Assembly (NCBI RefSeq): GCF_040537815.1
Contig: NZ_JBEWSZ010000002.1
Coordinates: 620,001 to 684,000 of the forward strand
Reading direction: 5' to 3'
Length of the DNA: 64,000 bases
From: Mesorhizobium shangrilense
Lineage (GTDB): Bacteria > Pseudomonadota > Alphaproteobacteria > Rhizobiales > Rhizobiaceae
A program made the position numbers and the translations under genes. Of this stretch, positions 1 to 64,000 are shown one piece after another. Every line of letters begins with the position of its first letter. The first letter of the stretch is position 1. The notes beneath the pieces are model-generated. The model was not told where the DNA came from. It saw only the letters and a list, made by a program, of their open reading frames with translations, and did not search any database.

Positions 1-387
1 GAGCTGCTTGAAATGATCGAGGTCGATCAGGAGCAGGGTCGCTTCGCGCCTGTCGCGCATGGTGCCAAGGCTGTCGCGCAGGGCCTCCAGGAAATAGCGG
101 CGGGTCATCGCCCCGGTCATGGCATCCTTGGTCAGGAAGTCATGCTTTTCCGCCTCTGCTGCCGCCGCCGATTGCAGGCGATGGACGACGCTGCTGCGCA
201 TGTACATCAGCGCCAGCAGGGCGAGCGCGGTGGCGACGATGGATACGCCAAAGGCGGTGCCGGAAGGCAGGTTCTGCGAGACGTCGAAGGCGCCAAGCGC
301 GGCCGCGCTGATGCTCAGCACCAGAAGGAACTGGATGCCGCGATAGACCCTGCCGCTTTGGTCCCTGATCGTAGCCAGTATGCTCAT
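1..387 (-). CDS. GGDEF domain protein (putative diguanylate cyclase), N-terminal part
   Basis: Only the first 129 codons lie in the window and the gene continues past base 1. Residues about 17-35 and 42-62 are hydrophobic and probably form two membrane helices. The segment DAMTGAMTRRYFLEAL and the terminal LLIDLDHFKQL match the start of a GGDEF domain, which makes cyclic di-GMP from GTP in the cytoplasm. The GGDEF signature itself is outside the window, so activity cannot be judged. The start is the ATG at 387-385, preceded by a G-rich Shine-Dalgarno; the ATG five bases upstream runs into a stop at once. The EAL pair at 4.1-5.9 kb could act on the same second messenger. Confidence 0.85.
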   Translation of the reverse strand, partial: MSILATIRDQSGRVYRGIQFLLVLSISAAALGAFDVSQNLPSGTAFGVSIVATALALLALMYMRSSVVHRLQSAAAAEAEKHDFLTKDAMTGAMTRRYFLEALRDSLGTMRDRREATLLLIDLDHFKQL

Positions 388-646
388 CTCATCGCCCCCT
401 GAAATGTAGGGCTACGGCTAGGCCCCAGCTGTTAAAAAGCCATTGAGGCTGCCGCGTTCGGCCGGCAATTCGGCCACTGCCGCCGGCGATCAAGCGTTCA
501 TGGTTAAGAAGCTTGGTGCAGATGCCTGCCGGGCGGTGGCTGTTGCGCGGCGTGTGATATGGGAGGAAAGTGCCGCCCACAATGAATGGCTCGGGCGCGC
601 GGCGGCGTGATGCCCCTGTTCGCCAGCAAATCGAGGATCACCGACG

Positions 647-1042
647 ATGAAGATCATTGCCTGCGGCAGCGTGCCGACCATCATCGCGCCGGAAAAATAC
701 TTCACTGGCCGGGTGCTGCAGACGCCAGTCATCGAAAAGGAAGCGCCGGCGCGGCTCAGGGCCACGATGGTCAGTTTCGAGCCCGGCGCGCGCACCCACT
801 GGCACACGCATCCATTTGGCCAGACGCTGTATGTCACCGCCGGCGCCGGCCGCGCGCAGACATGGGGCGGTCCTATCCAGGAGATCAAGGCCGGTGATGT
901 CATTTCGTTCGCGCCAGGCGAGAAGCACTGGCACGGCGCCGGGCCGACATCGGCGATGACGCATATGGCCATGCAGGAAGCGCTCGATGGCGTCCATGTC
1001 GACTGGCTGGAGAAGGTCACCGACGAGCAGTATTCCGGTTGA
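647..1042 (+). CDS. Cupin protein, hydroxynitrile lyase-like
   Basis: A 131-residue single-domain cupin. The motif [13 protein letters not shown] supplies His53, His55 and Gln59, and KHWHG supplies His94. This is the 3-His/1-Gln metal site that I recall for the manganese-dependent cupin (R)-hydroxynitrile lyases; related cupins are annotated as mandelonitrile lyase-like or carboxymuconolactone-decarboxylase-associated. The numbering agrees with that family without gaps. The real substrate in this organism is unknown. The gene stands alone, 66 bases before an MFS exporter on the same strand. Bases 388-646 upstream hold no gene that I can support. Confidence 0.8.
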
Positions 1043-1108
1043 GCCTGGCCGCGACGAGCGACACGACCTGCTCCAGCATTTTTAGATGAACGATATTTCG
1101 GAGCCGCC

Positions 1109-2626
1109 ATGTCGGGTCGTCGTATCTATCTGATCGCCGCCGTCTATCTCGGCACATTCGTGGCGCTGCTCGACGTCAGCATCGTCAATGTCGCGCTGCC
1201 GACGATCCAACGGGCGCTGAACACCGATTTCGGCGGCCTGCAATGGGTCGTCGATTCCTACACGCTGTGCCTGTCGGCCTTCATGCTGTCGGCGGGGCTG
1301 ATCGGCGACCGCTACGGGCGCAAGCGCTCCTGGCTGGCGGGCGTCGGCATCTTCGTGGTCGGTTCCGCCATCTGCGCGTTCGCGCCCACCCTGACGGTGC
1401 TGCTGACGGGGCGGGTGGTGCAGGGCGTCGCGGGGGCACTGCTCATTCCCGGCGCGCTATCGATCCTGACACAGGCATTTCCCGACGCCCGCGAGCGCGC
1501 CGGCGTCATTGGCGGCTGGTCGTCCTTCGCCGCCGTCTCACTGCTGGTCGGCCCGATCCTCGGTGGCGTCCTGGTCGAAACCGCCGGCTGGCAGAGCATT
1601 TTCCTCATCAACCTGCCGGTCGGCCTGTTCACGATCGTGCTGGGTGCCCTCTCGATCAAGGAGACGGCGCATCCCGAGCATGCCCATCTCGATCTCGCCG
1701 GCCTGGCGCTCAGCATCGTGTGGCTGGGCGCGCTGACCTTCGGCCTGATATCGGCCGGCGAGAACGGCTGGGGCGACCGGCAGACGGTCATTGCGCTTGC
1801 TGTCGCCGTTGTCGGGCTGGCGCTCTTCCTCGCCTTCGAGGCGCGCACGCCGCGCCCCATGCTGCCGCTCGGCCTGTTCCGCGACATTCGTTTCGCTGTC
1901 GCCAATGTAGCGTCCTTCGCGCTCGGCCTGACCTCCTACACCAGCGTCTTCCTCTACTCGATGTTCCTGCAGCAGGTGCAGGGCTGGTCGCCGACGCAGA
2001 CTGGCCTGCGCATGGCGCCTGTCTTCCTTGTCCAGATGCTCGTCTCGCCGGCGATCGGCAGGCTCAGTCATCGCTACGGGCATTCCGCGCTGATGACATC
2101 GGGCTATTTCCTGATCGGCGTTTCCATGCTCGGCATGTGCTGGGCAGGACCCGCGACGCCCTATGCGATGATCGGCCTGCTCTTCGCCGTCGGTGGCCTT
2201 GGCAACGCGCTGGCGATTCCGACCAGCAATGCGGCCGCCATGTCCTATGCGCCGCGTGAACGCTCGGGGATGGTGTCGGCGGTCATCAACGCCACCCGCC
2301 AGACCGGCCTTGCCATCGGTATCGCGCTGCTTGGCGCCCTGATGAGCATGCGGGCGACAAGCCTGCTGACGACAAACCTCGAAACCGCTGGTGTCGCCAA
2401 CGCCGAAGTGGTGGCCCGCGCCGCCGTTTCGCGGCACGACTTCGTAACCGATGCGGCAATGGGCGAGAGCGGTCTGCGCGACCTGTTTGAGGCCGCCTAT
2501 GCCGGAGGCTTCCATGCGGCAATGCTGACGGCGGCGATTGTTTCGCTACTCACTGCCGCGCTCTTGTTTGCCGTGCTGGCGCCGGCAGAGGCCCGTTCGG
2601 CCAGGGCGGTCAAGCAGGAAGGGTGA
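1109..2626 (+). CDS. MFS transporter, DHA2 (EmrB/QacA) family
   Basis: A 505-residue inner-membrane protein with about 14 hydrophobic segments, the size and topology of DHA2 proton-driven drug exporters. The N-terminal motif LDVSIVNVALPTIQ is the classic family signature, and GDRYGRKRSW is the MFS loop 2-3 motif. GALLIPGALSILTQAFP and WGWRSIF-like WQSIFLINLPVG also match the 14-TM group. It has no partner membrane-fusion protein beside it, unlike the EmrB-like gene at 23.1 kb. The substrate is unknown. The start ATG at 1109 has GGAG a few bases upstream. The gene ends just before a bidirectional terminator shared with the convergent aminotransferase gene. Confidence 0.9.
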   Translation: MSGRRIYLIAAVYLGTFVALLDVSIVNVALPTIQRALNTDFGGLQWVVDSYTLCLSAFMLSAGLIGDRYGRKRSWLAGVGIFVVGSAICAFAPTLTVLLTGRVVQGVAGALLIPGALSILTQAFPDARERAGVIGGWSSFAAVSLLVGPILGGVLVETAGWQSIFLINLPVGLFTIVLGALSIKETAHPEHAHLDLAGLALSIVWLGALTFGLISAGENGWGDRQTVIALAVAVVGLALFLAFEARTPRPMLPLGLFRDIRFAVANVASFALGLTSYTSVFLYSMFLQQVQGWSPTQTGLRMAPVFLVQMLVSPAIGRLSHRYGHSALMTSGYFLIGVSMLGMCWAGPATPYAMIGLLFAVGGLGNALAIPTSNAAAMSYAPRERSGMVSAVINATRQTGLAIGIALLGALMSMRATSLLTTNLETAGVANAEVVARAAVSRHDFVTDAAMGESGLRDLFEAAYAGGFHAAMLTAAIVSLLTAALLFAVLAPAEARSARAVKQEG

Positions 2627-2644
2627 GGCGCGGCCCTGTTGCCC

Positions 2645-2673
2645 ATAAAAAACCCGGCGGTGAGCCGGGTTTT
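2645..2673. terminator. Bidirectional intrinsic terminator
   Basis: The stem CCCGGC/GCCGGG (2653-2658 with 2664-2669) is flanked by A6 on the left and T4 on the right. It can therefore stop transcription from both the MFS gene (+) and the aminotransferase gene (-), which converge here. Confidence 0.85.
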
Positions 2674-2696
2674 CAGTTCGACGATGGCGTCTTTGA

Positions 2697-3905
<1,209 letters not shown>

Positions 3906-4145
3906 TTATCTCCAAAGAGGTCCTCGCGGCCAAGGACGGCCGCGGCGCCTCTCATGTCGCATGATCTTGCCGAGTGCAAGCATTGTCGGCTGAGCCAGCG
4001 CTCAATGAGCCGTGATTGTGGACCCGTGATTGGGGATCTGTGGCCGGGACTTGTGATCGGCAACAATAAATTCATTAACGGCCGGTAGACCCTTGCATGG
4101 CAGGATCACAATCCAATTCCGCCAGTCTTGCGGAGCGAGGAACCC

Positions 4146-5036
4146 TTGTCGCGCAGCATCGGGCTTGCCCACATCATTCGCCAGAAGGACGGCACCTCGA
4201 CCGGTGTCTGGGGCATCTACACGCTGCAAAGCGCCTTCCAGCCGATCTTCGCCTTCAAGGAAGGCAAGCTTTCCGTTGTGGCGTTCGAAGGGCTGATCCG
4301 GCCGTTCCGGGACGGCGAGCCGCAGTCGCCGATGAGTTTTTTCAGCACTTGTCCGGCCGCCGATCGCTTGCATATCGAGGCACTGACCCGGACCTTGCAC
4401 CTTTTGAATGCTGGTGCCTGCCTGCCGCAGGAAGCATCGATCTTCATCAATTTCGATCCGTCGGTGTTCACCGAACGCACGATCGCCGATAACGCGCTGC
4501 GAGAGATGCGGCTGGTGCTGCACGAGGCCGGTATCGATCCGCGCCGGGTCGTCTGCGAGGTGACCGAGCAGAGATCAGCGTCGCAGGAAACGCTGTTCAG
4601 TTTCGTCGCGGCGCTCCGGGGCAACGGCTTTCGCATCGCGGTCGACGATTACGGCGCCGATGATTCCGACATCAACCGCATCAAGGAACTGAAGCCCGAC
4701 ATCGTCAAGTTTGACGCCTTGTGGATCACGCAGCTGATGGAATCCGGCGCTGGTTTCGCGCTGCTGACGGCCATGGTGAAAAGCTTCGAGGACCAGGGCA
4801 TCCGCACCGTCTTCGAAGGCATCGAGGAAAGCTGGCAACTCGAACTGGCCGAGAAATCGGGCGCCTCGATGGTGCAGGGCTTCGTGCTGGCGCGACCCGA
4901 ACTGGCTCCGACCAGTTTCCACGCCTTCGACAAGGACAAGCAGCCGCCTCCGGTAACGCCCGACGCCGGCAAAACGCCTGTGACCGCGCCTTCGCCGCGA
5001 CCGGCGAAGGCCTTCGGGCGCAGGGTGACGCCATGA
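4146..5036 (+). CDS. EAL domain protein 1 (putative cyclic di-GMP phosphodiesterase)
   Basis: About 296 residues forming a single EAL domain with a short Pro/Lys-rich tail. EAL is replaced by EGL in VAFEGLIRP, but the acidic residue stays. Other catalytic-site positions are recognisable: N in FINFD, E in EVTEQ, DD in DDYGADDSD, K in DIVKFD, E in FEGIE and Q in MVQGF. Loop 6 differs from the usual DDFGTG, so activity is uncertain. There is no visible membrane or sensor domain. The start is probably the TTG at 4146, which follows GAGGAA; a TTG at 4128 is also possible. The stop overlaps the ATG of the next EAL gene by four bases, so the two are likely co-translated. Confidence 0.82.
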   Translation: MSRSIGLAHIIRQKDGTSTGVWGIYTLQSAFQPIFAFKEGKLSVVAFEGLIRPFRDGEPQSPMSFFSTCPAADRLHIEALTRTLHLLNAGACLPQEASIFINFDPSVFTERTIADNALREMRLVLHEAGIDPRRVVCEVTEQRSASQETLFSFVAALRGNGFRIAVDDYGADDSDINRIKELKPDIVKFDALWITQLMESGAGFALLTAMVKSFEDQGIRTVFEGIEESWQLELAEKSGASMVQGFVLARPELAPTSFHAFDKDKQPPPVTPDAGKTPVTAPSPRPAKAFGRRVTP

Positions 5037-5893
5037 ATACGCGGCCAGACAGGCGACGGGATGTCGGCGATGCGATCTTTGCCGACGAGGTCGGCATCGA
5101 ATACGGCATCTACGGCGAATTCCGGTTGCGCAGTGCCTACCAGCCGATCTTCGCCCCGCGCGGCAGGTTTTTGGAACCTGTCGCGGTCGAGGGCCTGATC
5201 GAGCCCTATCTCGACGGCCAGCCAGGTGCGCCACAGGCTTTCTTCGACGGCATTCCGGCCGCCGACCGGCTATATGTCGAAGCCATGTGCCGGGTGCTGC
5301 ATCTCAGGAATTTCCGCAACATCGGCGTCGATGGGCTCGACCTGTTCTTCAACTACAACCCGCTGATCAACGACCATCCCGGGCGGGCGCTGGCCGAGAT
5401 TCGACTGATGACCCGGCATCTCGCTGATTTCGACCTGCATCCAGGCATGCTGGTGTGCGAGATCACCGAACAGGCCGCCGATGACGCGTTGCTGTTGAGG
5501 CTGGTGCGCGAGATGCGGCGCGACGGCATCCGCATCGCCATCGACGATTTCGGCACCGGCCATTCGACGGAGGAGCGGGTAGGGCTTCTCAAGCCCGACA
5601 TCGTCAAGATCGATGGTGCGTGGTTTTCGCAACTCTGCCGTCACGCCGCCGCCGAAAAATTCTTCCGGCCGCTGGTTTCGACGCTGCATGAGCGTGGCGC
5701 CAAGGTTCTGGTCGAGGGGATCGAGCAGGCCGTGCATCTGCGCGTCGCGCTGGAAGGCGGCGTTGACCTGCTGCAAGGGTTCCATCTTGCCCGGCCGAAG
5801 CTGGCCGGCACGATCTTCAACGAGAATCCCCTGGCCATCGATGCGCTGCTCGAACCCGAGAGCAAGGTGGTTCAGTTGCATCAGCGCCGCTGA
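5033..5893 (+). CDS. EAL domain protein 2 (putative cyclic di-GMP phosphodiesterase)
   Basis: A 286-residue paralogue of the upstream gene, starting in an ATGA overlap with it. It aligns with protein 1 from the first residues (YGIYGEFRLRSAYQPIF against WGIYTLQSAFQPIF). It carries EGL in VAVEGLIEP, N in LFFNYNP, E in CEITEQ, the consensus loop DDFGTG, K in DIVKID, and VEGIE. It therefore looks more canonical than protein 1 in the DDFGTG loop, which positions metal and controls dimer activation. The pair may work as a heterodimer, with one member regulatory. A longer frame upstream of 5033 is only read-through of the first gene's region. Confidence 0.85.
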   Translation: MNTRPDRRRDVGDAIFADEVGIEYGIYGEFRLRSAYQPIFAPRGRFLEPVAVEGLIEPYLDGQPGAPQAFFDGIPAADRLYVEAMCRVLHLRNFRNIGVDGLDLFFNYNPLINDHPGRALAEIRLMTRHLADFDLHPGMLVCEITEQAADDALLLRLVREMRRDGIRIAIDDFGTGHSTEERVGLLKPDIVKIDGAWFSQLCRHAAAEKFFRPLVSTLHERGAKVLVEGIEQAVHLRVALEGGVDLLQGFHLARPKLAGTIFNENPLAIDALLEPESKVVQLHQRR

Positions 5894-5973
5894 TCGACCC
5901 GCCAAAACAAATCACTGGATGAGGCCGCAGGCCCTGCGATAATCGCGCCGTGCGTGATGCCCGGGGAGCGGAA

Positions 5974-6582
5974 ATGATACTCTACAGCATGATCGACAGC
6001 GGCAATTGCTACAAGCCGCGCCTGCTGATGGCCAAGCTTGGGCTGAGCTTCATCACTGTCGAGGTCAGCTCGCACACCGGCGAGACGCGCAAAGCCGACT
6101 TTGTTGCCAAGAACCCGAACGCCATGGTGCCGCTGCTCGAACTCGACGACGGCCGGCGGCTGGCCGAATCCAACGCCATCCTGCTCTATCTCGCCGAAGG
6201 CACGCGCTTCCTGCCGGCGGACAGATACGAGCGCGGGCTGGCCTATCAATGGCTGTTCTTCGAGCAATACAGCCACGAGCCCTACATTGCCGTGCGCAAG
6301 GCCCTGCTGACCTTTCCCGAGCGGGCAGGGGATGCGACGCCGGAGCGGCTGGCAGTGACGCTGGAGCGCGGCAACAAGGCGCTCGGCGTGATGAACAAAT
6401 ACCTGGAAAACAACGGCTTTTTTGTCGGCGATTCCTTCAGCGTCGCCGACGTCGCGCTCTATGCCTATACGCACACGGCAGAGCAGGGCGGCTTCCAACT
6501 CGACGCCTACCCGGCGGTGGTGGCGTGGCTGAAGCGGGTGGAGGCGGATCAGGGGCATATGCCAATGGAGTGGGTGGGGTAG
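5974..6582 (+). CDS. Glutathione S-transferase family protein
   Basis: A 202-residue two-domain GST. The N-terminal thioredoxin-like half has the start MILYSMIDSGNCYKPRLL, the cis-proline segment NAMVPLLEL and the glutathione-binding ESNAILLYLAEGT. The C-terminal helical half contains the N-capping motif FSVADVALYAY. It would conjugate glutathione to electrophiles or reduce peroxides in the cytoplasm; the substrate cannot be told. The ATG at 5974 follows GGGGAGCGGA, which decides against the GTG at 5950. It stands alone and is followed by a palindromic repeat. Confidence 0.9.
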   Translation: MILYSMIDSGNCYKPRLLMAKLGLSFITVEVSSHTGETRKADFVAKNPNAMVPLLELDDGRRLAESNAILLYLAEGTRFLPADRYERGLAYQWLFFEQYSHEPYIAVRKALLTFPERAGDATPERLAVTLERGNKALGVMNKYLENNGFFVGDSFSVADVALYAYTHTAEQGGFQLDAYPAVVAWLKRVEADQGHMPMEWVG

Positions 6583-6588
6583 GCAAGG

Positions 6589-6809
6589 TCGACAATTGGC
6601 GAAACCGGCGACGAGAGCGTCCTTCTCCCCGTTCTACGGGGAGAAGATGGCGGCAGCCAGATGAGGGGCGGCGCCAGCCTTCATTGTGCTTGGCTCTGCG
6701 ATCGTTCCTCTTGAAGCGTCGGCGCTGCCCCTCATCGCCCTGTCGGGCACTTCTCCCCGTATAGTGACGGGGAGAAGGACGCAGCTTCGCCGCCTTCGCC
6801 AATTGTCGA
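6589..6809. repeat. RIME-like palindromic intergenic element, copy A
   Basis: The outer ends, about 41 bases each, are imperfect inverted repeats: both read TCGACAATTGGCGAA on their own strand and lead into GCGTCCTTCTCCCC. Each end carries a small hairpin, CTCCCCGT...ACGGGGAG. The inner arms contain GATGAGGG and CCCTCAT as an inverted pair. No reading frame inside is convincing. Related cores occur at 13.0, 13.8, 14.4, 15.1, 29.4 and 41.2 kb, so this is a dispersed family resembling rhizobial RIME elements. Confidence 0.75.
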
Positions 6810-6825
6810 TGATTGGGGACGCGAT

Positions 6826-7027
6826 TCACAGAGGCCGGGTTCGGCCCGCGCGAACTTCAGCCAGAGCCTGCTTGGCAAACTTATCAAGTCTGCCGGCCTT
6901 GGCCGTCGGCCTCGATCTGCATATCCCACAAATCTGCCTGAAACGCCTCGAACCATTTGGCAAAGGCCTTTAGTTCTTTGGGGCACAGGGCTGCGATCGA
7001 TCTTTCGATCTGTTCGAGCTTGGTCAT
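6826..7027 (-). pseudogene. Frameshifted small antitoxin-like protein
   Basis: From the ATG at 7027 the frame reads MTKLEQIERSIAALCPKELK and then AFAKWFEAFQADLWDMQIEAD before it stops after GQGRQT. Shifting the frame by one base at about 6905 restores AKAGRLDKFAKQALAEVRAG, then RTRPL and a stop at 6826. The joined 66-residue product matches the small family with KWF...WD.QIE.D...GKLD.L..EAL...RAG that usually lies upstream of a RelE/ParE-type toxin. The total length is 3n+1, which fits a single inserted G. No toxin gene follows. It could be a decayed antitoxin or a sequencing error. Confidence 0.65.
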
Positions 7028-7080
7028 GAATTGAAAATATCATGAGAGGGGTCGTAAAGCGAAACGCCTCAACCCCGGAC

Positions 7081-7109
7081 AAACAAAAAGGCGGGATAAA
7101 TCCCGCCTT
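7081..7109 (-). terminator. Intrinsic terminator of cspA
   Basis: The stem AAGGCGGGA/TCCCGCCTT (7088-7096 with 7101-7109) has a four-base loop. Read on the minus strand it is followed by TTTTTGTTT. It lies about 165 bases downstream of the cspA stop, on the same strand. Confidence 0.75.
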
Positions 7110-7274
7110 CCCATTCTTGGTAGCCTGATTGGAGCGTCCGGTCCGGGCTGGCAGCTATCTGCTGATCCAGCTTGTCGGGTCTTTCCGCTCCGGCGCGCTT
7201 CTCGCGCGACTGTCAGTACATCCGTGACTTGCCGTGCGCCCCGGACCTTCGCCCGGCGCGCGCCATTCGCAAAA

Positions 7275-7487
7275 TCAGGCTGCCTTGCTCAGAGAACCAG
7301 CGGACGACTTGCCAGTGCGGCGGTCCTGCTCGATCTCGAAGTTGATCTTCTGGCCTTCGACCAGGGTCGACAGACCAGCGCGCTCAACAGCGGAGATGTG
7401 GACGAAAACGTCCGCGCCGCCATTGTCAGGCTGGATGAAGCCGAAGCCCTTGGTGGAGTTAAACCACTTGACCGTTCCAGTTGCCAT
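7275..7487 (-). CDS. cspA: Cold shock protein, CspA family
   Basis: A 70-residue single OB-fold protein that binds single-stranded RNA and DNA and melts mRNA structure. RNP1 is seen as KGFGFI and RNP2 as VFVHIS, with the usual start [10 protein letters not shown]. Length and motifs are standard for the family. The gene is monocistronic. A good promoter lies about 130 bases upstream, giving a long untranslated leader as is common for csp mRNAs that are controlled after transcription. A terminator follows at 7081-7109. The remaining gap of 7110-7274 shows no gene. Confidence 0.95.
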
Positions 7488-7622
7488 AAAAATAGTCCTT
7501 GCATTTGCTTTGGTTTGACCAGACCGAAGTCCAGCCGGTGTGCATCGAGATTTTGGAGATAGACGTCAGCAAACGCGAAGATCGCGAGGCCCGGATCGAT
7601 CGGCCGAAATATCAATGGGGCT

Positions 7623-7651
7623 GATATAGTCTGCTTTTGCACGGAAAACAA
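7623..7651 (-). promoter_or_regulatory. Predicted promoter of cspA
   Basis: On the minus strand TTGTTT (7651-7646) and TATATC (7628-7623) are separated by 17 bases. The predicted transcript would start near 7616 and carry a leader of about 130 nucleotides before the cspA ATG. This is from sequence match only. Confidence 0.45.
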
Positions 7652-7765
7652 GATGGCGCGAAAAAAGGCACGGTGGCGGCGCTGCCCAATGGCCGCCCCA
7701 ATCGCATGAAACCGTTGCGGCAGGCCCCCCGCTTTCGCGGGCAGGGACTGGTTGTGGAGAGGGTT

Positions 7766-8092
7766 ATGAAGGCTGTTCCGTTTGCCATCTGCCTGACACT
7801 GGTGGCCGCCCAGGCGCAGGCGATCTCGCGCTACGATCCCACCCATATGAGTTGCAACAAGATACAGTCGACGATCGCCCGCGAAGGCGCGGTCATCCTG
7901 CGCTACCAGTCGTCGCGCGTGCCGGGCCTGCCGCTCTACGACCGTTATGTGCAGAGCGAGCGGTTCTGCAACATGGGCGAGGTCCGCACGCGCGCTTCGG
8001 TGCCCAGCGCCGATACGAGCTTCTGCCCCGTCTACATCTGCAAGCGGCCCGATGTGGACCGGCGTTTCCACCGGCGCTTCTTCCACAATTAA
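7766..8092 (+). CDS. Small exported cysteine-containing hypothetical protein
   Basis: A 108-residue protein that I cannot assign to a characterised family. It begins with a clear Sec signal peptide ending AQAQA, so the mature part of about 89 residues is probably periplasmic. The mature part holds four cysteines (SCNK, FCNM, FCPVYICK) that could form two disulfides, and it ends in an Arg/His-rich tail (DRRFHRRFFHN). The ATG at 7766 is chosen because GGAGAGGG sits just upstream and it puts the signal peptide at the N-terminus. The stop codon lies inside the stem of a convergent terminator. Confidence 0.75.
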   Translation: MKAVPFAICLTLVAAQAQAISRYDPTHMSCNKIQSTIAREGAVILRYQSSRVPGLPLYDRYVQSERFCNMGEVRTRASVPSADTSFCPVYICKRPDVDRRFHRRFFHN

Positions 8093-8144
8093 GGTGTGCT
8101 GATATTCAGGTGATGCTGGCCTGACCTGAATCTCAACACACCTT
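8091..8144. terminator. Long hairpin between convergent genes
   Basis: AAGGTGTG (8091-8098) pairs with CACACCTT (8137-8144), and inside it ATTCAGGT pairs with ACCTGAAT. This gives an almost continuous stem that overlaps the stop codon of the upstream gene. T-runs are short, so termination efficiency is uncertain. It separates the exported protein gene (+) from ogt (-). Confidence 0.6.
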
Positions 8145-8156
8145 TGAGGCGATGCC

Positions 8157-8726
8157 CTAAAACCCGAACGACACCTGCGCCGGCGGCGGTGGGCCGACGC
8201 GCACGCCTTCCATGGCCAGCATCTTTTCCTTGGTGACCGAGCCGCCGGGCGCCGAAAAACCGCCGATCTTGCCGCCCGCGGCGAGGATGCGGTGGCAGGG
8301 GATGACCAGCGGCACAGGATTGGCGCCAAGGGCAGCGCCGGTTTCGCGGGCCAGACCGGTATGGCCGGCGCGCTTGGCCAGTTCGCCATATGTGGTGGTC
8401 TCGCCGAAGCTGAGCTTTCGTGCCTCATCGTAGATGGCGAGGCGGAAATCATCGATGCCGGCCAGATCGACCGGCACGCCGGTGAAGTCGACATCCTTTC
8501 CGGCGGCATAGGCCTTGATCGAGGCGATCAGCTCGACGACCCATTTCGGCTGCTCGGTCGAGGTCGAAACACCACCGTGGCGAAGCAGCCGGCGTTCCAC
8601 CGCCTCACGGCTGCGCTCGGGCAGGCAGAGCCGGATCAGGCCCGTTTCGCTCCATGCGATGCCCATGAAACCGATCACTGTTTCTAACACTGCGTGGCCG
8701 GCTGTGATCGCGGACGTGTTTTCCAT
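8157..8726 (-). CDS. ogt: Methylated-DNA--protein-cysteine methyltransferase
   Basis: A 189-residue suicide repair protein that moves the methyl group from O6-methylguanine to its own cysteine. The active-site motif IPCHRI places the acceptor at Cys144. The DNA-binding domain shows the typical FGETTTYGELAKRAG and ALGANPVPLVIPCHR, with the glycine-rich GGKIGGFSAPGG behind it. The ATG at 8726 gives the family's usual length; an extension upstream would add an unrelated segment. It lies divergent from the lytic transglycosylase lipoprotein gene. Confidence 0.93.
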   Translation of the reverse strand: MENTSAITAGHAVLETVIGFMGIAWSETGLIRLCLPERSREAVERRLLRHGGVSTSTEQPKWVVELIASIKAYAAGKDVDFTGVPVDLAGIDDFRLAIYDEARKLSFGETTTYGELAKRAGHTGLARETGAALGANPVPLVIPCHRILAAGGKIGGFSAPGGSVTKEKMLAMEGVRVGPPPPAQVSFGF

Positions 8727-8907
8727 GACGTGCTCCTTTCCGCAAAACGGCGAAAAACGGCTGTTGGTACGAGTACAGATAGGGAACAATATCGCACTTT
8801 GCCCTGAGCCCCGCCACCCGAAAACCATCAAGTGGCCCCGATTGCCCGGCGAGAATCGCTGGTGTAAGGGGTTTCTTAACATCCGACGAACCGGACCCGA
8901 ACGCGGC

Positions 8908-9849
8908 TTGCCAGCAAAACTCAACCTTATCGCGATCGGTGTGATCCTTGCCGCCGCAAGCGTCAGTGGCTGCACCTCGACGTCGCAGATGAAGCCGGCG
9001 CCTGCCCTCAGCGAGACGGCGACCGCCGCGGGCGCCGATGCCGGCTTTACGATACCGCTGCCGGAAACGGTTGCGGTGCTGCCGGAATCATCGGGCATCG
9101 CGCCGGTCCAGACGGCCGAACTGACACCGGGCCAGGCCGCGCTGCCGGCCGAACCCGCGGCCGCCTTTGCCGGGCCGACCCCGCTGGCGGCACCTGCCGC
9201 TGCGGCCATGATGTCGGCCAATGCCGCGCCGGCCCCTGTCAGGGTCATCGCCACAGCCGAATCCGCCTATTCGATCGCAGGCTTGGCGACGCCCGCCACG
9301 CTGAAGTCGGCCAAGCCGATCCTTGCGCCGATTGCCGGCGGCACGGTCGTGCAGGGAACGATGATGCCCGGTGTCCAGCAGGTCGCCTATGTGGTGCCGC
9401 AGAACCCGGCAGCACTCATCCAGACCCCCATGGCGCCGGCGCAGGACCATTCGACCGGCACGCGTAGCGATGTCGAGCGCCTCATCGCGAAATATGCCGC
9501 CCTCTACGAGGTGCCGATCGACCTGGTGCGTCATGTCGTCAACCGCGAGAGCACCTTCAATCCCAAGGCCTACAACAACGGCCATTGGGGGCTGATGCAG
9601 ATCAAGCACGCGACGGCGCGCGGCATGGGCTACGAAGGCCCGCCCAAGGGTCTGTTCGATGCCGAGACCAATCTGAAATACGCGGTCAAATATCTGCGCG
9701 GCGCCTGGCTGGTGGCCGGCGGCAACGCCAAGCGCGCCGACCTGCTCTACCAGACCGGCTATTATTTCGAAGCCAAGCGCAAGGGCCTGCTCGAGGCGAC
9801 CGGCCTTGGCCGCGACAGCTTGCGCCGCCGGCTCCAGCCCGATGCCTGA
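8908..9849 (+). CDS. Lytic transglycosylase (SLT domain) lipoprotein
   Basis: About 313 residues. The N-terminus is a lipoprotein signal with a lipobox VSGC, then a long Ala/Pro-rich linker, then a C-terminal SLT domain of about 120 residues. The catalytic glutamate lies in VVNRESTFNPKAYN, followed by the WGLMQIK and LLYQTGYYFEAK motifs. It would cleave the MurNAc-GlcNAc bond of peptidoglycan from an outer-membrane anchor. I see no ATG that fits the lipoprotein signal; the TTG at 8908 is the nearest start with a sensible signal length. Its GNAT neighbour starts five bases after the stop, so they may be co-transcribed. Confidence 0.82.
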   Translation: MPAKLNLIAIGVILAAASVSGCTSTSQMKPAPALSETATAAGADAGFTIPLPETVAVLPESSGIAPVQTAELTPGQAALPAEPAAAFAGPTPLAAPAAAAMMSANAAPAPVRVIATAESAYSIAGLATPATLKSAKPILAPIAGGTVVQGTMMPGVQQVAYVVPQNPAALIQTPMAPAQDHSTGTRSDVERLIAKYAALYEVPIDLVRHVVNRESTFNPKAYNNGHWGLMQIKHATARGMGYEGPPKGLFDAETNLKYAVKYLRGAWLVAGGNAKRADLLYQTGYYFEAKRKGLLEATGLGRDSLRRRLQPDA

Positions 9850-9854
9850 ACGTG

Positions 9855-10343
9855 ATGTTTGAGCCAGGTCCGCCTGCGCCAAACGACGTCCGGCTGCGCA
9901 AGATCCTCGACGACACGCTCCCTTCGCCGCGCTGGCCCGACGGCTTCCTCATGCGGACTTTCGAACACGCCGACGCGCAAGCCTTGCACGCGCTGCTGAC
10001 CGAGGTGTTCGACGACGGCAAGGATGGGCCGTTCGACGAATGGTGGCCGCGCATTGCCGATGACGCGGAATTCGATCCCGCGTTGTGTTTTCTCGTTATC
10101 GACGGCAAGGGCCTACTGGCGGCGGCGGCCCTGTGCTGGACCTCGGCCTTCGTGAAAGACCTTGTCGTGCACCCCGAGGCGCGGGGGCGGGGCATTGGCG
10201 AGGCGCTGATGCGGCACGCCTTTTTGACATTTTCCGCTCGCGGCGCCGGTCATGTCGATCTCAAGACCAACACGCTGGAGAGCGCAGCCGCCGTCCGTCT
10301 CTATGAGCGGCTGGGGATGAAGCCCGTCGCCTGGGAAGGTTAG
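9855..10343 (+). CDS. GNAT family N-acetyltransferase
   Basis: A 162-residue acetyltransferase. The acetyl-CoA loop is VKDLVVHPEARGRGIGEALM, the R/Q-x-x-G-x-G/A signature, and the C-terminal VDLKTNTLESAAAVRLYERLGM is the usual motif B. The acceptor substrate is unknown. The ATG at 9855 is chosen; a GTG at 9852 is in frame too. It follows the transglycosylase gene by five bases. Confidence 0.85.
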   Translation: MFEPGPPAPNDVRLRKILDDTLPSPRWPDGFLMRTFEHADAQALHALLTEVFDDGKDGPFDEWWPRIADDAEFDPALCFLVIDGKGLLAAAALCWTSAFVKDLVVHPEARGRGIGEALMRHAFLTFSARGAGHVDLKTNTLESAAAVRLYERLGMKPVAWEG

Positions 10344-10456
10344 GGCCGATCGGCTCCGGGGGATTTCCTCCCGCCCAATGGAAGGTGCGCCGCTTTGTGA
10401 ACAGCTTCACATAGGCCGCCTCAGGCACATGCTAACCCTGCGTCACCACGTCATTC

Positions 10457-10558
10457 AGCCGATCCGGGATCGTCGATCGGCTGGGCACAGGAGGAGGCTG
10501 CACCGGCATGTGCCAGCCCCTCCAACGGCGGGTCCCGGGGCGCGGGTTTCCGGGACCC
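10457..10558. other. Cluster of three stable hairpins between convergent genes
   Basis: Three inverted pairs follow each other. AGCCGATC (10457-10464) pairs with GATCGGCT (10475-10482). GGAGGAGGCTG pairs with CAGCCCCTCC (about 10490-10523). GGGTCCCGG (10530-10538) pairs with CCGGGACCC (10550-10558). None has a T-run, so simple intrinsic termination is not obvious. The rest of 10344-10584 shows no gene. Confidence 0.5.
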
Positions 10559-10584
10559 TCCTGCTCGCGTGCATGCTTGCATCT

Positions 10585-10923
10585 TCAGATATCCGGCGCG
10601 TTGCCGATCTTCTGCTTGAGATCGACCGCCCAGGCGCGGCCTTCGTCGCCGCCCCACAGCAGCCAGGCGATATAGCCGGCCGAGGGGTTTGCCTCATTGC
10701 CGTAATTCCTGCCGCGCTTGTCGACCTCGTGGCGGGCGAAATAGCTGACCATGCGCCGGATGGTGGAGGGCGCAAGCTTCTCGCGGTTCTTCAATTCAGT
10801 GGCACGCGCCACGCCGATCTCGGTGCCGCCACGGCCGAATTCCGCGCGCAGGCGCAAGCCCCTGGCGGCATTGTCGGCGACCACTTGCGGGCAGCGCAGG
10901 TCGATCTCGTCGGCTTCGTCCAT
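10585..10923 (-). CDS. Phage-type conserved hypothetical protein
   Basis: A 112-residue soluble protein with many charged residues. The core RGLRLRAEFGRGGTEIGVAR, then RATELKNREKLAPSTIRRMVSY and AGYIAWLLWGGDEGRAWA match a domain that I recall from phage structural or protease-associated proteins and from stand-alone bacterial copies. The function is not known to me. The ATG at 10923 begins MDEADEIDLRCP. It faces the orphan phage tail protein gene across a 143-base gap, divergently, which suggests a shared phage-derived origin. Confidence 0.65.
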   Translation of the reverse strand: MDEADEIDLRCPQVVADNAARGLRLRAEFGRGGTEIGVARATELKNREKLAPSTIRRMVSYFARHEVDKRGRNYGNEANPSAGYIAWLLWGGDEGRAWAVDLKQKIGNAPDI

Positions 10924-11066
10924 TTTTTCCCCAATCCGCCAAGCTCTAGCCGACAGGAAGAATGCGGGGAAGGGGAACCGGTTCCGGGCAGGGTTGCATG
11001 GTGTTGCCGCCTCGCCGAGAATGCCAGGGGGATGGACAAGCGGGGATGGGCAATCAGGAGTTCGCC

Positions 11067-11591
11067 ATGGCGCAATTCACCGTCAATCCGCAGCGTTTCG
11101 ACCCCTACAAGAACTACCGCTTCCGGCTGAAATGGGATGGCCGCTATGTCGCCGGCATCTCGAAGATCAGCGCGCTGAAGCGCACCACGGCGGTGGTGGA
11201 GCACCGCGACGGCGGCGAGGCCGGCACCACGCGCAAATCGCCGGGCATCACCCGCTTCGAGCCGGTGACCATCGAGCGCGGCGTGACCCACGACCTCGAA
11301 TTCGAGCAATGGGCAAACAAGGTGTGGGACCTCAACGCCGGTCCGGGCGCGGAAGTGTCGCTCAAGGATTTCCGCAAGGACATTATCCTCGAATTCTACA
11401 ACGAGGCCGGCCAGCTGGCGCTTGCCTACAGGATCTATCGCTGCTGGCCCTCGGAAGTGGAGATGCTGCCCGAGCTCGACGCCAACGCCAATGTCGTGGC
11501 GATCCAGAGCATGAGGCTGGAGAATGAAGGCTGGGAGCGCGACACCAGCGTCGGCGAGCCGGCGGAGCCGAGTTTCACCGATCCGCCGTAA
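11067..11591 (+). CDS. Phage tail tube-type protein (T4 gp19 / eCIS family)
   Basis: A 174-residue protein of the conserved phage tail family that includes T4 gp19 and the inner-tube proteins of extracellular contractile injection systems. Matching segments are FDPYKNYRFRLKWDGRYVAG, ISKISALKRTT, the loop RKSPGITRFEPVTIERGVTH, and LEFYNEAGQLALAYRIYRCW. Such proteins stack into hexameric rings. AGGAG six bases before the ATG at 11067 fixes the start. No sheath, baseplate, ATPase or other tail gene lies in the window, so this is an orphan. It could be a domesticated remnant or act with genes elsewhere. Confidence 0.8.
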   Translation: MAQFTVNPQRFDPYKNYRFRLKWDGRYVAGISKISALKRTTAVVEHRDGGEAGTTRKSPGITRFEPVTIERGVTHDLEFEQWANKVWDLNAGPGAEVSLKDFRKDIILEFYNEAGQLALAYRIYRCWPSEVEMLPELDANANVVAIQSMRLENEGWERDTSVGEPAEPSFTDPP

Positions 11592-11702
11592 GAGCGCTCC
11601 GGGCGCGGCGGGAAAGAAACTGTCCACCAAGGCGGCAGGCCGCATCTTGCCTGAGGCTGACCGACGGTTAAGCTTCGATCCAGACCGAAACCCGGAGAGA
11701 CC

Positions 11703-12113
11703 ATGATGCGGTTCTTACTGACCGGCCTTGCGGCCCTGATCCTCGCCGCTCCGCTGCTGGCGGGCGTGGCGCGCGCCGACGATTGCGACAAGAACCAGAT
11801 GACCCTGAATGAGTGCGCTGGCAAGGCGTTCGACGTGGCGGACAAGGCGCTGAACGACACCTACAGGCAGATCAATGCCCGTCTCAAGGATGATGCCGCG
11901 ACCAAGAAGCTGCTGGTCGACGCGCAGAAATCCTGGGTCGCCTTTCGCGATTCGGAATGCACGTTCCAGTCGTCGGCCAGCGTCGAGGGCAGCATCTATC
12001 CGTTGCTCGTCGCCAATTGCCGGACAGGCCTGACCAACGACCGCGTCAAGCAGCTCAAAGCCTATCTGGACTGCCAGGAAGGCGATATGAGCTGCCCGGT
12101 CCCGGCGCGGTAG
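11703..12113 (+). CDS. Exported LprI-like (DUF1311) protein
   Basis: A 136-residue protein with a signal peptide ending AGVARA and a mature domain of the lysozyme-inhibitor LprI N-terminal family. Seen motifs are CDKNQMTLNECAGKAF, ALNDTYRQINARLK and SWVAFRDSECTFQS, with six cysteines in the mature part that should pair in the periplasm. Some family members inhibit host lysozymes; for this protein that is only a family-based guess. Two adjacent ATGs (11703 and 11706) both fit the GGAG upstream. Single gene, followed by the DUF899 gene on the same strand. Confidence 0.85.
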   Translation: MMRFLLTGLAALILAAPLLAGVARADDCDKNQMTLNECAGKAFDVADKALNDTYRQINARLKDDAATKKLLVDAQKSWVAFRDSECTFQSSASVEGSIYPLLVANCRTGLTNDRVKQLKAYLDCQEGDMSCPVPAR

Positions 12114-12246
12114 TTTTCCTCCGCCCTTTCCGGGCATGGGCAGTCCTTCATTGTCTCGCCGCCATGAGCAAGAAATGTCGGAACCGATCGTGACGCAACG
12201 TCCTTCGTCTGTAGAGCGCGCTTCAAGCGCGCAGATGGAGATGACC

Positions 12247-12990
12247 ATGATCACGTTCCCCAACGAATCCGCCAGATACCGTACCGCCCGCGAAAAACTG
12301 CTGCAGAAGGAAATCCAGCTGCGCCGCGCCATGGAAGACGTGGCGGTGGCGCGGCGCGCGCTGCCGCCGGGCGGGCTGGTGCCGCAGGACTATGTGTTCG
12401 ACGGGCTGGGGCCGGACGGCAAGCCGGCGCGGATAAAACTGTCGGCGCTGTTCGCGCCGGGCAAGGGCTCGCTGATCCTCTACAACATGATGTTTCCGCG
12501 CCATCCGCGGGACACGCGCGCGGTGGCCACGAGTGGCGGCACGGCGAAGCTGGCAAGGCTGGACCAGCCTTGTCCGTCCTGCGTGGCGCTGCTCGACCAG
12601 TTCGATGGCGCGATCGGCCATCTCGAAGCCGCCGATTTCAATTTCGTGGTGGTGGCCAAAACGCCGCTCGAAAACCTCATCACGCTTGGCCGTGATCGCA
12701 GCTGGCGCAACATGCAGCTCTTGTCGTCGGCCGGCAACAGCTTCAAGCGTGACTACAATGCGGAGGACGCCGATGGCGCGCAGTTGCCGGTGCTCTCCGT
12801 GTTCAACCGCGATGGTGACGGCATCCGTCACTTCTGGTCGTCTGAACTGGGCTTCGTGCCGCCTGAGCCCGGCCAGGACCCACGCGCCCTCGGCACCTGC
12901 GAGATCCTGTGGAACCTGATGGATTTCACGCCGGAGGGAAGGCCAAGCTGGGACGAGCAATTGCAGTATGGCGAGGGGTGTTGTGATTGA
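12247..12990 (+). CDS. DUF899 thioredoxin-fold protein
   Basis: About 247 residues of the DUF899 family, a thioredoxin-like fold of unknown reaction. Recognisable parts are the N-terminal helix with YRTAREKLLQKEIQLRR, the strand KGSLILYNMMF, the CPSC pair in QPCPSCVALLDQFDGAIGHL, and LPVLSVFNRDGDGIRHFWSSEL. The CxxC-like PCPSC could be redox active, but this is not shown. The ATG at 12247 has GGAG five bases upstream; a longer frame from 12136 adds a low-complexity N-terminus. It ends in CCD just before a palindromic repeat. Confidence 0.8.
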   Translation: MITFPNESARYRTAREKLLQKEIQLRRAMEDVAVARRALPPGGLVPQDYVFDGLGPDGKPARIKLSALFAPGKGSLILYNMMFPRHPRDTRAVATSGGTAKLARLDQPCPSCVALLDQFDGAIGHLEAADFNFVVVAKTPLENLITLGRDRSWRNMQLLSSAGNSFKRDYNAEDADGAQLPVLSVFNRDGDGIRHFWSSELGFVPPEPGQDPRALGTCEILWNLMDFTPEGRPSWDEQLQYGEGCCD

Positions 12991-13007
12991 GGGGGGCGGG
13001 GTTGGCT

Positions 13008-13213
13008 TCCCTTCTCCCCTTGTGGGAGAAGGTGGATCGGCGCATCAGCGCCGAGCCGGATGAGGGGTGCTGGAAGAAATTATGCCTTGCTGGATTCTAG
13101 TCGCAGTCACCCGAAATGACGTCATTGCTGACCGTATCGCCAAGCTGGAACACCCCTCATCCGACCCGGCGCTAACGCGCCGGCCCACCTTCTCCCACAA
13201 GGAGAAGGGAGGC
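13008..13213. repeat. RIME-like palindromic intergenic element, copy B
   Basis: The left end CCCTTCTCCCCTTGTGGGAG and the right end CTCCCACAAGGAGAAGGG are inverted repeats. The inner arms AGCCGGATGAGGGGTG and CACCCCTCATCCGACC form a second inverted pair around an approximately 80-base centre. It fills the gap between the DUF899 gene and the cupin gene; nothing else is seen there. Confidence 0.75.
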
Positions 13214-13269
13214 GCGCTTCGATGAGCAATTGCCGTCTAGAATACCGACATCAACCTTCGGAGGGTTCC

Positions 13270-13734
13270 ATGCCCAAGCTCGACCTATCCGCCGTACCCG
13301 TCCGCAAGGGCTCCGGCTATCCCGCTCCCTTCGACGCCCCTTGCGCCGATCGCACACGCCGCCGCCTGGGCGATGCGGGCGGCCTCAGGGATTTCGGTGT
13401 CAACCTGATGACCTTGCCGCCCGGCGGCTGGTCCAGCCAGCGCCACTGGCACAGCCATGAGGATGAGCTCGTCTATGTGCTGGAAGGCGAACTGACGCTG
13501 GTCGAGGATAACAGCGAAACTCTGCTCAAGGCCGGCGATTGCGCGACCTTCGCCAAGAGCAGCGGCAATGGCCATCACATGATCAACCGGTCGTCCACGA
13601 CGGCCCTCTACCTGGAGGTCGGCTCGCGCAATCCCGACGATGTCATCTCTTGCTCCGACATCGACATGATGAGCCCGAGCTCGGATGGGCGGTTTTTGCA
13701 CAAGGATGGCACGCCGTATCCGGGGCAGGGGTGA
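13270..13734 (+). CDS. Cupin domain protein
   Basis: A 154-residue cupin_2-type protein. The metal-site motif is HWHSHEDELVYVLEGE, with a second histidine region GNGHHMINRS. The C-terminus is CSDIDMMSPSSDGRFLHKDG. The ligand or reaction is not known; such proteins are often annotated next to RidA-like genes or with sugar metabolism. The ATG at 13270 follows GGAGGG. A short copy of its 3' end is found at 14.53 kb, part of a local tandem duplication. Confidence 0.82.
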   Translation: MPKLDLSAVPVRKGSGYPAPFDAPCADRTRRRLGDAGGLRDFGVNLMTLPPGGWSSQRHWHSHEDELVYVLEGELTLVEDNSETLLKAGDCATFAKSSGNGHHMINRSSTTALYLEVGSRNPDDVISCSDIDMMSPSSDGRFLHKDGTPYPGQG

Positions 13735-13792
13735 AGGTCGCGCTGGCATTCGGCGGGCGGCGCGATAAGCTTCTAAAACCACAGGTGTCGCG

Positions 13793-13923
13793 CAGCCCCC
13801 TCATCCGACCGCTTCGCGGCCACCTTCTCCCCGAGGGGAGAAGAGGTTGGCGCTGGCGCTGATTGGCTCCTCTCCCCTCGGGGAGAGGTCAGCCGAGCGT
13901 AGCGGAGGCTGGGTGAGGGGGCC
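13793..13923. repeat. RIME-like palindromic element, copy C
   Basis: GCCCCCTCATCCGACCGCTTC at the left and GAGGCTGGGTGAGGGGGC at the right form inverted ends, and two hairpins with the cores CTCCCCGAGGGGAG and CTCCCCTCGGGGAG lie inside. It interrupts the segment that, in the second duplicated unit, joins the cupin end directly to a RidA-like gene. Confidence 0.7.
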
Positions 13924-13961
13924 TTTGCGCCAGCCTACGTTCAAACCCAGGGAGGACCACC

Positions 13962-14354
13962 ATGAAGAAGGAAGTCATCGAAGTGCCGGTGCTGTCGGCG
14001 GCCGTGCGCGCGCTGGGCGTGCCGTTGTCGCTGGTGACGAAGGCCGCCGGGCTGGTCTTCGTGTCCGGCACGCCGCCGCTCGATATCGTGACCGGCAGGC
14101 TGGTCAAGGGCGACATCGAAACCCAGACCGAGGCGTCGCTGAAGGCGATGAAGCACTGCCTGGAAGCGGCGGGCACTTCGCTGGACAATGTCGTGATGGT
14201 ACGCGTCTACGCTGTCAATTCCGGCTTCTACAACGCCATCAACCGCGTCTATGCCCGGCATTTTCCCGAAAATCCGCCGTCCCGGACCTTCGTGCCGGTG
14301 GCGTCGTGGCCGATGGAGTTCGATATCGAGATCGAGTGCGTGGCGGTGGGTTGA
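13962..14354 (+). CDS. RidA/YjgF-family protein, copy 1
   Basis: A 130-residue RidA-fold protein (trimeric YjgF/YER057c/UK114 superfamily). The conserved VFVSGTPPLDIVTG and LEAAGTSLDNVVMVRVY are clear. In true RidA imine deaminases the C-terminal motif VARLP carries the catalytic arginine; here it reads VASWP, so that arginine is replaced by serine. It is therefore likely one of the other Rid subfamilies with an unknown ligand. A GGAGG Shine-Dalgarno precedes the ATG. It shares about 80 percent identity with copy 2 downstream. Confidence 0.87.
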   Translation: MKKEVIEVPVLSAAVRALGVPLSLVTKAAGLVFVSGTPPLDIVTGRLVKGDIETQTEASLKAMKHCLEAAGTSLDNVVMVRVYAVNSGFYNAINRVYARHFPENPPSRTFVPVASWPMEFDIEIECVAVG

Positions 14355-14365
14355 GCGGCTGGGCT

Positions 14366-14515
14366 CCCCCTTCTCCCCTTGTGGGAGAAGGTGTCGCCGA
14401 AGGCGACGGATGAGGGGTGTTCCAGAAGACGACAACGCCTCATTCCGTCCAACACCCCTCATCCGTCTCGGCGCTATCGCGCCGATCCACCTTCTCCCAC
14501 AAGGGGAGAAGGGGA
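14366..14515. repeat. RIME-like palindromic element, copy D
   Basis: CCCTTCTCCCCTTGTGGGAG (left) and TCTCCCACAAGGGGAGAAGG (right) are inverted ends, with CGGATGAGGGGTGTT and AACACCCCTCATCCG as inner arms. It is a near match to copy B. It lies between RidA-like copy 1 and the cupin remnant. Confidence 0.75.
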
Positions 14516-14530
14516 AGGGCGCTCTCCATG

Positions 14531-14590
14531 ACCTGCTCCGACATTGATATGATGAGCTGCAACGCCGACGGCCGCTTCCTTCACAAGGGT
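14531..14590 (+). pseudogene. Remnant of the cupin gene 3' end
   Basis: In one frame these bases read TCSDIDMMSCNADGRFLHKG, matching the C-terminus of the cupin at 13.3-13.7 kb (SCSDIDMMSPSSDGRFLHKD). The noncoding bases after it (about 14618-14652, GCGCTGGCGTTCGGC and ATAAGCT) also match the bases after the intact cupin gene. It has no cupin core and no start of its own, so it is the left edge of a duplicated cupin/RidA-like unit. Confidence 0.7.
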
Positions 14591-14672
14591 GAGCGGCTGG
14601 CTGGACCATGCGTCAGCGCTGGCGTTCGGCCGGTGGCGCTATAAGCTCCCTGAAACCCAAGGGAGTCTTGCC

Positions 14673-15065
14673 ATGAAAAAAGAAGTCATCGAGGTGCCGG
14701 TGATGTCGGCCAAGGTGCGGGCGCTCGGCCTGCCGTGTTCGACAGCGGTGAAGGCCAACGGCTTCGTGTTCATCTCGGCGACGCCGCCGGTGGACATGGT
14801 GACCGGCGAGATGGTGCGCGGCGACATCGAGGTTCAGACCGAGGCGTCGCTGAAGGCGCTGAAGCACTGCCTGGAAGCGGCGGGCACCTCGCTGGAAAAC
14901 GTGGTGATGGTGCGCATCTACGCCGTCAATTCCGGCTTCTACAACGCCATCAACAGGGTTTATGCGCGGTACTTCAGCGTGAATCCGCCAGCGCGGAGCT
15001 TTGTACCGGTGGCGTCTTGGCCGATGGAGTTTGATATCGAGATCGAGTGCGTGGCGGTGGCGTGA
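14673..15065 (+). CDS. RidA/YjgF-family protein, copy 2
   Basis: A 130-residue paralogue of the gene at 13962, about 80 percent identical; the last 70 residues are nearly the same. It keeps the same VASWP in place of the arginine-bearing VARLP of RidA deaminases. Most differences lie in residues 11-54, around the strand PCSTAVKANGFVFIS, so the ligand pocket may have changed. The ATG at 14673 follows GGGAG. The two copies arose from a tandem duplication that also carried the end of the cupin gene. Confidence 0.87.
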   Translation: MKKEVIEVPVMSAKVRALGLPCSTAVKANGFVFISATPPVDMVTGEMVRGDIEVQTEASLKALKHCLEAAGTSLENVVMVRIYAVNSGFYNAINRVYARYFSVNPPARSFVPVASWPMEFDIEIECVAVA

Positions 15066-15138
15066 TCTGGGCTGTACCTTTCCCCTAAAAGGACAAGGTG
15101 CCACCGAAGGCTGCGGGTGATAGGTGTCGCAAGAAATA
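15066..15138. repeat. Degenerate left half of a RIME-like element, copy E
   Basis: CCTTTCCCCTAAAAGGACAA and then GGTGCCACCGAAGGCTGCGG correspond with substitutions to the left half of copy D after the first RidA-like gene. No matching right half exists before the DUF5343 gene or before carB. From 15139 to 15307 I see only the promoter of the next gene. Confidence 0.5.
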
Positions 15139-15255
15139 AGGCCTGCCATCAAGGGCTCAGATGTGCTGTCACGAGCGTAGTGCCAGATCGGAATGCCGAT
15201 TATGCGGCTCGCAATGCTTCCGGGGATAGGAGAAGATAAATATCTTAGTGAAGGA

Positions 15256-15283
15256 TTGCATGTGATGGTCGGCAAATTATAGT
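15256..15283 (+). promoter_or_regulatory. Predicted promoter of the DUF5343-HEPN operon
   Basis: TTGCAT (15256-15261) and TATAGT (15278-15283) are separated by 16 bases, 24 bases before the ATG at 15308. A G-rich Shine-Dalgarno (GAGGGAGGG) follows. Sequence match only. Confidence 0.45.
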
Positions 15284-15307
15284 CTGCGCAGGCAGAGGGA
15301 GGGCTCA

Positions 15308-16006
15308 ATGGCAGAAAAAGAAGCGAGGTCTGGTGCAGACGCACTGGCTGGAAAAGAAGAAAAGAAATCTCAACCTAATCGAGAGATAGCAGGAAATATG
15401 CCTTACACTACGAGTGTGGGCGTTTTGAAAAGAGCCCTTCAGAAAATACCAGTCAGTGAACGACCACCAAAATTCAACAAGGATTTTCTAAATACTGTTT
15501 TTGAAATCACCGGGGGGAGTTCAATACCGGTGATACCTATCCTAAAGAGAGTCGGATTTCTGACGAGCGATGGAACGCCCACGAATTATTACTCTGAGTT
15601 TCAAACGAGTGGTGGCAAAGCGTCAGCCGCGCTTCACGCGTTGAAGACAGGTTTCGCCGAGATTTTTAAACGAAATCAATATGCTCATAAGGCCGATCGA
15701 GATAAGATCGTGGATACAATTGTCAGTATCACCGGCCTGACACGCACCGATAGAATTGTTGGATATATATACGGTACGTTCAGCGCGTTCCAAGAGTATG
15801 CGCAAGGCGCAGAAGAAGTGAAGCCTGTTCCGACGACGGGAGCGAATGGGTCCGATACAGCGACGCCTACGCAGGATCGCAGCGGAAGTCCTTTATTGAG
15901 TCTTAATGGTATTTCATATCATATTAATTTGGTGCTTCCGGCAACTACAAATATAGAAATATATAATACGATATTTAGGAGTATTAGAGAAAATTTAATC
16001 AAATGA
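15308..16006 (+). CDS. DUF5343 domain protein
   Basis: A 232-residue soluble protein. After a charged 30-residue N-terminus it has the DUF5343 start MPYTTSVGVLKRALQKIP, then PPKFNKDFLNTVF, IPVIPILKRVGFLTSDGTPT and YYSEFQ, a compact helical, possibly winged-helix-like fold. A Thr/Gly/Ser-rich linker (about 172-190) leads to a conserved tail (LSLNGISYHINLVLPATTNI and following helix). The function of DUF5343 is not known to me. Base use is clearly more AT-rich than in the neighbours, indicating transfer. The stop overlaps the HEPN gene start in ATGA, so the two are made together. It may regulate, neutralise or target the HEPN partner. Confidence 0.8.
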   Translation: MAEKEARSGADALAGKEEKKSQPNREIAGNMPYTTSVGVLKRALQKIPVSERPPKFNKDFLNTVFEITGGSSIPVIPILKRVGFLTSDGTPTNYYSEFQTSGGKASAALHALKTGFAEIFKRNQYAHKADRDKIVDTIVSITGLTRTDRIVGYIYGTFSAFQEYAQGAEEVKPVPTTGANGSDTATPTQDRSGSPLLSLNGISYHINLVLPATTNIEIYNTIFRSIRENLIK

Positions 16007-16593
16007 TCGACCTTCAGAGATTAGAGCTTTTCGTCTTAAAATGTGCCGTTATTCAGGCGGACGTGGAAAAATTTGGCCGAATCGACAATCCCATTGCGGG
16101 GTGGGACTCTTCTGTTTCTGATAGCGGATATGACGAGTATGTGTCTCAATTTTCCGAGGATAGCCGCTCAGGTGCTCGAAAAATGGCATCGTACTATGAA
16201 TTATTCTATCTAATAGAAAATGACATTCGAAGAATAATCCACGAAACTTTGGAAGAGAGCCATGGGCGATCGTGGTGGGATGTTTGTGTTGATCAAGCAG
16301 TAAAGGATGAAGTTGAGAAGAATCGTAAGAGGGAGCTCGAACTGGCTCTTTCTATCCGATCTGAGCGAGAGATAGACTATACGACTTTTGGCCAGCTTGG
16401 CGACATAATCAGAAAAAATTGGACAAATTTCGCAGGCATTATGAGCAATCAACCGGCTCTATCAAGAGTTCTGCATCAGCTTAATGTTCTACGCGGCACG
16501 ATCGCCCATTGCGGTTTTCTGGCCGAAGACGAAGTTGATCGTCTCCACCTGACAATCAAGGATTGGTTCCGCGTGATGGCGGGTCCGCGATAG
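16003..16593 (+). CDS. Swt1-type HEPN domain protein (putative ribonuclease)
   Basis: A 196-residue helical protein. The C-terminal segment RVLHQLNVLRGTIAHCGFL contains the HEPN signature R-x4-H (Arg164, His169), the catalytic pair of HEPN ribonucleases found in toxins, abortive-infection proteins and CRISPR effectors. The arrangement with DW.R at the end matches the family named Swt1-like HEPN. It likely cuts RNA when released or triggered, but this is inferred from the family. It is as AT-rich as its partner, starts in an ATGA overlap with it, and ends five bases from the end of carB, which is convergent. Confidence 0.78.
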   Translation: MIDLQRLELFVLKCAVIQADVEKFGRIDNPIAGWDSSVSDSGYDEYVSQFSEDSRSGARKMASYYELFYLIENDIRRIIHETLEESHGRSWWDVCVDQAVKDEVEKNRKRELELALSIRSEREIDYTTFGQLGDIIRKNWTNFAGIMSNQPALSRVLHQLNVLRGTIAHCGFLAEDEVDRLHLTIKDWFRVMAGPR

Positions 16594-16598
16594 CCCCC

Positions 16599-20102
<3,504 letters not shown>

Positions 20103-20245
20103 GGCGAAGTTCCGTTTGGCGGGCGGCTTGCACAAAAAACCGGGACGGGAAGACCCGGCCGGTTGTGCTCGCGATTCTGGTATCAGGCTAGGTGGGCCTT
20201 ATAGGGAAGAGTTTTGGCGGATGTAACCCCGAAAATGAGGGATTA

Positions 20246-20348
20246 GGCAGTAGGGCAGTAGGGCAGTAGGGCAGTAGGGCAGTAGGGCAGTAGGGATGGT
20301 CACTCCCGGCCCTTCACATACTGCCTTACTGCCCTACTGCCTTATTCC
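20246..20348. repeat. 8-bp tandem repeat with an inverted arm
   Basis: Six exact head-to-tail copies of CAGTAGGG run from 20248 to 20295. After a 23-base spacer, TACTGCCTTACTGCCCTACT and GCC (20319-20342) form the imperfect reverse complement, so the transcript could fold into a long, slippable hairpin. It lies between the SH3-domain gene and carB, both on the minus strand, and would be in the leader of carB or the trailer of the upstream gene. The rest of 20103-20357 shows no gene. Confidence 0.85.
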
Positions 20349-20357
20349 CCTTAACCC

Positions 20358-21590
20358 TCAATCCCCGAACGCCAGCGTGTCCGTGATCTCGAAGCGCTCG
20401 GAGACGCCGACGCGGATCATGCTCAGGCTGCCTTCGCGGGTGAAGCGGAAATCGCTGCGCGCGTTCGAGCCGGCGGGCATGCCGGCGTAGAAGGAGATGA
20501 CGCGCGTGCCGCCATCCGGCCAGGTCACGGTGACGTCGGCCTTGTCGCCGCCATTGCGCACGACGCTGACCTCGCAGCGCGTCATCGGCTGGCCGACATA
20601 GCGGGCACAAGGAATCTCGCCGGTGGCATCGGGAGCGCGCGCCAGCGCCGTCGGCGGTTCGACACGCGCGACGGTTTGCGGGTCGATGGACTGCGGGTCC
20701 ACGGTTTTCGGGTTTGTCGCCGGCGCCGCGCCTGCCAGTTCAGGACGTGGTGTCGGAACCGGAATTGCTGACGTGACAGGGGCTGCGGCATCGTCGGTGG
20801 GGTCGTTCGCTGCCGTCACGGCGGGCGTCGCATCGGCTGCTGGTGCGTTGGCTGCCGGGGCGTCGGATGCCTGGCCGTCGGCTGCCTGGGCCGGGCTCGG
20901 CGCCTGCCCGGTCTGGTCCGGCGGGACCTCGGCGGCCGCGTGATTGTCCTTCGCCGCGAAGGCCAGGCCGTAGGCATCCTGCATGGCGGCGCGGCCGATC
21001 GCGGCGGCGGAATTCACAGCGGTTTCCGCCGCGTGGTCGGCGCTGCCCAGCCGCGCCGCCAGATCGGGCGGCGGGGCAGGCGGGGGCTGTTGCGAAGCAG
21101 GCGGCGGCGTGGCTTCGGCCAAGGGGCTCGCGGGCCCGGTCGACGGAGCCGCGCTGGCCGTTGCAACGGTTTGCGACGCGCTGGTGGCGGGCTCGGCGGG
21201 CTTGTCGGTGGCGACCGCCGGCGCCACGACAGGATCCGTCAGAGGCGTGGCATCGGCGACAGGTGCGGGATTGGTCGGGATCAGGTAGCGGGCAGGGGCC
21301 CAGCCGCCCACCTTGGGATTGTCGACGTCCTCGACCTTGCACCATTGATGGCCGTTGACATCGTTGCAGCCGAGGTTCTTCACGCTGGAACCATTGGGCA
21401 GCCGCGCCTGAAGCCTGCCGATCGGTGATGCCGTGGCGCGGACATTCAGCATATCGTCAGGCGCAAGACCGCTGACAATCGAGATGACGAGCGGCGATTC
21501 CTCGGCGATGGCCGGCAGCGCCGTGAACAACACCGGGGCGGCAAGCAGCGCGTGCAACGTCGTTCGGAGCGTAACTGTGCGCCTCATCAC
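20358..21590 (-). CDS. Exported SH3-domain protein with Ala/Pro-rich linker
   Basis: A 410-residue exported protein: signal peptide ending LPAIA, a bacterial SH3 domain at about 33-106 (DDMLNVRATASPIGRLQARL, WCKVEDVDNPKVGGWAPARYL), a long low-complexity Ala/Pro/Thr linker to about residue 310, and a conserved C-terminal domain (IPCARYVGQPMTRCEVSVVR, VTWPDGGTRVISFYAGMPAG). The SH3 part may bind peptidoglycan or peptides; I cannot name the C-terminal function. Two adjacent ATGs are possible starts. It is a single gene upstream of carB. Confidence 0.8.
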   Translation of the reverse strand: MMRRTVTLRTTLHALLAAPVLFTALPAIAEESPLVISIVSGLAPDDMLNVRATASPIGRLQARLPNGSSVKNLGCNDVNGHQWCKVEDVDNPKVGGWAPARYLIPTNPAPVADATPLTDPVVAPAVATDKPAEPATSASQTVATASAAPSTGPASPLAEATPPPASQQPPPAPPPDLAARLGSADHAAETAVNSAAAIGRAAMQDAYGLAFAAKDNHAAAEVPPDQTGQAPSPAQAADGQASDAPAANAPAADATPAVTAANDPTDDAAAPVTSAIPVPTPRPELAGAAPATNPKTVDPQSIDPQTVARVEPPTALARAPDATGEIPCARYVGQPMTRCEVSVVRNGGDKADVTVTWPDGGTRVISFYAGMPAGSNARSDFRFTREGSLSMIRVGVSERFEITDTLAFGD

Positions 21591-21732
21591 CTGGCCGTGG
21601 GCGATAGATTTTCATCGAAGGCGCGCTCAGGCACCAAGGCGCCACCGCATGCCACGGCGGGTTTATAAGGGACGAAGCGGCGACATGTCACCCCGAAAAT
21701 GCTTTGCCGGAGACCGGGAGTCCTGTCGCGGT

Positions 21733-22491
21733 TCAACGGGGCATGAAGCCGGTGCGCAGCGCATAGGCCCATTCCGGCCGTCCCGCCTGCTCGGCCTGGC
21801 GCGCCGCCGCCTCATGGTCGTAGTCGACGGCAACCGTCTCGAAACGGTCGGGATTGCCCGCTTCGCCCAGTGTAACGATACCGTAGCGTGCATGGGGCGA
21901 ACCCTGTTCGGACACATGCGCCGGTGGCGTTGAATCGTCATAGGCCGGGCAGCCGATGCTGCCCGGATTGAAGATGACGGGACCGCCGGGCAAGCGGATC
22001 AATTCGCTGCGATGGCTGTGGCCGCACAGCACGATGCGGTAAATAGGGTCGAGATTTCCAAGCCGCCGCTGGATGGTGGCGATGGGCGCGCGTACCAGAT
22101 GGCCATCGACCACCGCGTCGGTCAGGTATTTCTCATCGTGCTCGGGACGGGCGTGGAAGGCGATGACGCCAGGCGCGATCTCCAGCGTCAGCGGCTGGGC
22201 GAACAGGGCTTCGCGCTGCGCCTCTGTCAGCCGCTCCTGCGCGTAGCGGTCGGAAGGCCACATCTCGTCGTCGGCCGGGTCGGCGGCGACACGGCGGTCG
22301 TGGTTGCCACGCACCGTCGGCAGGGCGAGCGCTTCCAGACGCGCAAACGTCTCGCGTGGCCAGAGCGGGCCGGAGACGCTGTCGCCGAGATTGACGGTGA
22401 GGTCGGTGCCGCCGCGCTGCTTCAGGTCGCGCAGCACGGCTTCCAGCGCCAGTACATTGCCGTGGATATCAGCGAGAACGGCAATGCGCAT
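21733..22491 (-). CDS. Metallophosphoesterase (YfcE/MJ0936-type)
   Basis: A 252-residue calcineurin-like phosphoesterase. Metal ligands are visible in order: D and H of LADIHGN, D of NLGDSVSG, N and H of VRGNHDRR, H of AFHARPEHD, and H pair of LCGHSHRSELI, followed by NPGSIGCPAYDD. Family members hydrolyse phosphodiesters; the substrate is unknown. The ATG at 22491 begins MRIAVLADIHGN, the usual N-terminus. It is divergent from the marR-emrBA operon with an operator-like palindrome between them. Confidence 0.9.
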   Translation of the reverse strand: MRIAVLADIHGNVLALEAVLRDLKQRGGTDLTVNLGDSVSGPLWPRETFARLEALALPTVRGNHDRRVAADPADDEMWPSDRYAQERLTEAQREALFAQPLTLEIAPGVIAFHARPEHDEKYLTDAVVDGHLVRAPIATIQRRLGNLDPIYRIVLCGHSHRSELIRLPGGPVIFNPGSIGCPAYDDSTPPAHVSEQGSPHARYGIVTLGEAGNPDRFETVAVDYDHEAAARQAEQAGRPEWAYALRTGFMPR

Positions 22492-22591
22492 GGAAGGCTC
22501 CTTGTCTTGAGTGGCTGAGCCTCGAACCGCGAAATGGCCGACGTTGCCCCCTTCTTTCGTAGCAAGGCCTTGAGATTTGTCGAGGGTGGGT

Positions 22592-22626
22592 ATAGATAGG
22601 ATACAATTAGTTAGTATGCTATCTAT
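22592..22626. promoter_or_regulatory. Palindromic operator of the marR-emrBA operon
   Basis: ATAGATAGGATAC (22592-22604) and GTATGCTATCTAT (22614-22626) are inverted with 12 of 13 matches around a 9-base AT-rich spacer. The site sits directly before the MarR start at 22640. Length and symmetry fit a MarR-family dimer site, so self-repression is likely. Confidence 0.65.
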
Positions 22627-22639
22627 TATGTTGCTACCG

Positions 22640-23113
22640 ATGACCACTGCCACACAGAGATTTGAGATCCTCGAGGAGACCGCGCGTGTCAGCCGCAAGA
22701 TCCGCACCCTGTTCGACGCCAGGGTGCGCGAGCGCGGGCTGACGCTGGCGCGGGCCCGCACGCTGTTGCGCATCGCGCGTTGCGAGGCGGCCAATCAAAA
22801 GGAACTCGCCGACGAACTCGAGATCGAGACGGCAACGCTGGTGCGCATCATCGACGGGCTGGAGACACAAGGCCTGATCGAGCGGCACGAGGTCGAGGGC
22901 GACCGCCGCGCCAAGCAGGTCGTGCTGACCAGGGAAGGCGAGGCGCTGGCTGATGTCGTCGAACTCGTGGCTGCGCAGGTCGGCAGGGAAGTGCTGGCGG
23001 GCATCCCCAAGCACGAGCTTCGGTCGGCGCACGGCAGCCTGCGCAAGATGGCTGTCAACATCGAGAGCGCGGCCGGCCGTTTCGCCGAACTCGAGCCGGT
23101 GATTGGAAAATAG
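22640..23113 (+). CDS. MarR family transcriptional regulator
   Basis: A 157-residue winged-helix regulator: dimerisation helices, then the HTH NQKELADELEIETATLVRII and the wing LIERHEVEGDRRAKQVVLT, whose D-R-R is typical. It most likely represses itself and the EmrB/EmrA-type pump encoded two bases downstream, with release by small lipophilic compounds. Several in-frame ATGs exist (22616, 22628, 22640). I chose 22640 because the earlier ones fall in or beside the operator palindrome and MTTATQRFEILEETARVSR is a family-like N-terminus. Confidence 0.88.
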   Translation: MTTATQRFEILEETARVSRKIRTLFDARVRERGLTLARARTLLRIARCEAANQKELADELEIETATLVRIIDGLETQGLIERHEVEGDRRAKQVVLTREGEALADVVELVAAQVGREVLAGIPKHELRSAHGSLRKMAVNIESAAGRFAELEPVIGK

Positions 23114-23115
23114 CG

Positions 23116-24909
23116 GTGTCAACCTTCGACACATCCGATCCCGAGGCGGTGCGGCGTCGTCGCGCCGCCAAACGCGCAACGGGCGACAACGACAATCGCG
23201 ATGCGCCGGTTATTGTTGAAGAGCCGAAGGCCGATGTGGCGGAAGCGGGCGAGCCCCTCCAACCAACCCGCCAGCGCAGGCGCCGCCCCTGGCAGACACC
23301 GGTTGAACCGCCGGCCTCGCTGCCGGCACCGGCGCCCTATGTGCCCCGGCATCCGTTCGTGGCGCTCTGTTATGCCGCGACCTCGGTGATGATCGCCATC
23401 ACCTATGGTCTGGGGCTGAATTTCGTCAATGCCAACCTTCTCCAGGTGTCCGGTGAATTCTCCGCCACCACCAACGAGGCGGTGTGGCTGACGGCAGCCT
23501 ATATGGCGCCCAATGTCAGCCTGTCGCTGCTGCTGGTGAAGATCCGGGCGCAGTATGGCCTGAGGCAATTCGCCGAGCTCGCCATCGTCATCTTCATCGT
23601 CGTCAACGGGCTGCACCTGTTCACCCACGACCTCGGCACGGCGATCGTCGCCCGCTTCTTCGCTGGCGTTGCGGCGGCACCGATGTCGACGCTGAGCCTC
23701 CTCTATATCCTCGAATGTTTCCCGCCGGAACGGAAGATGACCATCGGCATGCCGATGGCCATGATCAATATCGGGCTGGGCTCGCCGATCGCCCGGCTGA
23801 TCTCGCCGGCCCTGCTCGATCTCGGCGGCTGGCAGCCGATCTATCTGCTGGAAGTCGGCCTGGCGCTGATCAGCCTGGCGTTGATCTACACGCTGCCGCT
23901 GACCTCACCGCCCAAGGTCAAGGTGCTCGGCTTCATGGATGTCGTCAGCTACCTCTTCCTCGCCGTCGGCTTCGGCACGCTGGCCATCGTGCTGTCGGTC
24001 GGCCGCTACTATTGGTGGCTGGAGGCCCCGTGGCTGGGCTGGCTGCTGGTTGCCTCCATCGTCTGCCTCGTCACTGTGGCGGTGATCGAGCTCAACCGAA
24101 AATATCCGCTGCTCGACATCAAGTGGCTGTCGTCGCCGGAGATCCTGCATTTCGCCGGCGTGCTGCTGATGTTCCGCGTGTTGATGACCGAGCAGTCGAG
24201 TGGCATCAGCGGCTTCTTCCAGCAGGCCGGCCTGCTCAACGACCAGCAGACGACGCTCTATGCGATCATCCTCTGCGCCACCATCGCCGGCGGCGTTGCC
24301 TGCGCGGCGGTGCTGAAGCCGGGGCGGGAGCCGGCGATCCATGTCGTCGCGCTCTGCCTGATGGCGATCGGCGCCTTCATGGATTCGCGGCTGACCAGCC
24401 AGACGCGGCCCGAGCAGATGTATGTCAGCCAGGCGCTGATCGCGGTGGCGAGCTCCCTGTTCCTGGCGCCGGCCCTGGCGATGGGTTTCGTCAACGCGCT
24501 GAAGAAGGGCATGAACTACATGCTGAGCTTCGTCGTCGTCTTCCTGTTCACGCAGAGCATTGGCGGCCTGATCGGCTCGGCGATCTTCGGCACGCTCGTC
24601 ATCCTGCGCGAAAAATTCCATTCGGCTGGTATCGTCGAGCATCTGGCGATGACCAATCCGGCGGTCGCCCAGCGAATTTCGCAGCTCGGTGGCGCCTATT
24701 CGCATGTGCTGACCGATCCGGTGCTGCGCCAGGCGGAAGGCGTCGCGCTGCTCGCCCAGCAGGCGACGCAGGAAGCCTATGCGCGCGCCTATGGCGACGT
24801 GTTCCTCTTGATCGCCATCGCCTCGGCCTTCGCCGTCGCGGTGCTCGTGCTGCGGATGGCATGGCGCCAGCTCGGCACTCTCCTGCGTTCCGCAGCAGTG
24901 GCGGCGTGA
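23116..24909 (+). CDS. EmrB-type MFS efflux transporter
   Basis: A 597-residue DHA2-related membrane protein with about 14 hydrophobic segments after an 80-residue charged, probably cytosolic N-terminus (RRRRAAKRATGDNDNRD). TNEAVWLTAAYMAPNVS and the end of segment 4 resemble EmrB-like pumps with an HlyD partner. It would drive export with the proton gradient, together with the adaptor encoded next. It starts at a GTG two bases after the MarR stop. The substrate is unknown; MarR/EmrBA loci usually handle phenolics or uncouplers. Confidence 0.87.
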   Translation: MSTFDTSDPEAVRRRRAAKRATGDNDNRDAPVIVEEPKADVAEAGEPLQPTRQRRRRPWQTPVEPPASLPAPAPYVPRHPFVALCYAATSVMIAITYGLGLNFVNANLLQVSGEFSATTNEAVWLTAAYMAPNVSLSLLLVKIRAQYGLRQFAELAIVIFIVVNGLHLFTHDLGTAIVARFFAGVAAAPMSTLSLLYILECFPPERKMTIGMPMAMINIGLGSPIARLISPALLDLGGWQPIYLLEVGLALISLALIYTLPLTSPPKVKVLGFMDVVSYLFLAVGFGTLAIVLSVGRYYWWLEAPWLGWLLVASIVCLVTVAVIELNRKYPLLDIKWLSSPEILHFAGVLLMFRVLMTEQSSGISGFFQQAGLLNDQQTTLYAIILCATIAGGVACAAVLKPGREPAIHVVALCLMAIGAFMDSRLTSQTRPEQMYVSQALIAVASSLFLAPALAMGFVNALKKGMNYMLSFVVVFLFTQSIGGLIGSAIFGTLVILREKFHSAGIVEHLAMTNPAVAQRISQLGGAYSHVLTDPVLRQAEGVALLAQQATQEAYARAYGDVFLLIAIASAFAVAVLVLRMAWRQLGTLLRSAAVAA

Positions 24910-24932
24910 CCAGAAATTCGGTGTAAAGTCAG

Positions 24933-25985
24933 ATGTCCAAGATCCTCAAATCCTTCTCCACCTATCTTGCCCTTGCCGCCGGCATCGTCGGCGTGCTGGT
25001 CGTCCTCTATGCGTGGCAGCTGCCGCCCTTCGAGAGCAGCATCGAGCAGACCGACAATGCCTATGTGCGCGGCAACGTCACCATGCTCAGTCCGCAGGTG
25101 GCCGGCTATGTGGCTGAGGTGCCGGTGACCGATTATGCCGATGTGAAGAAGGGCGATCTGATCGTGCGCATCGACGACAAGCCCTATGCCCAGAAACTGG
25201 AGCAGGCGCGCGCCACGTTGGCCAGCAAGAGTGCGGCGCTGTCGGCCTCCGACCAGGCCGAGGCGGCCAGCCGCGCGCAGATCACGCTGGCCGAGGCCGG
25301 CATCGCCAGCGCCAAGGCGGCCGATGATCTGGCGCGCGCCAATCTCAGGCGCGGCGAGCAACTGATCGCCAAGGGATTTTCGACGCAAAGCGATGTCGAC
25401 GTGGTGCGCAATGCCGTCAGCCAGTCGGATGCCGCCATGCGCGAGGCCGATGCCAGGCTCGAAGTCGCCAGGCAAGCGCTTGCCCAGACGCTGGTCAGCC
25501 GCCAATCCCTGCATGCCGATGTCGACCAGGCACAGGCTGCGGTGCGGTTGGCCGAGATCGACTTGGCGAACACGCGTATCGTGGCGCCGGAAGACGGCAC
25601 GCTGGGCACCGTCGGCGCCTCGTTCGGCGCCTACGTCACGGCCGGTTCGCAACTCACCAGCCTGGTGCCGGAGCGCAAATGGGTGATCGCCAATTTCAAG
25701 GAGACGCAGGTCGCGCTGCTCAAGGTCGGCCAGCCTGCCAGCTTCCGCGTCGATGCGCTGAACCGCGCCGAGATACGCGGCCACATCACACGGTTCTCGC
25801 CGGCGGCCGGATCGGAATTCGCCGTCATCAAGGCCGACAATTCGAGCGGCAATTTCACCAAGGTGGCGCAGCGCATCCCCGTGCGCATCGAGATCGACGA
25901 AGGCCAGGACCTCGCTGCGATGCTGGCTCCCGGCATGTCGGTGATCGTCAGCGTCGACACGGATGCCGCGCCGAGCAGGCTGTAG
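24933..25985 (+). CDS. HlyD/EmrA-type membrane fusion protein
   Basis: A 350-residue periplasmic adaptor. One N-terminal membrane anchor (residues about 9-28) is followed by the lipoyl half TDNAYVRGNVTMLSPQVAGY, a long coiled-coil hairpin (about 85-185, rich in Ala, Glu, Gln), the second lipoyl half VAPEDGTLGTVGASFGAYV, and a beta-barrel (WVIANFKETQVALLKVGQPA). It links the inner-membrane EmrB-like pump to an outer-membrane channel, which is not encoded here. It follows emrB by 23 bases in the same operon. Confidence 0.92.
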   Translation: MSKILKSFSTYLALAAGIVGVLVVLYAWQLPPFESSIEQTDNAYVRGNVTMLSPQVAGYVAEVPVTDYADVKKGDLIVRIDDKPYAQKLEQARATLASKSAALSASDQAEAASRAQITLAEAGIASAKAADDLARANLRRGEQLIAKGFSTQSDVDVVRNAVSQSDAAMREADARLEVARQALAQTLVSRQSLHADVDQAQAAVRLAEIDLANTRIVAPEDGTLGTVGASFGAYVTAGSQLTSLVPERKWVIANFKETQVALLKVGQPASFRVDALNRAEIRGHITRFSPAAGSEFAVIKADNSSGNFTKVAQRIPVRIEIDEGQDLAAMLAPGMSVIVSVDTDAAPSRL

Positions 25986-26027
25986 CCATATTAGTCAGGG
26001 CATCAGCGGTTTCGGAGGGGCGGGAAT

Positions 26028-26384
26028 TCAGGCAGGGATTTCGATGTCGTGTCCGCCGACCGCCGGCAGCGCCGGATCATCGCCGGCTGCCGCGATAACG
26101 CTGTCGAGCAGGCCCGGGAAGCGGGCGTCGAGATCGGCGCGGCGCAGCGTGATCATCCGGTTTGTACCGACCACTTCGGCGCGGGTGACGCCGGCCTCGC
26201 GCAATTTGGCCAGGTGATAGCTCAGATTGGTCTTTGAGCCGAGATCGAGGAACTGGCTGCAGTTCAGCGGCACGCCTTCCTTGCTGGCGAGATAGCGCAC
26301 GATGGCGAGCCGCGTCGGGTCGCCGAGCACGCCAAGCACGATCGGCAGGCTGATCTGGTCCGTATTGGGGTGGGGCAAGGTCAT
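26028..26384 (-). CDS. ArsR family transcriptional regulator
   Basis: A 118-residue winged-helix protein. The HTH region GDPTRLAIVRYLASKEGVPL and TNLSYHLAKLREAGVTRAEVVGTNRM is typical. The usual metal motif ELCVCDL is missing and only one cysteine (LNCSQF) is present, so it probably senses something other than arsenite-type metals. It is divergent from the MFS exporter at 26604, with a palindrome GTTCAA-N6-TTGAAC in the shared promoter region, and likely represses that exporter. Confidence 0.87.
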   Translation of the reverse strand: MTLPHPNTDQISLPIVLGVLGDPTRLAIVRYLASKEGVPLNCSQFLDLGSKTNLSYHLAKLREAGVTRAEVVGTNRMITLRRADLDARFPGLLDSVIAAAGDDPALPAVGGHDIEIPA

Positions 26385-26571
26385 GCCTGGAAACTAAGCA
26401 CAGTTCGAGCCGATTTCAACGCATCTGTCCTGCTGTGGGCGTGCACACTGTTTCTCCCGTTTGGTGATTGCCGACCGACCGTGGCGACCGCCCGTGCTGA
26501 CACAGGGCTGTCAGGAGGGTTCAGCTATTTTCCCCTGGCTTCATTGACATCATGCCCTGCTATGTCCAATT

Positions 26572-26589
26572 GTTCAATAACTTTTGAAC
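26572..26589. promoter_or_regulatory. Candidate ArsR-family operator
   Basis: GTTCAA (26572-26577) and TTGAAC (26584-26589) are perfectly inverted around six bases, 14 bases before the MFS start codon, within the divergent promoter region of the ArsR and MFS genes. Confidence 0.45.
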
Positions 26590-26603
26590 TAAGGACACCC
26601 GCA

Positions 26604-27782
26604 ATGGACAAGCGCCTCTTCTGGCTTGCGCTCGGATCGTTCACGATCTCGACCGAAGGCTTCGTCATCTCCAGCCTGCTGCCCGACATCGCCAGGGATG
26701 CCGGCATCTCCATTCCTCTGGCCGGCACGCTGATCACCGCCTTTGCGCTCGCCTATGCCGTGGGTACGCCCATCCTGGCGACGCTGACCGGCGAATGGGA
26801 CCGGCGCCGCGTCATCCTGTGGACGCTGGTGTTCTTCGTCGTCGGCAACGTTGTCGCCGCCATGAGTTCTTCCTTCGAAGTGCTGTTGATCGCACGCATC
26901 ATCATGGCGCTGTCATCCGGCCTGTTCGCCGCGACCGCGCAGGGCACAGCCGTGGCACTCGTCGATGATCATCACCGCGCCCGCGCCATTGCCGTCGTGG
27001 TCGGCGGCACCACGGTGGCCGTGGCCGTCGGCGCGCCGATCGGGGCGCTGGTCGCGGCCTTTGCCGGCTGGCGCGGCACCTTCTATGCCATCGCTGGCCT
27101 TGGCGCGCTGGCTGGCGCTATCCTCTGGTACCGGCTGCCGCGTGGCATCGTCGGCACCAAGCTGCCGCTGAAGCGCAGGCTGGCGGCCGCCATGCGTCCG
27201 GGCGTTATGCCGATCCTTTTCACGACATTGCTGGCGCTGACCGGCGCCTTCACCGTCTTTGCCTATGTCGCGCCGCTGGCCATCGAGGGCGGCGGGCTGA
27301 GCGAGATCGCACTGCCCGGCATGCTCTTGGCCTTCGGCGTCGGCGCGGTCATCGGCAATATTGCCGGCGGCCAGGCAGCCGACCGTTTCGGCGCCACCCG
27401 CACGGTCGGCTGGTCGCTGGCGCTGAGCGCCACCATGCTGGTCATGCTGTCGGTCATCCCGACATTCCTGCCGCAGCATATCGCCGGCCCGGCGCTGATG
27501 GCGATGATGGTGCCGTGGGGCATCGTCGGCTGGGCGTTCCCGCCGGCGCAAGCCAGCCGCATCATCAAGCTGGCACCTGATGCGGCCCCCATCGTGCTGT
27601 CGCTCAACGGCTCGGCGCTTTATCTCGGCGTGGCGCTGGGCGCGGTGGTCGGCGGTGGCGTGCTGCGCTACGGCCTACCGGCCGACCTTGGCCTGATCGC
27701 CGCCGCTTTCCCGTTGATCGGGCTCGGCATCGTGCTGGCCGGGCGGATGCTGGCCAGGCCCGTCGCCATGCCTGCCGAATAG
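26604..27782 (+). CDS. MFS transporter, DHA1 sugar/drug efflux type
   Basis: A 392-residue, 12-segment transporter. The N-terminus MDKRLFWLALGSFTISTEGF with the downstream VISSLLPDIARD and TLITAFALAYAVGTPI matches the AraJ/YdhP-like group. The loop motif GEWDRRRVILWTL is a variant of the MFS signature. The cargo is not known. The ATG at 26604 follows AAGGA. An in-frame extension to 26370 covers the promoter and is rejected. Expression is probably controlled by the divergent ArsR-type regulator. Confidence 0.88.
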   Translation: MDKRLFWLALGSFTISTEGFVISSLLPDIARDAGISIPLAGTLITAFALAYAVGTPILATLTGEWDRRRVILWTLVFFVVGNVVAAMSSSFEVLLIARIIMALSSGLFAATAQGTAVALVDDHHRARAIAVVVGGTTVAVAVGAPIGALVAAFAGWRGTFYAIAGLGALAGAILWYRLPRGIVGTKLPLKRRLAAAMRPGVMPILFTTLLALTGAFTVFAYVAPLAIEGGGLSEIALPGMLLAFGVGAVIGNIAGGQAADRFGATRTVGWSLALSATMLVMLSVIPTFLPQHIAGPALMAMMVPWGIVGWAFPPAQASRIIKLAPDAAPIVLSLNGSALYLGVALGAVVGGGVLRYGLPADLGLIAAAFPLIGLGIVLAGRMLARPVAMPAE

Positions 27783-27810
27783 GCTCTGTATGTAACGCCG
27801 GCCTGACGCT

Positions 27811-28266
27811 TCAGGGCGTGGTCGGCAGGTCGAAATCCAGCGCGGCGATATCATCGAGCACCGCGCGCAACCTTGCCGCCTTTTCCTTGCCCACCACGTC
27901 CTCGAAACGCTGTTGAGCGACGTGCCACAGCTTCATCGCTTCCTCGAGCTTGGCTAGGCCTTGCGGCGTCAGCCGCACCCGCTTGATGCGGCGGTCGGTC
28001 GGGTCGGCGAAGGTCTCGACATAGCCGTCGCGGATCAAAGGCTTCAGCGTGTGGCCAAGCGCCGACAGGTCCATGACCAGGGCCGCGGCAATGGCTGACA
28101 TGGCCGGCTCGTCGCCGATATGGATCTGGTAGAGCAGGCCCTGCTGCGTGGCCTTGAGGCCCGACGGCGCCTGCACGTCATCATAGAACTGGCCGAGCTT
28201 GCGCGTCGCGCGCCGCAGCATGGCATAGTTGCAGGCCGTCAGGCCCGGCAGTGTGTCCTTCGACAT
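27811..28266 (-). CDS. MarR family transcriptional regulator
   Basis: A 151-residue MarR protein: helix 1 with LTACNYAMLRRATRKLGQFY, the HTH MSAIAAALVMDLSALGHTLK and the wing VETFADPTDRRIKRVRLT. The gene is divergent from a short-chain dehydrogenase. Two identical GGCATATGCC palindromes lie in the shared promoter region, exactly where a repressor of both genes would bind. The inducer is unknown. The N-terminal cysteine (TACNYA) could make it redox sensitive, but that is a guess. Confidence 0.88.
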   Translation of the reverse strand: MSKDTLPGLTACNYAMLRRATRKLGQFYDDVQAPSGLKATQQGLLYQIHIGDEPAMSAIAAALVMDLSALGHTLKPLIRDGYVETFADPTDRRIKRVRLTPQGLAKLEEAMKLWHVAQQRFEDVVGKEKAARLRAVLDDIAALDFDLPTTP

Positions 28267-28344
28267 GGTGGTTTCCTCGGACGTGGGCGACGCAACGTCC
28301 CCGCGGCCTCACAAATAATCTCTGATGCGATCATTGAAAAGATA

Positions 28345-28383
28345 GTGGCATATGCCCACTTCATCAACAGTGGCATATGCCAC
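28345..28383. promoter_or_regulatory. Twin palindromic operator GTGGCATATGCC(C)AC
   Basis: Two copies of the perfect palindrome GGCATATGCC, centred at about 28351.5 and 28376.5, lie 25 bases apart. The second is extended to the 14-base GTGGCATATGCCAC. They sit between the divergent MarR and SDR genes and suggest two MarR dimers. Confidence 0.65.
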
Positions 28384-28485
28384 CAAATGAAATCAGTAGG
28401 CTTGGCTGCAAGGCGAGGGCGGTAGCTCAGGATGCCGGCAGCCAACGCCGAAGCGAAACGCATCAGTCGAAAAAGGAACAGGACA

Positions 28486-29280
28486 ATGAGTGAACAGGGC
28501 AACAAGGGCACGGCGGTCGTCACCGGTGCTTCATCGGGCATCGGTGCTGTTTATGCGGACCGATTGGCAGGGCAGGGCTATGACCTCGTGCTGGTGGCGC
28601 GGCGCGCCGGCCGGCTGCAGGAACTCGCCGAAAAGCTGCGCTATGCGTACAACCGCAAGGTCAGCGTGATCAGCGCCGATCTGTCTGACGATAGCGACGT
28701 GCGCCGCGTCGAGAAGGCGATCGCCTCGGACGACAGCGTGACGCTCTTGGTCAACAATGCCGGCCTTGGCGGCCAGCAGGTGGTGGCAACGGCTGATGCC
28801 GACGCGGCCGAGCGCATGATCAAGGTCAATGTCATCGCCTTGACCCGGCTGACCCGCGCCGTGCTGCCCGGACTTTTGGCGCGCAACCGTGGCGCCATCG
28901 TCAACATCGCGTCGGTGCTTGCCTATGAGACCTCATTCGGCGGCATTTACAGCGGCACCAAGGCCTATGTCGTCAACTTCACGGAGGCGCTGCAACGTGA
29001 AGTCGCGAATACCCGGGTGAAGGTGCAGGTGGTGCTGCCGGGCGCGACGCGGACCGATTTCTGGGAGCTTGCCGGCAGCGACATCGACAACCTGCCGAAG
29101 GAGATCATCATGACCGCCGACGACATGGTCGATGCCGCGCTTGTCGGCCTGGCGAGGGGTGAAGCCGTCACCGTGCCAGCGCTCGCCGACGCGGCCAAAC
29201 TGGATGCTTTCCTGGGCGCCCGGCAGGCTTTTTACGGCAGCCTGCATGCAGACAAGCCGGCGGCACGCTTTGGGATTTGA
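28486..29280 (+). CDS. Short-chain dehydrogenase/reductase (SDR)
   Basis: A 264-residue classical SDR with NAD(P) motif TGASSGIGAVYADRL, the NNAG motif in LLVNNAGLGG, the catalytic Ser in IVNIASVLAYE, and the Y-x3-K active site in YSGTKAYVV. An arginine-rich RRAGRL after the second strand suggests NADPH preference. The substrate is unknown. The ATG at 28486 has AGGACA upstream; a frame from 28432 adds an unlikely basic extension. Control by the divergent MarR is indicated by the twin operator. Confidence 0.9.
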   Translation: MSEQGNKGTAVVTGASSGIGAVYADRLAGQGYDLVLVARRAGRLQELAEKLRYAYNRKVSVISADLSDDSDVRRVEKAIASDDSVTLLVNNAGLGGQQVVATADADAAERMIKVNVIALTRLTRAVLPGLLARNRGAIVNIASVLAYETSFGGIYSGTKAYVVNFTEALQREVANTRVKVQVVLPGATRTDFWELAGSDIDNLPKEIIMTADDMVDAALVGLARGEAVTVPALADAAKLDAFLGARQAFYGSLHADKPAARFGI

Positions 29281-29302
29281 AGCCACCTCTGTCCCCGCTC
29301 TG

Positions 29303-29628
29303 GCGCTACGCTATGCACACATCTTCCGTGACTGGCGTGACTGATCGGCCCGAGGCTTGATTGCCACGTGATTCCCCCAATCCGTCGCTGCTTCGCAGCG
29401 CCACCTTTCCCCCTCCGGAGGGAAAGGAAGGGAGCGCTGCTGGACGAGCGTTGACGGTAAAAAGCTTGGCGCCTTTCCTCTACCCCGTCGATCGGGGGAG
29501 AGGTGGCTCGGCGAAGCCGAGACGGAGTGGGGGTCGACCAGCGCAGCATAAGACAATGCATGCGCCAAGCTGCCACGCACGCTATCGCCAAAGACCAACC
29601 GCTTGAAAATGTGTGCATGCCGTAGCGC
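29303..29628. repeat. 326-bp element with about 20-bp inverted ends (MITE-like)
   Basis: GCGCTACGCTATGCACACAT (29303-29322) and ATGTGTGCATGCCGTAGCGC (29609-29628) are inverted repeats with 18 of 20 matches. Inside, a second pair of arms carries CCCCCAATCCGTC, CTTCGC, CCACCTTTCC on one side and a matching GGAGAGGTGG, GCGAAG, GACGGAGTGGGGG on the other. No transposase or convincing frame lies within. It resembles the palindromic repeat family of this window, or a miniature inverted-repeat element. The gap 29281-29670 holds nothing else. Confidence 0.7.
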
Positions 29629-29670
29629 TTTGGCGGGGGCGAGGAACCCAGGTTCTGCAAGGCTGCGCCC

Positions 29671-30270
29671 CTACACCGTCCGCCACATCGGAATGATCGA
29701 CGCAGCCAGAACCAACGCCAGCACGATGTTGAGCGCGCGCCATTGCCATTCGGTCTTGAGCAGCCGCGCCAGCACCATGCCGGCGACGCACCAGAGGGAC
29801 AGCGAGACGGCGGCGGTGAGGCCGAAGGTCGAGCCGAGTAGCAGGGCCAGCTGCCCCGGCCCGTCGGCGAGTGCCGCGAAGGAGGCGGCAGCACCCAGTC
29901 CCATCGCCCAGCCCTTGGGGTTCATCCACTGGATGCCGGCGCCGCCGAAGAAACTGTTGGGCTTGGCCATCGTCACATCGAGATTGGGTGGCCCGGCGCG
30001 GCCGATCTTGAGCGCTAGCCACAGGAGATAGAGCGAGCCGGCGATCTTCATGGCGAGCTGTAGTGACGGCATGGCCAGAAGCAGCCCGGCAAGCCCGGCG
30101 GCCGCCGCGCCGGTCACAGTGGCGAGGCCTGCGGCGCTGCCAATCATCAGCGGGACCGATCGTCGAAAGCCGAACTGCGCGCCCGAAGCGGTGGACAAGG
30201 TCGTGGCGATGCCGGGTGTGGCGGTAGCCACAAAGGCAAACAAGATGAGCGGGAGGATGGGATGGAGCAT
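29671..30270 (-). CDS. LysE family exporter
   Basis: A 199-residue membrane protein with about six hydrophobic segments, the RhtB/LysE size. The N-terminal LILFAFVATATPGIATTLST carries the conserved TPGP-like motif (here TPGI), and GAQFGFRRSVPLMIGSAAGL and IQWMNPKGWAM are family segments. Members export amino acids or related solutes from the cytoplasm. I chose the ATG at 30270, which starts at the first helix; an upstream ATG at 30327 would add 19 residues. A LysR gene is divergent and likely its activator, as in lysE/lysG. Confidence 0.85.
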   Translation of the reverse strand: MLHPILPLILFAFVATATPGIATTLSTASGAQFGFRRSVPLMIGSAAGLATVTGAAAAGLAGLLLAMPSLQLAMKIAGSLYLLWLALKIGRAGPPNLDVTMAKPNSFFGGAGIQWMNPKGWAMGLGAAASFAALADGPGQLALLLGSTFGLTAAVSLSLWCVAGMVLARLLKTEWQWRALNIVLALVLAASIIPMWRTV

Positions 30271-30365
30271 GGGAGGCCCTTTGTCGAAGGCCCCATGGTA
30301 AACCCGGGCTGACATCCGTAAATGCAATGTTTGCGATGGTTAGCATTAGTGTTTATAATGCAACC

Positions 30366-31232
30366 ATGATCCGAAATCTCGACATGGCGCTGATCCGAAC
30401 CTTCGTGGCGGTCGCCGACAAGGCCAGCATGACGGCGGCTGCCAATGCGCTGCATCTGACGCAGGGCGCGGTCAGCCAGCAGGTCAAGCGGCTGGAGGAG
30501 ACGCTCGGCTCCAGCCTGTTCGAGCGCGACCGGCGCGGCCTGAGGCTGACGCGCGCCGGCGAGCAGCTGTTCGGCAGGGCCAAGCGCCTGCTTGGCCTCA
30601 ATGACGAGATCTGGGCCGAGATGGCGGGCGCCGTGGTGGCCGGACGGGTGAGACTCGGCGTGCCCTACGACCTTGTCGGCACCGTGCTGGCGCCGGTGCT
30701 GAAGGCCTATGCCAATGCCTATCCTCAGGTCGAGATTTCTCTGGTCTGCGCCTCGTCGCCGGAACTGACCGCGGCATTGGCGGCGGGCACCATAGACCTT
30801 GCCGTGATCGAGGAGCGGGTCGGCTCAACGGAGGGCGAATGCCTGGCCATCGACCGGCTGGTCTGGGTCGGCGCCAAGGGTGGCGTTGCGCGCGCCAAGC
30901 GGCCGCTGCCGGTGTCGATGGTGGCGGATACTTGCGCGTTTCGCCCGGCGGTGCTGATGGCGCTGAACGAGCACGGGCTGGAATGGCGCACGGTGTTCGA
31001 GAACGGCAATATCGACGCGACGACGGCGACGGTGCGTTCGGACCTCGCCGTCACCACCTGGCTGGCCTCGGCCGTGCCTGGCGATCTCGACATTCTCTCG
31101 GATCCGGCGCTGCCGGCCCTGCCGAATTTTGCGATCAACCTGCATCTGCCGGGGCATGACGTCGGGTCGGCGGCGCGGGAGTTCGCGCGGTATATTCGAG
31201 ATGGCTTGGCGCGGTCGCGCCAGGCGGCTTGA
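30366..31232 (+). CDS. LysR family transcriptional regulator
   Basis: A 288-residue LysR protein: HTH at about 18-47 (SMTAAANALHLTQGAVSQQV, KRLEETLGSSLFERD) and a C-terminal effector domain. It is divergent from the LysE-type exporter, with 95 bases between starts. AATGC (30321) and GCATT (30343) form an inverted pair there, a possible LysR site, but it is short. By analogy with ArgP/LysG it may sense the exported amino acid. The ATG at 30366 begins MIRNLDMALIRTF; other in-frame ATGs are near. Confidence 0.88.
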   Translation: MIRNLDMALIRTFVAVADKASMTAAANALHLTQGAVSQQVKRLEETLGSSLFERDRRGLRLTRAGEQLFGRAKRLLGLNDEIWAEMAGAVVAGRVRLGVPYDLVGTVLAPVLKAYANAYPQVEISLVCASSPELTAALAAGTIDLAVIEERVGSTEGECLAIDRLVWVGAKGGVARAKRPLPVSMVADTCAFRPAVLMALNEHGLEWRTVFENGNIDATTATVRSDLAVTTWLASAVPGDLDILSDPALPALPNFAINLHLPGHDVGSAAREFARYIRDGLARSRQAA

Positions 31233-31262
31233 GCGGCCTTGCGGAACCCAGGTCCTGAAAAG

Positions 31263-31916
31263 CTACTTCAAGTTCTTCCGCCGTTCGACCTCCGCATCCG
31301 ACAGCGTCTCCGGCGCAAACGACCCAACCTTGATCTCGCCCGAGCGCTCATACGTCGTCATGATGACGCCGGTGCTGGACGCCTGCGAGCGGGTGAGCTT
31401 GAAGGCGGCGGGCATTGTTCCCTGACCGAACAGCCGCTTGCCCTTGCCCAGCACCAGCGGGAAGATCAGCAGGCTGATCTCGTCGATCAGATCGTGGGTG
31501 AGCAAGGTCTGGATCAGTTCGCTCGACCCCTGGAGCAGCAGGTCCGGGCCGTCCTCTGTTTTCAGCTTGCGCAGTGTCGCCACGACATCGAACCCGAGCG
31601 ACTGGCTGTTCTGCCAGGACAGTGAATCGGGCCGGTGCGTCGCCACATATTTGGTGACGGCGTTGAAGCTCTCGGCGATCGGGTCGTCCTTCTGGTGCGG
31701 CCAATGCGCCGCGAAGATGTCGTAGGTGTTGCGGCCGAGCAGCAGCGCATAGGGTTTCGAGAACGTCTCGCCCATGAACGCGCCCATCGCGTCGTCCCAG
31801 TAGTGAAACGTCCAGCCGCCGAACTTGAAACCGCCGGCCGGATCCTCTTCCGGACCGCCCGGCGCCTGCATGACGCCGTCGAGGCTGACGAATGTCGCGG
31901 CAATGATCTTTCTCAT
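31263..31916 (-). CDS. Dihydrofolate reductase/RibD C-terminal-like protein
   Basis: A 217-residue member of the RibD-C/DHFR-like family. The start MRKIIAATFVSLDGVMQAPG, the cofactor-binding LLLGRNTYDIFAAHWP and the C-terminal LFPLVLGKGKRLFG-like IFPLVLGKGKRLFGQG are standard. These proteins bind NADPH; their substrates are mostly unknown and they are not the folate enzyme. A C-terminal tail of about 30 residues (SGEIKVGSFAPETLSDAEVE) is a known variant. Single gene, convergent with the LysR gene. Confidence 0.88.
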   Translation of the reverse strand: MRKIIAATFVSLDGVMQAPGGPEEDPAGGFKFGGWTFHYWDDAMGAFMGETFSKPYALLLGRNTYDIFAAHWPHQKDDPIAESFNAVTKYVATHRPDSLSWQNSQSLGFDVVATLRKLKTEDGPDLLLQGSSELIQTLLTHDLIDEISLLIFPLVLGKGKRLFGQGTMPAAFKLTRSQASSTGVIMTTYERSGEIKVGSFAPETLSDAEVERRKNLK

Positions 31917-32044
31917 GGGATGCTCCCTGTTTTCCTATCCGCACCGTCTGGGCCGGACTTCGGTCCAAGGACGGACGGGCAGCTACCTGCCCGACATGGG
32001 CCGCGAAATTCCTGGCGCCCTTTTCGTGACCAAGGCTTTCAGCG

Positions 32045-32884
32045 TCAATCTCTGGACCGGGCATCGAGCCCACGCGATGAGAACCAGATGTCGTCGAAAA
32101 TGGCGGTGGCTGTACGGTCCGGGGGCTTGTCGGCGATCAACTGGAGCGAGCGGCTGCGCGCGGCCTGCTGGCGGCTGGGAATCTTCGCCGTGGGGCCTGC
32201 CACGGACGCGCCGCTGCACGGAATGAACCACGAACCCATGAACGGATCGCAAGCAAAACCATTGGCGGTGCGGGTCACCAGCACGGCGAAGGCGACGCGC
32301 TCGGCCGGACGCCACGGGAAGACCAGGCGTCCGCCGGGATTGAGCGCCTTCAGCCATTGCACGGGCGGCACTGCCACGCCGGCATTGACGTAGATGATGT
32401 CCGACGGCGGCAGGTTCGTCTTGACCGCATCTCCCTGGACAACCGTCACATTGCCGTAGGATTCCAGGTTCTTGCGCGCCCGGGCGGCAAGGTCGGCCTC
32501 CAGTTCGAAGGCGGTGACAGCGCCGGGCGAAGCCAGCCGCGCCAGCAGCGCTGTGTAATAGCCCGTGCCGGCGCCGATGTGGGTGACAGTCTCGCCGGGC
32601 CTGGGAGCCAGCCTGCCGATCCACATGGCGTGCAGGAACGGCTCGCCATTGTTGATGCCCTTGTCGGCATCGAGTGCCACCAGCACGTTCTGGTAGACAT
32701 GGACGGGATCGGCACTTGGCGTTGTGATCTTGCCCTTGCCGGCGATGACCGTCCATGGTCCGGGACCAAGGAAGGCCTCGCGCGGCACCTCGGCGAAGAC
32801 CGCCTCCAGGCGCGGATCGGCCGAGCCGGCATTGGCGGCCATCAACCGCGCATAGAATTTCCGGGCATCCTCGATCTTGCTCAT
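32045..32884 (-). CDS. Protein-L-isoaspartate O-methyltransferase-like protein
   Basis: A 279-residue PCMT-family SAM methyltransferase. The SAM-binding motif I is THIGAGTGYYTALLARL, followed by AFELEADLAARARKNL and the motif III region ALNPGGRLVFPW. The pre-motif region PREAFLGPGPW resembles the P-R-x-F-V-P of PCMT, but the substrate-side GQTIS is altered to VYQNVLVAL. True PCMTs are about 210 residues; the extra C-terminal 50 residues point to a divergent substrate. The ATG at 32884 begins MSKIEDARKFYARLM. Bases 32885-33096 show no gene. Confidence 0.78.
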   Translation of the reverse strand: MSKIEDARKFYARLMAANAGSADPRLEAVFAEVPREAFLGPGPWTVIAGKGKITTPSADPVHVYQNVLVALDADKGINNGEPFLHAMWIGRLAPRPGETVTHIGAGTGYYTALLARLASPGAVTAFELEADLAARARKNLESYGNVTVVQGDAVKTNLPPSDIIYVNAGVAVPPVQWLKALNPGGRLVFPWRPAERVAFAVLVTRTANGFACDPFMGSWFIPCSGASVAGPTAKIPSRQQAARSRSLQLIADKPPDRTATAIFDDIWFSSRGLDARSRD

Positions 32885-33096
32885 GGCGGAAGAAGATAGC
32901 GCGCGGATTGCCGGTTTGTCCTCCTGTTTGGGAGGGATCGATGAACATGCGCGCTGGAAAATTGGCGACAGGCGCGCAACGATGAATACGGGCGCTGACC
33001 AGGTCAATTGAAGACCGAAACATCACCCAAACGGGGTGAGGGGAATTGAAAATCACAGTGTTGGATCGTCCGTCCGGACGACCGCTTTCGCGGAGG

Positions 33097-34200
33097 TCAT
33101 CCGGGCGCACCCGGGATCGGCCGCGCACTGCTTAGCAGCAATGCCAGATCCGCCTGACGGTCAGTGCCGGTCTTTGCCATGACGGCCTTGAGCTGCGTCC
33201 TGATCGTTTCCCGCGACAGGCTGGTCTGGGCAGCCATTGCCTCGACCGACATACCGCTGGCGATACCTCGTGCGATGCGCGCTTCAGCTGTTGTCAGGTC
33301 GAAGAGCCCGGTCAGCAACTCGGCCAATGGTGCTTCCGGCGGGACGATGGGTGTGACCGCGAGAAGGGCCGCCGAGCGCGTGAAGATATCGTGGGCGGCC
33401 CGCCTGATGGGGACGACATGGGCTACCAGGGCAGGCAAGCCGTGGTCTCCCGGGATCGGTATCGATCGCACGGCAGTCGCGTCCAGTCCGGCAAGCGCGG
33501 AGGAAAGCAGGCGGTCAGCCTTGCGATCCGCGAGCGAGACCCGGTCGAAGGCCCCGAAGAGGATGCGAGGTGACAGGGCCTCGAACATGCCGTTGATCGA
33601 AACCACGCGACCCTCGGCGGTCACGCTTGCGGCCGGAAGCCCGATCACCTGCATCGCTTCCGTGGCCGCGCTCGCGGCCTTGAGGCCAAGCCGCTGCGAG
33701 ATCAGCGAGGCTCTGGCAAAGTCGGACCAGTATCTGTCCAGCCGGCTCGTTTCCCTCCGGCTGAGAGGACCTTCAGCCATGAGCTTTGCCGAATCGAAGA
33801 CGATCGTATCGCCGGTCGGAGACAACACGGCCGTTCCCGCCGTGGAGCCGAATCCGTGCGGGCGCAGGAATTGCGTGTAGATCGGATCCTGATCCATCTC
33901 TTCTTGCGTGGCGACATCCACGTCGGGAACAAATCTGTGCGGATGAAGCTGCAGACCCCGGCGCGGCCGGACATTGGGATAGCGCTGGCCGCTGTCGATA
34001 TAGTCCTGGTACGCGGGCTGATAGGCGTCGGTGACGATACTTCTGATGCCGCCGCTGGTATCGATGGTCAGCAGCGCTCCGGCTCGCACGCCGATGACAC
34101 CGCACAGGCGCTCCAGGACCTCTTTCCAGAGTTCCGGCACCACCGCTGCCTCGTAGAGATGATCCACGATACCCAGCTCAGAAGTCACAGGCAGTCCCAC
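33097..34200 (-). CDS. LuxR family transcriptional regulator
   Basis: A 367-residue protein with a LuxR-type HTH at the C-terminus (LTTAEARIARGIASGMSVEA, MAAQTSLSRETIRTQLKAVM). The N-terminal 300 residues hold a probable PAS/GAF-like sensory part, unlike the acyl-homoserine-lactone domain of quorum-sensing LuxR proteins; I see no W/Y/D pattern of that domain. The start is a GTG at 34200. The signal is unknown. It lies alone between the methyltransferase and mntH. Confidence 0.82.
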   Translation of the reverse strand: MGLPVTSELGIVDHLYEAAVVPELWKEVLERLCGVIGVRAGALLTIDTSGGIRSIVTDAYQPAYQDYIDSGQRYPNVRPRRGLQLHPHRFVPDVDVATQEEMDQDPIYTQFLRPHGFGSTAGTAVLSPTGDTIVFDSAKLMAEGPLSRRETSRLDRYWSDFARASLISQRLGLKAASAATEAMQVIGLPAASVTAEGRVVSINGMFEALSPRILFGAFDRVSLADRKADRLLSSALAGLDATAVRSIPIPGDHGLPALVAHVVPIRRAAHDIFTRSAALLAVTPIVPPEAPLAELLTGLFDLTTAEARIARGIASGMSVEAMAAQTSLSRETIRTQLKAVMAKTGTDRQADLALLLSSARPIPGAPG

Positions 34201-34331
34201 CCAGAATCCGGTTACCTCGCCTCGGATACATCCCAGTCATGTTAGCTTATCCTTGTGGGAGGTTATGGCAACCTCCAAGGCATCGCCGCGAGTGTTGTTC
34301 CAAGCGCTGGCCGGCTTGCCGGTGTGAACCC

Positions 34332-35699
34332 TCAGCCGATCCCGAACAGCGTGTCGTAGAGCAGCTTGAAATTGAGCACCAGGATGACGGCGGCGACAAC
34401 CCAGGCCAGGACAGCCACGCCGCGCGGAATGGCGAAGGTGCCCATCTTCTTCTTGTCCGACACGAAATGCACCAGCGGGATCACCGCGAAGGGCAGTTGC
34501 ATGGACAGGACCACCTGGCTGAAGATCAGAAGCTGGCTGGTTCCCTTCTCGCCATAGAGGGCGGTGACGACCACCACCGGGACGATGGCGATGCCGCGCG
34601 TCAGAAGGCGGCGCGCCCAGTTGGGGATGCGCAGGCGTAGGAAGCCTTCCATGATGATCTGCCCGGCCAGCGTCGCCGTCACCGTCGAGTTCAGGCCGGA
34701 CGCGAGCAGTGCCACGGCGAACAGGACCGAGGCGATGCCGAGGCCCAGAAGCGGCGACAGGAGCTTGAAGGCGTCTTCAATCTCGGCGACGTCCTGATGG
34801 CCGGTGTTATGGAACGCCACCGCCGACACGATCAGGATGGCGGCATTGACGAACAGGGCCAGCATCAGGGCGATGGTCGAGTCGGCCGTCGCCCATTTGA
34901 TGGCGTCGCGCTTGCCGGCATCGGTGCGTTCATAGGCGCGGGTCTGCACGATGGAGGAGTGCAGGTAGAGATTGTGCGGCATCACCGTCGCGCCGATGAT
35001 GCCGATGGCTATGTAGAGCATCGCCGGGTTGGTGACGATCTCCGACGACGGCACGAACATGGCGTGCAGGATTGTGCCGGCCGGTGGTGCGGCGACGAAG
35101 ATCTGGATGGCGAAGCAACCGAAGATGATGATCAGGAGCGCGACGACGAAGGCTTCGAGATAGCGAAAACCCTTGTTCATCAACAGGAGCACCAGGAAGG
35201 CGTCGAGCGCCGTCAGCACCGCGCCGCCGACCAGCGGAATGCCGAACAGGAGCTGCAGGGCGATGGCCGTGCCGATGACCTCGGCAAGGTCGCAGGCGAT
35301 GATGGCCAGTTCGCAGGCGATCCACAGCACGAAATTGACGGGGCGGGGATAGTAGGCGCGGCAAGCCTGGGCGAGATCACGGCCGGTGGCGATGCCAAGA
35401 CGGGCCGACAATGCCTGCAGCAGGATCGCCATCAGGTTCGACAGCATGATGATGAACAGCAGCGTGTAGCCGAACTGGGCGCCGCCGGCGAGGTCGGTCG
35501 CCCAGTTGCCTGGGTCCATGTAGCCGACCGAGACCAGGTAGCCCGGCCCCATGAAGGCGAACAGGCGGCGGAACCAGGCGCCCGACGTCGGCACCGCGAT
35601 CGAAGCATTGACCTCGCGCAGGCTGGGCTGGTCGTCCTCCTCAGGCCGGGCAAACTGCCATGCGGGCCGAGGAGCGGTGGTGGCTTCTGTCTCTGACAT
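34332..35699 (-). CDS. mntH: NRAMP family manganese transporter
   Basis: A 455-residue protein with about 11 membrane segments. The metal-binding motif DPGNWATD in helix 1 and [10 protein letters not shown] in helix 6 are intact, including Asp, Asn and the His that define NRAMP/MntH. It imports Mn(II) with protons. The N-terminal 40 residues are cytosolic. The gene is divergent from mntR, whose product represses it when manganese is sufficient. With OxyR/KatG elsewhere in the window it supports peroxide resistance. The start codon ATG lies at 35699. Confidence 0.95.
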
Positions 35700-35755
35700 G
35701 AAAAAATGCTTTCCGCGCGATTGGTCGATGCTCCCTCCAACCTATGTCGCGGCTC

Positions 35756-35779
35756 AACATTATGCAATATGCTATATTT
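35756..35779. promoter_or_regulatory. Candidate MntR-binding region
   Basis: AACATTATGCAATATGCTAT (continuing ATTT) is AT-rich and imperfectly symmetric around GCAATATGC. It lies 57-80 bases before the mntH start in the divergent mntH-mntR region, where an MntR box is expected. Match to known boxes is only partial. Confidence 0.35.
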
Positions 35780-35958
35780 CATTGTCTATGCTTTTTTGCT
35801 GACTGCATGGGCACTGTCGCGTGGGCAATCGAAGCGCTGGTTGCGCCTGTCGCCGAATGCAAATAAACGGCCTGAACAAGTTAGAGTGCGTGCCTGCCGC
35901 CCGTGCTATGAATGCACCATCGATTTGAATCCGAGAAAGCCCTGGGGAGGAGCGCGTA

Positions 35959-36408
35959 TTGGCGCTGAAGAACAGACCAGTCCCGCGCGAGCCGCTGCCT
36001 GACGCCGACGTTCATTCGGAGGGATTCCGGCAGACGCGCGAAGCGCGCCGCAGTGCGCTTGTCGAGGATTATGTCGAGCTGATCGCTGATCTGATCGAGG
36101 ACGGCAACGAGGCGCGCCAGGTCGATATCGCCGCAAGGCTGGGCGTCGCCCAGCCCACGGTCGCCAAGATGCTGACGCGGCTATGCGCCGACGGGCTGGT
36201 GTCCAGGAAACCCTATCGCGGCGTGTTCCTGACTGAGGCCGGCCGCAAGGTTGCGGAGGAGAGCCGCATCCGCCACCAGACCGTGGAAGCCTTCCTGCGT
36301 TCGCTCGGCGTCAGCGCCGAGACGGCTCGCATCGACGCCGAGGGCATCGAGCACCACGTCAGTGCCGAGACGCTGGAAGCGTTCCGCAAGGCGATGACGG
36401 CGCGCTGA
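35959..36408 (+). CDS. mntR: Manganese-responsive DtxR-family regulator
   Basis: A 149-residue MntR-like protein: a winged HTH ([40 protein letters not shown]) followed by the metal-binding and dimer domain with [13 protein letters not shown] and EGIEHHVS, the histidine and glutamate positions of MntR. It would repress mntH when Mn(II) is bound. The start is a TTG at 35959 after a strong GGGGAGG with an eight-base spacer. It is divergent from mntH. Confidence 0.92.
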
Positions 36409-36510
36409 CCGCCGCTGCGCCTCCGTTCCCAATCAGCCGAAACGGAACCGCCGTACCGGCTATGCGTTGGGCCTCATGCCGCGCGATGGAGCGAGGCCAA
36501 GGAGGATATC

Positions 36511-36699
36511 ATGGGCGTTGAACAGGCACCGACCGCGAAGGGCAAGCAAGCCGCCAAGGGGCTGAAGCAGGCAGCGGCAAGGGACGAACGCAAGACCGAG
36601 GCCGAGACCGGTCGCCCGTTGAGGAAGGGCGCCGATCGTTTCGAGGAACGCTCCAAGAGCTCGGACGGCAAGAGTGCCGGCGCCAAGCAGAAAGACTAA
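36511..36699 (+). CDS. Small Lys/Ala-rich hypothetical protein
   Basis: A 62-residue highly charged protein (about one-third Lys, Arg, Glu, Asp) with no hydrophobic core, probably disordered or partly helical. An AGGAGGATATC Shine-Dalgarno directly before the ATG supports translation. I do not recognise the family. It could bind nucleic acid, but this is only from its composition. It converges on the deacetylase gene with six bases between stops. Confidence 0.6.
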   Translation: MGVEQAPTAKGKQAAKGLKQAAARDERKTEAETGRPLRKGADRFEERSKSSDGKSAGAKQKD

Positions 36700-36705
36700 G
36701 GCTCG

Positions 36706-37596
36706 TCAGCGGTTCTCGGCGTAAGCCACCTGCCGGGTCGACATCACGGTACGCTCGCTCAGCGACGACACCAGCACATCGCGGCGGCCATGGCCGGGCA
36801 CCAACTGCACCACCTTGTAATCCCTGGCCTTCAGGTCGGCGAGCAGTTGCGGTAGCATCTGCGCGGTGCGCGGGTGGATGTCGTGCATCAGGATGATGCC
36901 GGAGCCGCGCTGCTCGATGCGCTTCAAGGTGCGCTGGCGGACCTGCTCGGGTGTCGACTGGAAGTAATCCTTGGAATCGATGTCGGCGTCGATGACGACG
37001 ATGCCGCGCGCCGCGAGTTGATGGCGCAGCGTGGCGGTGGACGCCAGATAGGGGAAGCGGAAGAACGGCGCCAGGCGCGACATCGACGGCACCAGGGCCG
37101 CCTCGACGCTCTTGATGCCGCCATCGATCTGGGCGTCGGCGGCAGCAACGTTCAGCTGCGCCAGATTGGCGTGGCTCTGCGTGTGCGTGCCGATGGTGTG
37201 GCCGTGGGCGGCGACTTCGCGCACGATGGCCGGATGGGCGCGGGCCATGCTTCCGACCATCATGAAGGTGGCCTTGACGCCGGCATTGTCGAGCGCGCGC
37301 AGGATGTTTTCGGTGCGGCCCGGCATTGGGCCGTCATCGAAGGTCAGCACCACTTCGTGGCTGCGCAGCTTGAGGTCGGCGATGCTGTTGACCGTGACGG
37401 TGCGGCCGGCAAGGCCGCCAAAGCTATGAGGAGGAAAGAGCCCGCCCGTGCCTGGCACCTCCGGTTCCGCCGCATAGGCGAGCTTGGTTGTGTCGGAGGC
37501 GGTCGCCGATTTCGTCGTCGCGCAGCCGGAGGCCAGTGCGCCCAGAGCAACAACACCCAACACCTGCGCCAGCAGGCGCCCGGACACAAAAGCCAT
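36706..37596 (-). CDS. Polysaccharide deacetylase lipoprotein (NodB-like)
   Basis: A 296-residue protein with a lipobox ASGC (residues about 22-25), so it is probably a periplasmic lipoprotein. The NodB domain motifs are complete: TFDDGP (catalytic base and metal), HTIGTHTQSHANL (metal His), FFRFPYLAS (substrate groove), DADIDSKDYF and IILMHDIHP (catalytic His). It would remove N- or O-acetyl groups from a glycan, perhaps peptidoglycan. It is not a nod-cluster gene by context. Start ATG at 37596. Confidence 0.9.
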   Translation of the reverse strand: MAFVSGRLLAQVLGVVALGALASGCATTKSATASDTTKLAYAAEPEVPGTGGLFPPHSFGGLAGRTVTVNSIADLKLRSHEVVLTFDDGPMPGRTENILRALDNAGVKATFMMVGSMARAHPAIVREVAAHGHTIGTHTQSHANLAQLNVAAADAQIDGGIKSVEAALVPSMSRLAPFFRFPYLASTATLRHQLAARGIVVIDADIDSKDYFQSTPEQVRQRTLKRIEQRGSGIILMHDIHPRTAQMLPQLLADLKARDYKVVQLVPGHGRRDVLVSSLSERTVMSTRQVAYAENR

Positions 37597-37858
37597 GGCG
37601 GAAATATCTCCTTGAATCGCCTACGCTTTTATTCCGGCTATGGTTAATGAAAGTTTACCCGGCGCCTTGACAGCGAGACCCGGCACGGATCGCTCCATCT
37701 TCCGCAAGCGTCTGCATATAGGCGAGTCCAACCGCGCTACCTGGGCGACTGAAACAGCGAAAAATACTGTGACTCGGCGCAACCATTGGGATAATTATCA
37801 GTTGGGTCGGACGGGCCGTGCCGGACCGTCCGGGAAATTCGCATCGCGAGGAGTTGCC

Positions 37859-38779
37859 ATGCTCTGGAGAGGCCGTCGTCAAAGTGACAATGTCGAGGAC
37901 GACCGCAGCGACAGCGGTGGTGGCGGCGGGGCAGGCCCCGGCTTCCAACTTCCGATCGGCGGCAGCGCCGGCGGCGGCATGTCTCTTTCGAGCATCATCA
38001 TCCTTGCCGTTATCGCCCTGATCGCGTGGGGTGTCTTCGGCATCAATCCACTGACGCTGCTGAACGGTGGCGACATCAGCGGCGGCGGCGGGCAGGTGAC
38101 CAGCAACAGCCCGCAGGGCAACGGCGTGGGTGCGCCGGCCTCCGACGAGATGAAGCAGTTCGTCTCCACGGTGCTGGCCGATACCGAGGATACCTGGACC
38201 GGCATCTTCAAGTCCCAAGGGTTGACCTATGAAAATCCGAAGCTGGTGCTGTTCAGCGGCCAGATCCGCTCGGCCTGCGGTTCCGCCAGTTCGGCGGCAG
38301 GACCATTCTATTGCCCCAACGATCGCAAGGTCTATCTCGACATGACCTTCTTCCAGCAACTGGACCAGCAGTTCGGTGCGTCCGGCGAATTTGCCCGGGC
38401 CTATGTCATCGCGCATGAGGTCGGTCATCACGTGCAGAACCTCACCGGCATCCTGCCCAAATTCAACAAGATGCGGCAGGGGATGAGCGAAGCCGATTCC
38501 AACCAGATGTCTGTGCGGATAGAGCTTCAGGCCGACTGCTTTGCCGGCATCTGGGCGCATTTCACCGGGCAGAAGGGCATTCTCGAGGCGGGCGACATGG
38601 AAAGCGCGCTGAACGCGGCCAAGCAGATCGGCGACGACACGCTGCAGAAGCGGGCGCAGGGCTACGTCGTGCCGGAAAGCTTCAACCATGGCACGTCGGC
38701 ACAGCGGCAGACCTGGCTGGCGCGCGGCTACAAGAGCGGCAAGCTCACGGATTGCGATACGTTCAACAATCCGATCTGA
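37859..38779 (+). CDS. YpfJ-type neutral zinc metallopeptidase
   Basis: A 306-residue protein: Gly-rich cytosolic N-terminus, one membrane helix (about 40-60), then a YpfJ-family zincin domain. HEVGHHVQNLTG supplies the zinc histidines and catalytic Glu, and QADCFAGIWAH the third ligand region. Two cysteines (SACGS, FYCPND) are typical. The substrate is not known. The ATG at 37859 has GAGGAG upstream; a frame opening at 37640 covers the promoter. Confidence 0.9.
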   Translation: MLWRGRRQSDNVEDDRSDSGGGGGAGPGFQLPIGGSAGGGMSLSSIIILAVIALIAWGVFGINPLTLLNGGDISGGGGQVTSNSPQGNGVGAPASDEMKQFVSTVLADTEDTWTGIFKSQGLTYENPKLVLFSGQIRSACGSASSAAGPFYCPNDRKVYLDMTFFQQLDQQFGASGEFARAYVIAHEVGHHVQNLTGILPKFNKMRQGMSEADSNQMSVRIELQADCFAGIWAHFTGQKGILEAGDMESALNAAKQIGDDTLQKRAQGYVVPESFNHGTSAQRQTWLARGYKSGKLTDCDTFNNPI

Positions 38780-38933
38780 GCATCAGGCAGCGTCATCGAA
38801 CGGCAGGCATTGCCTGCCGTCAGTGGCTGTCAGGATCAGGATATCCTGACCGTTCCCTTATTGTTCTGGAAAGCAAGCTCGCCTATAAGTTGCCTCCCAC
38901 TGTCCGGGGCGACTTTGAGGAGCCGACGCCGTC

Positions 38934-40199
38934 ATGATCGATCCCAAGACCGCCAGGCGTGGGCTTGCGCTCGTCTTCACCACGCTGCTGCTCGACGTCA
39001 TCGGCTTCGGCATGATCATGCCGGTGCTGCCGGCCTACCTGCAGGAGCTGACTGGCGTCGGCGTCAGCGGCGCGGCGATCGAAGGCGGCTGGTTGCTCTT
39101 CGTCTATGCGGCGATGCAGTTCTTCTTCGCACCGATCATGGGCGGCTTGAGCGACCGGTTCGGACGGCGGCCGATCCTGCTCGCCTCGGTGCTGACCTTC
39201 TCCATCGACAACTTGATCTGCGCGATCGCCTGGTCCTATCCGATGCTGTTCATCGGGCGTGTGCTCGCTGGCATTTCCGGCGCCAGCTATTCCACGACGT
39301 CCGCCTTCATCGCCGACATTTCGAACGATGAGAACCGGGCGAAGAATTTCGGCCTGCTTGGCATCGCCTTTGGCGTCGGCTTCGTCATCGGCCCGGTGCT
39401 GGGCGGGCTGCTCGGCACGTTCGGACCGCGCGTGCCGTTCTATTTTGCCGCCGGGCTTGCCTTCGTCAATTTCCTGATCGCACTGTTCCTGCTGCCGGAA
39501 ACGCTTGATGAGAAGCACCGTCGCCGCTTCGAGTGGAAGCGTGCGAACCCGGTCGGAACGCTCCTCCAGATGCGCCAGTATCAGGGCATCGGCTGGATCG
39601 GGCTTGTCTTCTTCCTGATGACGCTCGGCCACATGATGTATCCAGCGGTGTGGTCGTTCGTCGCCAATTACCGCTATGGCTGGAACCAGCAGCAGATCGG
39701 CTTTTCGCTCGGCGCCTTCGGCCTGTGCGGGGCGATCGTCATGGGCACGGTGCTGCCGCGTGCGATCCCCAGGTTTGGCGAGTGGAAGACGGCGGCAATC
39801 GGGCTGGCCTTCACGGCGGCCAGCGCCTTCGGCTACGCCTTCGCGTCGCAAGGCTGGATGGTTTACGCCGTGATCGTCGTCGGCTGCCTGGAAGCGCTCG
39901 CCGATCCGCCACTCAGGAGCCTCGCCGCGGCCAAGGTACCACCTTCGGCACAAGGCGAACTGCAGGGGGCGATGACCTCGATCTTCTCGATCACCTCGAT
40001 CATCACGCCGCTGCTTTATACGGCGATCTTTTCCTGGTTCACCGGGCCGAAGGCGCCGGTGACCTTTGGCGGCGCGCCCTATCTGGTCGGCGCGTTTTTC
40101 CTGGTTCTGGCGCTCATCGTCTTCGTCACGAAAGTGGTAAGGCCGGCGGTGCGCGAAAACGTCACGACGGGCGTAGCGGAAGACGGAGCACGGATATGA
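38934..40199 (+). CDS. MFS transporter, TetA-like group
   Basis: A 421-residue 12-segment MFS protein. The start [20 protein letters not shown], the loop [17 protein letters not shown] and [16 protein letters not shown] closely follow the TetA class of drug-proton antiporters. Many relatives are not tetracycline exporters, so no resistance is claimed. The stop overlaps the start of the aldo/keto reductase gene in ATGA, which suggests joint expression and perhaps export or import of a carbonyl compound. Confidence 0.9.
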
Positions 40200-41116
40200 C
40201 CTATGACAGCCGCATTGCCCTGACCGAGGACGGGTTGTCGCTGTCGCGGCTGGTCTTTGGCGCCTGGCGCCTGCTCGACGGCCCTGTTCGCCCGGATGCC
40301 GATGCGGTCGCGCGGCTGATCGGCATCGCCGTCGATCTCGGCCTGACCAGCTTCGATCATGCCGACATCTACGGAAACTACGAGGTGGAGGCTGCCTTCG
40401 GCGCCGGGCTGGCGCGTTGGGCAGGCAAGCGCGAGGACATCGAACTGATCTCGAAATGCGACATCATGCTGGAATCGCCGAACAGGACGGGCAACCGGCT
40501 GAAGCATTACGACACCAGTGCGGCCCATATCATCGCCTCGGTGGAGCGCTCGCTGGCCAATCTGCGCACCGACTATCTCGACCTGCTCCTGTTGCACCGG
40601 CCGGACCCGCTGATGGATGCCGACGAGACGGCGGCAGCGCTTGCCGGGCTGGTCAAGGCCGGCAAGGTGAGGGCGCTCGGCGTCTCCAATTTCACGCCGT
40701 CGCAGTTCGATCTCCTGGCCTCGCGGCTGCCGTTTTCATTGGCCACCAACCAGATCGAGATGTCGGTGCTGAAGACCACGGCCCTGACCGACGGCAGCCT
40801 CGACCACGCGCAGCGCCTGTCCTACGCGCCGATGATCTGGTCGCCGCTGGGCGGCGGTTCGCTGTTCACTGGCCAGGAGGGAAGGGAGGCGCGAGTGCGT
40901 GCGGCACTTGCGGCGGTGGCTGCCGAAATCGGCGCTGGCGAGCTCGCCACCGTCGCCATCGCCTGGCTGCTGCGCCATCCGGCACAGCTGGTGCCGGTGC
41001 TGGGTTCGATGAAGCCGGAACGGCTGGCAGCCATGGTCAAGGCATTGGACGTCCGCCTCGACCGCCAGCAATGGTTCGCCATCCTGGAGGCGAGCGAGGG
41101 GCGCTCGGTGGCGTAA
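40196..41116 (+). CDS. Aldo/keto reductase
   Basis: A 306-residue (beta/alpha)8 oxidoreductase. Catalytic Asp and Tyr are in SFDHADIYGNYEVE, the lysine in ELISKCDI, and the histidine in LLLLHRPDPLMD; ALGVSNFTPSQ and WSPLGGGSLF complete the pattern. This is the YdhF-like subgroup. It reduces carbonyls with NADPH in the cytoplasm; the substrate is unknown. It is co-translated with the MFS gene through a four-base overlap. Confidence 0.92.
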   Translation: MTYDSRIALTEDGLSLSRLVFGAWRLLDGPVRPDADAVARLIGIAVDLGLTSFDHADIYGNYEVEAAFGAGLARWAGKREDIELISKCDIMLESPNRTGNRLKHYDTSAAHIIASVERSLANLRTDYLDLLLLHRPDPLMDADETAAALAGLVKAGKVRALGVSNFTPSQFDLLASRLPFSLATNQIEMSVLKTTALTDGSLDHAQRLSYAPMIWSPLGGGSLFTGQEGREARVRAALAAVAAEIGAGELATVAIAWLLRHPAQLVPVLGSMKPERLAAMVKALDVRLDRQQWFAILEASEGRSVA

Positions 41117-41189
41117 GACCGGGATTGCGATGCGAGATTGTGAGCGTTTGCGCCAACGTGCAAGAAGGGCGCGCCGAGGTGCGGCCAGT

Positions 41190-41249
41190 TCTCCTTCTCC
41201 CCGTCACTATACGGGGAGAAGATGCCGGCAGGCAGATGAGGGCAGCGCT
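41190..41249. repeat. Half of a RIME-like element, copy G
   Basis: CTCCTTCTCCCCGTCACTAT and ACGGGGAGAAGATGCC followed by GGCAGATGAGGGCAGCGC matches one arm of copy A at 6.6 kb, including the spacing to GATGAGGG. The second arm is missing. It lies between the aldo/keto reductase gene and the end of carA and could act as a convergent terminator. Confidence 0.65.
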
Positions 41250-41260
41250 AACGGATCGCG

Positions 41261-42466
41261 TTAAGCCCGCTCGGCCAGCAATTCCTCGCCGCGCTTTTCG
41301 CGGATGAGGTTGACGAAGCGGCGAAACAGATAGTGCGAATCCTGCGGGCCGGGCGAGGCTTCGGGGTGGTGCTGGACCGAGAACACCGGACGGCCGGTGA
41401 GCGTGATGCCGCAGTTCGAGCCGTCGAACAGCGAGACGTGGGTTTCCTCGACGCCGGCAGGCAGTGAATCGGCATCAACGGCAAAGCCGTGGTTCATCGA
41501 GACGATCTCGACCTTGCCGGTGGTGTGGTCCTTGACCGGATGGTTGGCGCCGTGATGGCCCTGGTGCATCTTGGCGGTCCTGCCGCCCAGCGCCAGCGCC
41601 AGCATCTGGTGGCCAAGGCATATGCCGAACACCGGGATATCGGTCTTCAACAGGTCCTGGATGACCGGCACGGCATATTCACCGGTGGCTTCCGGGTCGC
41701 CGGGGCCGTTGGAGAGGAAGATGCCGTCCGGCTGCATGGCCAGGATCTCCTCGGCGCCGGTCTTGGCCGGAACCACGGTGACCTTGGCGCCGAGGCCGGC
41801 AAGCAGGCGCAATATATTGCGCTTGACGCCATAGTCGATGGCGACGACGTGCAGGGTCGGATCGTCCTGCTCGCCAAAGCCTTCGTTCCAGACCCAGGGC
41901 GTCTCGCGCCAGACCGAGGACTGGCCCGAGGTGACTTCCTTGGCGAGGTCGAGCCCGATGAGGCCCGACCACGCGGCGGCGCGCTTCTTCAGGTCATCGA
42001 GGTCGAACACGCCGTCGGGCGCGTGCGCGATGACAGCGTTGGGCATGCCCTTCTCGCGGATCAGCGCAGTCAGCGCGCGGGTGTCGATGCCCGACAGGGC
42101 GACAATGCCGCGCTTCTTCAGCCACTCGTCGAGACCGGTACCGGCGCGGTAGTTGGAAGGGTTGGTGACATCGGCCTTGAACACGGCGCCGACGGCGCCG
42201 GCGCGGGCAGCCGGGTTGAGATCCTCGATGTCCTCGCCATTGGTGCCGATATTGCCGATGTGCGGGAAGGTGAAGGTGACGATCTGCCCGGCATAGGACG
42301 GGTCGGTGAGAATTTCCTGGTAGCCGGTGAGCGCGGTATTGAAGCAGACTTCGGCGACGGCGGACCCGGTGGCGCCAAGGCCGCGCCCTTCGATGACGGT
42401 GCCGTCGGCCAGCACCAGAAGGGCGGTCGGCTTTTCGGTTGCCCAGGCGGGCGTCATCTCGGCCAT
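41261..42466 (-). CDS. carA: Carbamoyl-phosphate synthase small subunit
   Basis: 401 residues. The N-terminal CPSase domain (GATGSAVAEVCFNTALTGYQ, EILTDPSYAGQIVTFTFPHI) precedes a class I glutamine amidotransferase with the catalytic cysteine in FGICLGHQMLALALGG and the His/Glu pair in SVQHHPEASPGP. It provides ammonia to CarB for arginine and pyrimidine synthesis. The ATG at 42466 is chosen because AGGAG lies seven bases upstream; a 32-residue extension is implausible. It is divergent from the yqeY-like gene. Confidence 0.96.
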   Translation of the reverse strand: MAEMTPAWATEKPTALLVLADGTVIEGRGLGATGSAVAEVCFNTALTGYQEILTDPSYAGQIVTFTFPHIGNIGTNGEDIEDLNPAARAGAVGAVFKADVTNPSNYRAGTGLDEWLKKRGIVALSGIDTRALTALIREKGMPNAVIAHAPDGVFDLDDLKKRAAAWSGLIGLDLAKEVTSGQSSVWRETPWVWNEGFGEQDDPTLHVVAIDYGVKRNILRLLAGLGAKVTVVPAKTGAEEILAMQPDGIFLSNGPGDPEATGEYAVPVIQDLLKTDIPVFGICLGHQMLALALGGRTAKMHQGHHGANHPVKDHTTGKVEIVSMNHGFAVDADSLPAGVEETHVSLFDGSNCGITLTGRPVFSVQHHPEASPGPQDSHYLFRRFVNLIREKRGEELLAERA

Positions 42467-42740
42467 GGCGGCACTCCTATAAGCCGCGCTGCAATCGGCC
42501 CGGCGGGCCATTTGCGCGGCAAACGGCGCGAAGCGGCGATTTCGCGGCTTCCACGCAGTCAAGCTTCAGTTCATGCAAGGCCCAGTACATAGGGGAAGGG
42601 GGCGGGGCGGTCAATGATGATGCGAAATGCGGCCGCGATTTATTTCATCAAGCAATATCATAGGCTTGCCCTGTCATATCAGGATTTGCGTTGACCTCCT
42701 CCCGGCGCTATTGTCCGCGCCGATCCAAGGAGAAAGCATC

Positions 42741-43190
42741 ATGCGCGCGAAAATCGCCGAATCCCTGAAGGCCGCGATGAAGGCGCAGGACAAGCACCGG
42801 CTGCCGACCTTGCGGCTGATCCAGGCCGCCATCCACGACCGCGACATCGCCAATCGTGGTTCGGCCAAGGAGCCGGCCAGCAATGACGAGATCCTGCAGA
42901 TCATGGCCAAGATGGTGAAGCAGCGCGAGGAGTCGGCCAAGGCATTCGACGACGGCAAGCGGCCGGAACTGGCGGCCAAGGAGCGCGAGGAGATGGCTAT
43001 CATCCGTGACTTCCTGCCGACGCAGCTGGACGATGCCGCGGTGACGGCAGCGGCGCGCGAAGCCATCGCCGAGACCGGTGCGGCCAGCCAGAAGGACATG
43101 GGCAAGGTGATCGCCGTGCTGAAGGCGAAATATGCCGGCCAGATGGACTTCGCCAAGGCAAGCGGCATCGTCAAGGGCCTGCTGCAGTAA
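42741..43190 (+). CDS. yqeY: GatB/YqeY domain protein
   Basis: A 149-residue YqeY-family protein. LKAAMKAQDKHRLPTLRLI, IMAKMVKQREESAKAFDDG and the C-terminal MGKVIAVLKAKYAGQMDFAK match the tRNA-tail-binding domain also found in GatB. The stand-alone protein has no firmly known role; it might bind tRNA. AAGGAGAAA before the ATG supports the start. It is divergent from carA, a common context in alphaproteobacteria. The intergenic 42467-42740 shows no other gene. Confidence 0.92.
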   Translation: MRAKIAESLKAAMKAQDKHRLPTLRLIQAAIHDRDIANRGSAKEPASNDEILQIMAKMVKQREESAKAFDDGKRPELAAKEREEMAIIRDFLPTQLDDAAVTAAAREAIAETGAASQKDMGKVIAVLKAKYAGQMDFAKASGIVKGLLQ

Positions 43191-43234
43191 GGCATTTGTC
43201 CCGCCATCTGACCAGCGATGCTTGGGAGGTGAGG

Positions 43235-44023
43235 GTGGAAACCAAGCCAAAGGCGAACCCGGTTCTTGCCAGTTGCGTCGGGCGATACGCCGAAGCGGCG
43301 CCGGTGCCGGCTCTTCGCGAGCACTTTCTGTGCGTGTGGAGGCACGTCATTCCCAGCGATCATGCCGGAAGCATCGCTGTTGTTCCCGACGGCTGTGTCG
43401 ATCTTCTCTGGAGCGACAACCGCCTCGTCGTGGTCGGCCCGGATGTCACGGCCGCCAATCCCGACTTGGTGCCGGGCGCGACGGTGCTTGGCATGCGCTT
43501 TCGGCCGGGTGCGGCCGCGCACTGGCTGGGCTTGCCGATGACGGAGATCGTCGGCAGCCAGATCGATATGCTGGATATCTGGGGCGAGAGGGCTGGGGAC
43601 ATCACCGGGATACTGCAGGACACCAGGGGCATGTTCGAGCAGGCCGGATTGCTGCAGGAATTGCTCAGCCGGATGGCGCCGTCGGTCGAGGCTCCCTGCC
43701 GAGACGGGGGGGTGATGTTCGAGCTGCTGCAGAATGATACCGGCGCTGAGGGTGAGGTTGTATCGCGCCTGACACGCCGGCTCGATGTCAGCGAACGCAC
43801 GTTGCGGCGCAGGAGCCATCACCTGTTCGGCTATGGTCCTAAGACGCTTGACCGCATCCTGCGCTTTCAGAGGTTCCAGGTCCTGGCGCGGCAGGCAGGA
43901 CAGGCGGGATTGGCCGACATGGCCTATGCGACGGGATATGCCGACCAGGCGCATCTCGGCCGCGAAATCCAGTCGCTCAGCGGCATGACCGCACGGCAGT
44001 TCGTCCGCCAGCTGGCGGCGTGA
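43235..44023 (+). CDS. AraC family transcriptional regulator
   Basis: About 262 residues. The N-terminal ligand domain has the DUF6597-like pattern AVVPDGCVDLLW and GMRFRPGAAAHWLGLP. The C-terminal AraC HTH shows LDVSERTLRRRSHHLFGYGP, KTLDRILRFQRF and LADMAYATGYADQAHLGREI. Start codon choice: GTG at 43235 directly after GGGAGG; a TTG at 43196 is also in frame. It may control the VOC and DoxX genes that follow on the same strand, but I see no defined site. Confidence 0.83.
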   Translation: METKPKANPVLASCVGRYAEAAPVPALREHFLCVWRHVIPSDHAGSIAVVPDGCVDLLWSDNRLVVVGPDVTAANPDLVPGATVLGMRFRPGAAAHWLGLPMTEIVGSQIDMLDIWGERAGDITGILQDTRGMFEQAGLLQELLSRMAPSVEAPCRDGGVMFELLQNDTGAEGEVVSRLTRRLDVSERTLRRRSHHLFGYGPKTLDRILRFQRFQVLARQAGQAGLADMAYATGYADQAHLGREIQSLSGMTARQFVRQLAA

Positions 44024-44101
44024 CTGGCCGTTTTCTTCAAGACCGCCGACGCTTCTCGCGCCATCTTCCGGCAATCAATCCAACCAGGGAAAGGACGCGG
44101 C

Positions 44102-44455
44102 ATGGGCGCGAGAGGCAATGATCGCCAGATCGACAATATCGAATTCAACGTCAGCGGCATCGCGCGTTCGCGCGACTTCTATGGCAAGGCATTCGGCTGG
44201 AGCTTTACCGAATACGGGCCGACCTATTGCGAGTTCACGGACGGACGGCTGACAGGCGGGCTGACCACAGGAGGTCCGATCAAGCCGGGCGGCCCGCTGG
44301 TCATTCTCTATGCCGACGATCTCGCTGCAACGCAGAGGCGGATCGAGCAGGCCGGAGCGAAGATCGTCAAGCCGGTGTTCGAATTCCCCGGCGGCCGCCG
44401 CTTTCATTTCGAGGATCCGGACGGATACGAACTCGCGGTGTGGTCGGCAAACTGA
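44102..44455 (+). CDS. VOC (glyoxalase/bleomycin resistance-like) protein
   Basis: A 117-residue vicinal-oxygen-chelate fold protein. IDNIEFNVSGIARSRDFYGK, AFGWSFTEYG, the centre LVILYADDLAATQRRIEQAG and the end FHFEDPDGYELAVWS are characteristic. The first metal ligand position (usually His in IDHI) is Asn here, so metal binding may be lost or different. The function is unknown. The DoxX-like gene begins at or just after its stop. Confidence 0.85.
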   Translation: MGARGNDRQIDNIEFNVSGIARSRDFYGKAFGWSFTEYGPTYCEFTDGRLTGGLTTGGPIKPGGPLVILYADDLAATQRRIEQAGAKIVKPVFEFPGGRRFHFEDPDGYELAVWSAN

Positions 44456-44466
44456 GGCTCACGCCC

Positions 44467-44835
44467 GTGATCGCCCTGGTCCACACGCTCGGCTTCGTAC
44501 TGCTCGGTGGCGTTTTCGTGTGGGCCGGGACCGAGCATTTCCTGAAGTTCAGGACAATTGCGGCGCAACTCGCCGAGCGGCGATTTCCCGCGCCAAGCCT
44601 TCTGCTTGCAGCGGGGTCCATCGTGGAGATTGTTGCCGGCTTCTGCATGGCCACCGGCATTGTCCGGCCCTATGCGGCGCTGGCGCTCATAGCGTTCACT
44701 GTTGCCACCTGCCTGACGGTTCTCAACTTCTGGCGCTATTCCGGGCCGGAAAGGCAGGGACTGCGTTCCGCCTTCACCATCAATATTGCCGTTGTCGGCG
44801 GGCTGATCCTGGCGGCAACAGCCGATCTGCATTGA
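44467..44835 (+). CDS. DoxX-like membrane protein
   Basis: About 122 residues with four hydrophobic segments. FVLLGGVFVWAGTEHFLKFR, LLLAAGSIVEIVAGFCMATG and ALALIAFTVATCLTVLNFW fit the DoxX/SURF4-like fold. The role is not known; relatives lie in redox and sulfur pathways. The GTG at 44467 has TGAGG upstream; a GTG at 44440 inside the VOC gene is an alternative. Likely translated together with the VOC gene. Confidence 0.75.
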   Translation: MIALVHTLGFVLLGGVFVWAGTEHFLKFRTIAAQLAERRFPAPSLLLAAGSIVEIVAGFCMATGIVRPYAALALIAFTVATCLTVLNFWRYSGPERQGLRSAFTINIAVVGGLILAATADLH

Positions 44836-44931
44836 GCTAGCGAACACCCGCTTCAATCGGAAGTCTGCGTCGATAGCTCCGGCGTCAACGTTGCGTCAGC
44901 ACCGTGGCGGATGTCGGTGTAATCCGCTACC

Positions 44932-44960
44932 TTGCATAAACAGGTAGCGTGTTATATACA
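44932..44960 (+). promoter_or_regulatory. Predicted promoter of the PadR operon
   Basis: TTGCAT (44932-44937) and TATACA (44955-44960) are 17 bases apart. The -10 hexamer abuts the perfect palindrome that follows, so a bound repressor would block the promoter. Confidence 0.55.
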
Positions 44961-44979
44961 GGTCTCGAATTCGAGACCT
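44960..44979. promoter_or_regulatory. Perfect 20-bp palindrome, candidate PadR operator
   Basis: AGGTCTCGAATTCGAGACCT is fully self-complementary with no mismatch. It begins at the last base of the -10 box and ends three bases before the PadR start codon, overlapping the likely transcription start. Confidence 0.7.
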
Positions 44980-44982
44980 TCC

Positions 44983-45309
44983 ATGACCGAGTCGATCCTA
45001 GTTCAGTTGCGAAAAGGCGCGCTTGATCTGTGCGTGCTGGCCGTGCTGTCGCGGGGTGAGAGCTACGGCTATGAAATCGCCAGCACGCTGGTTGCCGCGG
45101 TGAATATGGGGGAGGGAACGATCTATCCCCTGATGCGCCGGATGCAGAATGACGGCCTGGTCGCCACGCAGATCGTCGAGTCGAGCAGCGGGCCGCCGCG
45201 CAAATATTACCGGCTCACGCCGTTGGGCCAGCAGGCCTTCGAAGCCCATCGCCGCGACTGGCGCTCCTTCGCGGGCGCCGTCGACAAACTTCTCGAGGAT
45301 CTGCCATGA
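44983..45309 (+). CDS. PadR family transcriptional regulator
   Basis: A 108-residue PadR protein: LRKGALDLCVLAVLSRGESY, GYEIASTL, GTIYPLMRRMQNDGLVATQ and KYYRLTPLGQQAFEAHRRDW give the winged helix and the C-terminal dimer helix. It is the first gene of a PadR-DUF1700-GIN operon, a well-known arrangement whose signal is often envelope or lipid stress. The start ATG at 44983 follows the palindrome; a longer frame from 44932 would read through the promoter. Confidence 0.92.
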   Translation: MTESILVQLRKGALDLCVLAVLSRGESYGYEIASTLVAAVNMGEGTIYPLMRRMQNDGLVATQIVESSSGPPRKYYRLTPLGQQAFEAHRRDWRSFAGAVDKLLEDLP

Positions 45310-45872
45310 CCAGGGACGCCTTCCTGCGGACGCTGAGAGCGGGACTTGCCGGCCTGTCGCCCCAGGAGATCGAGGATATTGTCGGCGACTATGCCTCCCA
45401 TTTCGCCGATGCCTCGGGCCGCGGCGAAGCGGAAGTCGCGGCGGCCCTGGGTGATCCGACCAGGATCGCCCGCGAGTTGCGCGCCGAGGCTGGGTTGCGC
45501 CGTTTTGAAGCCCATTGGAGCGTGTCGAATATGTTGGCGGCGACGTTCGCCCTGGCTGGCCTTGCCTTCGTCGACATCGTCTTCCTGCTGCCGCTGCTCA
45601 TCACCGCGGTCGTGCTGGCGCTCGGCCTTGGCATCACGCTTGTCGCCATCGGCGCGCTTGGCATCAAGATCATCCTCACCACATTGCTGTTCGAGCCTGG
45701 CGCCACCTTTTCCCTCAAGCTGGGCCGCCTGTTCATAGGTGCCGGACTCGTGAGCGGCTTCATTGGCGGCGGCGCCTTGCTGCTGCTGGGCCTGAGCGCG
45801 GGCATACGCGTTGTCGGGCGCTATGCCCGGCTGCATTCCCGTATCACTGAGCGGGACCGCAACCCCGCTTGA
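45306..45872 (+). CDS. DUF1700 (HAAS-type) membrane protein
   Basis: A 188-residue protein. The N-terminal HAAS-like helical domain (MTRDAFLRTLRAGLAGLSPQ, EIEDIVGDYASHFADA, AALGDPTRIARELRAE) is followed by three or four membrane segments from about residue 75. The soluble part is thought to interact with PadR or other membrane partners. It starts in an ATGA overlap with padR. Confidence 0.9.
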   Translation: MTRDAFLRTLRAGLAGLSPQEIEDIVGDYASHFADASGRGEAEVAAALGDPTRIARELRAEAGLRRFEAHWSVSNMLAATFALAGLAFVDIVFLLPLLITAVVLALGLGITLVAIGALGIKIILTTLLFEPGATFSLKLGRLFIGAGLVSGFIGGGALLLLGLSAGIRVVGRYARLHSRITERDRNPA

Positions 45873-45919
45873 GCGTTGCCAAGCTCGTGCAATTGTCATC
45901 ACGTTGAAGGAGACGGACA

Positions 45920-46627
45920 ATGACTGGAAAACTGGCACTCGCCGCCATGGCGGGACTAACCGGCGCTGCCCTCTTTCTGGCTGTGGGCATAGGGCTTGCC
46001 GGACCGGATTGGATCAATGCCGGCGGTTCGTGGATCGGCGGGCAATCCACCTGCGGAGCGGCCACATCCACCAGAAAAGAAGTCACACTGCCGTTCAGCG
46101 CCGGCGACAGTTTCACCATCGCCTTGCCGGCTTCAGTCCGCTACCAGCCGGGAGACAAGGCTGAGGCCATCATCAGCGGCGATTCAACCCTGATCGACCA
46201 TGTGCGGATTGAAGGCGGAAGGCTTGGCCTGGATTGCGAGCCCGGCTGGTTTTCGTCCCGGTTCGATGTCAGCCTGTCGGGGCCGGCGATTTCAGACTGG
46301 GAATTGCTGGGTAGCGGCGACCTTACCCTGTCGGGGATCAACCAGCCCGAACTGCGGCTGAGCATCCGCGGCAGCGGCAGCGTCGCCGCCACCGGAACCG
46401 CTGGGACGGTCGGCCTGGAAATCTCGGGTTCGGGCTCGGCGCGGCTCAAGAACCTGATCGCCCAGTCCGCGCAGGTCGACATTCGTGGCAGCGGCGACGC
46501 CGAGATTACCGCACAGACGGACGCGGATGTCTCGATATCCGGCAGCGGCGACGTCGACGTCTACGGACACCCGACCATGCGGCGTTCGCAGGTCAGAGGC
46601 AGCGGCAGCATCACGCAACAGCCGTGA
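45920..46627 (+). CDS. GIN domain (DUF2807) exported protein
   Basis: A 235-residue protein with an N-terminal signal or anchor segment (about 5-27) and a right-handed beta-helix-like GIN domain. Repeated turns SGSGS/RGSGS (LLGSGDLTLSG, SIRGSGSVAATG, EISGSGSARLKN, DIRGSGDAEITA, SISGSGDVDVYG, QVRGSGSITQQ) show six or more coils. It is probably periplasmic or surface-exposed. Third gene of the PadR operon, 47 bases after DUF1700. Confidence 0.9.
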   Translation: MTGKLALAAMAGLTGAALFLAVGIGLAGPDWINAGGSWIGGQSTCGAATSTRKEVTLPFSAGDSFTIALPASVRYQPGDKAEAIISGDSTLIDHVRIEGGRLGLDCEPGWFSSRFDVSLSGPAISDWELLGSGDLTLSGINQPELRLSIRGSGSVAATGTAGTVGLEISGSGSARLKNLIAQSAQVDIRGSGDAEITAQTDADVSISGSGDVDVYGHPTMRRSQVRGSGSITQQP

Positions 46628-47117
46628 GGCACCATCGCGACAAGTCCTCACGGTGGCCCTTCCATGAAACGGATGCCGAAATTTCTGGTGATTGCCCGAA
46701 GGGCCCGCGGGTCAAGAACCCGTCACTGAAGGGACAGGTTTTCATGCGTGCATTTCGCTGGTTGGACCTCTCCGCCCATTGATATCTGTTAGTTACGCCT
46801 AATATATGGCGAGCTGTTCAGGCTAACATTGTGGCTAATTACGGCGCGCCATGATCGCCGTCCAGAAAGTCCGCCAAGCGGTCATCACTGGTGGATCGCC
46901 CATCCTGGCATTGTAGCTAATCAAACGGCGCCCTCAGATTGGTTGAGCATTGTCGACGCTTTTGTGTGCCTGCGTTCTCTACGCACTCATCAGAGGCTGG
47001 CAGTTGAGCCCTTTGGGTAGCATCACCGACATTGGATCAATCAGCGACAACCGCCGATTGATGGCTCGCTCCAGTTAGAGAGCATATCCTTCATTTTTGA
47101 CAGAGGGGGCCACAGCC
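46628..47117. other. 490-bp intergenic region with short direct repeats
   Basis: No gene is convincing here; the one open frame at 46829-47020 has no Shine-Dalgarno or known motif. Two 24-base copies of CATTGTRGCTAATNAN...CGGCGCC-type sequence lie at 46827-46850 and 46909-46932, 82 bases apart, and a related CCTAATATATGGCG is at 46797-46811. GGGTCAAGAACCC near 46710 could be a weak terminator for the GIN gene. Confidence 0.4.
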
Positions 47118-47957
47118 ATGCCAGAGGAAGAGACCCAGCAGAAACGGCGTTACGAGTACGAACTAGGCCATTCGGATAGAGAGCTACGACGCTTGGCGAC
47201 GCAGGCGGCGTTGGTTGACCCGATGACTCGACAGTATTTCAGCAGGGCGGGCATTCAAACTGGAATGCAGGTGCTCGATATCGGCAGCGGCGCTGGCGAC
47301 GTGGCTTTTCTTGCTGCCGAAATTGTCGGACCTACCGGCACGGTAGTCGGTTCAGACAGAGCATCGACAGCAGTCGAGGCTGCCCGGGAAAGAGCCAGGG
47401 AGCGCGCCCTGGATAACGTTACCTTTCAGGAGTGCGATCCGGCGGCTTTTGCGTTCGACCGCCTCTTCGATGCAGTTGTCGGCCGTTATGTTCTGATGTT
47501 CTCACCAGATCCCGTCGCCATGCTCAGGGGAATAGCGAGGCACCTGCGACCTGGAGGCATCATCGTTTTCCACGAAGTCGACTGGACCGGGACAGTGTCG
47601 TTGCCTTCCTCGCCGATTTACGACAACTGCTTTCGATGCATCGTCGAGACCTTTCACAGAGTAGGCACAAACCCCAATATGGGGCTGGGACTACATTCCG
47701 CATTCATCAAGGCCGGGCTACCGGCCCCGACTATGGCGGTGAGTGCCTTGGCAGGTGGCGGATCTGACAACTCAAGTGGCATTGACCTCTTGTCCGATCT
47801 CGCTGTGACCATGGCTCCTGTCATGGAGCAGTCGGGCGTTATCAGTGTTTCGGATCTCGGCCCCGACAGCCTGCAAGAGCGTATGCGGGCCGAGGTGATC
47901 GCAAATCGAAGCGTTGTCGTCGGCAGGTATGAGGTTGGCGCTTGGTCGCGGGTTTAG
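47118..47957 (+). CDS. Class I SAM-dependent methyltransferase
   Basis: A 279-residue UbiE/COQ5-like methyltransferase. MQVLDIGSGAGDVAFLAAEI is motif I, VVGSDRASTAVEAARERA motif II, FDAVVGRYVLMFSPDPVAML the post-II strand and HLRPGGIIVFHEVDW motif III. A C-terminal extension of about 100 residues should hold the substrate site. The substrate is unknown. The ATG at 47118 is preferred over the TTG at 47097. Base use is slightly more mixed than in neighbours. Confidence 0.87.
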   Translation: MPEEETQQKRRYEYELGHSDRELRRLATQAALVDPMTRQYFSRAGIQTGMQVLDIGSGAGDVAFLAAEIVGPTGTVVGSDRASTAVEAARERARERALDNVTFQECDPAAFAFDRLFDAVVGRYVLMFSPDPVAMLRGIARHLRPGGIIVFHEVDWTGTVSLPSSPIYDNCFRCIVETFHRVGTNPNMGLGLHSAFIKAGLPAPTMAVSALAGGGSDNSSGIDLLSDLAVTMAPVMEQSGVISVSDLGPDSLQERMRAEVIANRSVVVGRYEVGAWSRV

Positions 47958-48064
47958 GGCGCGGCTGCATGGGCAGCCCGAGCCAAGCGCCACGGCCAGG
48001 CGCGCATCGACCCACAGCGTCGTCGCCGTCGACATCTGCTTTTAGGGCGCGGCGAAACTAATCT

Positions 48065-48214
48065 CTACGTCCGACATGCGGCGCAAAGCTGCCGTTCGGT
48101 CATGAGCTGTCTGAGACTGTAGCGGTTCGCAACTTGACCTTCAGCCGGCGGGCGAGCCATGCTGAAGTTTGCGACCGCCCGACGCGCGCTTCGTTTGCGT
48201 TTGGTCGGCGTCAT
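48065..48214 (-). CDS. Possible small basic protein
   Basis: A 49-codon frame begins MTPTKRKRSARRAVANFSMA and is preceded by AGGAGGAG with a six-base spacer, the strongest Shine-Dalgarno near here. It is very basic and has no known motif. It would be divergent from the quinone oxidoreductase gene. Without homologues this may be chance; the rest of 47958-48242 shows no gene. Confidence 0.25.
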   Translation of the reverse strand: MTPTKRKRSARRAVANFSMARPPAEGQVANRYSLRQLMTERQLCAACRT

Positions 48215-48242
48215 GGCATGCTCCTCCTGAGGGTGGAGATTC

Positions 48243-49235
48243 ATGCGCGCCTATGTTCTCAAACGCTATGGCGGTCCTGAAGGTTCGCTGCTGGCGCCTG
48301 CGCCGGGGCCGCGCGACATACTTGTTGACGTACGGGCCGCAGGCCTCAACCCGGTGGATTTCAAGTTCCGCAAGGGAAAGCTGCGCGCAATCCTGCGGCC
48401 AACGCTCCCGCTGGTGCTCGGCAACGAACTTGCCGGAGAGGTTGCTGCCGTTGGCAGCCATGTCGAACGGTTCCGCATGGGGGATCGTGTGTTTGCGCGG
48501 GTGGCGAAGGATCGTGCCGGGGCTTTCGCCGAGCAGGCATGCGTCGACGAGGATTACGCCGCACTCATGCCGAAGAATCTGGATTTCACGGCTGCAGCGG
48601 CCGTCCCGCTGGCGGGTCTGACCGCCCTGCAGGCGCTGAGGGATGAGCTCGGCGTCAGGCCGGGGCAGAGCGTGTTCATCTCGGGCGGCGCCGGGGGTGT
48701 GGGCACCTTTGCCATTCAGGTCGCCAAATGGCTCGGCGCGCATGTGACGACGACAGCCTCGAAGAGAGGCGAAGCACTGGTGCGCTCGCTCGGGTGCGAC
48801 GAGGTCATCGATTATACGGTCCAGGACATAGCCAGTGTGCAAGGCAGGTTCGACGCCGGCTTTGACCTGATTGGCGGCAAGACCCTGGACCAGATGTTCA
48901 AGATCATGAAGCCGGGAGCCACGATCGTTTCCGTGGCCGGCACGCCGGAGCCACAGACCGCGATCGGGGATCTGGGCCGCGGCCGTGGTCTCGCCGCCCT
49001 GTTCTGGCTGATCAGCCTCGGTGTCCGGTCCCGGGCTCGGCGCGCGGGTGTCGGCTATCGCTATCTCTTCATGCATCCAAGCGGCAGCGACCTTGCCTTG
49101 CTTGCCGAACTGATCGAGCAGGGAAAGCTGAGGGTCATCGTCGACAGGACATATCCGTTCGCGGAAATCGCCGAAGCTCTCGGCTATGTCGAAGGCGGAC
49201 GCGCCAAGGGAAAAGTGGTTGTCACGATGCCATGA
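48243..49235 (+). CDS. NADP-dependent quinone oxidoreductase-like MDR protein
   Basis: A 330-residue medium-chain dehydrogenase/reductase. The N-terminal GroES-like part has AAGLNPVDFKFRKGKLR and LGNELAGEVAAVGSHVERF; the cofactor site is FISGGAGGVGTFAIQVAKWL. No zinc ligands of alcohol dehydrogenases are seen, so it is the zinc-free quinone oxidoreductase type. The C-terminus GYVEGGRAKGKVVVTM is standard. Substrate unknown. GGTGGAG before the ATG at 48243 supports the start. Confidence 0.9.
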   Translation: MRAYVLKRYGGPEGSLLAPAPGPRDILVDVRAAGLNPVDFKFRKGKLRAILRPTLPLVLGNELAGEVAAVGSHVERFRMGDRVFARVAKDRAGAFAEQACVDEDYAALMPKNLDFTAAAAVPLAGLTALQALRDELGVRPGQSVFISGGAGGVGTFAIQVAKWLGAHVTTTASKRGEALVRSLGCDEVIDYTVQDIASVQGRFDAGFDLIGGKTLDQMFKIMKPGATIVSVAGTPEPQTAIGDLGRGRGLAALFWLISLGVRSRARRAGVGYRYLFMHPSGSDLALLAELIEQGKLRVIVDRTYPFAEIAEALGYVEGGRAKGKVVVTMP

Positions 49236-49465
49236 GTTGCTGGTTCGACCGTCGTCCACGATGTCGACCGGATGTGCTCCGTACCAGACGTCTGCGTTTT
49301 CGATCCGTAACGATTGGGCTATCATCTGATTCTGGCGCGGCCCGCGCCTCCTCCCTCCGCTGGGAAGCATTGATCATGCGGGGCCATCAGATCACCGAAC
49401 CGACTGTTTGAGCATCACGCATAAGGAGGGGTTGCGAAAACGGCTCGCACCAGGAGGTTTTTTCG

Positions 49466-50179
49466 ATGAGGCTGTCCGCGCCTGTCTATCATCTGAAGCG
49501 TCAAGCGAGGCTCTTGTCCCGTGAGGGCAAGATACCGCTCCACGAGGCGCTCGACCGTGTTGCCGCACGGGAAGGTTTCTCCAGCTGGAGCCTGCTTGCG
49601 AGCAAGGCATCCGAAACCGCGCCTGCCGGCAGGCTGTTCGCGCAGCTTGCGCCCGGCGATCTGGTCCTGGTCGGCGCGCGGCCGGGCCATGGCAAGACGC
49701 TGATGAGCCTCGAGCTCGCGGTGGAGGCGATGAAATCGGGCCATCGCGGCGTGTTCTTCACGCTGGAATATACGCAGAGGGACGTGCTCGACCGCTTTCG
49801 CGCCATCGGGGCGGACCCGGCTCGGTTCAATGAGTTGTTCGAGTTCGACAATTCCGATGCGATAAGCGCCGACTATATTGTGCGGACGCTGGGCTCCGCG
49901 CCATCAGGCACGCTGGTGGTGATCGACTATCTGCAGTTGCTCGATCAGAGGCGGGAAAATCCCGACCTGATGGCGCAGGTCCGCACGCTGAAGGTCTTTG
50001 CTGGTGACAGGGGACTGATCCTCGTCTTCATCTCGCAGATCGATCGCTCCTACGATCCGGCGAAGAAGCCGTGCCCGGATATCGACGACGTCCGCTTGCC
50101 GAACCCGCTGGACCTGTCGCTGTTCAACAAGACATGTTTCCTGAACGAGGGCGAAATCCGGTTCCAGGCGGCGGGTTGA
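49466..50179 (+). CDS. DnaB/KaiC-like RecA-fold ATPase
   Basis: A 237-residue protein. The N-terminal 50 residues (YHLKRQARLLSREGKIPLHE, ALDRVAAREGFSSWSLLA) form a small helical domain that I know from other short proteins as a putative recognition module. Then comes a RecA fold with Walker A GARPGHGKT (70-78), Walker B LVVIDYLQLL (Asp154) and the sensor VFISQIDRS, as in DnaB helicase C-domains. It is too short for a replicative helicase and has no DnaB N-domain. AGGAGG precedes the ATG. Single gene beside oxyR; role unknown. Confidence 0.8.
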   Translation: MRLSAPVYHLKRQARLLSREGKIPLHEALDRVAAREGFSSWSLLASKASETAPAGRLFAQLAPGDLVLVGARPGHGKTLMSLELAVEAMKSGHRGVFFTLEYTQRDVLDRFRAIGADPARFNELFEFDNSDAISADYIVRTLGSAPSGTLVVIDYLQLLDQRRENPDLMAQVRTLKVFAGDRGLILVFISQIDRSYDPAKKPCPDIDDVRLPNPLDLSLFNKTCFLNEGEIRFQAAG

Positions 50180-50228
50180 CGAGCTGGCGTCAAGGCGAGC
50201 TGCCATGGCCACCGGCATGGCGCGGCGT

Positions 50229-51152
50229 TCAGGCCAAGAACGCCGTACCGTGCTGCCTGCGCATCGCGTCGGCCGACTGGCGCACGACCTCGGCAATGCC
50301 GAGCAGTTGCTTGGCGATCGGGCTCGTCTTGCGCCAGACCATGCCGATGGTGCGCGAGGGTTGGGGACTGTTGAAGCGGGCGATGGAGACCGACGCCGAG
50401 CGTGTCTCCACCGCCACAGCCATTTCCGGGATCAAGGTGACGCCGATGCCGGCGCTGACCATCTGCACCAGCGTGGACAGCGAGCTGCCATCCAGCAGTT
50501 CGCGCGGCCGCACCGAATGCATATTGCAGAAGGACAGGGCCTGGTCGCGGAAGCAATGGCCTTCCTCCAGGAGAAGCAGCCGCATTTCACGCAGCATCTC
50601 GCGGTTGGGAACCGGCTTGCCCTCGTCCTCGCCTGGCCGCACCAGCACGAAAGTCTCGGCAAAAAGCGTAACCTCCGTCAGCGAAGGCTCGGACACGGGG
50701 AGGGCGACGATCGCTGCGTCCAGCCGGCCATCGGCCAGTTCCTGGATCAGTTTCTGCGTCTGCGTCTCGCGCACATGGATATCGATGCCATCATGCATGC
50801 GCGACAGATTGCCGATGATGGAAGGCAAGAGGTAGGGCGCGACCGTCGGGATGACGCCGATGCGCAGCCGTCCCACCAGACGGTCGCGCGACGAGCGCGC
50901 GAGGTCGCTGAGCTCATCCACCGAGCGCAGGATGTCGCGGACGCGCAGCGCGAACTCTTCGCCGAAATTGGTCAGCCGGATCTGCCGCGCGCCTCTTTCG
51001 AAGAGCTCGGTGCCGAGCGCTTCCTCCAACTCCTTGATCTGCACGGAAATGGCAGGCTGGGAGATTGCGCAGGCGTCGGCCGCGCGTCCGAAATGCTTGT
51101 GCCGCGCCAGCGCCTCGAAATAGCGAAGCTGTTTCAATGTCATGTTGGCCAT
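50229..51152 (-). CDS. oxyR: Hydrogen peroxide-inducible regulator OxyR
   Basis: A 307-residue LysR protein with HTH at about 19-48 and the OxyR redox pair at Cys200 and Cys209 in EEGHCFRDQALSFC, with the same nine-residue step as E. coli Cys199-Cys208. The peroxide-reactive context GHCFRDQ is preserved. Oxidation forms the disulfide and turns on katG, which is divergent with 340 bases between. The ATG at 51152 begins MANMTLKQLRYFEALARH. Confidence 0.94.
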   Translation of the reverse strand: MANMTLKQLRYFEALARHKHFGRAADACAISQPAISVQIKELEEALGTELFERGARQIRLTNFGEEFALRVRDILRSVDELSDLARSSRDRLVGRLRIGVIPTVAPYLLPSIIGNLSRMHDGIDIHVRETQTQKLIQELADGRLDAAIVALPVSEPSLTEVTLFAETFVLVRPGEDEGKPVPNREMLREMRLLLLEEGHCFRDQALSFCNMHSVRPRELLDGSSLSTLVQMVSAGIGVTLIPEMAVAVETRSASVSIARFNSPQPSRTIGMVWRKTSPIAKQLLGIAEVVRQSADAMRRQHGTAFLA

Positions 51153-53688
<2,536 letters not shown>

Positions 53689-53703
53689 GATTGGCAAGGC
53701 AGC

Positions 53704-53739
53704 CCGGCGCGGCTTCGCAAGGAGCCGCGCCGGACTATT
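53704..53739 (+). terminator. Terminator hairpin of katG
   Basis: CCGGCGCGGCT (53704-53714) and AGCCGCGCCGG (53723-53733) are perfectly inverted around eight bases, followed by ACTATTT. The stem is very stable, the T-run is weak. Confidence 0.65.
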
Positions 53740-53841
53740 TCCATCTCGACGTGAAAGTCGAGACAGGTTTTACTGCCGATAAGACTCGCAACGCTGCATA
53801 TGTAGCTGCTGCTATGAAGCACGATTGTAAGCAGCGCGATT

Positions 53842-55077
53842 CTATCGAACGCCAAGGTCGACGCCAGCCTTAACTGACAGACGTCCGGTCTGATCTTTCA
53901 GCCAGCAATCGTTCTTTTTCCGGGTGTAGGCGAATGCTTTGCACTTCCAATCCTTTTCGCATTCAAGGTAGCAGCCGATAAACGAGCTACTGCGAAGTCG
54001 CAGATAGTCCCCACCGGCCATGTCGCGGCCGGAAGCGATGGTAAACGTGGAGACCACAGTGCTTCCCAGCAAATCGGAAGCCACATTTGCGTCAGCGTCG
54101 TAGTTGCGCACCAAAAGCTTCGCGTCATTCTTCAAGAAGCAAAAGTGCTCCTTCTTGTTGTAGGTCGTTGCGCGGCAAGAAGAGTCCGCCTGACAGGCCG
54201 CGCTGCATTGCTCGCTGGAGACAGAACGAAGAGTCGAATAATCAAAGCCGATTACATCGACATTCGTCAGCGACTGAAAACCCCGAGACATTGGCGGAGA
54301 AACGGTCGTTGTCGGCGCAACGGGCGCGGTCGTTGGCGCTTGATTGGCAACCTGAGCCATGGGTTTGCCGTGACAAAGAACCGGAACGGTCGATGGGACG
54401 ACCTTGTCGGACAGATCAGCAGTGGAAAGAGGAGGCGCCCCAGTCTGTGGCACGCTACTTTCGAACTTGATATCGCGGCTCTGCAAAAACAGTTCAATGA
54501 CGTTTGACCGTATTGCAAAATTCACGTTTTGAGGGGTTATTCCCGTCGCGTCAGCGAATTTCGACCCTAAGACCGATGTTGCCATGCCAACGACGGATCC
54601 CCAGTGATCAACGATTGGACCGCCTGAGTTGCCTGGTTGTAGCGGCGTCGAAACCTGCATAAAGCGGGTATCGTTCTCCATGCCAACTAGTGAATTGATG
54701 TTGCCAGTGGTGACCTTGATTGTGTCGGAGAGAATGCCGTTAAGCGGGAAACCATAAGCCGCGATATCTTCGCCCAGTCTCGGCTGGGTACTACGAAGAG
54801 AAATCGGTTTTTTGTCCGTCGCATTGACCTGGAAAACAGCTAGGTCATTTTGTTTGTCTATTTTGATTTCCGCGGCATCACCAAGAGATGGCACGCTGAC
54901 GCTTTCGCACCCTTCGACAACATGCTGGTTGGTGACAATCCAACCTTGGTCGTTAACGAAGAAGCCTGTCCCCGAACTTATGATATCGGATGACCCTGCG
55001 GCCGCACAAAATAGGCTTGATGCAATGACTGTGGACGCCGTCAAAAAGAGGCGGAAAGACTTCTTACCCGCAATCAT
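53842..55077 (-). CDS. Exported trypsin-like serine protease with two PAN domains
   Basis: A 411-residue protein: signal peptide (about 1-27), a trypsin-like domain with the triad His52 (TNQHVVEG), Asp78 (KQNDLAVF) and Ser151 (PGNSGGPI), a Pro/Thr linker (about 210-265), and two PAN/apple modules at about 272-322 and 350-400. Each module has four cysteines with the same 4-6-12 spacing (291/295/301/313 and 369/373/379/391). PAN modules bind proteins or glycans, so the protease may be aimed at a target. HtrA would have PDZ domains instead. Codon use is less GC-rich than neighbours, which suggests transfer. Confidence 0.85.
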   Translation of the reverse strand: MIAGKKSFRLFLTASTVIASSLFCAAAGSSDIISSGTGFFVNDQGWIVTNQHVVEGCESVSVPSLGDAAEIKIDKQNDLAVFQVNATDKKPISLRSTQPRLGEDIAAYGFPLNGILSDTIKVTTGNINSLVGMENDTRFMQVSTPLQPGNSGGPIVDHWGSVVGMATSVLGSKFADATGITPQNVNFAIRSNVIELFLQSRDIKFESSVPQTGAPPLSTADLSDKVVPSTVPVLCHGKPMAQVANQAPTTAPVAPTTTVSPPMSRGFQSLTNVDVIGFDYSTLRSVSSEQCSAACQADSSCRATTYNKKEHFCFLKNDAKLLVRNYDADANVASDLLGSTVVSTFTIASGRDMAGGDYLRLRSSSFIGCYLECEKDWKCKAFAYTRKKNDCWLKDQTGRLSVKAGVDLGVR

Positions 55078-55162
55078 TACGCCACCTACCCAAGCACACC
55101 GTGGTCAATAAGCCTCAAAATCGACTAGCCAGCAAGAGATTTGGGCGCGGTGTCGCGTCTCC

Positions 55163-55345
55163 AATTGCTTCGGAGCAAATCGAATCCGAGGGATTGATGG
55201 CTCGCCGACGGCTCTTGGTGGTCTGCGCGAAGAATGTGACATTGCTTGAGACCAGCAATCTGGCGCGGCTTGACACTGGCCGCGCCGGGTGCCTTCTCCA
55301 AAAGCTTACTAATGAGGCCGCGTTTTCAGCGATGGAACGCGGCCT
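55163..55345. other. Series of four hairpins in a gene-free gap
   Basis: Inverted pairs in order: TTGCT/AGCAA (55165-55178), ATTGCT/AGCAAT (55241-55259), GGCGCGG/CCGCGCC (55262-55286), and AGGCCGCGTT/AACGCGGCCT (55315-55345). None ends in a clear T-run. The gap 55078-55436 otherwise shows no gene; the frame open across it is read-through into the GNAT gene. Confidence 0.45.
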
Positions 55346-55436
55346 TGTCGTAAGAAACTGTGCCCTCGTGGCACGTTCCTTCGCTGGTAACGCTGCTAGT
55401 GTGCCGGTGTTGCTCTCCGCGACGCCTGCTGTCCAA

Positions 55437-55994
55437 ATGGTCGAAATCGTCAAACCCGCGCTTGAACACCTGCCTTCCTACAAGGCCGCGCTCGAGCGTG
55501 GCTGGTCGCCGGACAATGTGCGGCTGGAGGAAGCGACGCGCGAACAGCTGGCCGCCATCGAGGCGGACCCCGCGGCGTTTCTCGCCAGCCTCGATGATCC
55601 CGAGGCCAAGGGGCCGCCGCTGACGTTGCCGGACGGCACGAAGGTGCCGCGCCTGCCGGGCTTCCGGCGCTGGATCTGGGACGGCGAGGCAGCCGGTTCG
55701 ATCGGCTTTCGCTGGCAGCCCGGCACGGCGGAACTGCCGCCGCATGTGCTCGGCCATATCGGCTATGCAGTGGTGCCATGGAAGCAGCGGCGCGGCTATG
55801 CGACCGAGGCGCTGCGGCTGATGCTGGACGAGGCGAGGGCGGTCGGCCTGCCCCATGTCGAGATCACCGCGAAGCCAGGCAATCCGGCCTCGCACAAGGT
55901 GATCCTAGCCAATGGCGGCAAGCTCGTCGGGAGGTTTTTCGAGGACGCCGCCTATGGCGGTGTCGAGAGTTTAAGGTTCCGGATCGAGTTGTAG
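55437..55994 (+). CDS. GNAT family N-acetyltransferase
   Basis: A 185-residue acetyltransferase of the RimJ/RimL-like type. The acetyl-CoA site is YAVVPWKQRRGYATEALRLM, and VEITAKPGNPASHKVILANG is the C-terminal motif. PWIWDGE-like RWIWDGEAAGSIGFRW is the central beta-sheet. The target amine is unknown. The ATG at 55437 (MVEIVKPALEHLPSYKAALE) is chosen because upstream residues have no homology pattern and cover hairpins. It converges on the aminopeptidase gene. Confidence 0.87.
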   Translation: MVEIVKPALEHLPSYKAALERGWSPDNVRLEEATREQLAAIEADPAAFLASLDDPEAKGPPLTLPDGTKVPRLPGFRRWIWDGEAAGSIGFRWQPGTAELPPHVLGHIGYAVVPWKQRRGYATEALRLMLDEARAVGLPHVEITAKPGNPASHKVILANGGKLVGRFFEDAAYGGVESLRFRIEL

Positions 55995-56007
55995 GCGCCG
56001 GCTCGGC

Positions 56008-57048
56008 CTATCCGGCCCGTGACTGACCATCCAGCCAGTCGGCCAGCGACGTGCGATGCGTGCCGCCTCTGCCTGTGAACGCGATAGCGGAAAGCATGGA
56101 GCTCAGCACGGCCTCCTGCGTGGCCTCCGCCGCCGCGCGGAAAAGCAGGTCGATGCGCGCTTCGTTCAAGGTCATCTGCGGCACGAGATCGCGGGTTTCG
56201 TCGTGGTCGACGGTGTTGCCGGTGCTGAAGGCGATGGCGATGTCGCCGCTGCCATGGCCCCAGAAAGAGCCGAGCCTTGCGATGCCGGCCCCGGTGCGGC
56301 GCGCCACGCGCTCGAGCTGGCGGTGTTCGAGCGGCACGTCGGTTGCCAGCACGATCATGATCGAGCCGCGTTCAGCCTCTGTCGTTTGCCTTGGATCGGG
56401 GCGGCGTCCGTCGGGCAGGACGAGGTCTCCGCGCCTGCCGAAATTCGACAGGACGAGAACGCCAAGGTGATGGTCGCCAGCGTCCAGCTTGAACTTCCTG
56501 GAGGCCGAGCCGATGCCGCCCTTGAAGCCGAAGCAGCTCATCCCGGTGCCGGCGCCGACATTGCCCTGTTCGACCGCGCCGTCATGGGCGTCTGCAAGTG
56601 CGGCAAGGGCGTGTTCCTCGGCGATCGCCAGCGCCTGGATGTCGTTCAGCGGGCCGTCATTGCATTCGCCGACCACCGGATTGACGGTGCCGGTCGCGCG
56701 GCCGATATCCGGGTTCTGGCGGATGGCGTCGCGGATCAGCGCGGTGGCGCAGGTGCCGACCGAGAGCGTGTTGGTGAGCAGGATCGGCGTCTCGATGGTG
56801 CCGAGTTCCTGCACCTGCGTCAGGCCGACGGTCTTGCCGAAGCCGTTGATGACATGAGCGGCCGCCGTCACTTTCCGGCGAAACAGGTTTCCATCATGTG
56901 GCAGGATCGCGGTGACGCCGGTGTTGATGTCGCCATCGCGCAGGGTGCAATGGCCGACCCGCACGCCGGGCACGTCGGTGATGGAATTCTTCGCGCCGGC
57001 CGGCAGGATGCCGCAGGCCAGGCCGAAATCACCGACGGTTCTTGTCAT
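56008..57048 (-). CDS. P1-family (DmpA-type) aminopeptidase
   Basis: A 346-residue N-terminal-nucleophile hydrolase of the DmpA/BapA family. VPGVRVGHCTLRDGDINTGV, VNPVVGECNDGPLNDIQ and GTGMSCFGFKGGIGSASR are standard. The autocleavage site is the Gly-Ser in AERGSIMIVLATDVPL (Ser229), the new N-terminus and catalytic residue of the beta chain. DmpA releases N-terminal L- or D-residues; relatives cut beta-peptides. ATG at 57048 is preferred over a TTG at 57060. It is the last gene of an amino-acid uptake operon. Confidence 0.9.
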   Translation of the reverse strand: MTRTVGDFGLACGILPAGAKNSITDVPGVRVGHCTLRDGDINTGVTAILPHDGNLFRRKVTAAAHVINGFGKTVGLTQVQELGTIETPILLTNTLSVGTCATALIRDAIRQNPDIGRATGTVNPVVGECNDGPLNDIQALAIAEEHALAALADAHDGAVEQGNVGAGTGMSCFGFKGGIGSASRKFKLDAGDHHLGVLVLSNFGRRGDLVLPDGRRPDPRQTTEAERGSIMIVLATDVPLEHRQLERVARRTGAGIARLGSFWGHGSGDIAIAFSTGNTVDHDETRDLVPQMTLNEARIDLLFRAAAEATQEAVLSSMLSAIAFTGRGGTHRTSLADWLDGQSRAG

Positions 57049-57112
57049 GCCTGCTCCCAAAACAATTCCAGAAAAAGAGTGAAACGGTTTTCCGTCCGGA
57101 ATTGCGTCACTA

Positions 57113-57856
57113 TCACAAACGCCCAGCGTCGATGATCCGCTTCAGGAAGGCGCGGGTCCGCTCACCCTGCGGGTTGCCGAAAATCTGCGAGGGCGGGCCT
57201 TCCTCATAGACGAGCCCTTCCTGCAGAAAACAGACCTTGTCAGCAACCTCGCGCGCAAATCCCATTTCATGCGTCGCCAGCACCATGGTCATGCCCTTGG
57301 TGGCGAGGTCGCGCACGATGTCCAGCACTTCCGAGACGAGTTCGGGATCGAGCGCCGAAGTGATCTCGTCGAGCAATAGAAGGGCAGGGTCCATCATCAG
57401 CGCGCGCACGATGGCCACGCGCTGCTGCTGGCCACCGGACAGGCGGTCGGGATATTCCCGCGCCTTGGCGGCGAGGCCGACTCGTTCGAGCAGCGCCATG
57501 CCCTTGTCCGTAGCCGCGTTGCGCTGCATGCCAAGCACCTTGACCGGCCCAAGCGTGACGTTCTCGATGACGCTCATATGCGGGAACAGATTGTAGCTCT
57601 GGAAGACGATGCCGATCTCGCGCCGAAGCAGGTCGAGGTCGACGCCCGGGCCGGTGACGCGATCGCCATGCAGCCTGATCTCGCCGCCCTGGATGGGCTC
57701 CAGGCAGTTGATGCAGCGCAGCAGCGTGGACTTGCCGCAGCCCGAAGGGCCGATCAGGCAGACCACCTGGTGTTCCTCGATGTCCAGCGAAATGCCCTTC
57801 AGCACTTCGACCGTGCCATAGCGCTTGTAGGCCTTGTCGATCTCGACCAATGCCAT
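57113..57856 (-). CDS. Amino-acid ABC transporter ATP-binding protein
   Basis: A 247-residue GlnQ/HisP-like ATPase: Walker A GPSGCGKST, Q-loop FQSYNLFPHMSV, signature LSGGQQQRVA, Walker B LLLLDEITSALD and H-loop ATHEMGFA. It powers the uptake system formed with the permease and binding protein upstream. The ATG at 57856 has GGGGAG eight bases before it; a GTG three codons earlier is possible. Confidence 0.93.
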   Translation of the reverse strand: MALVEIDKAYKRYGTVEVLKGISLDIEEHQVVCLIGPSGCGKSTLLRCINCLEPIQGGEIRLHGDRVTGPGVDLDLLRREIGIVFQSYNLFPHMSVIENVTLGPVKVLGMQRNAATDKGMALLERVGLAAKAREYPDRLSGGQQQRVAIVRALMMDPALLLLDEITSALDPELVSEVLDIVRDLATKGMTMVLATHEMGFAREVADKVCFLQEGLVYEEGPPSQIFGNPQGERTRAFLKRIIDAGRL

Positions 57857-57875
57857 GTGTTTCACTCCCCGCCCG

Positions 57876-58985
57876 TCATGAGCCCGAGCGCATTTTGCGA
57901 CGATCCCGCTCGATCAGCCGGTCGACGAAGCGAGCCTGCGGGATGGTGATGAGGATGAAGATCAGCGCCACCGTCGTCACCGCCGACAGGTTGAAGTTGT
58001 TGCTGGCGACGATCTTCGACTGGTTGAAGGCATCGATGGTGCCGATGATGGCGACCAGTGCGGTGTCCTTCTGCAGGCTGATGCAGTTGTTCATCAGCGG
58101 AGGGATGATGCCGCGCACTGCCTGCGGAATGACCACGTAGCGCATCGTCCTGAAATAGGAGAGGCCCAGCGAGCGCGCCGCCGCGATCTGGCTCGGATGC
58201 ACGCTCTCGATACCGGCGCGATAGACCTCGGACGTGTAGGCGCCATAGGTCAGCGTCAGCGCGATGATCGCATAGGCGTTGGAGGACAGATCCTTCAGGA
58301 TGGGAAGGCCGGTCAGCGGCAGGCCGAAGCCGATGAGATAGATGGTGATGATGGCTGGCAGGCCGCGAAACAGGTCACCATAGATGATGGCCAGCGTGCG
58401 GATCGGGCGGCCGGCCTTGCCGGGCAAGGTGCGGGCGATGGCGACGACAAGCGCCCAGACCAGGATCAGGATCGCGGAAAAGAAGAAGATCGAGATGTTG
58501 GTGCCGAACGCCTTGACGATCGTCCAGGCCGACTTCCAGATCAGGTCGAGATCGAAGAACGTCCGGCTGACGGCGGCATCGTTGACCACCAGGAACCAGG
58601 CGAAGGCGCAGATGATGAGGAGCGCCACTGAATAGGACAGGGCGTTCCAGGACACGTCTGAGGACATCGACCCGAGTTCGCGGCCGGCATGTACGTCATT
58701 CGATGATGCCGCGCGCGCGGACAGCCTGACAGCGCGCCAGGCAACCCCGATGACCCATAGCGGCGGCACGCAGGCGAGTGCCGACACGATCTGGACGGGC
58801 ACATTCGGCCAGCCCTGTTCCATCACATAGGCGGCGATGTGCAGGGAGGTATAGGCAATGGCGAGGAACGTCGCGACAGCCACGCCGAGCGCCACCCAGG
58901 CCCGCCTGCCATGCGTGCGGACCTTGCTGCGGGCGCGCCATTGGCTGGCGCGCTCGCTTCCCGATTCAGCTGCCGGTATCGACAT
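57876..58985 (-). CDS. Amino-acid ABC transporter permease
   Basis: A 369-residue membrane protein, longer than the common 220-residue HisM/HisQ type because of an N-terminal extension with two or three extra hydrophobic segments. The permease core shows YGDLFRGLPAIITIYLIGFG and the EAA loop EVYRAGIESVHPSQIAAARS, LGLSYFRTMRYVVIPQA. The loop contacts the ATPase. Only one permease gene is present, so it may act as a homodimer. Its ATG overlaps the binding-protein stop by one base (TAATG). Confidence 0.9.
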   Translation of the reverse strand: MSIPAAESGSERASQWRARSKVRTHGRRAWVALGVAVATFLAIAYTSLHIAAYVMEQGWPNVPVQIVSALACVPPLWVIGVAWRAVRLSARAASSNDVHAGRELGSMSSDVSWNALSYSVALLIICAFAWFLVVNDAAVSRTFFDLDLIWKSAWTIVKAFGTNISIFFFSAILILVWALVVAIARTLPGKAGRPIRTLAIIYGDLFRGLPAIITIYLIGFGLPLTGLPILKDLSSNAYAIIALTLTYGAYTSEVYRAGIESVHPSQIAAARSLGLSYFRTMRYVVIPQAVRGIIPPLMNNCISLQKDTALVAIIGTIDAFNQSKIVASNNFNLSAVTTVALIFILITIPQARFVDRLIERDRRKMRSGS

Positions 58986-59830
58986 TAGTATTTCCAGGTC
59001 GGCACGCTGTCGGGTGAGAGGCCACCCCAGGATGGCAGCAGATAGGCGGCTTCCAGCTTCTTCAGCGTGTCGTCTTTCTGCAGGTCGGTCATGACCTTGT
59101 CGATGACCGCTCCGTTCGGCGAACCCTTCGGGTAGATGCCGGCGGTTGGCCGGTCGGTGGTGTATTTGCCGACGACCGCCAGCTTGCCGTTGGAATTCGC
59201 CACCTGGCCGAGCACGATGCCGAGATCGGTCATCACCGCGTCCACCTTGCCGGCGGCTGCCGCCGTGAACATCGAGGCGGTGTCGTCGAACACATCGACG
59301 CTTTTGGCCTTGAGGGTCTCCTGCGCGAACTGCACCAGTGTCGTGCCCGCCTGGACGCCGACACGGCTGGTCTTGATGGTTTCTTCGGTGATGGTGTTAC
59401 CGGCCTTCACGGCCACGCCATTGTCCGACTGTATGTAGGGCACCGAGAAATCGACGACCTTCTTGCGCGGTTCCGTCACCGAGATCAGCGCCAGGGCGAT
59501 GTCATAGTCCTTGTTCTGGCCGGCAACGATGGAATCGAAGGAGGCGTTGACCAGTTTCACCGTGTCGAGCCCGAGCCGGTGCGCGATGTTGACCGCCATG
59601 CAGAACTCGTAACCGTCCTTGATCGTGTCGGGCGTGTCGCCGTTGAACTGGCCGACCGCCGGCAGGTTGATGATGACGGTGAACTGGCCGGCGACCGCCG
59701 GCGTGATCTTGTCGGTGCCGCGCTCGCCGGTCACCTGGCAGTCGCCATAGCCGTGGGTCTCGGCCATGGCCGGGGCAGCACTCGCCAGCGCCAGGGCGGA
59801 GGCGCACAATGCGTATTTCCAGGACTTCAT
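58985..59830 (-). CDS. Amino-acid ABC transporter substrate-binding protein
   Basis: A 281-residue periplasmic protein: signal peptide ending APAMA, then SBP_bac_3 domain with GDTPDTIKDGYEFCMAVNIA, SFDSIVAGQNKDYDIALALI, TEPRKKVVDFSVPYIQSD and VGVQAGTTLVQFAQETL. The group binds amino acids or small derivatives; D-amino acids or dipeptides are suggested by the neighbours. ATG at 59830 is preferred over one five codons upstream because of its purine-rich leader. Confidence 0.92.
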   Translation of the reverse strand: MKSWKYALCASALALASAAPAMAETHGYGDCQVTGERGTDKITPAVAGQFTVIINLPAVGQFNGDTPDTIKDGYEFCMAVNIAHRLGLDTVKLVNASFDSIVAGQNKDYDIALALISVTEPRKKVVDFSVPYIQSDNGVAVKAGNTITEETIKTSRVGVQAGTTLVQFAQETLKAKSVDVFDDTASMFTAAAAGKVDAVMTDLGIVLGQVANSNGKLAVVGKYTTDRPTAGIYPKGSPNGAVIDKVMTDLQKDDTLKKLEAAYLLPSWGGLSPDSVPTWKY

Positions 59831-59871
59831 TCTCTCTTCTCCCATTGTTGATTGTCGTTGCTGGACGTTTC

Positions 59872-60741
59872 CTACTGAACCGGGGCAGGGCTCCCCAATG
59901 CCAGGTCCAGATAGGTCTTCTGCAGGAGCCGCGTGACCGGTCCGGGCTTGCCGTCGCCGACCGTGTGGCCTGCAATTTCGATCACCGGGGTCACCAGGCT
60001 CGAGGCGCTGGTCAGGAAAGCCTCGCGCGCGTTCTGCGCCTCTTCGACGGTGAAGCGTGACTGGTCGACCGCCAGCTTCAGCTCATCGGCGACCGTGATG
60101 ACGGCGCGGCGCGTGCAGCCCGGCAGGATGGCGCGCGAATTGGCGCGGGTGACGATGCGGTTGTCGGCGGTGACGATATAGGCGGTGGAGGAGGCGCCCT
60201 CGGTGACGAAGCCGTCCTCGACGAGCCAGGCCTCCTTGCAGCCGCGTTGCGCGGCGACATGCTTGGCTTGGACCTGCGCCAGCAGCATCGTCGTCTTGAT
60301 GTCGCGCCGCGCCCAGCGCTGGTCGTCGACGATGGCGACGCGGATGCCGTCGCGCAGTGCCGCCGTGTCGCTGATATCCCTGGCCTGGGTGAAGGCGAAA
60401 AAAGTTGGCTTGATGTCTTCGGCATAGCCGAAATTGCGGTCGGCGATGCCACGGCTGATCTGCAGGTAGATGACACCTTCCCGCAGGTGGTTGCGGGCGA
60501 TCAGCTGGGTCTGGACCTCGACGATCGCCTCTTGCGAGAGCGGCATCGGGATTTCGAGTTCGCCAAGCGAGCGTTCAAGCCGCGCCAGATGGAGATCGTT
60601 GTCGATTAGGCGCCCGTCGATGACCGCGGTCACCTCATAGATGCTGTCGCCAAACAGCAGTCCCCTGTCGAAGACCGAGACTGTCGCCTCGTCCTCGCTG
60701 ACGAACCTGCCTTCCACATAGACTTCGCGCGCCACGATCAT
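59872..60741 (-). CDS. Class IV aminotransferase (D-amino-acid transaminase-like)
   Basis: A 289-residue fold-type IV PLP enzyme. The N-terminus VYVEGRFVSEDEATVSVFDR with GLLFGDSIYEV is the family start. The Schiff-base lysine lies in ARRDIKTTMLLAQVQAKHVA, and the PLP-side motif is DGFVTEGASSTAYIV, which agrees with D-alanine transaminase more than with IlvE or PabC. It would convert D-amino acids to 2-oxo acids. The ATG at 60741 matches the family length; one at 60777 is also in frame. First gene of the ABC operon. Confidence 0.86.
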   Translation of the reverse strand: MIVAREVYVEGRFVSEDEATVSVFDRGLLFGDSIYEVTAVIDGRLIDNDLHLARLERSLGELEIPMPLSQEAIVEVQTQLIARNHLREGVIYLQISRGIADRNFGYAEDIKPTFFAFTQARDISDTAALRDGIRVAIVDDQRWARRDIKTTMLLAQVQAKHVAAQRGCKEAWLVEDGFVTEGASSTAYIVTADNRIVTRANSRAILPGCTRRAVITVADELKLAVDQSRFTVEEAQNAREAFLTSASSLVTPVIEIAGHTVGDGKPGPVTRLLQKTYLDLALGSPAPVQ

Positions 60742-60895
60742 TCCCGGTTTGATGATGTGGCCGGACGCTAGTGGCATGGAAGAACCATGGCCAATGCCAT
60801 GTTTCTTCAAGCTTATGCATTTTTTGCATGGGATTTGCACCGGCTCTGGAAACGCCGCTATACGGGTGTGCGGAAGACGCGGGAGATTGGATTTC

Positions 60896-61816
60896 ATGGA
60901 ACTCAAATGGCTGGAGGATTTCTGCTGCCTGGCGGGCTGCCTGAGCTTTTCCAGGGCTGCCTATCTGCGCGGCGTGACGCAGCCGGCCTTCAGCCGGCGC
61001 ATCAAGCAACTCGAAGGCTGGATGGGAGCTACGCTGGTCAACCGGGCGACCTTTCCCATCACGCTGACGGCGGAAGGGGTGCGCTTCCTGCCGATGGCCG
61101 AGGACGCCATACGCACGATGCATCGCAACCGGGATTCGCTGCGCCCGCGCCACGAGGCGGAAAAGCACAGGGTGACATTCTCGGCGCTGCACACGCTGAC
61201 CGTCACCTTCCTGCCCGCATGGCTGGACGACATGCGCGCGCACCTGCCACTGTTCAGCTCGCATGTCAGCCCGGACAAGGGCGGCATCGAGGAGAACATC
61301 GACACGCTGCTCGACGGCAATTGCGATTTCCTGCTCACCTATTTTCATCCCTCGGTACCGTTCCTGCTCGACAGCTCGCGCTTTTCGTTCCTTGTGCTGG
61401 GCACGGAGAAGGTGAAACCGGTGGCGGCGCCGCATCCGCACGGGCCGCTGCTCGACCACGCGCTGAAGACGCACACGCCGCTGCCCTATATCGACTATGG
61501 CGACTTCTCGTTTTTCGGCATGGCGCTGAACAAGCTGTTCGCCAAGCGCCAGCCCTTCGCGCGCAACACTACGCATGAGAACACCATCTGCATCGGCCAC
61601 AAGGCGATGGCGCTCGCCGGGTGGGGCGTGTCGTGGCTGCCGGAACGGCTGGTCGCCGCAGAACTGGCTGATGGAGCGCTGGTGCCGGCCTCCGTCGATC
61701 CCGACTGGGAACTGACAACCGAGATACGCCTCTACCGCCACGCCGATGGCGCGCGCCCGATCGCCAACCGTTTCTGGGAAGCGGCGGCCAACTCAGCCGG
61801 AGGCGTCACACCGTAA
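60896..61816 (+). CDS. LysR family transcriptional regulator
   Basis: A 306-residue LysR protein: HTH near residues 17-46 (SFSRAAYLRGVTQPAFSRRI, KQLEGWMGATLVNR) and an effector domain. It is divergent from the transaminase-ABC-peptidase operon and convergent with the DppA-like gene, whose 3' end it overlaps by 11 bases. It is the likely activator of the D-amino acid or peptide genes. ATG at 60896 begins MELKWLEDFCCLAG. Confidence 0.88.
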   Translation: MELKWLEDFCCLAGCLSFSRAAYLRGVTQPAFSRRIKQLEGWMGATLVNRATFPITLTAEGVRFLPMAEDAIRTMHRNRDSLRPRHEAEKHRVTFSALHTLTVTFLPAWLDDMRAHLPLFSSHVSPDKGGIEENIDTLLDGNCDFLLTYFHPSVPFLLDSSRFSFLVLGTEKVKPVAAPHPHGPLLDHALKTHTPLPYIDYGDFSFFGMALNKLFAKRQPFARNTTHENTICIGHKAMALAGWGVSWLPERLVAAELADGALVPASVDPDWELTTEIRLYRHADGARPIANRFWEAAANSAGGVTP

Positions 61817-62606
61817 GGAAGCGGAGCGCGCGCAGCACTTCGAAATAGTCGTCAGAAACGAAGCGCAAGGTGCGCTCGCGCGGATGCTCCGTCCCCGGAT
61901 ACCAGCTCGCGCGGTAGGCGTCGGTTGGATTGTTGAACTCGATCTCCACGTCGAAATGCTTGGGGAGGTCAAGGCGGCACGCCGTCAGGTCGCGCGACAG
62001 CGCCTTTTCCACGCCCTCGCGAATCTCGGCGATCGCACGCGCGGGCGAGATGGACAGCGCGGCGCGTCCGAAGCCCTCGCTGACCGCCACCGTGCCGATT
62101 GCCGGCACCAGCGCACGCGCATCGTCACATATGCCGCGATCGCCCGACAGGAACACCGGCGGGACGCCGAGCAGTGCTGATGTATAGGCGTTGACGGTGA
62201 ATTCCGAAACGACCTCGTCATTGATGATCAGCCGCGAAATCCGGTCGTTCATCGTGTGGGCGAGCGGGTTGGCCTCGGTGCCGGCCTTGGCGTGATAGCC
62301 GGTGAAAAGTGCGGCATCGAAACTTCTGTCGAGGCCGAACATCATGACATGGGGATGGCCGCTCCAGCCGCGCACGATGCTGGCATAGTCGGGCAGCTTC
62401 GAGACGATCAGGTTGCGCGCGGTCTGGTGCGCATCCTTGATCAGGATCTCCTTGGCGCCGGCGGCTCGGGCGCCCTTGCAGGCGGCAACCACCTCGGCCG
62501 TCATCAACTCGCGGAATTCCGAATAATCGCGTCTTTCCTTCAGCGCCTCGTCCCAATCCGCTATGCCGGCGGTGCCCTCTATGTCCGCGCTGATGAAAAC
62601 TTTCAT
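61806..62606 (-). CDS. dppA: D-aminopeptidase, M55 (DppA) family
   Basis: A 266-residue zinc peptidase. The M55 ligands agree in place with B. subtilis DppA: Asp8 and Glu10 in ISADIEG, His60 in IKDAHQTARN, His105 in FTGYHAKAG, and Glu135 in VVSEFTVNA, with a nucleophile-like His117 (PLAHTMN). DppA forms a decamer and cuts D-Ala-D-Ala and similar peptides. It is next to a DmpA peptidase and a D-amino-acid transaminase-like gene, which supports a role with D-residues. Full length. Confidence 0.9.
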   Translation of the reverse strand: MKVFISADIEGTAGIADWDEALKERRDYSEFRELMTAEVVAACKGARAAGAKEILIKDAHQTARNLIVSKLPDYASIVRGWSGHPHVMMFGLDRSFDAALFTGYHAKAGTEANPLAHTMNDRISRLIINDEVVSEFTVNAYTSALLGVPPVFLSGDRGICDDARALVPAIGTVAVSEGFGRAALSISPARAIAEIREGVEKALSRDLTACRLDLPKHFDVEIEFNNPTDAYRASWYPGTEHPRERTLRFVSDDYFEVLRALRFLTV

Positions 62607-62695
62607 CTGTCTTCCCTGCCTTGCCGAAGTTCGATTCTTTTCAGGCGATTACCTCCTTTCCCGGTGAAAATGAATCGCCCTGTCGAATTAAAGTG

Positions 62696-63112
62696 TCAGG
62701 CGTGCTCGTCGGCGCAGAGCGCGTGGTCGGAGAGCGCTCGGATGACGTAACAGTCGCCGACCGTCTTGCCGTTGCAGCAAGTGGCGATGCGCTCAAGCTC
62801 CGCTTCCAACCGCTTCAGCTGGGCGATCTTTTCGCGCACCGAGATCAACTGTTCCTCGGCGATCTTGTCGGCGTGGCCACAGGGCTGCTCGGGATGGAAG
62901 CTGAGCTCGATCAGCGCGCGGATGTCCTCGACGGCGAAGCCGAGATCGCGGGCGTGACGAATGAAGGCCAGCCGCTCCAGTTCCTGCCGGCCATAGCGGC
63001 GCTGGTTGCCTTCAGAGCGTTCGGGCGCGGCGACCAGGCCCATCTGCTCGTAGTAGCGGATGGTGGGCACCTTGACCCCGGTGCGGCGAGAGAGATCTCC
63101 GATCGAAAACAT
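62696..63112 (-). CDS. MerR family heavy-metal regulator (ZntR/CadR-like)
   Basis: A 138-residue MerR protein: HTH IGDLSRRTGVKVPTIRYYEQ and wing GNQRRYGRQELERL, a dimerisation helix (EEQLISVREKIAQLKRLEAE) and the metal-binding cysteines in QPCGHAD, ATCCNGKTVGDCYV. The pattern of one Cys near the start of the dimer helix and CC...C near the end fits Zn(II)/Cd/Pb sensors. It would twist the divergent promoter to switch on the P-type ATPase. ATG at 63112. Confidence 0.9.
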   Translation of the reverse strand: MFSIGDLSRRTGVKVPTIRYYEQMGLVAAPERSEGNQRRYGRQELERLAFIRHARDLGFAVEDIRALIELSFHPEQPCGHADKIAEEQLISVREKIAQLKRLEAELERIATCCNGKTVGDCYVIRALSDHALCADEHA

Positions 63113-63123
63113 AATTTTTCCTC

Positions 63124-63154
63124 TTGAAGCTCTAGTGACTAGAGGAATTACATT
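63124..63154 (+). promoter_or_regulatory. MerR-type promoter of the metal ATPase gene
   Basis: TTGAAG (63124-63129) and TACATT (63149-63154) are 19 bases apart, the long spacer of MerR-controlled promoters. Within the spacer is the dyad CTCTAG-TGA-CTAGAG (63130-63144). Confidence 0.75.
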
Positions 63155-63221
63155 GCCTGTCATCGGGATTCAAGACCCATGCGGCGGCACGTCGCGCGGT
63201 GAAAAACAGACAGGTGATGTG

Positions 63222-64000
63222 ATGACTGCTCCTCTCAAGCAGACACGGTTCAAGATCGGCGGCATGGATTGTGCTTCTTGCGCGGCAAAGATCGATACGG
63301 CGGTGCGCCGTCTGGATGGTGTCGCCGACGTCTCGGTTTCGGTGACCGGCGCCTCGATGACGGTCAGTCACGGCGGGCCGCTGCCCGAGGACAAGGTGCT
63401 GCAGCAGGTGGCGCGGCTGGGCTACGGCATCGTCAAGGCCGAAGCCAGGACCGGCGGGCACGCGTCGACAGCCAAGGCACATGACCACGCTCATCGTGAT
63501 CATGACCATGAGGGCCACGATCACGATCATGAGGGTCACGATCACAAGGGCCACGATCACGGCGTCAAGCCGGCCGGCCAGCAGGCCGCCGGCTCCACAC
63601 ATCTCCACAACGATGCCGAACCGGGGCAGGCATGGTGGCGCTCCCGCCGGGCGATGCTGACGCTGGGCTGCGCGGCCGCACTTCTCGCTGCCTATGCAAT
63701 CGGCCATCTGTTCCCCGTGGCCGAGCGCTGGGCTTTCCTCGCGGCGCTGCTGGTTGGCCTGGTGCCGATCGCCCGGCGCGCGCTGATGGCGGCCTTGGCC
63801 GGCACGCCGTTCTCGATCGAGATGCTGATGACCATTGCCGCGGTCGGCGCGGTGATGATCGGCGCGACGGAAGAAGCCGCCGCCGTGGTGGTGCTGTTCC
63901 TCATCGGCGAGATGCTGGAAGGCGTCGCTGCCGGCCGGGCGCGGGCCAGCATCCAGGGCCTTGCAGACCTCGTGCCGAAGGTGGCGCTTGTCGAGCGGGC
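63222..64000 (+). CDS. Zn/Cd/Pb P1B-type ATPase (N-terminal part)
   Basis: 259 codons are in the window and the gene continues beyond 64000. The N-terminal HMA domain has the motif GGMDCASCAAK (Cys17, Cys20). Then follows a His/Asp-rich loop (about 87-113) with repeated HDHEGHDH units that could hold extra zinc, and at least four membrane segments with the start of the ZntA-like core (FSIEMLMTIAAVGAVMIG, EGVAAGRARASIQGLADL). The CPC and DKTG motifs lie outside. It exports divalent metals using ATP. Divergent MerR-type regulator upstream. Confidence 0.92.
   Translation, partial: MTAPLKQTRFKIGGMDCASCAAKIDTAVRRLDGVADVSVSVTGASMTVSHGGPLPEDKVLQQVARLGYGIVKAEARTGGHASTAKAHDHAHRDHDHEGHDHDHEGHDHKGHDHGVKPAGQQAAGSTHLHNDAEPGQAWWRSRRAMLTLGCAAALLAAYAIGHLFPVAERWAFLAALLVGLVPIARRALMAALAGTPFSIEMLMTIAAVGAVMIGATEEAAAVVVLFLIGEMLEGVAAGRARASIQGLADLVPKVALVER

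Follow-up and report, generated by a model that had tools for sequence, protein, structure and literature searches.

The 64,000-nt stretch of Mesorhizobium shangrilense DNA analysed here (the window) carries, beside carB, two small overlapping genes encoding a DUF5343 protein and a Swt1-like HEPN protein. A first-pass annotation of the letters had taken them for a candidate defence or toxin-antitoxin system. The locus raises the question of whether this is what they are and, if so, how the one protein might control the other.

Two overlapping genes of foreign composition

The features of the locus are as follows.
15066 to 15307, plus strand: intergenic leader 5' of the pair (GC 0.529)
15308 to 16006, plus strand: gene 1, DUF5343 protein of 232 aa (PF17278, E 3.6e-31; PADLOC PDC-M34A, 2.3e-36)
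15401 to 15805, plus strand: DUF5343 core domain, residues 32-166, predicted to be helical
15905 to 16003, plus strand: conserved C-terminal tail, residues 200-232, NGISYHINLVLPATTNIEIYNTIFRSIRENLIK (seen in alignments, as a helix in the predicted model and in profile matches in other genomes)
16003 to 16593, plus strand: gene 2, Swt1-like HEPN protein of 196 aa (PF18731, E 4.7e-14; PADLOC PDC-M34B, 1.6e-38)
16492 to 16509, plus strand: R-x4-H motif RGTIAH, Arg164 to His169, invariant in alignments
16599 to 20135, minus strand: carB, a conserved neighbour whose 3' end is an insertion hotspot (3' end matched in 38 of 41 genomes)

Both open reading frames are complete and overlap in ATGA, as the first-pass annotation had described, and its remark that the pair is more AT-rich than its flanks holds as well, GC being 0.449 in the pair against 0.638 in the 5 kb to the left and 0.662 in the 5 kb to the right. 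Across the window, only 1 of 628 same-size stretches is as low in GC as the pair, and every same-size stretch with a GC of 0.50 or less overlaps it. Left-flank homology to relatives stops at or before 15065, and the left edge of the cassette probably lies within 15066 to 15307. Upstream, at 13962 to 14354 and 14589 to 15065, are two adjoining, mutually similar genes that look RidA-like by eye. The window has a second GC dip (0.51 to 0.58) at 53401 to 55200, possibly another acquired stretch.

Judging from the overlap, the pair may form one transcription unit. The shared promoter that the annotation had assumed was not recovered, since a sigma-70-type scan of 15000 to 16700 turned up no site on the plus strand ahead of the pair; the stretch immediately 5' of the gene 1 ATG reads AGGGAGGG. 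An operator search 5' of the pair found only weak and distant inverted repeats, and Rfam gave nothing around the pair at the gathering score. The nearest named homologues are Mesorhizobium proteins with 78-84% identity, and neither protein of the pair has a match in NCBIfam or PHROGs.

A tailed DUF5343 protein and a HEPN protein with an intact motif

Gene 1 had been described as a DUF5343 protein with a conserved tail, which both the PF17278 match and the alignment bear out. The DUF5343 core weakly resembles winged-helix regulators and the RNA-binding ROQ domain, and its N-terminal part is possibly winged-helix-like. A sequence search of solved structures gave one match for DUF5343, at chance level, and none for the HEPN protein. 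In the predicted model of DUF5343, a low-confidence linker precedes the tail, whose helix spans residues 216-230; the putative strand element of the tail is our reading of the sequence. We propose that this tail could be a HEPN-docking element.

Gene 2 matches HEPN_Swt1 with 53.1 bits (cut-off 27.5) over residues 67-191. The R-x4-H motif that had been reported as intact is exact; Arg164 and His169 are the same in every sequence of two alignments, one of 37 close and one of 60 diverse sequences. The motif is found in 90 of 91 HEPN ORFs; the exception among loci L009-L088 is L064, whose HEPN frame is split. The product of gene 2 is likely an RNA-cutting enzyme, the RNase effector of the pair. 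It seems very improbable to us that the pair instead serves the host in RNA processing or regulation, with HEPN acting as a binding domain and not as a toxin: the eukaryotic Swt1 HEPN, inferred to be an inactive binding domain in the part of PMC3710099 that deals with it, would suit such a role, but the invariance of the arginine and histidine across 60 aligned sequences, together with the sporadic distribution, foreign composition and hotspot location of the pair, argues against it.

When 308 genomes of the class were approached from the HEPN side, PF18731 gave 13 matches over the cut-off. The stand-alone HEPN proteins of G000, G088 and G188 each adjoin a tailed DUF5343 gene. Seven matches belong to open frames 1109-1201 aa long, and two, in G339 and G245, to frames of 343-356 aa that have no tail ORF close by. 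The match in G302 is a broken copy. There, at 1749-2137 of locus L099, a degraded DUF5343-HEPN pair is visible, the HEPN match being interrupted by three stop codons.

Conservation and spread of the pair

Whether the pair stays together in other genomes was a check that the annotation had named beforehand, and the pair passes it. A scan of 84,980 species genomes gave 341 relatives of this DUF5343 subfamily; the best 80 of these 341 were fetched, and in 80 of 80 the DUF5343 gene is followed immediately, in the same orientation, by a HEPN ORF of the same family. The patterns used for the scan were made from DUF5343 words, the tail among them, and had no HEPN part, so that the HEPN count is not built in, whereas the presence of the tail partly is. 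By record title, these best 80 loci belong to eight phyla: Pseudomonadota, Actinomycetota, Bacteroidota, Acidobacteriota, Nitrospirota, Chloroflexota, Verrucomicrobiota and Patescibacteria. The tail pattern occurs in 79 of the 80 DUF5343 ORFs, the exception (L080) having a split frame, and in none of the 2258 other ORFs with 150 aa or more at these loci. A split reading frame in one of the two genes was seen at 3 of the 80 loci (L032, L064, L080), and a 4-base overlap is the commonest spacing (40 of 90 pairs). Across 77 intact pairs, DUF5343 and HEPN distances correlate with r 0.817, a value reached in none of 2000 permutations; the correlation fits co-inheritance of the partners and is no proof of contact.

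Relatives were found on only three viral contigs, all three with both genes. No match was obtained by tblastn with the window DUF5343 in the plasmid and phage collections, with the L053 DUF5343 in the plasmid collection or with the L090 DUF5343 in the phage collection, nor by blastn with a Citrobacter pair in the E. coli collection. Because the plasmid and phage collections gave no match and viral contigs were only three, direct support for mobility is slight. This bears on the possibility, which we regard as improbable, that the pair is a classical type II toxin-antitoxin module that serves addiction and is not directed at phages in particular. Two small overlapping genes with the partner first are what such a module would look like, and a degraded copy, as in G302, would fit it too. 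However, DUF5343 at 232 aa is large for an antitoxin, the upstream inverted repeats are weak and distant, and the pair sits in a hotspot of defence-like genes (see below); moreover, addiction modules are common on plasmids, and two of our queries had no match in the plasmid collection.

The annotation had also called for a check of enrichment near known defence genes, and here the outcome was negative. From 47 loci, 182 near and 185 far genes were picked, near being the two nearest usable ORFs per side and far the two outermost fetched (mostly 7-10 kb away, some closer), and the first 148 of each were scanned against PADLOC at a threshold of 1e-10. The scan gave 48 PADLOC families near the pair (39 loci) versus 50 far from it (38 loci), hence no defence enrichment, in a test that is blunt because families were counted, not genes. 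The result speaks against simple guilt by association. No near-neighbour family is common to more than 2 of the 47 loci.

The tail marks a HEPN neighbour

The relation between tail and partner was followed in a sample chosen regardless of any HEPN gene, consisting of overlapping draws of 61 relatives, 385 genomes of the class and 398 of the phylum. PF17278 is patchy in these draws (8 of 61, 10 of 385 and 11 of 398) and matches in 25 genomes, whose ORFs were checked with profiles. A tail with a Swt1 HEPN next to it is found in 11 of the 25. Three combine the tail with an overlapping Ymh HEPN (PF09509, 9e-26 to 2e-27; Ymh also goes by the name TIGR02391), and three combine it with a DUF4145-like protein, the one scanned having an E value of 0.0027, below the Pfam cut-off; in one of these last three (G421) the DUF5343 frame is split. 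The DUF4145-like set does not match Swt1 HEPN in a profile comparison. One genome (G108) has no tail and has DUF5343 fused to a Ymh HEPN within one ORF, and four have neither tail nor HEPN match, G606 among them with only a 53-position partial match. Left out of the count were G302 (the degraded Swt1 pair), G690 (below the cut-off) and G046, whose fetched stretch stops 46 bp past the ORF. A HEPN-type neighbour therefore accompanies 17 of 17 tailed but 1 of 5 tail-less DUF5343 proteins, that one being the fusion (Fisher p 7e-4). These observations suggest that the tail marks a HEPN partner drawn from three families, Swt1, Ymh and, weakly, DUF4145, a rule that appears to be new.

Tail-less DUF5343 proteins at L005 and L096 end in another, similar segment, LPPALAGLL.SLP..G..W....RD.FV.TF.AVL.FC, without a HEPN match nearby, and possibly follow a different partner rule. 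Locus L098 (940-1920) holds a natural DUF5343-Ymh HEPN fusion in one ORF with no tail between the two parts, which offers a single-chain stand-in for the pair; PMC3710099 counts Ymh among the HEPN families whose motif is intact.

The tail-free fusion also bears on the direction of control. DUF5343 might be an activator, that is, a sensor of phage DNA, RNA or protein which on binding would use the tail to recruit or dimerise an otherwise silent HEPN, HEPN alone being harmless; we hold this to be rather unlikely. The tail could serve as an adaptor as well as a muzzle, a single-ORF fusion without the tail makes more sense if DUF5343 is part of a sensor-effector and not a labile antitoxin, and the weak similarity of the core to winged-helix regulators and the ROQ domain would suit a sensor that activates. 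On the other hand, the partner-first order and the ATGA coupling fit toxin-antitoxin dyads equally. Inhibition of HEPN by DUF5343 is favoured here because the partner is made first and is coupled to HEPN, as PMC3710099 argues for MNT-HEPN dyads in the section on them.

The tail outside DUF5343

A tail-only profile matched in 8 of 385 class genomes and a wider profile in 11 of 398 phylum genomes, 17 genomes in all, 13 of which are DUF5343 cases of the HEPN-blind sample. A HEPN-type gene lies next in 15 of the 17, two of them recognised by motif alone and three by a weak DUF4145 match. In G439 and G378 (loci L146 and L147), the tail is carried by a protein of 247-249 aa without a PF17278 match, followed directly by a 172-aa protein. 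Neither of the two L146 proteins matches Pfam in our scan; by precomputed label the 172-aa family is PF27235. Its RNQCAH, which has the HEPN spacing R-x4-H, is invariant in 20 aligned members, and a profile comparison of this family with Swt1 HEPN gave no significant match. The DUF5343-plus-tail profile reaches the tail proteins of both loci (E about 3e-10), a match that we read as probably due to the tail, a distant relation of the core being the alternative.

The arrangement of tail protein and then RNQCAH protein spans 856-2127 of L146 and 235-2232 of L147, where a third gene without a Pfam match is added. In G704, another tail-profile genome, an IS-like transposase ORF lies further on from the tail. 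G761 was considered as a tail carrier and rejected as a chance match.

The tail may be a portable HEPN-docking module that marks out a wider class of two-gene immune systems. In these, sensors that can be swapped for one another (DUF5343 and one or more families that lack a DUF5343 match) would be coupled to equally exchangeable HEPN RNases of the Swt1, Ymh, DUF4145-like and PF27235 families, with PDC-M34 as one subtype. We put this broader idea slightly short of an even chance.

An insertion hotspot at the 3' end of carB

From 20 genomes of the same genus, the sequence past the 3' end of carB was fetched for up to about 10 kb. In 12 of the 20, one or two genes of 40-51% GC lie within 2.6 kb of carB, starting 25-634 bp away. 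In 11 of the 20 the other side of the site carries a portion of the RidA-like gene (labelled by eye) that stands ahead of the pair in the window. These AT-rich ORFs number 18 in all, whereas none of 114 ORFs at least 3.2 kb away falls below 55% GC. In G003 a cupin-like gene stands about 50 bp from carB, with no RidA gene or insert between.

The inserts vary by genome. They include bSEFIR (PADLOC, 9.6e-99), a Drt6-like reverse transcriptase (2.7e-109), an OLD/AriA-like ATPase with an HSDR_N-like protein, SLFN_AlbA_2 (Schlafen-like), NACHT, an HD/dGTPase-like gene with a nucleotidyltransferase-like gene, a weak RiboL-PSP HEPN, a pentapeptide protein and several unknowns. At 1e-5, PADLOC gave 5 matches among the 10 scanned of the 18 insert ORFs versus at most 3 among 114 flank genes (CSD_V, PbeB), a contrast with Fisher p 0.0012 when unscanned ORFs are counted as misses. 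The 3' end of carB is therefore a hotspot for AT-rich one- or two-gene cassettes in the genus, and it appears not to have been described before.

Several hotspot proteins have no Pfam match (471 aa at L148, 185 aa at L152, 232 aa at L154, 438 aa at L166), and those in the L148-L167 regions are candidate new defence genes. The 185-aa protein at 9276-9833 of L152 (also 776-1333 of L117), integrase-N-like by eye and at the same site as the pair, has its own C-terminal tail, strand-helix-like, VVQIQGLPYDLTAAEASKIANVIRAMA.

Viewed from the pair, carB lies within 10 kb at 3 of 83 fetched loci, on the same side as here in Mesorhizobium (L009) and Nitratireductor (L020) and beyond the 5' end in Methylobacterium (L018). 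About 0.3 would be expected if an average genome of 5 Mb is assumed (p 0.003); without L009, which is probably of the same genus, p is 0.03. Both this hotspot and the tail shared by relatives with other HEPN families had been missed in the first-pass annotation.

A proposed mechanism

From the sequence evidence above, the pair is probably an anti-virus system. We lean, at a little better than even, to a self-contained two-gene immune unit of an abortive-infection, toxin-antitoxin-like kind, in which the HEPN RNase is held by the tailed DUF5343 protein. The DUF5343 protein would be made first and co-translated with HEPN, and its C-terminal strand-helix tail would bind HEPN, keeping it inactive or in place. 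The DUF5343 core would sense an infection signal, either nucleic acid or a phage product; the freed or activated HEPN protein, an RNase effector using Arg164 and His169, would then cut RNA, and growth would stop. The pair may move as a small AT-rich cassette, which here would have entered a carB-side site that collects defence genes. As for the defence or toxin-antitoxin role from which the annotation started, the conserved unit, the intact motif, the upstream partner, the foreign composition and the defence-receiving site are in its favour, while the missing excess of defence genes among neighbours is not.

If this is true, a tail of 30 residues predicts which protein controls which HEPN nuclease, and the tail alone could locate unknown partner proteins across bacteria. 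The central question, whether the partner muzzles or arms the nuclease, could then be tested by removing or exchanging a single short stretch of the protein. The reading would also hint at the role of DUF5343, which Pfam lists without a known function, and the carB-side defence hotspot of the genus could be read for further systems.

Comparison with known systems

The pair resembles the MNT-HEPN toxin-antitoxin dyads, which, as far as PMC3710099 describes them, are likewise two-gene units with the partner gene first and HEPN second. They differ in having a nucleotidyltransferase partner and another HEPN family, whereas the partner in the window is DUF5343, for which Pfam gave no nucleotidyltransferase family. 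The same HEPN family as ours occurs in Swt1-like HEPN domains fused to an AAA+ ATPase (DUF499) in restriction-modification operons, according to the part of PMC3710099 on these fusions; the window HEPN, in contrast, stands alone as a protein of 196 aa, and its partner is encoded by another gene. PD-Lambda-3 is described as abortive infection and served as an abortive-infection control in the relevant section of a 2026 paper (PMC13190303). Among related DUF5343 pairs, the Ymh-HEPN partners match PD-Lambda-3_B; the window HEPN is Swt1-like, not Ymh, and among matches at E up to 10 no PD-Lambda-3 model is listed for either window protein.

The first-pass annotation knew of no described DUF5343-HEPN system. 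In the literature this stands: a full-text search, with no preprints and few subscription journals in its scope, found no paper naming DUF5343, PDC-M34 or TIGR02391. Such candidates are said to come from a preprint on new defences that Payne and others posted in 2024. As regards catalogues, the statement falls, since PADLOC-DB 2.0.0 (2023) holds both proteins as halves of the candidate PDC-M34. Each of the two window proteins is covered for most of its length by its match, gene 1 to the A model and gene 2 to the B model; the genes are adjacent, and no difference was found, the catalogue output being silent on mechanism. DUF5343 proteins partnered with Ymh or DUF4145 match the A model as well, but their partners do not match B. 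The pair itself is thus already catalogued; the rule linking tail and HEPN and the carB hotspot are what appear new.
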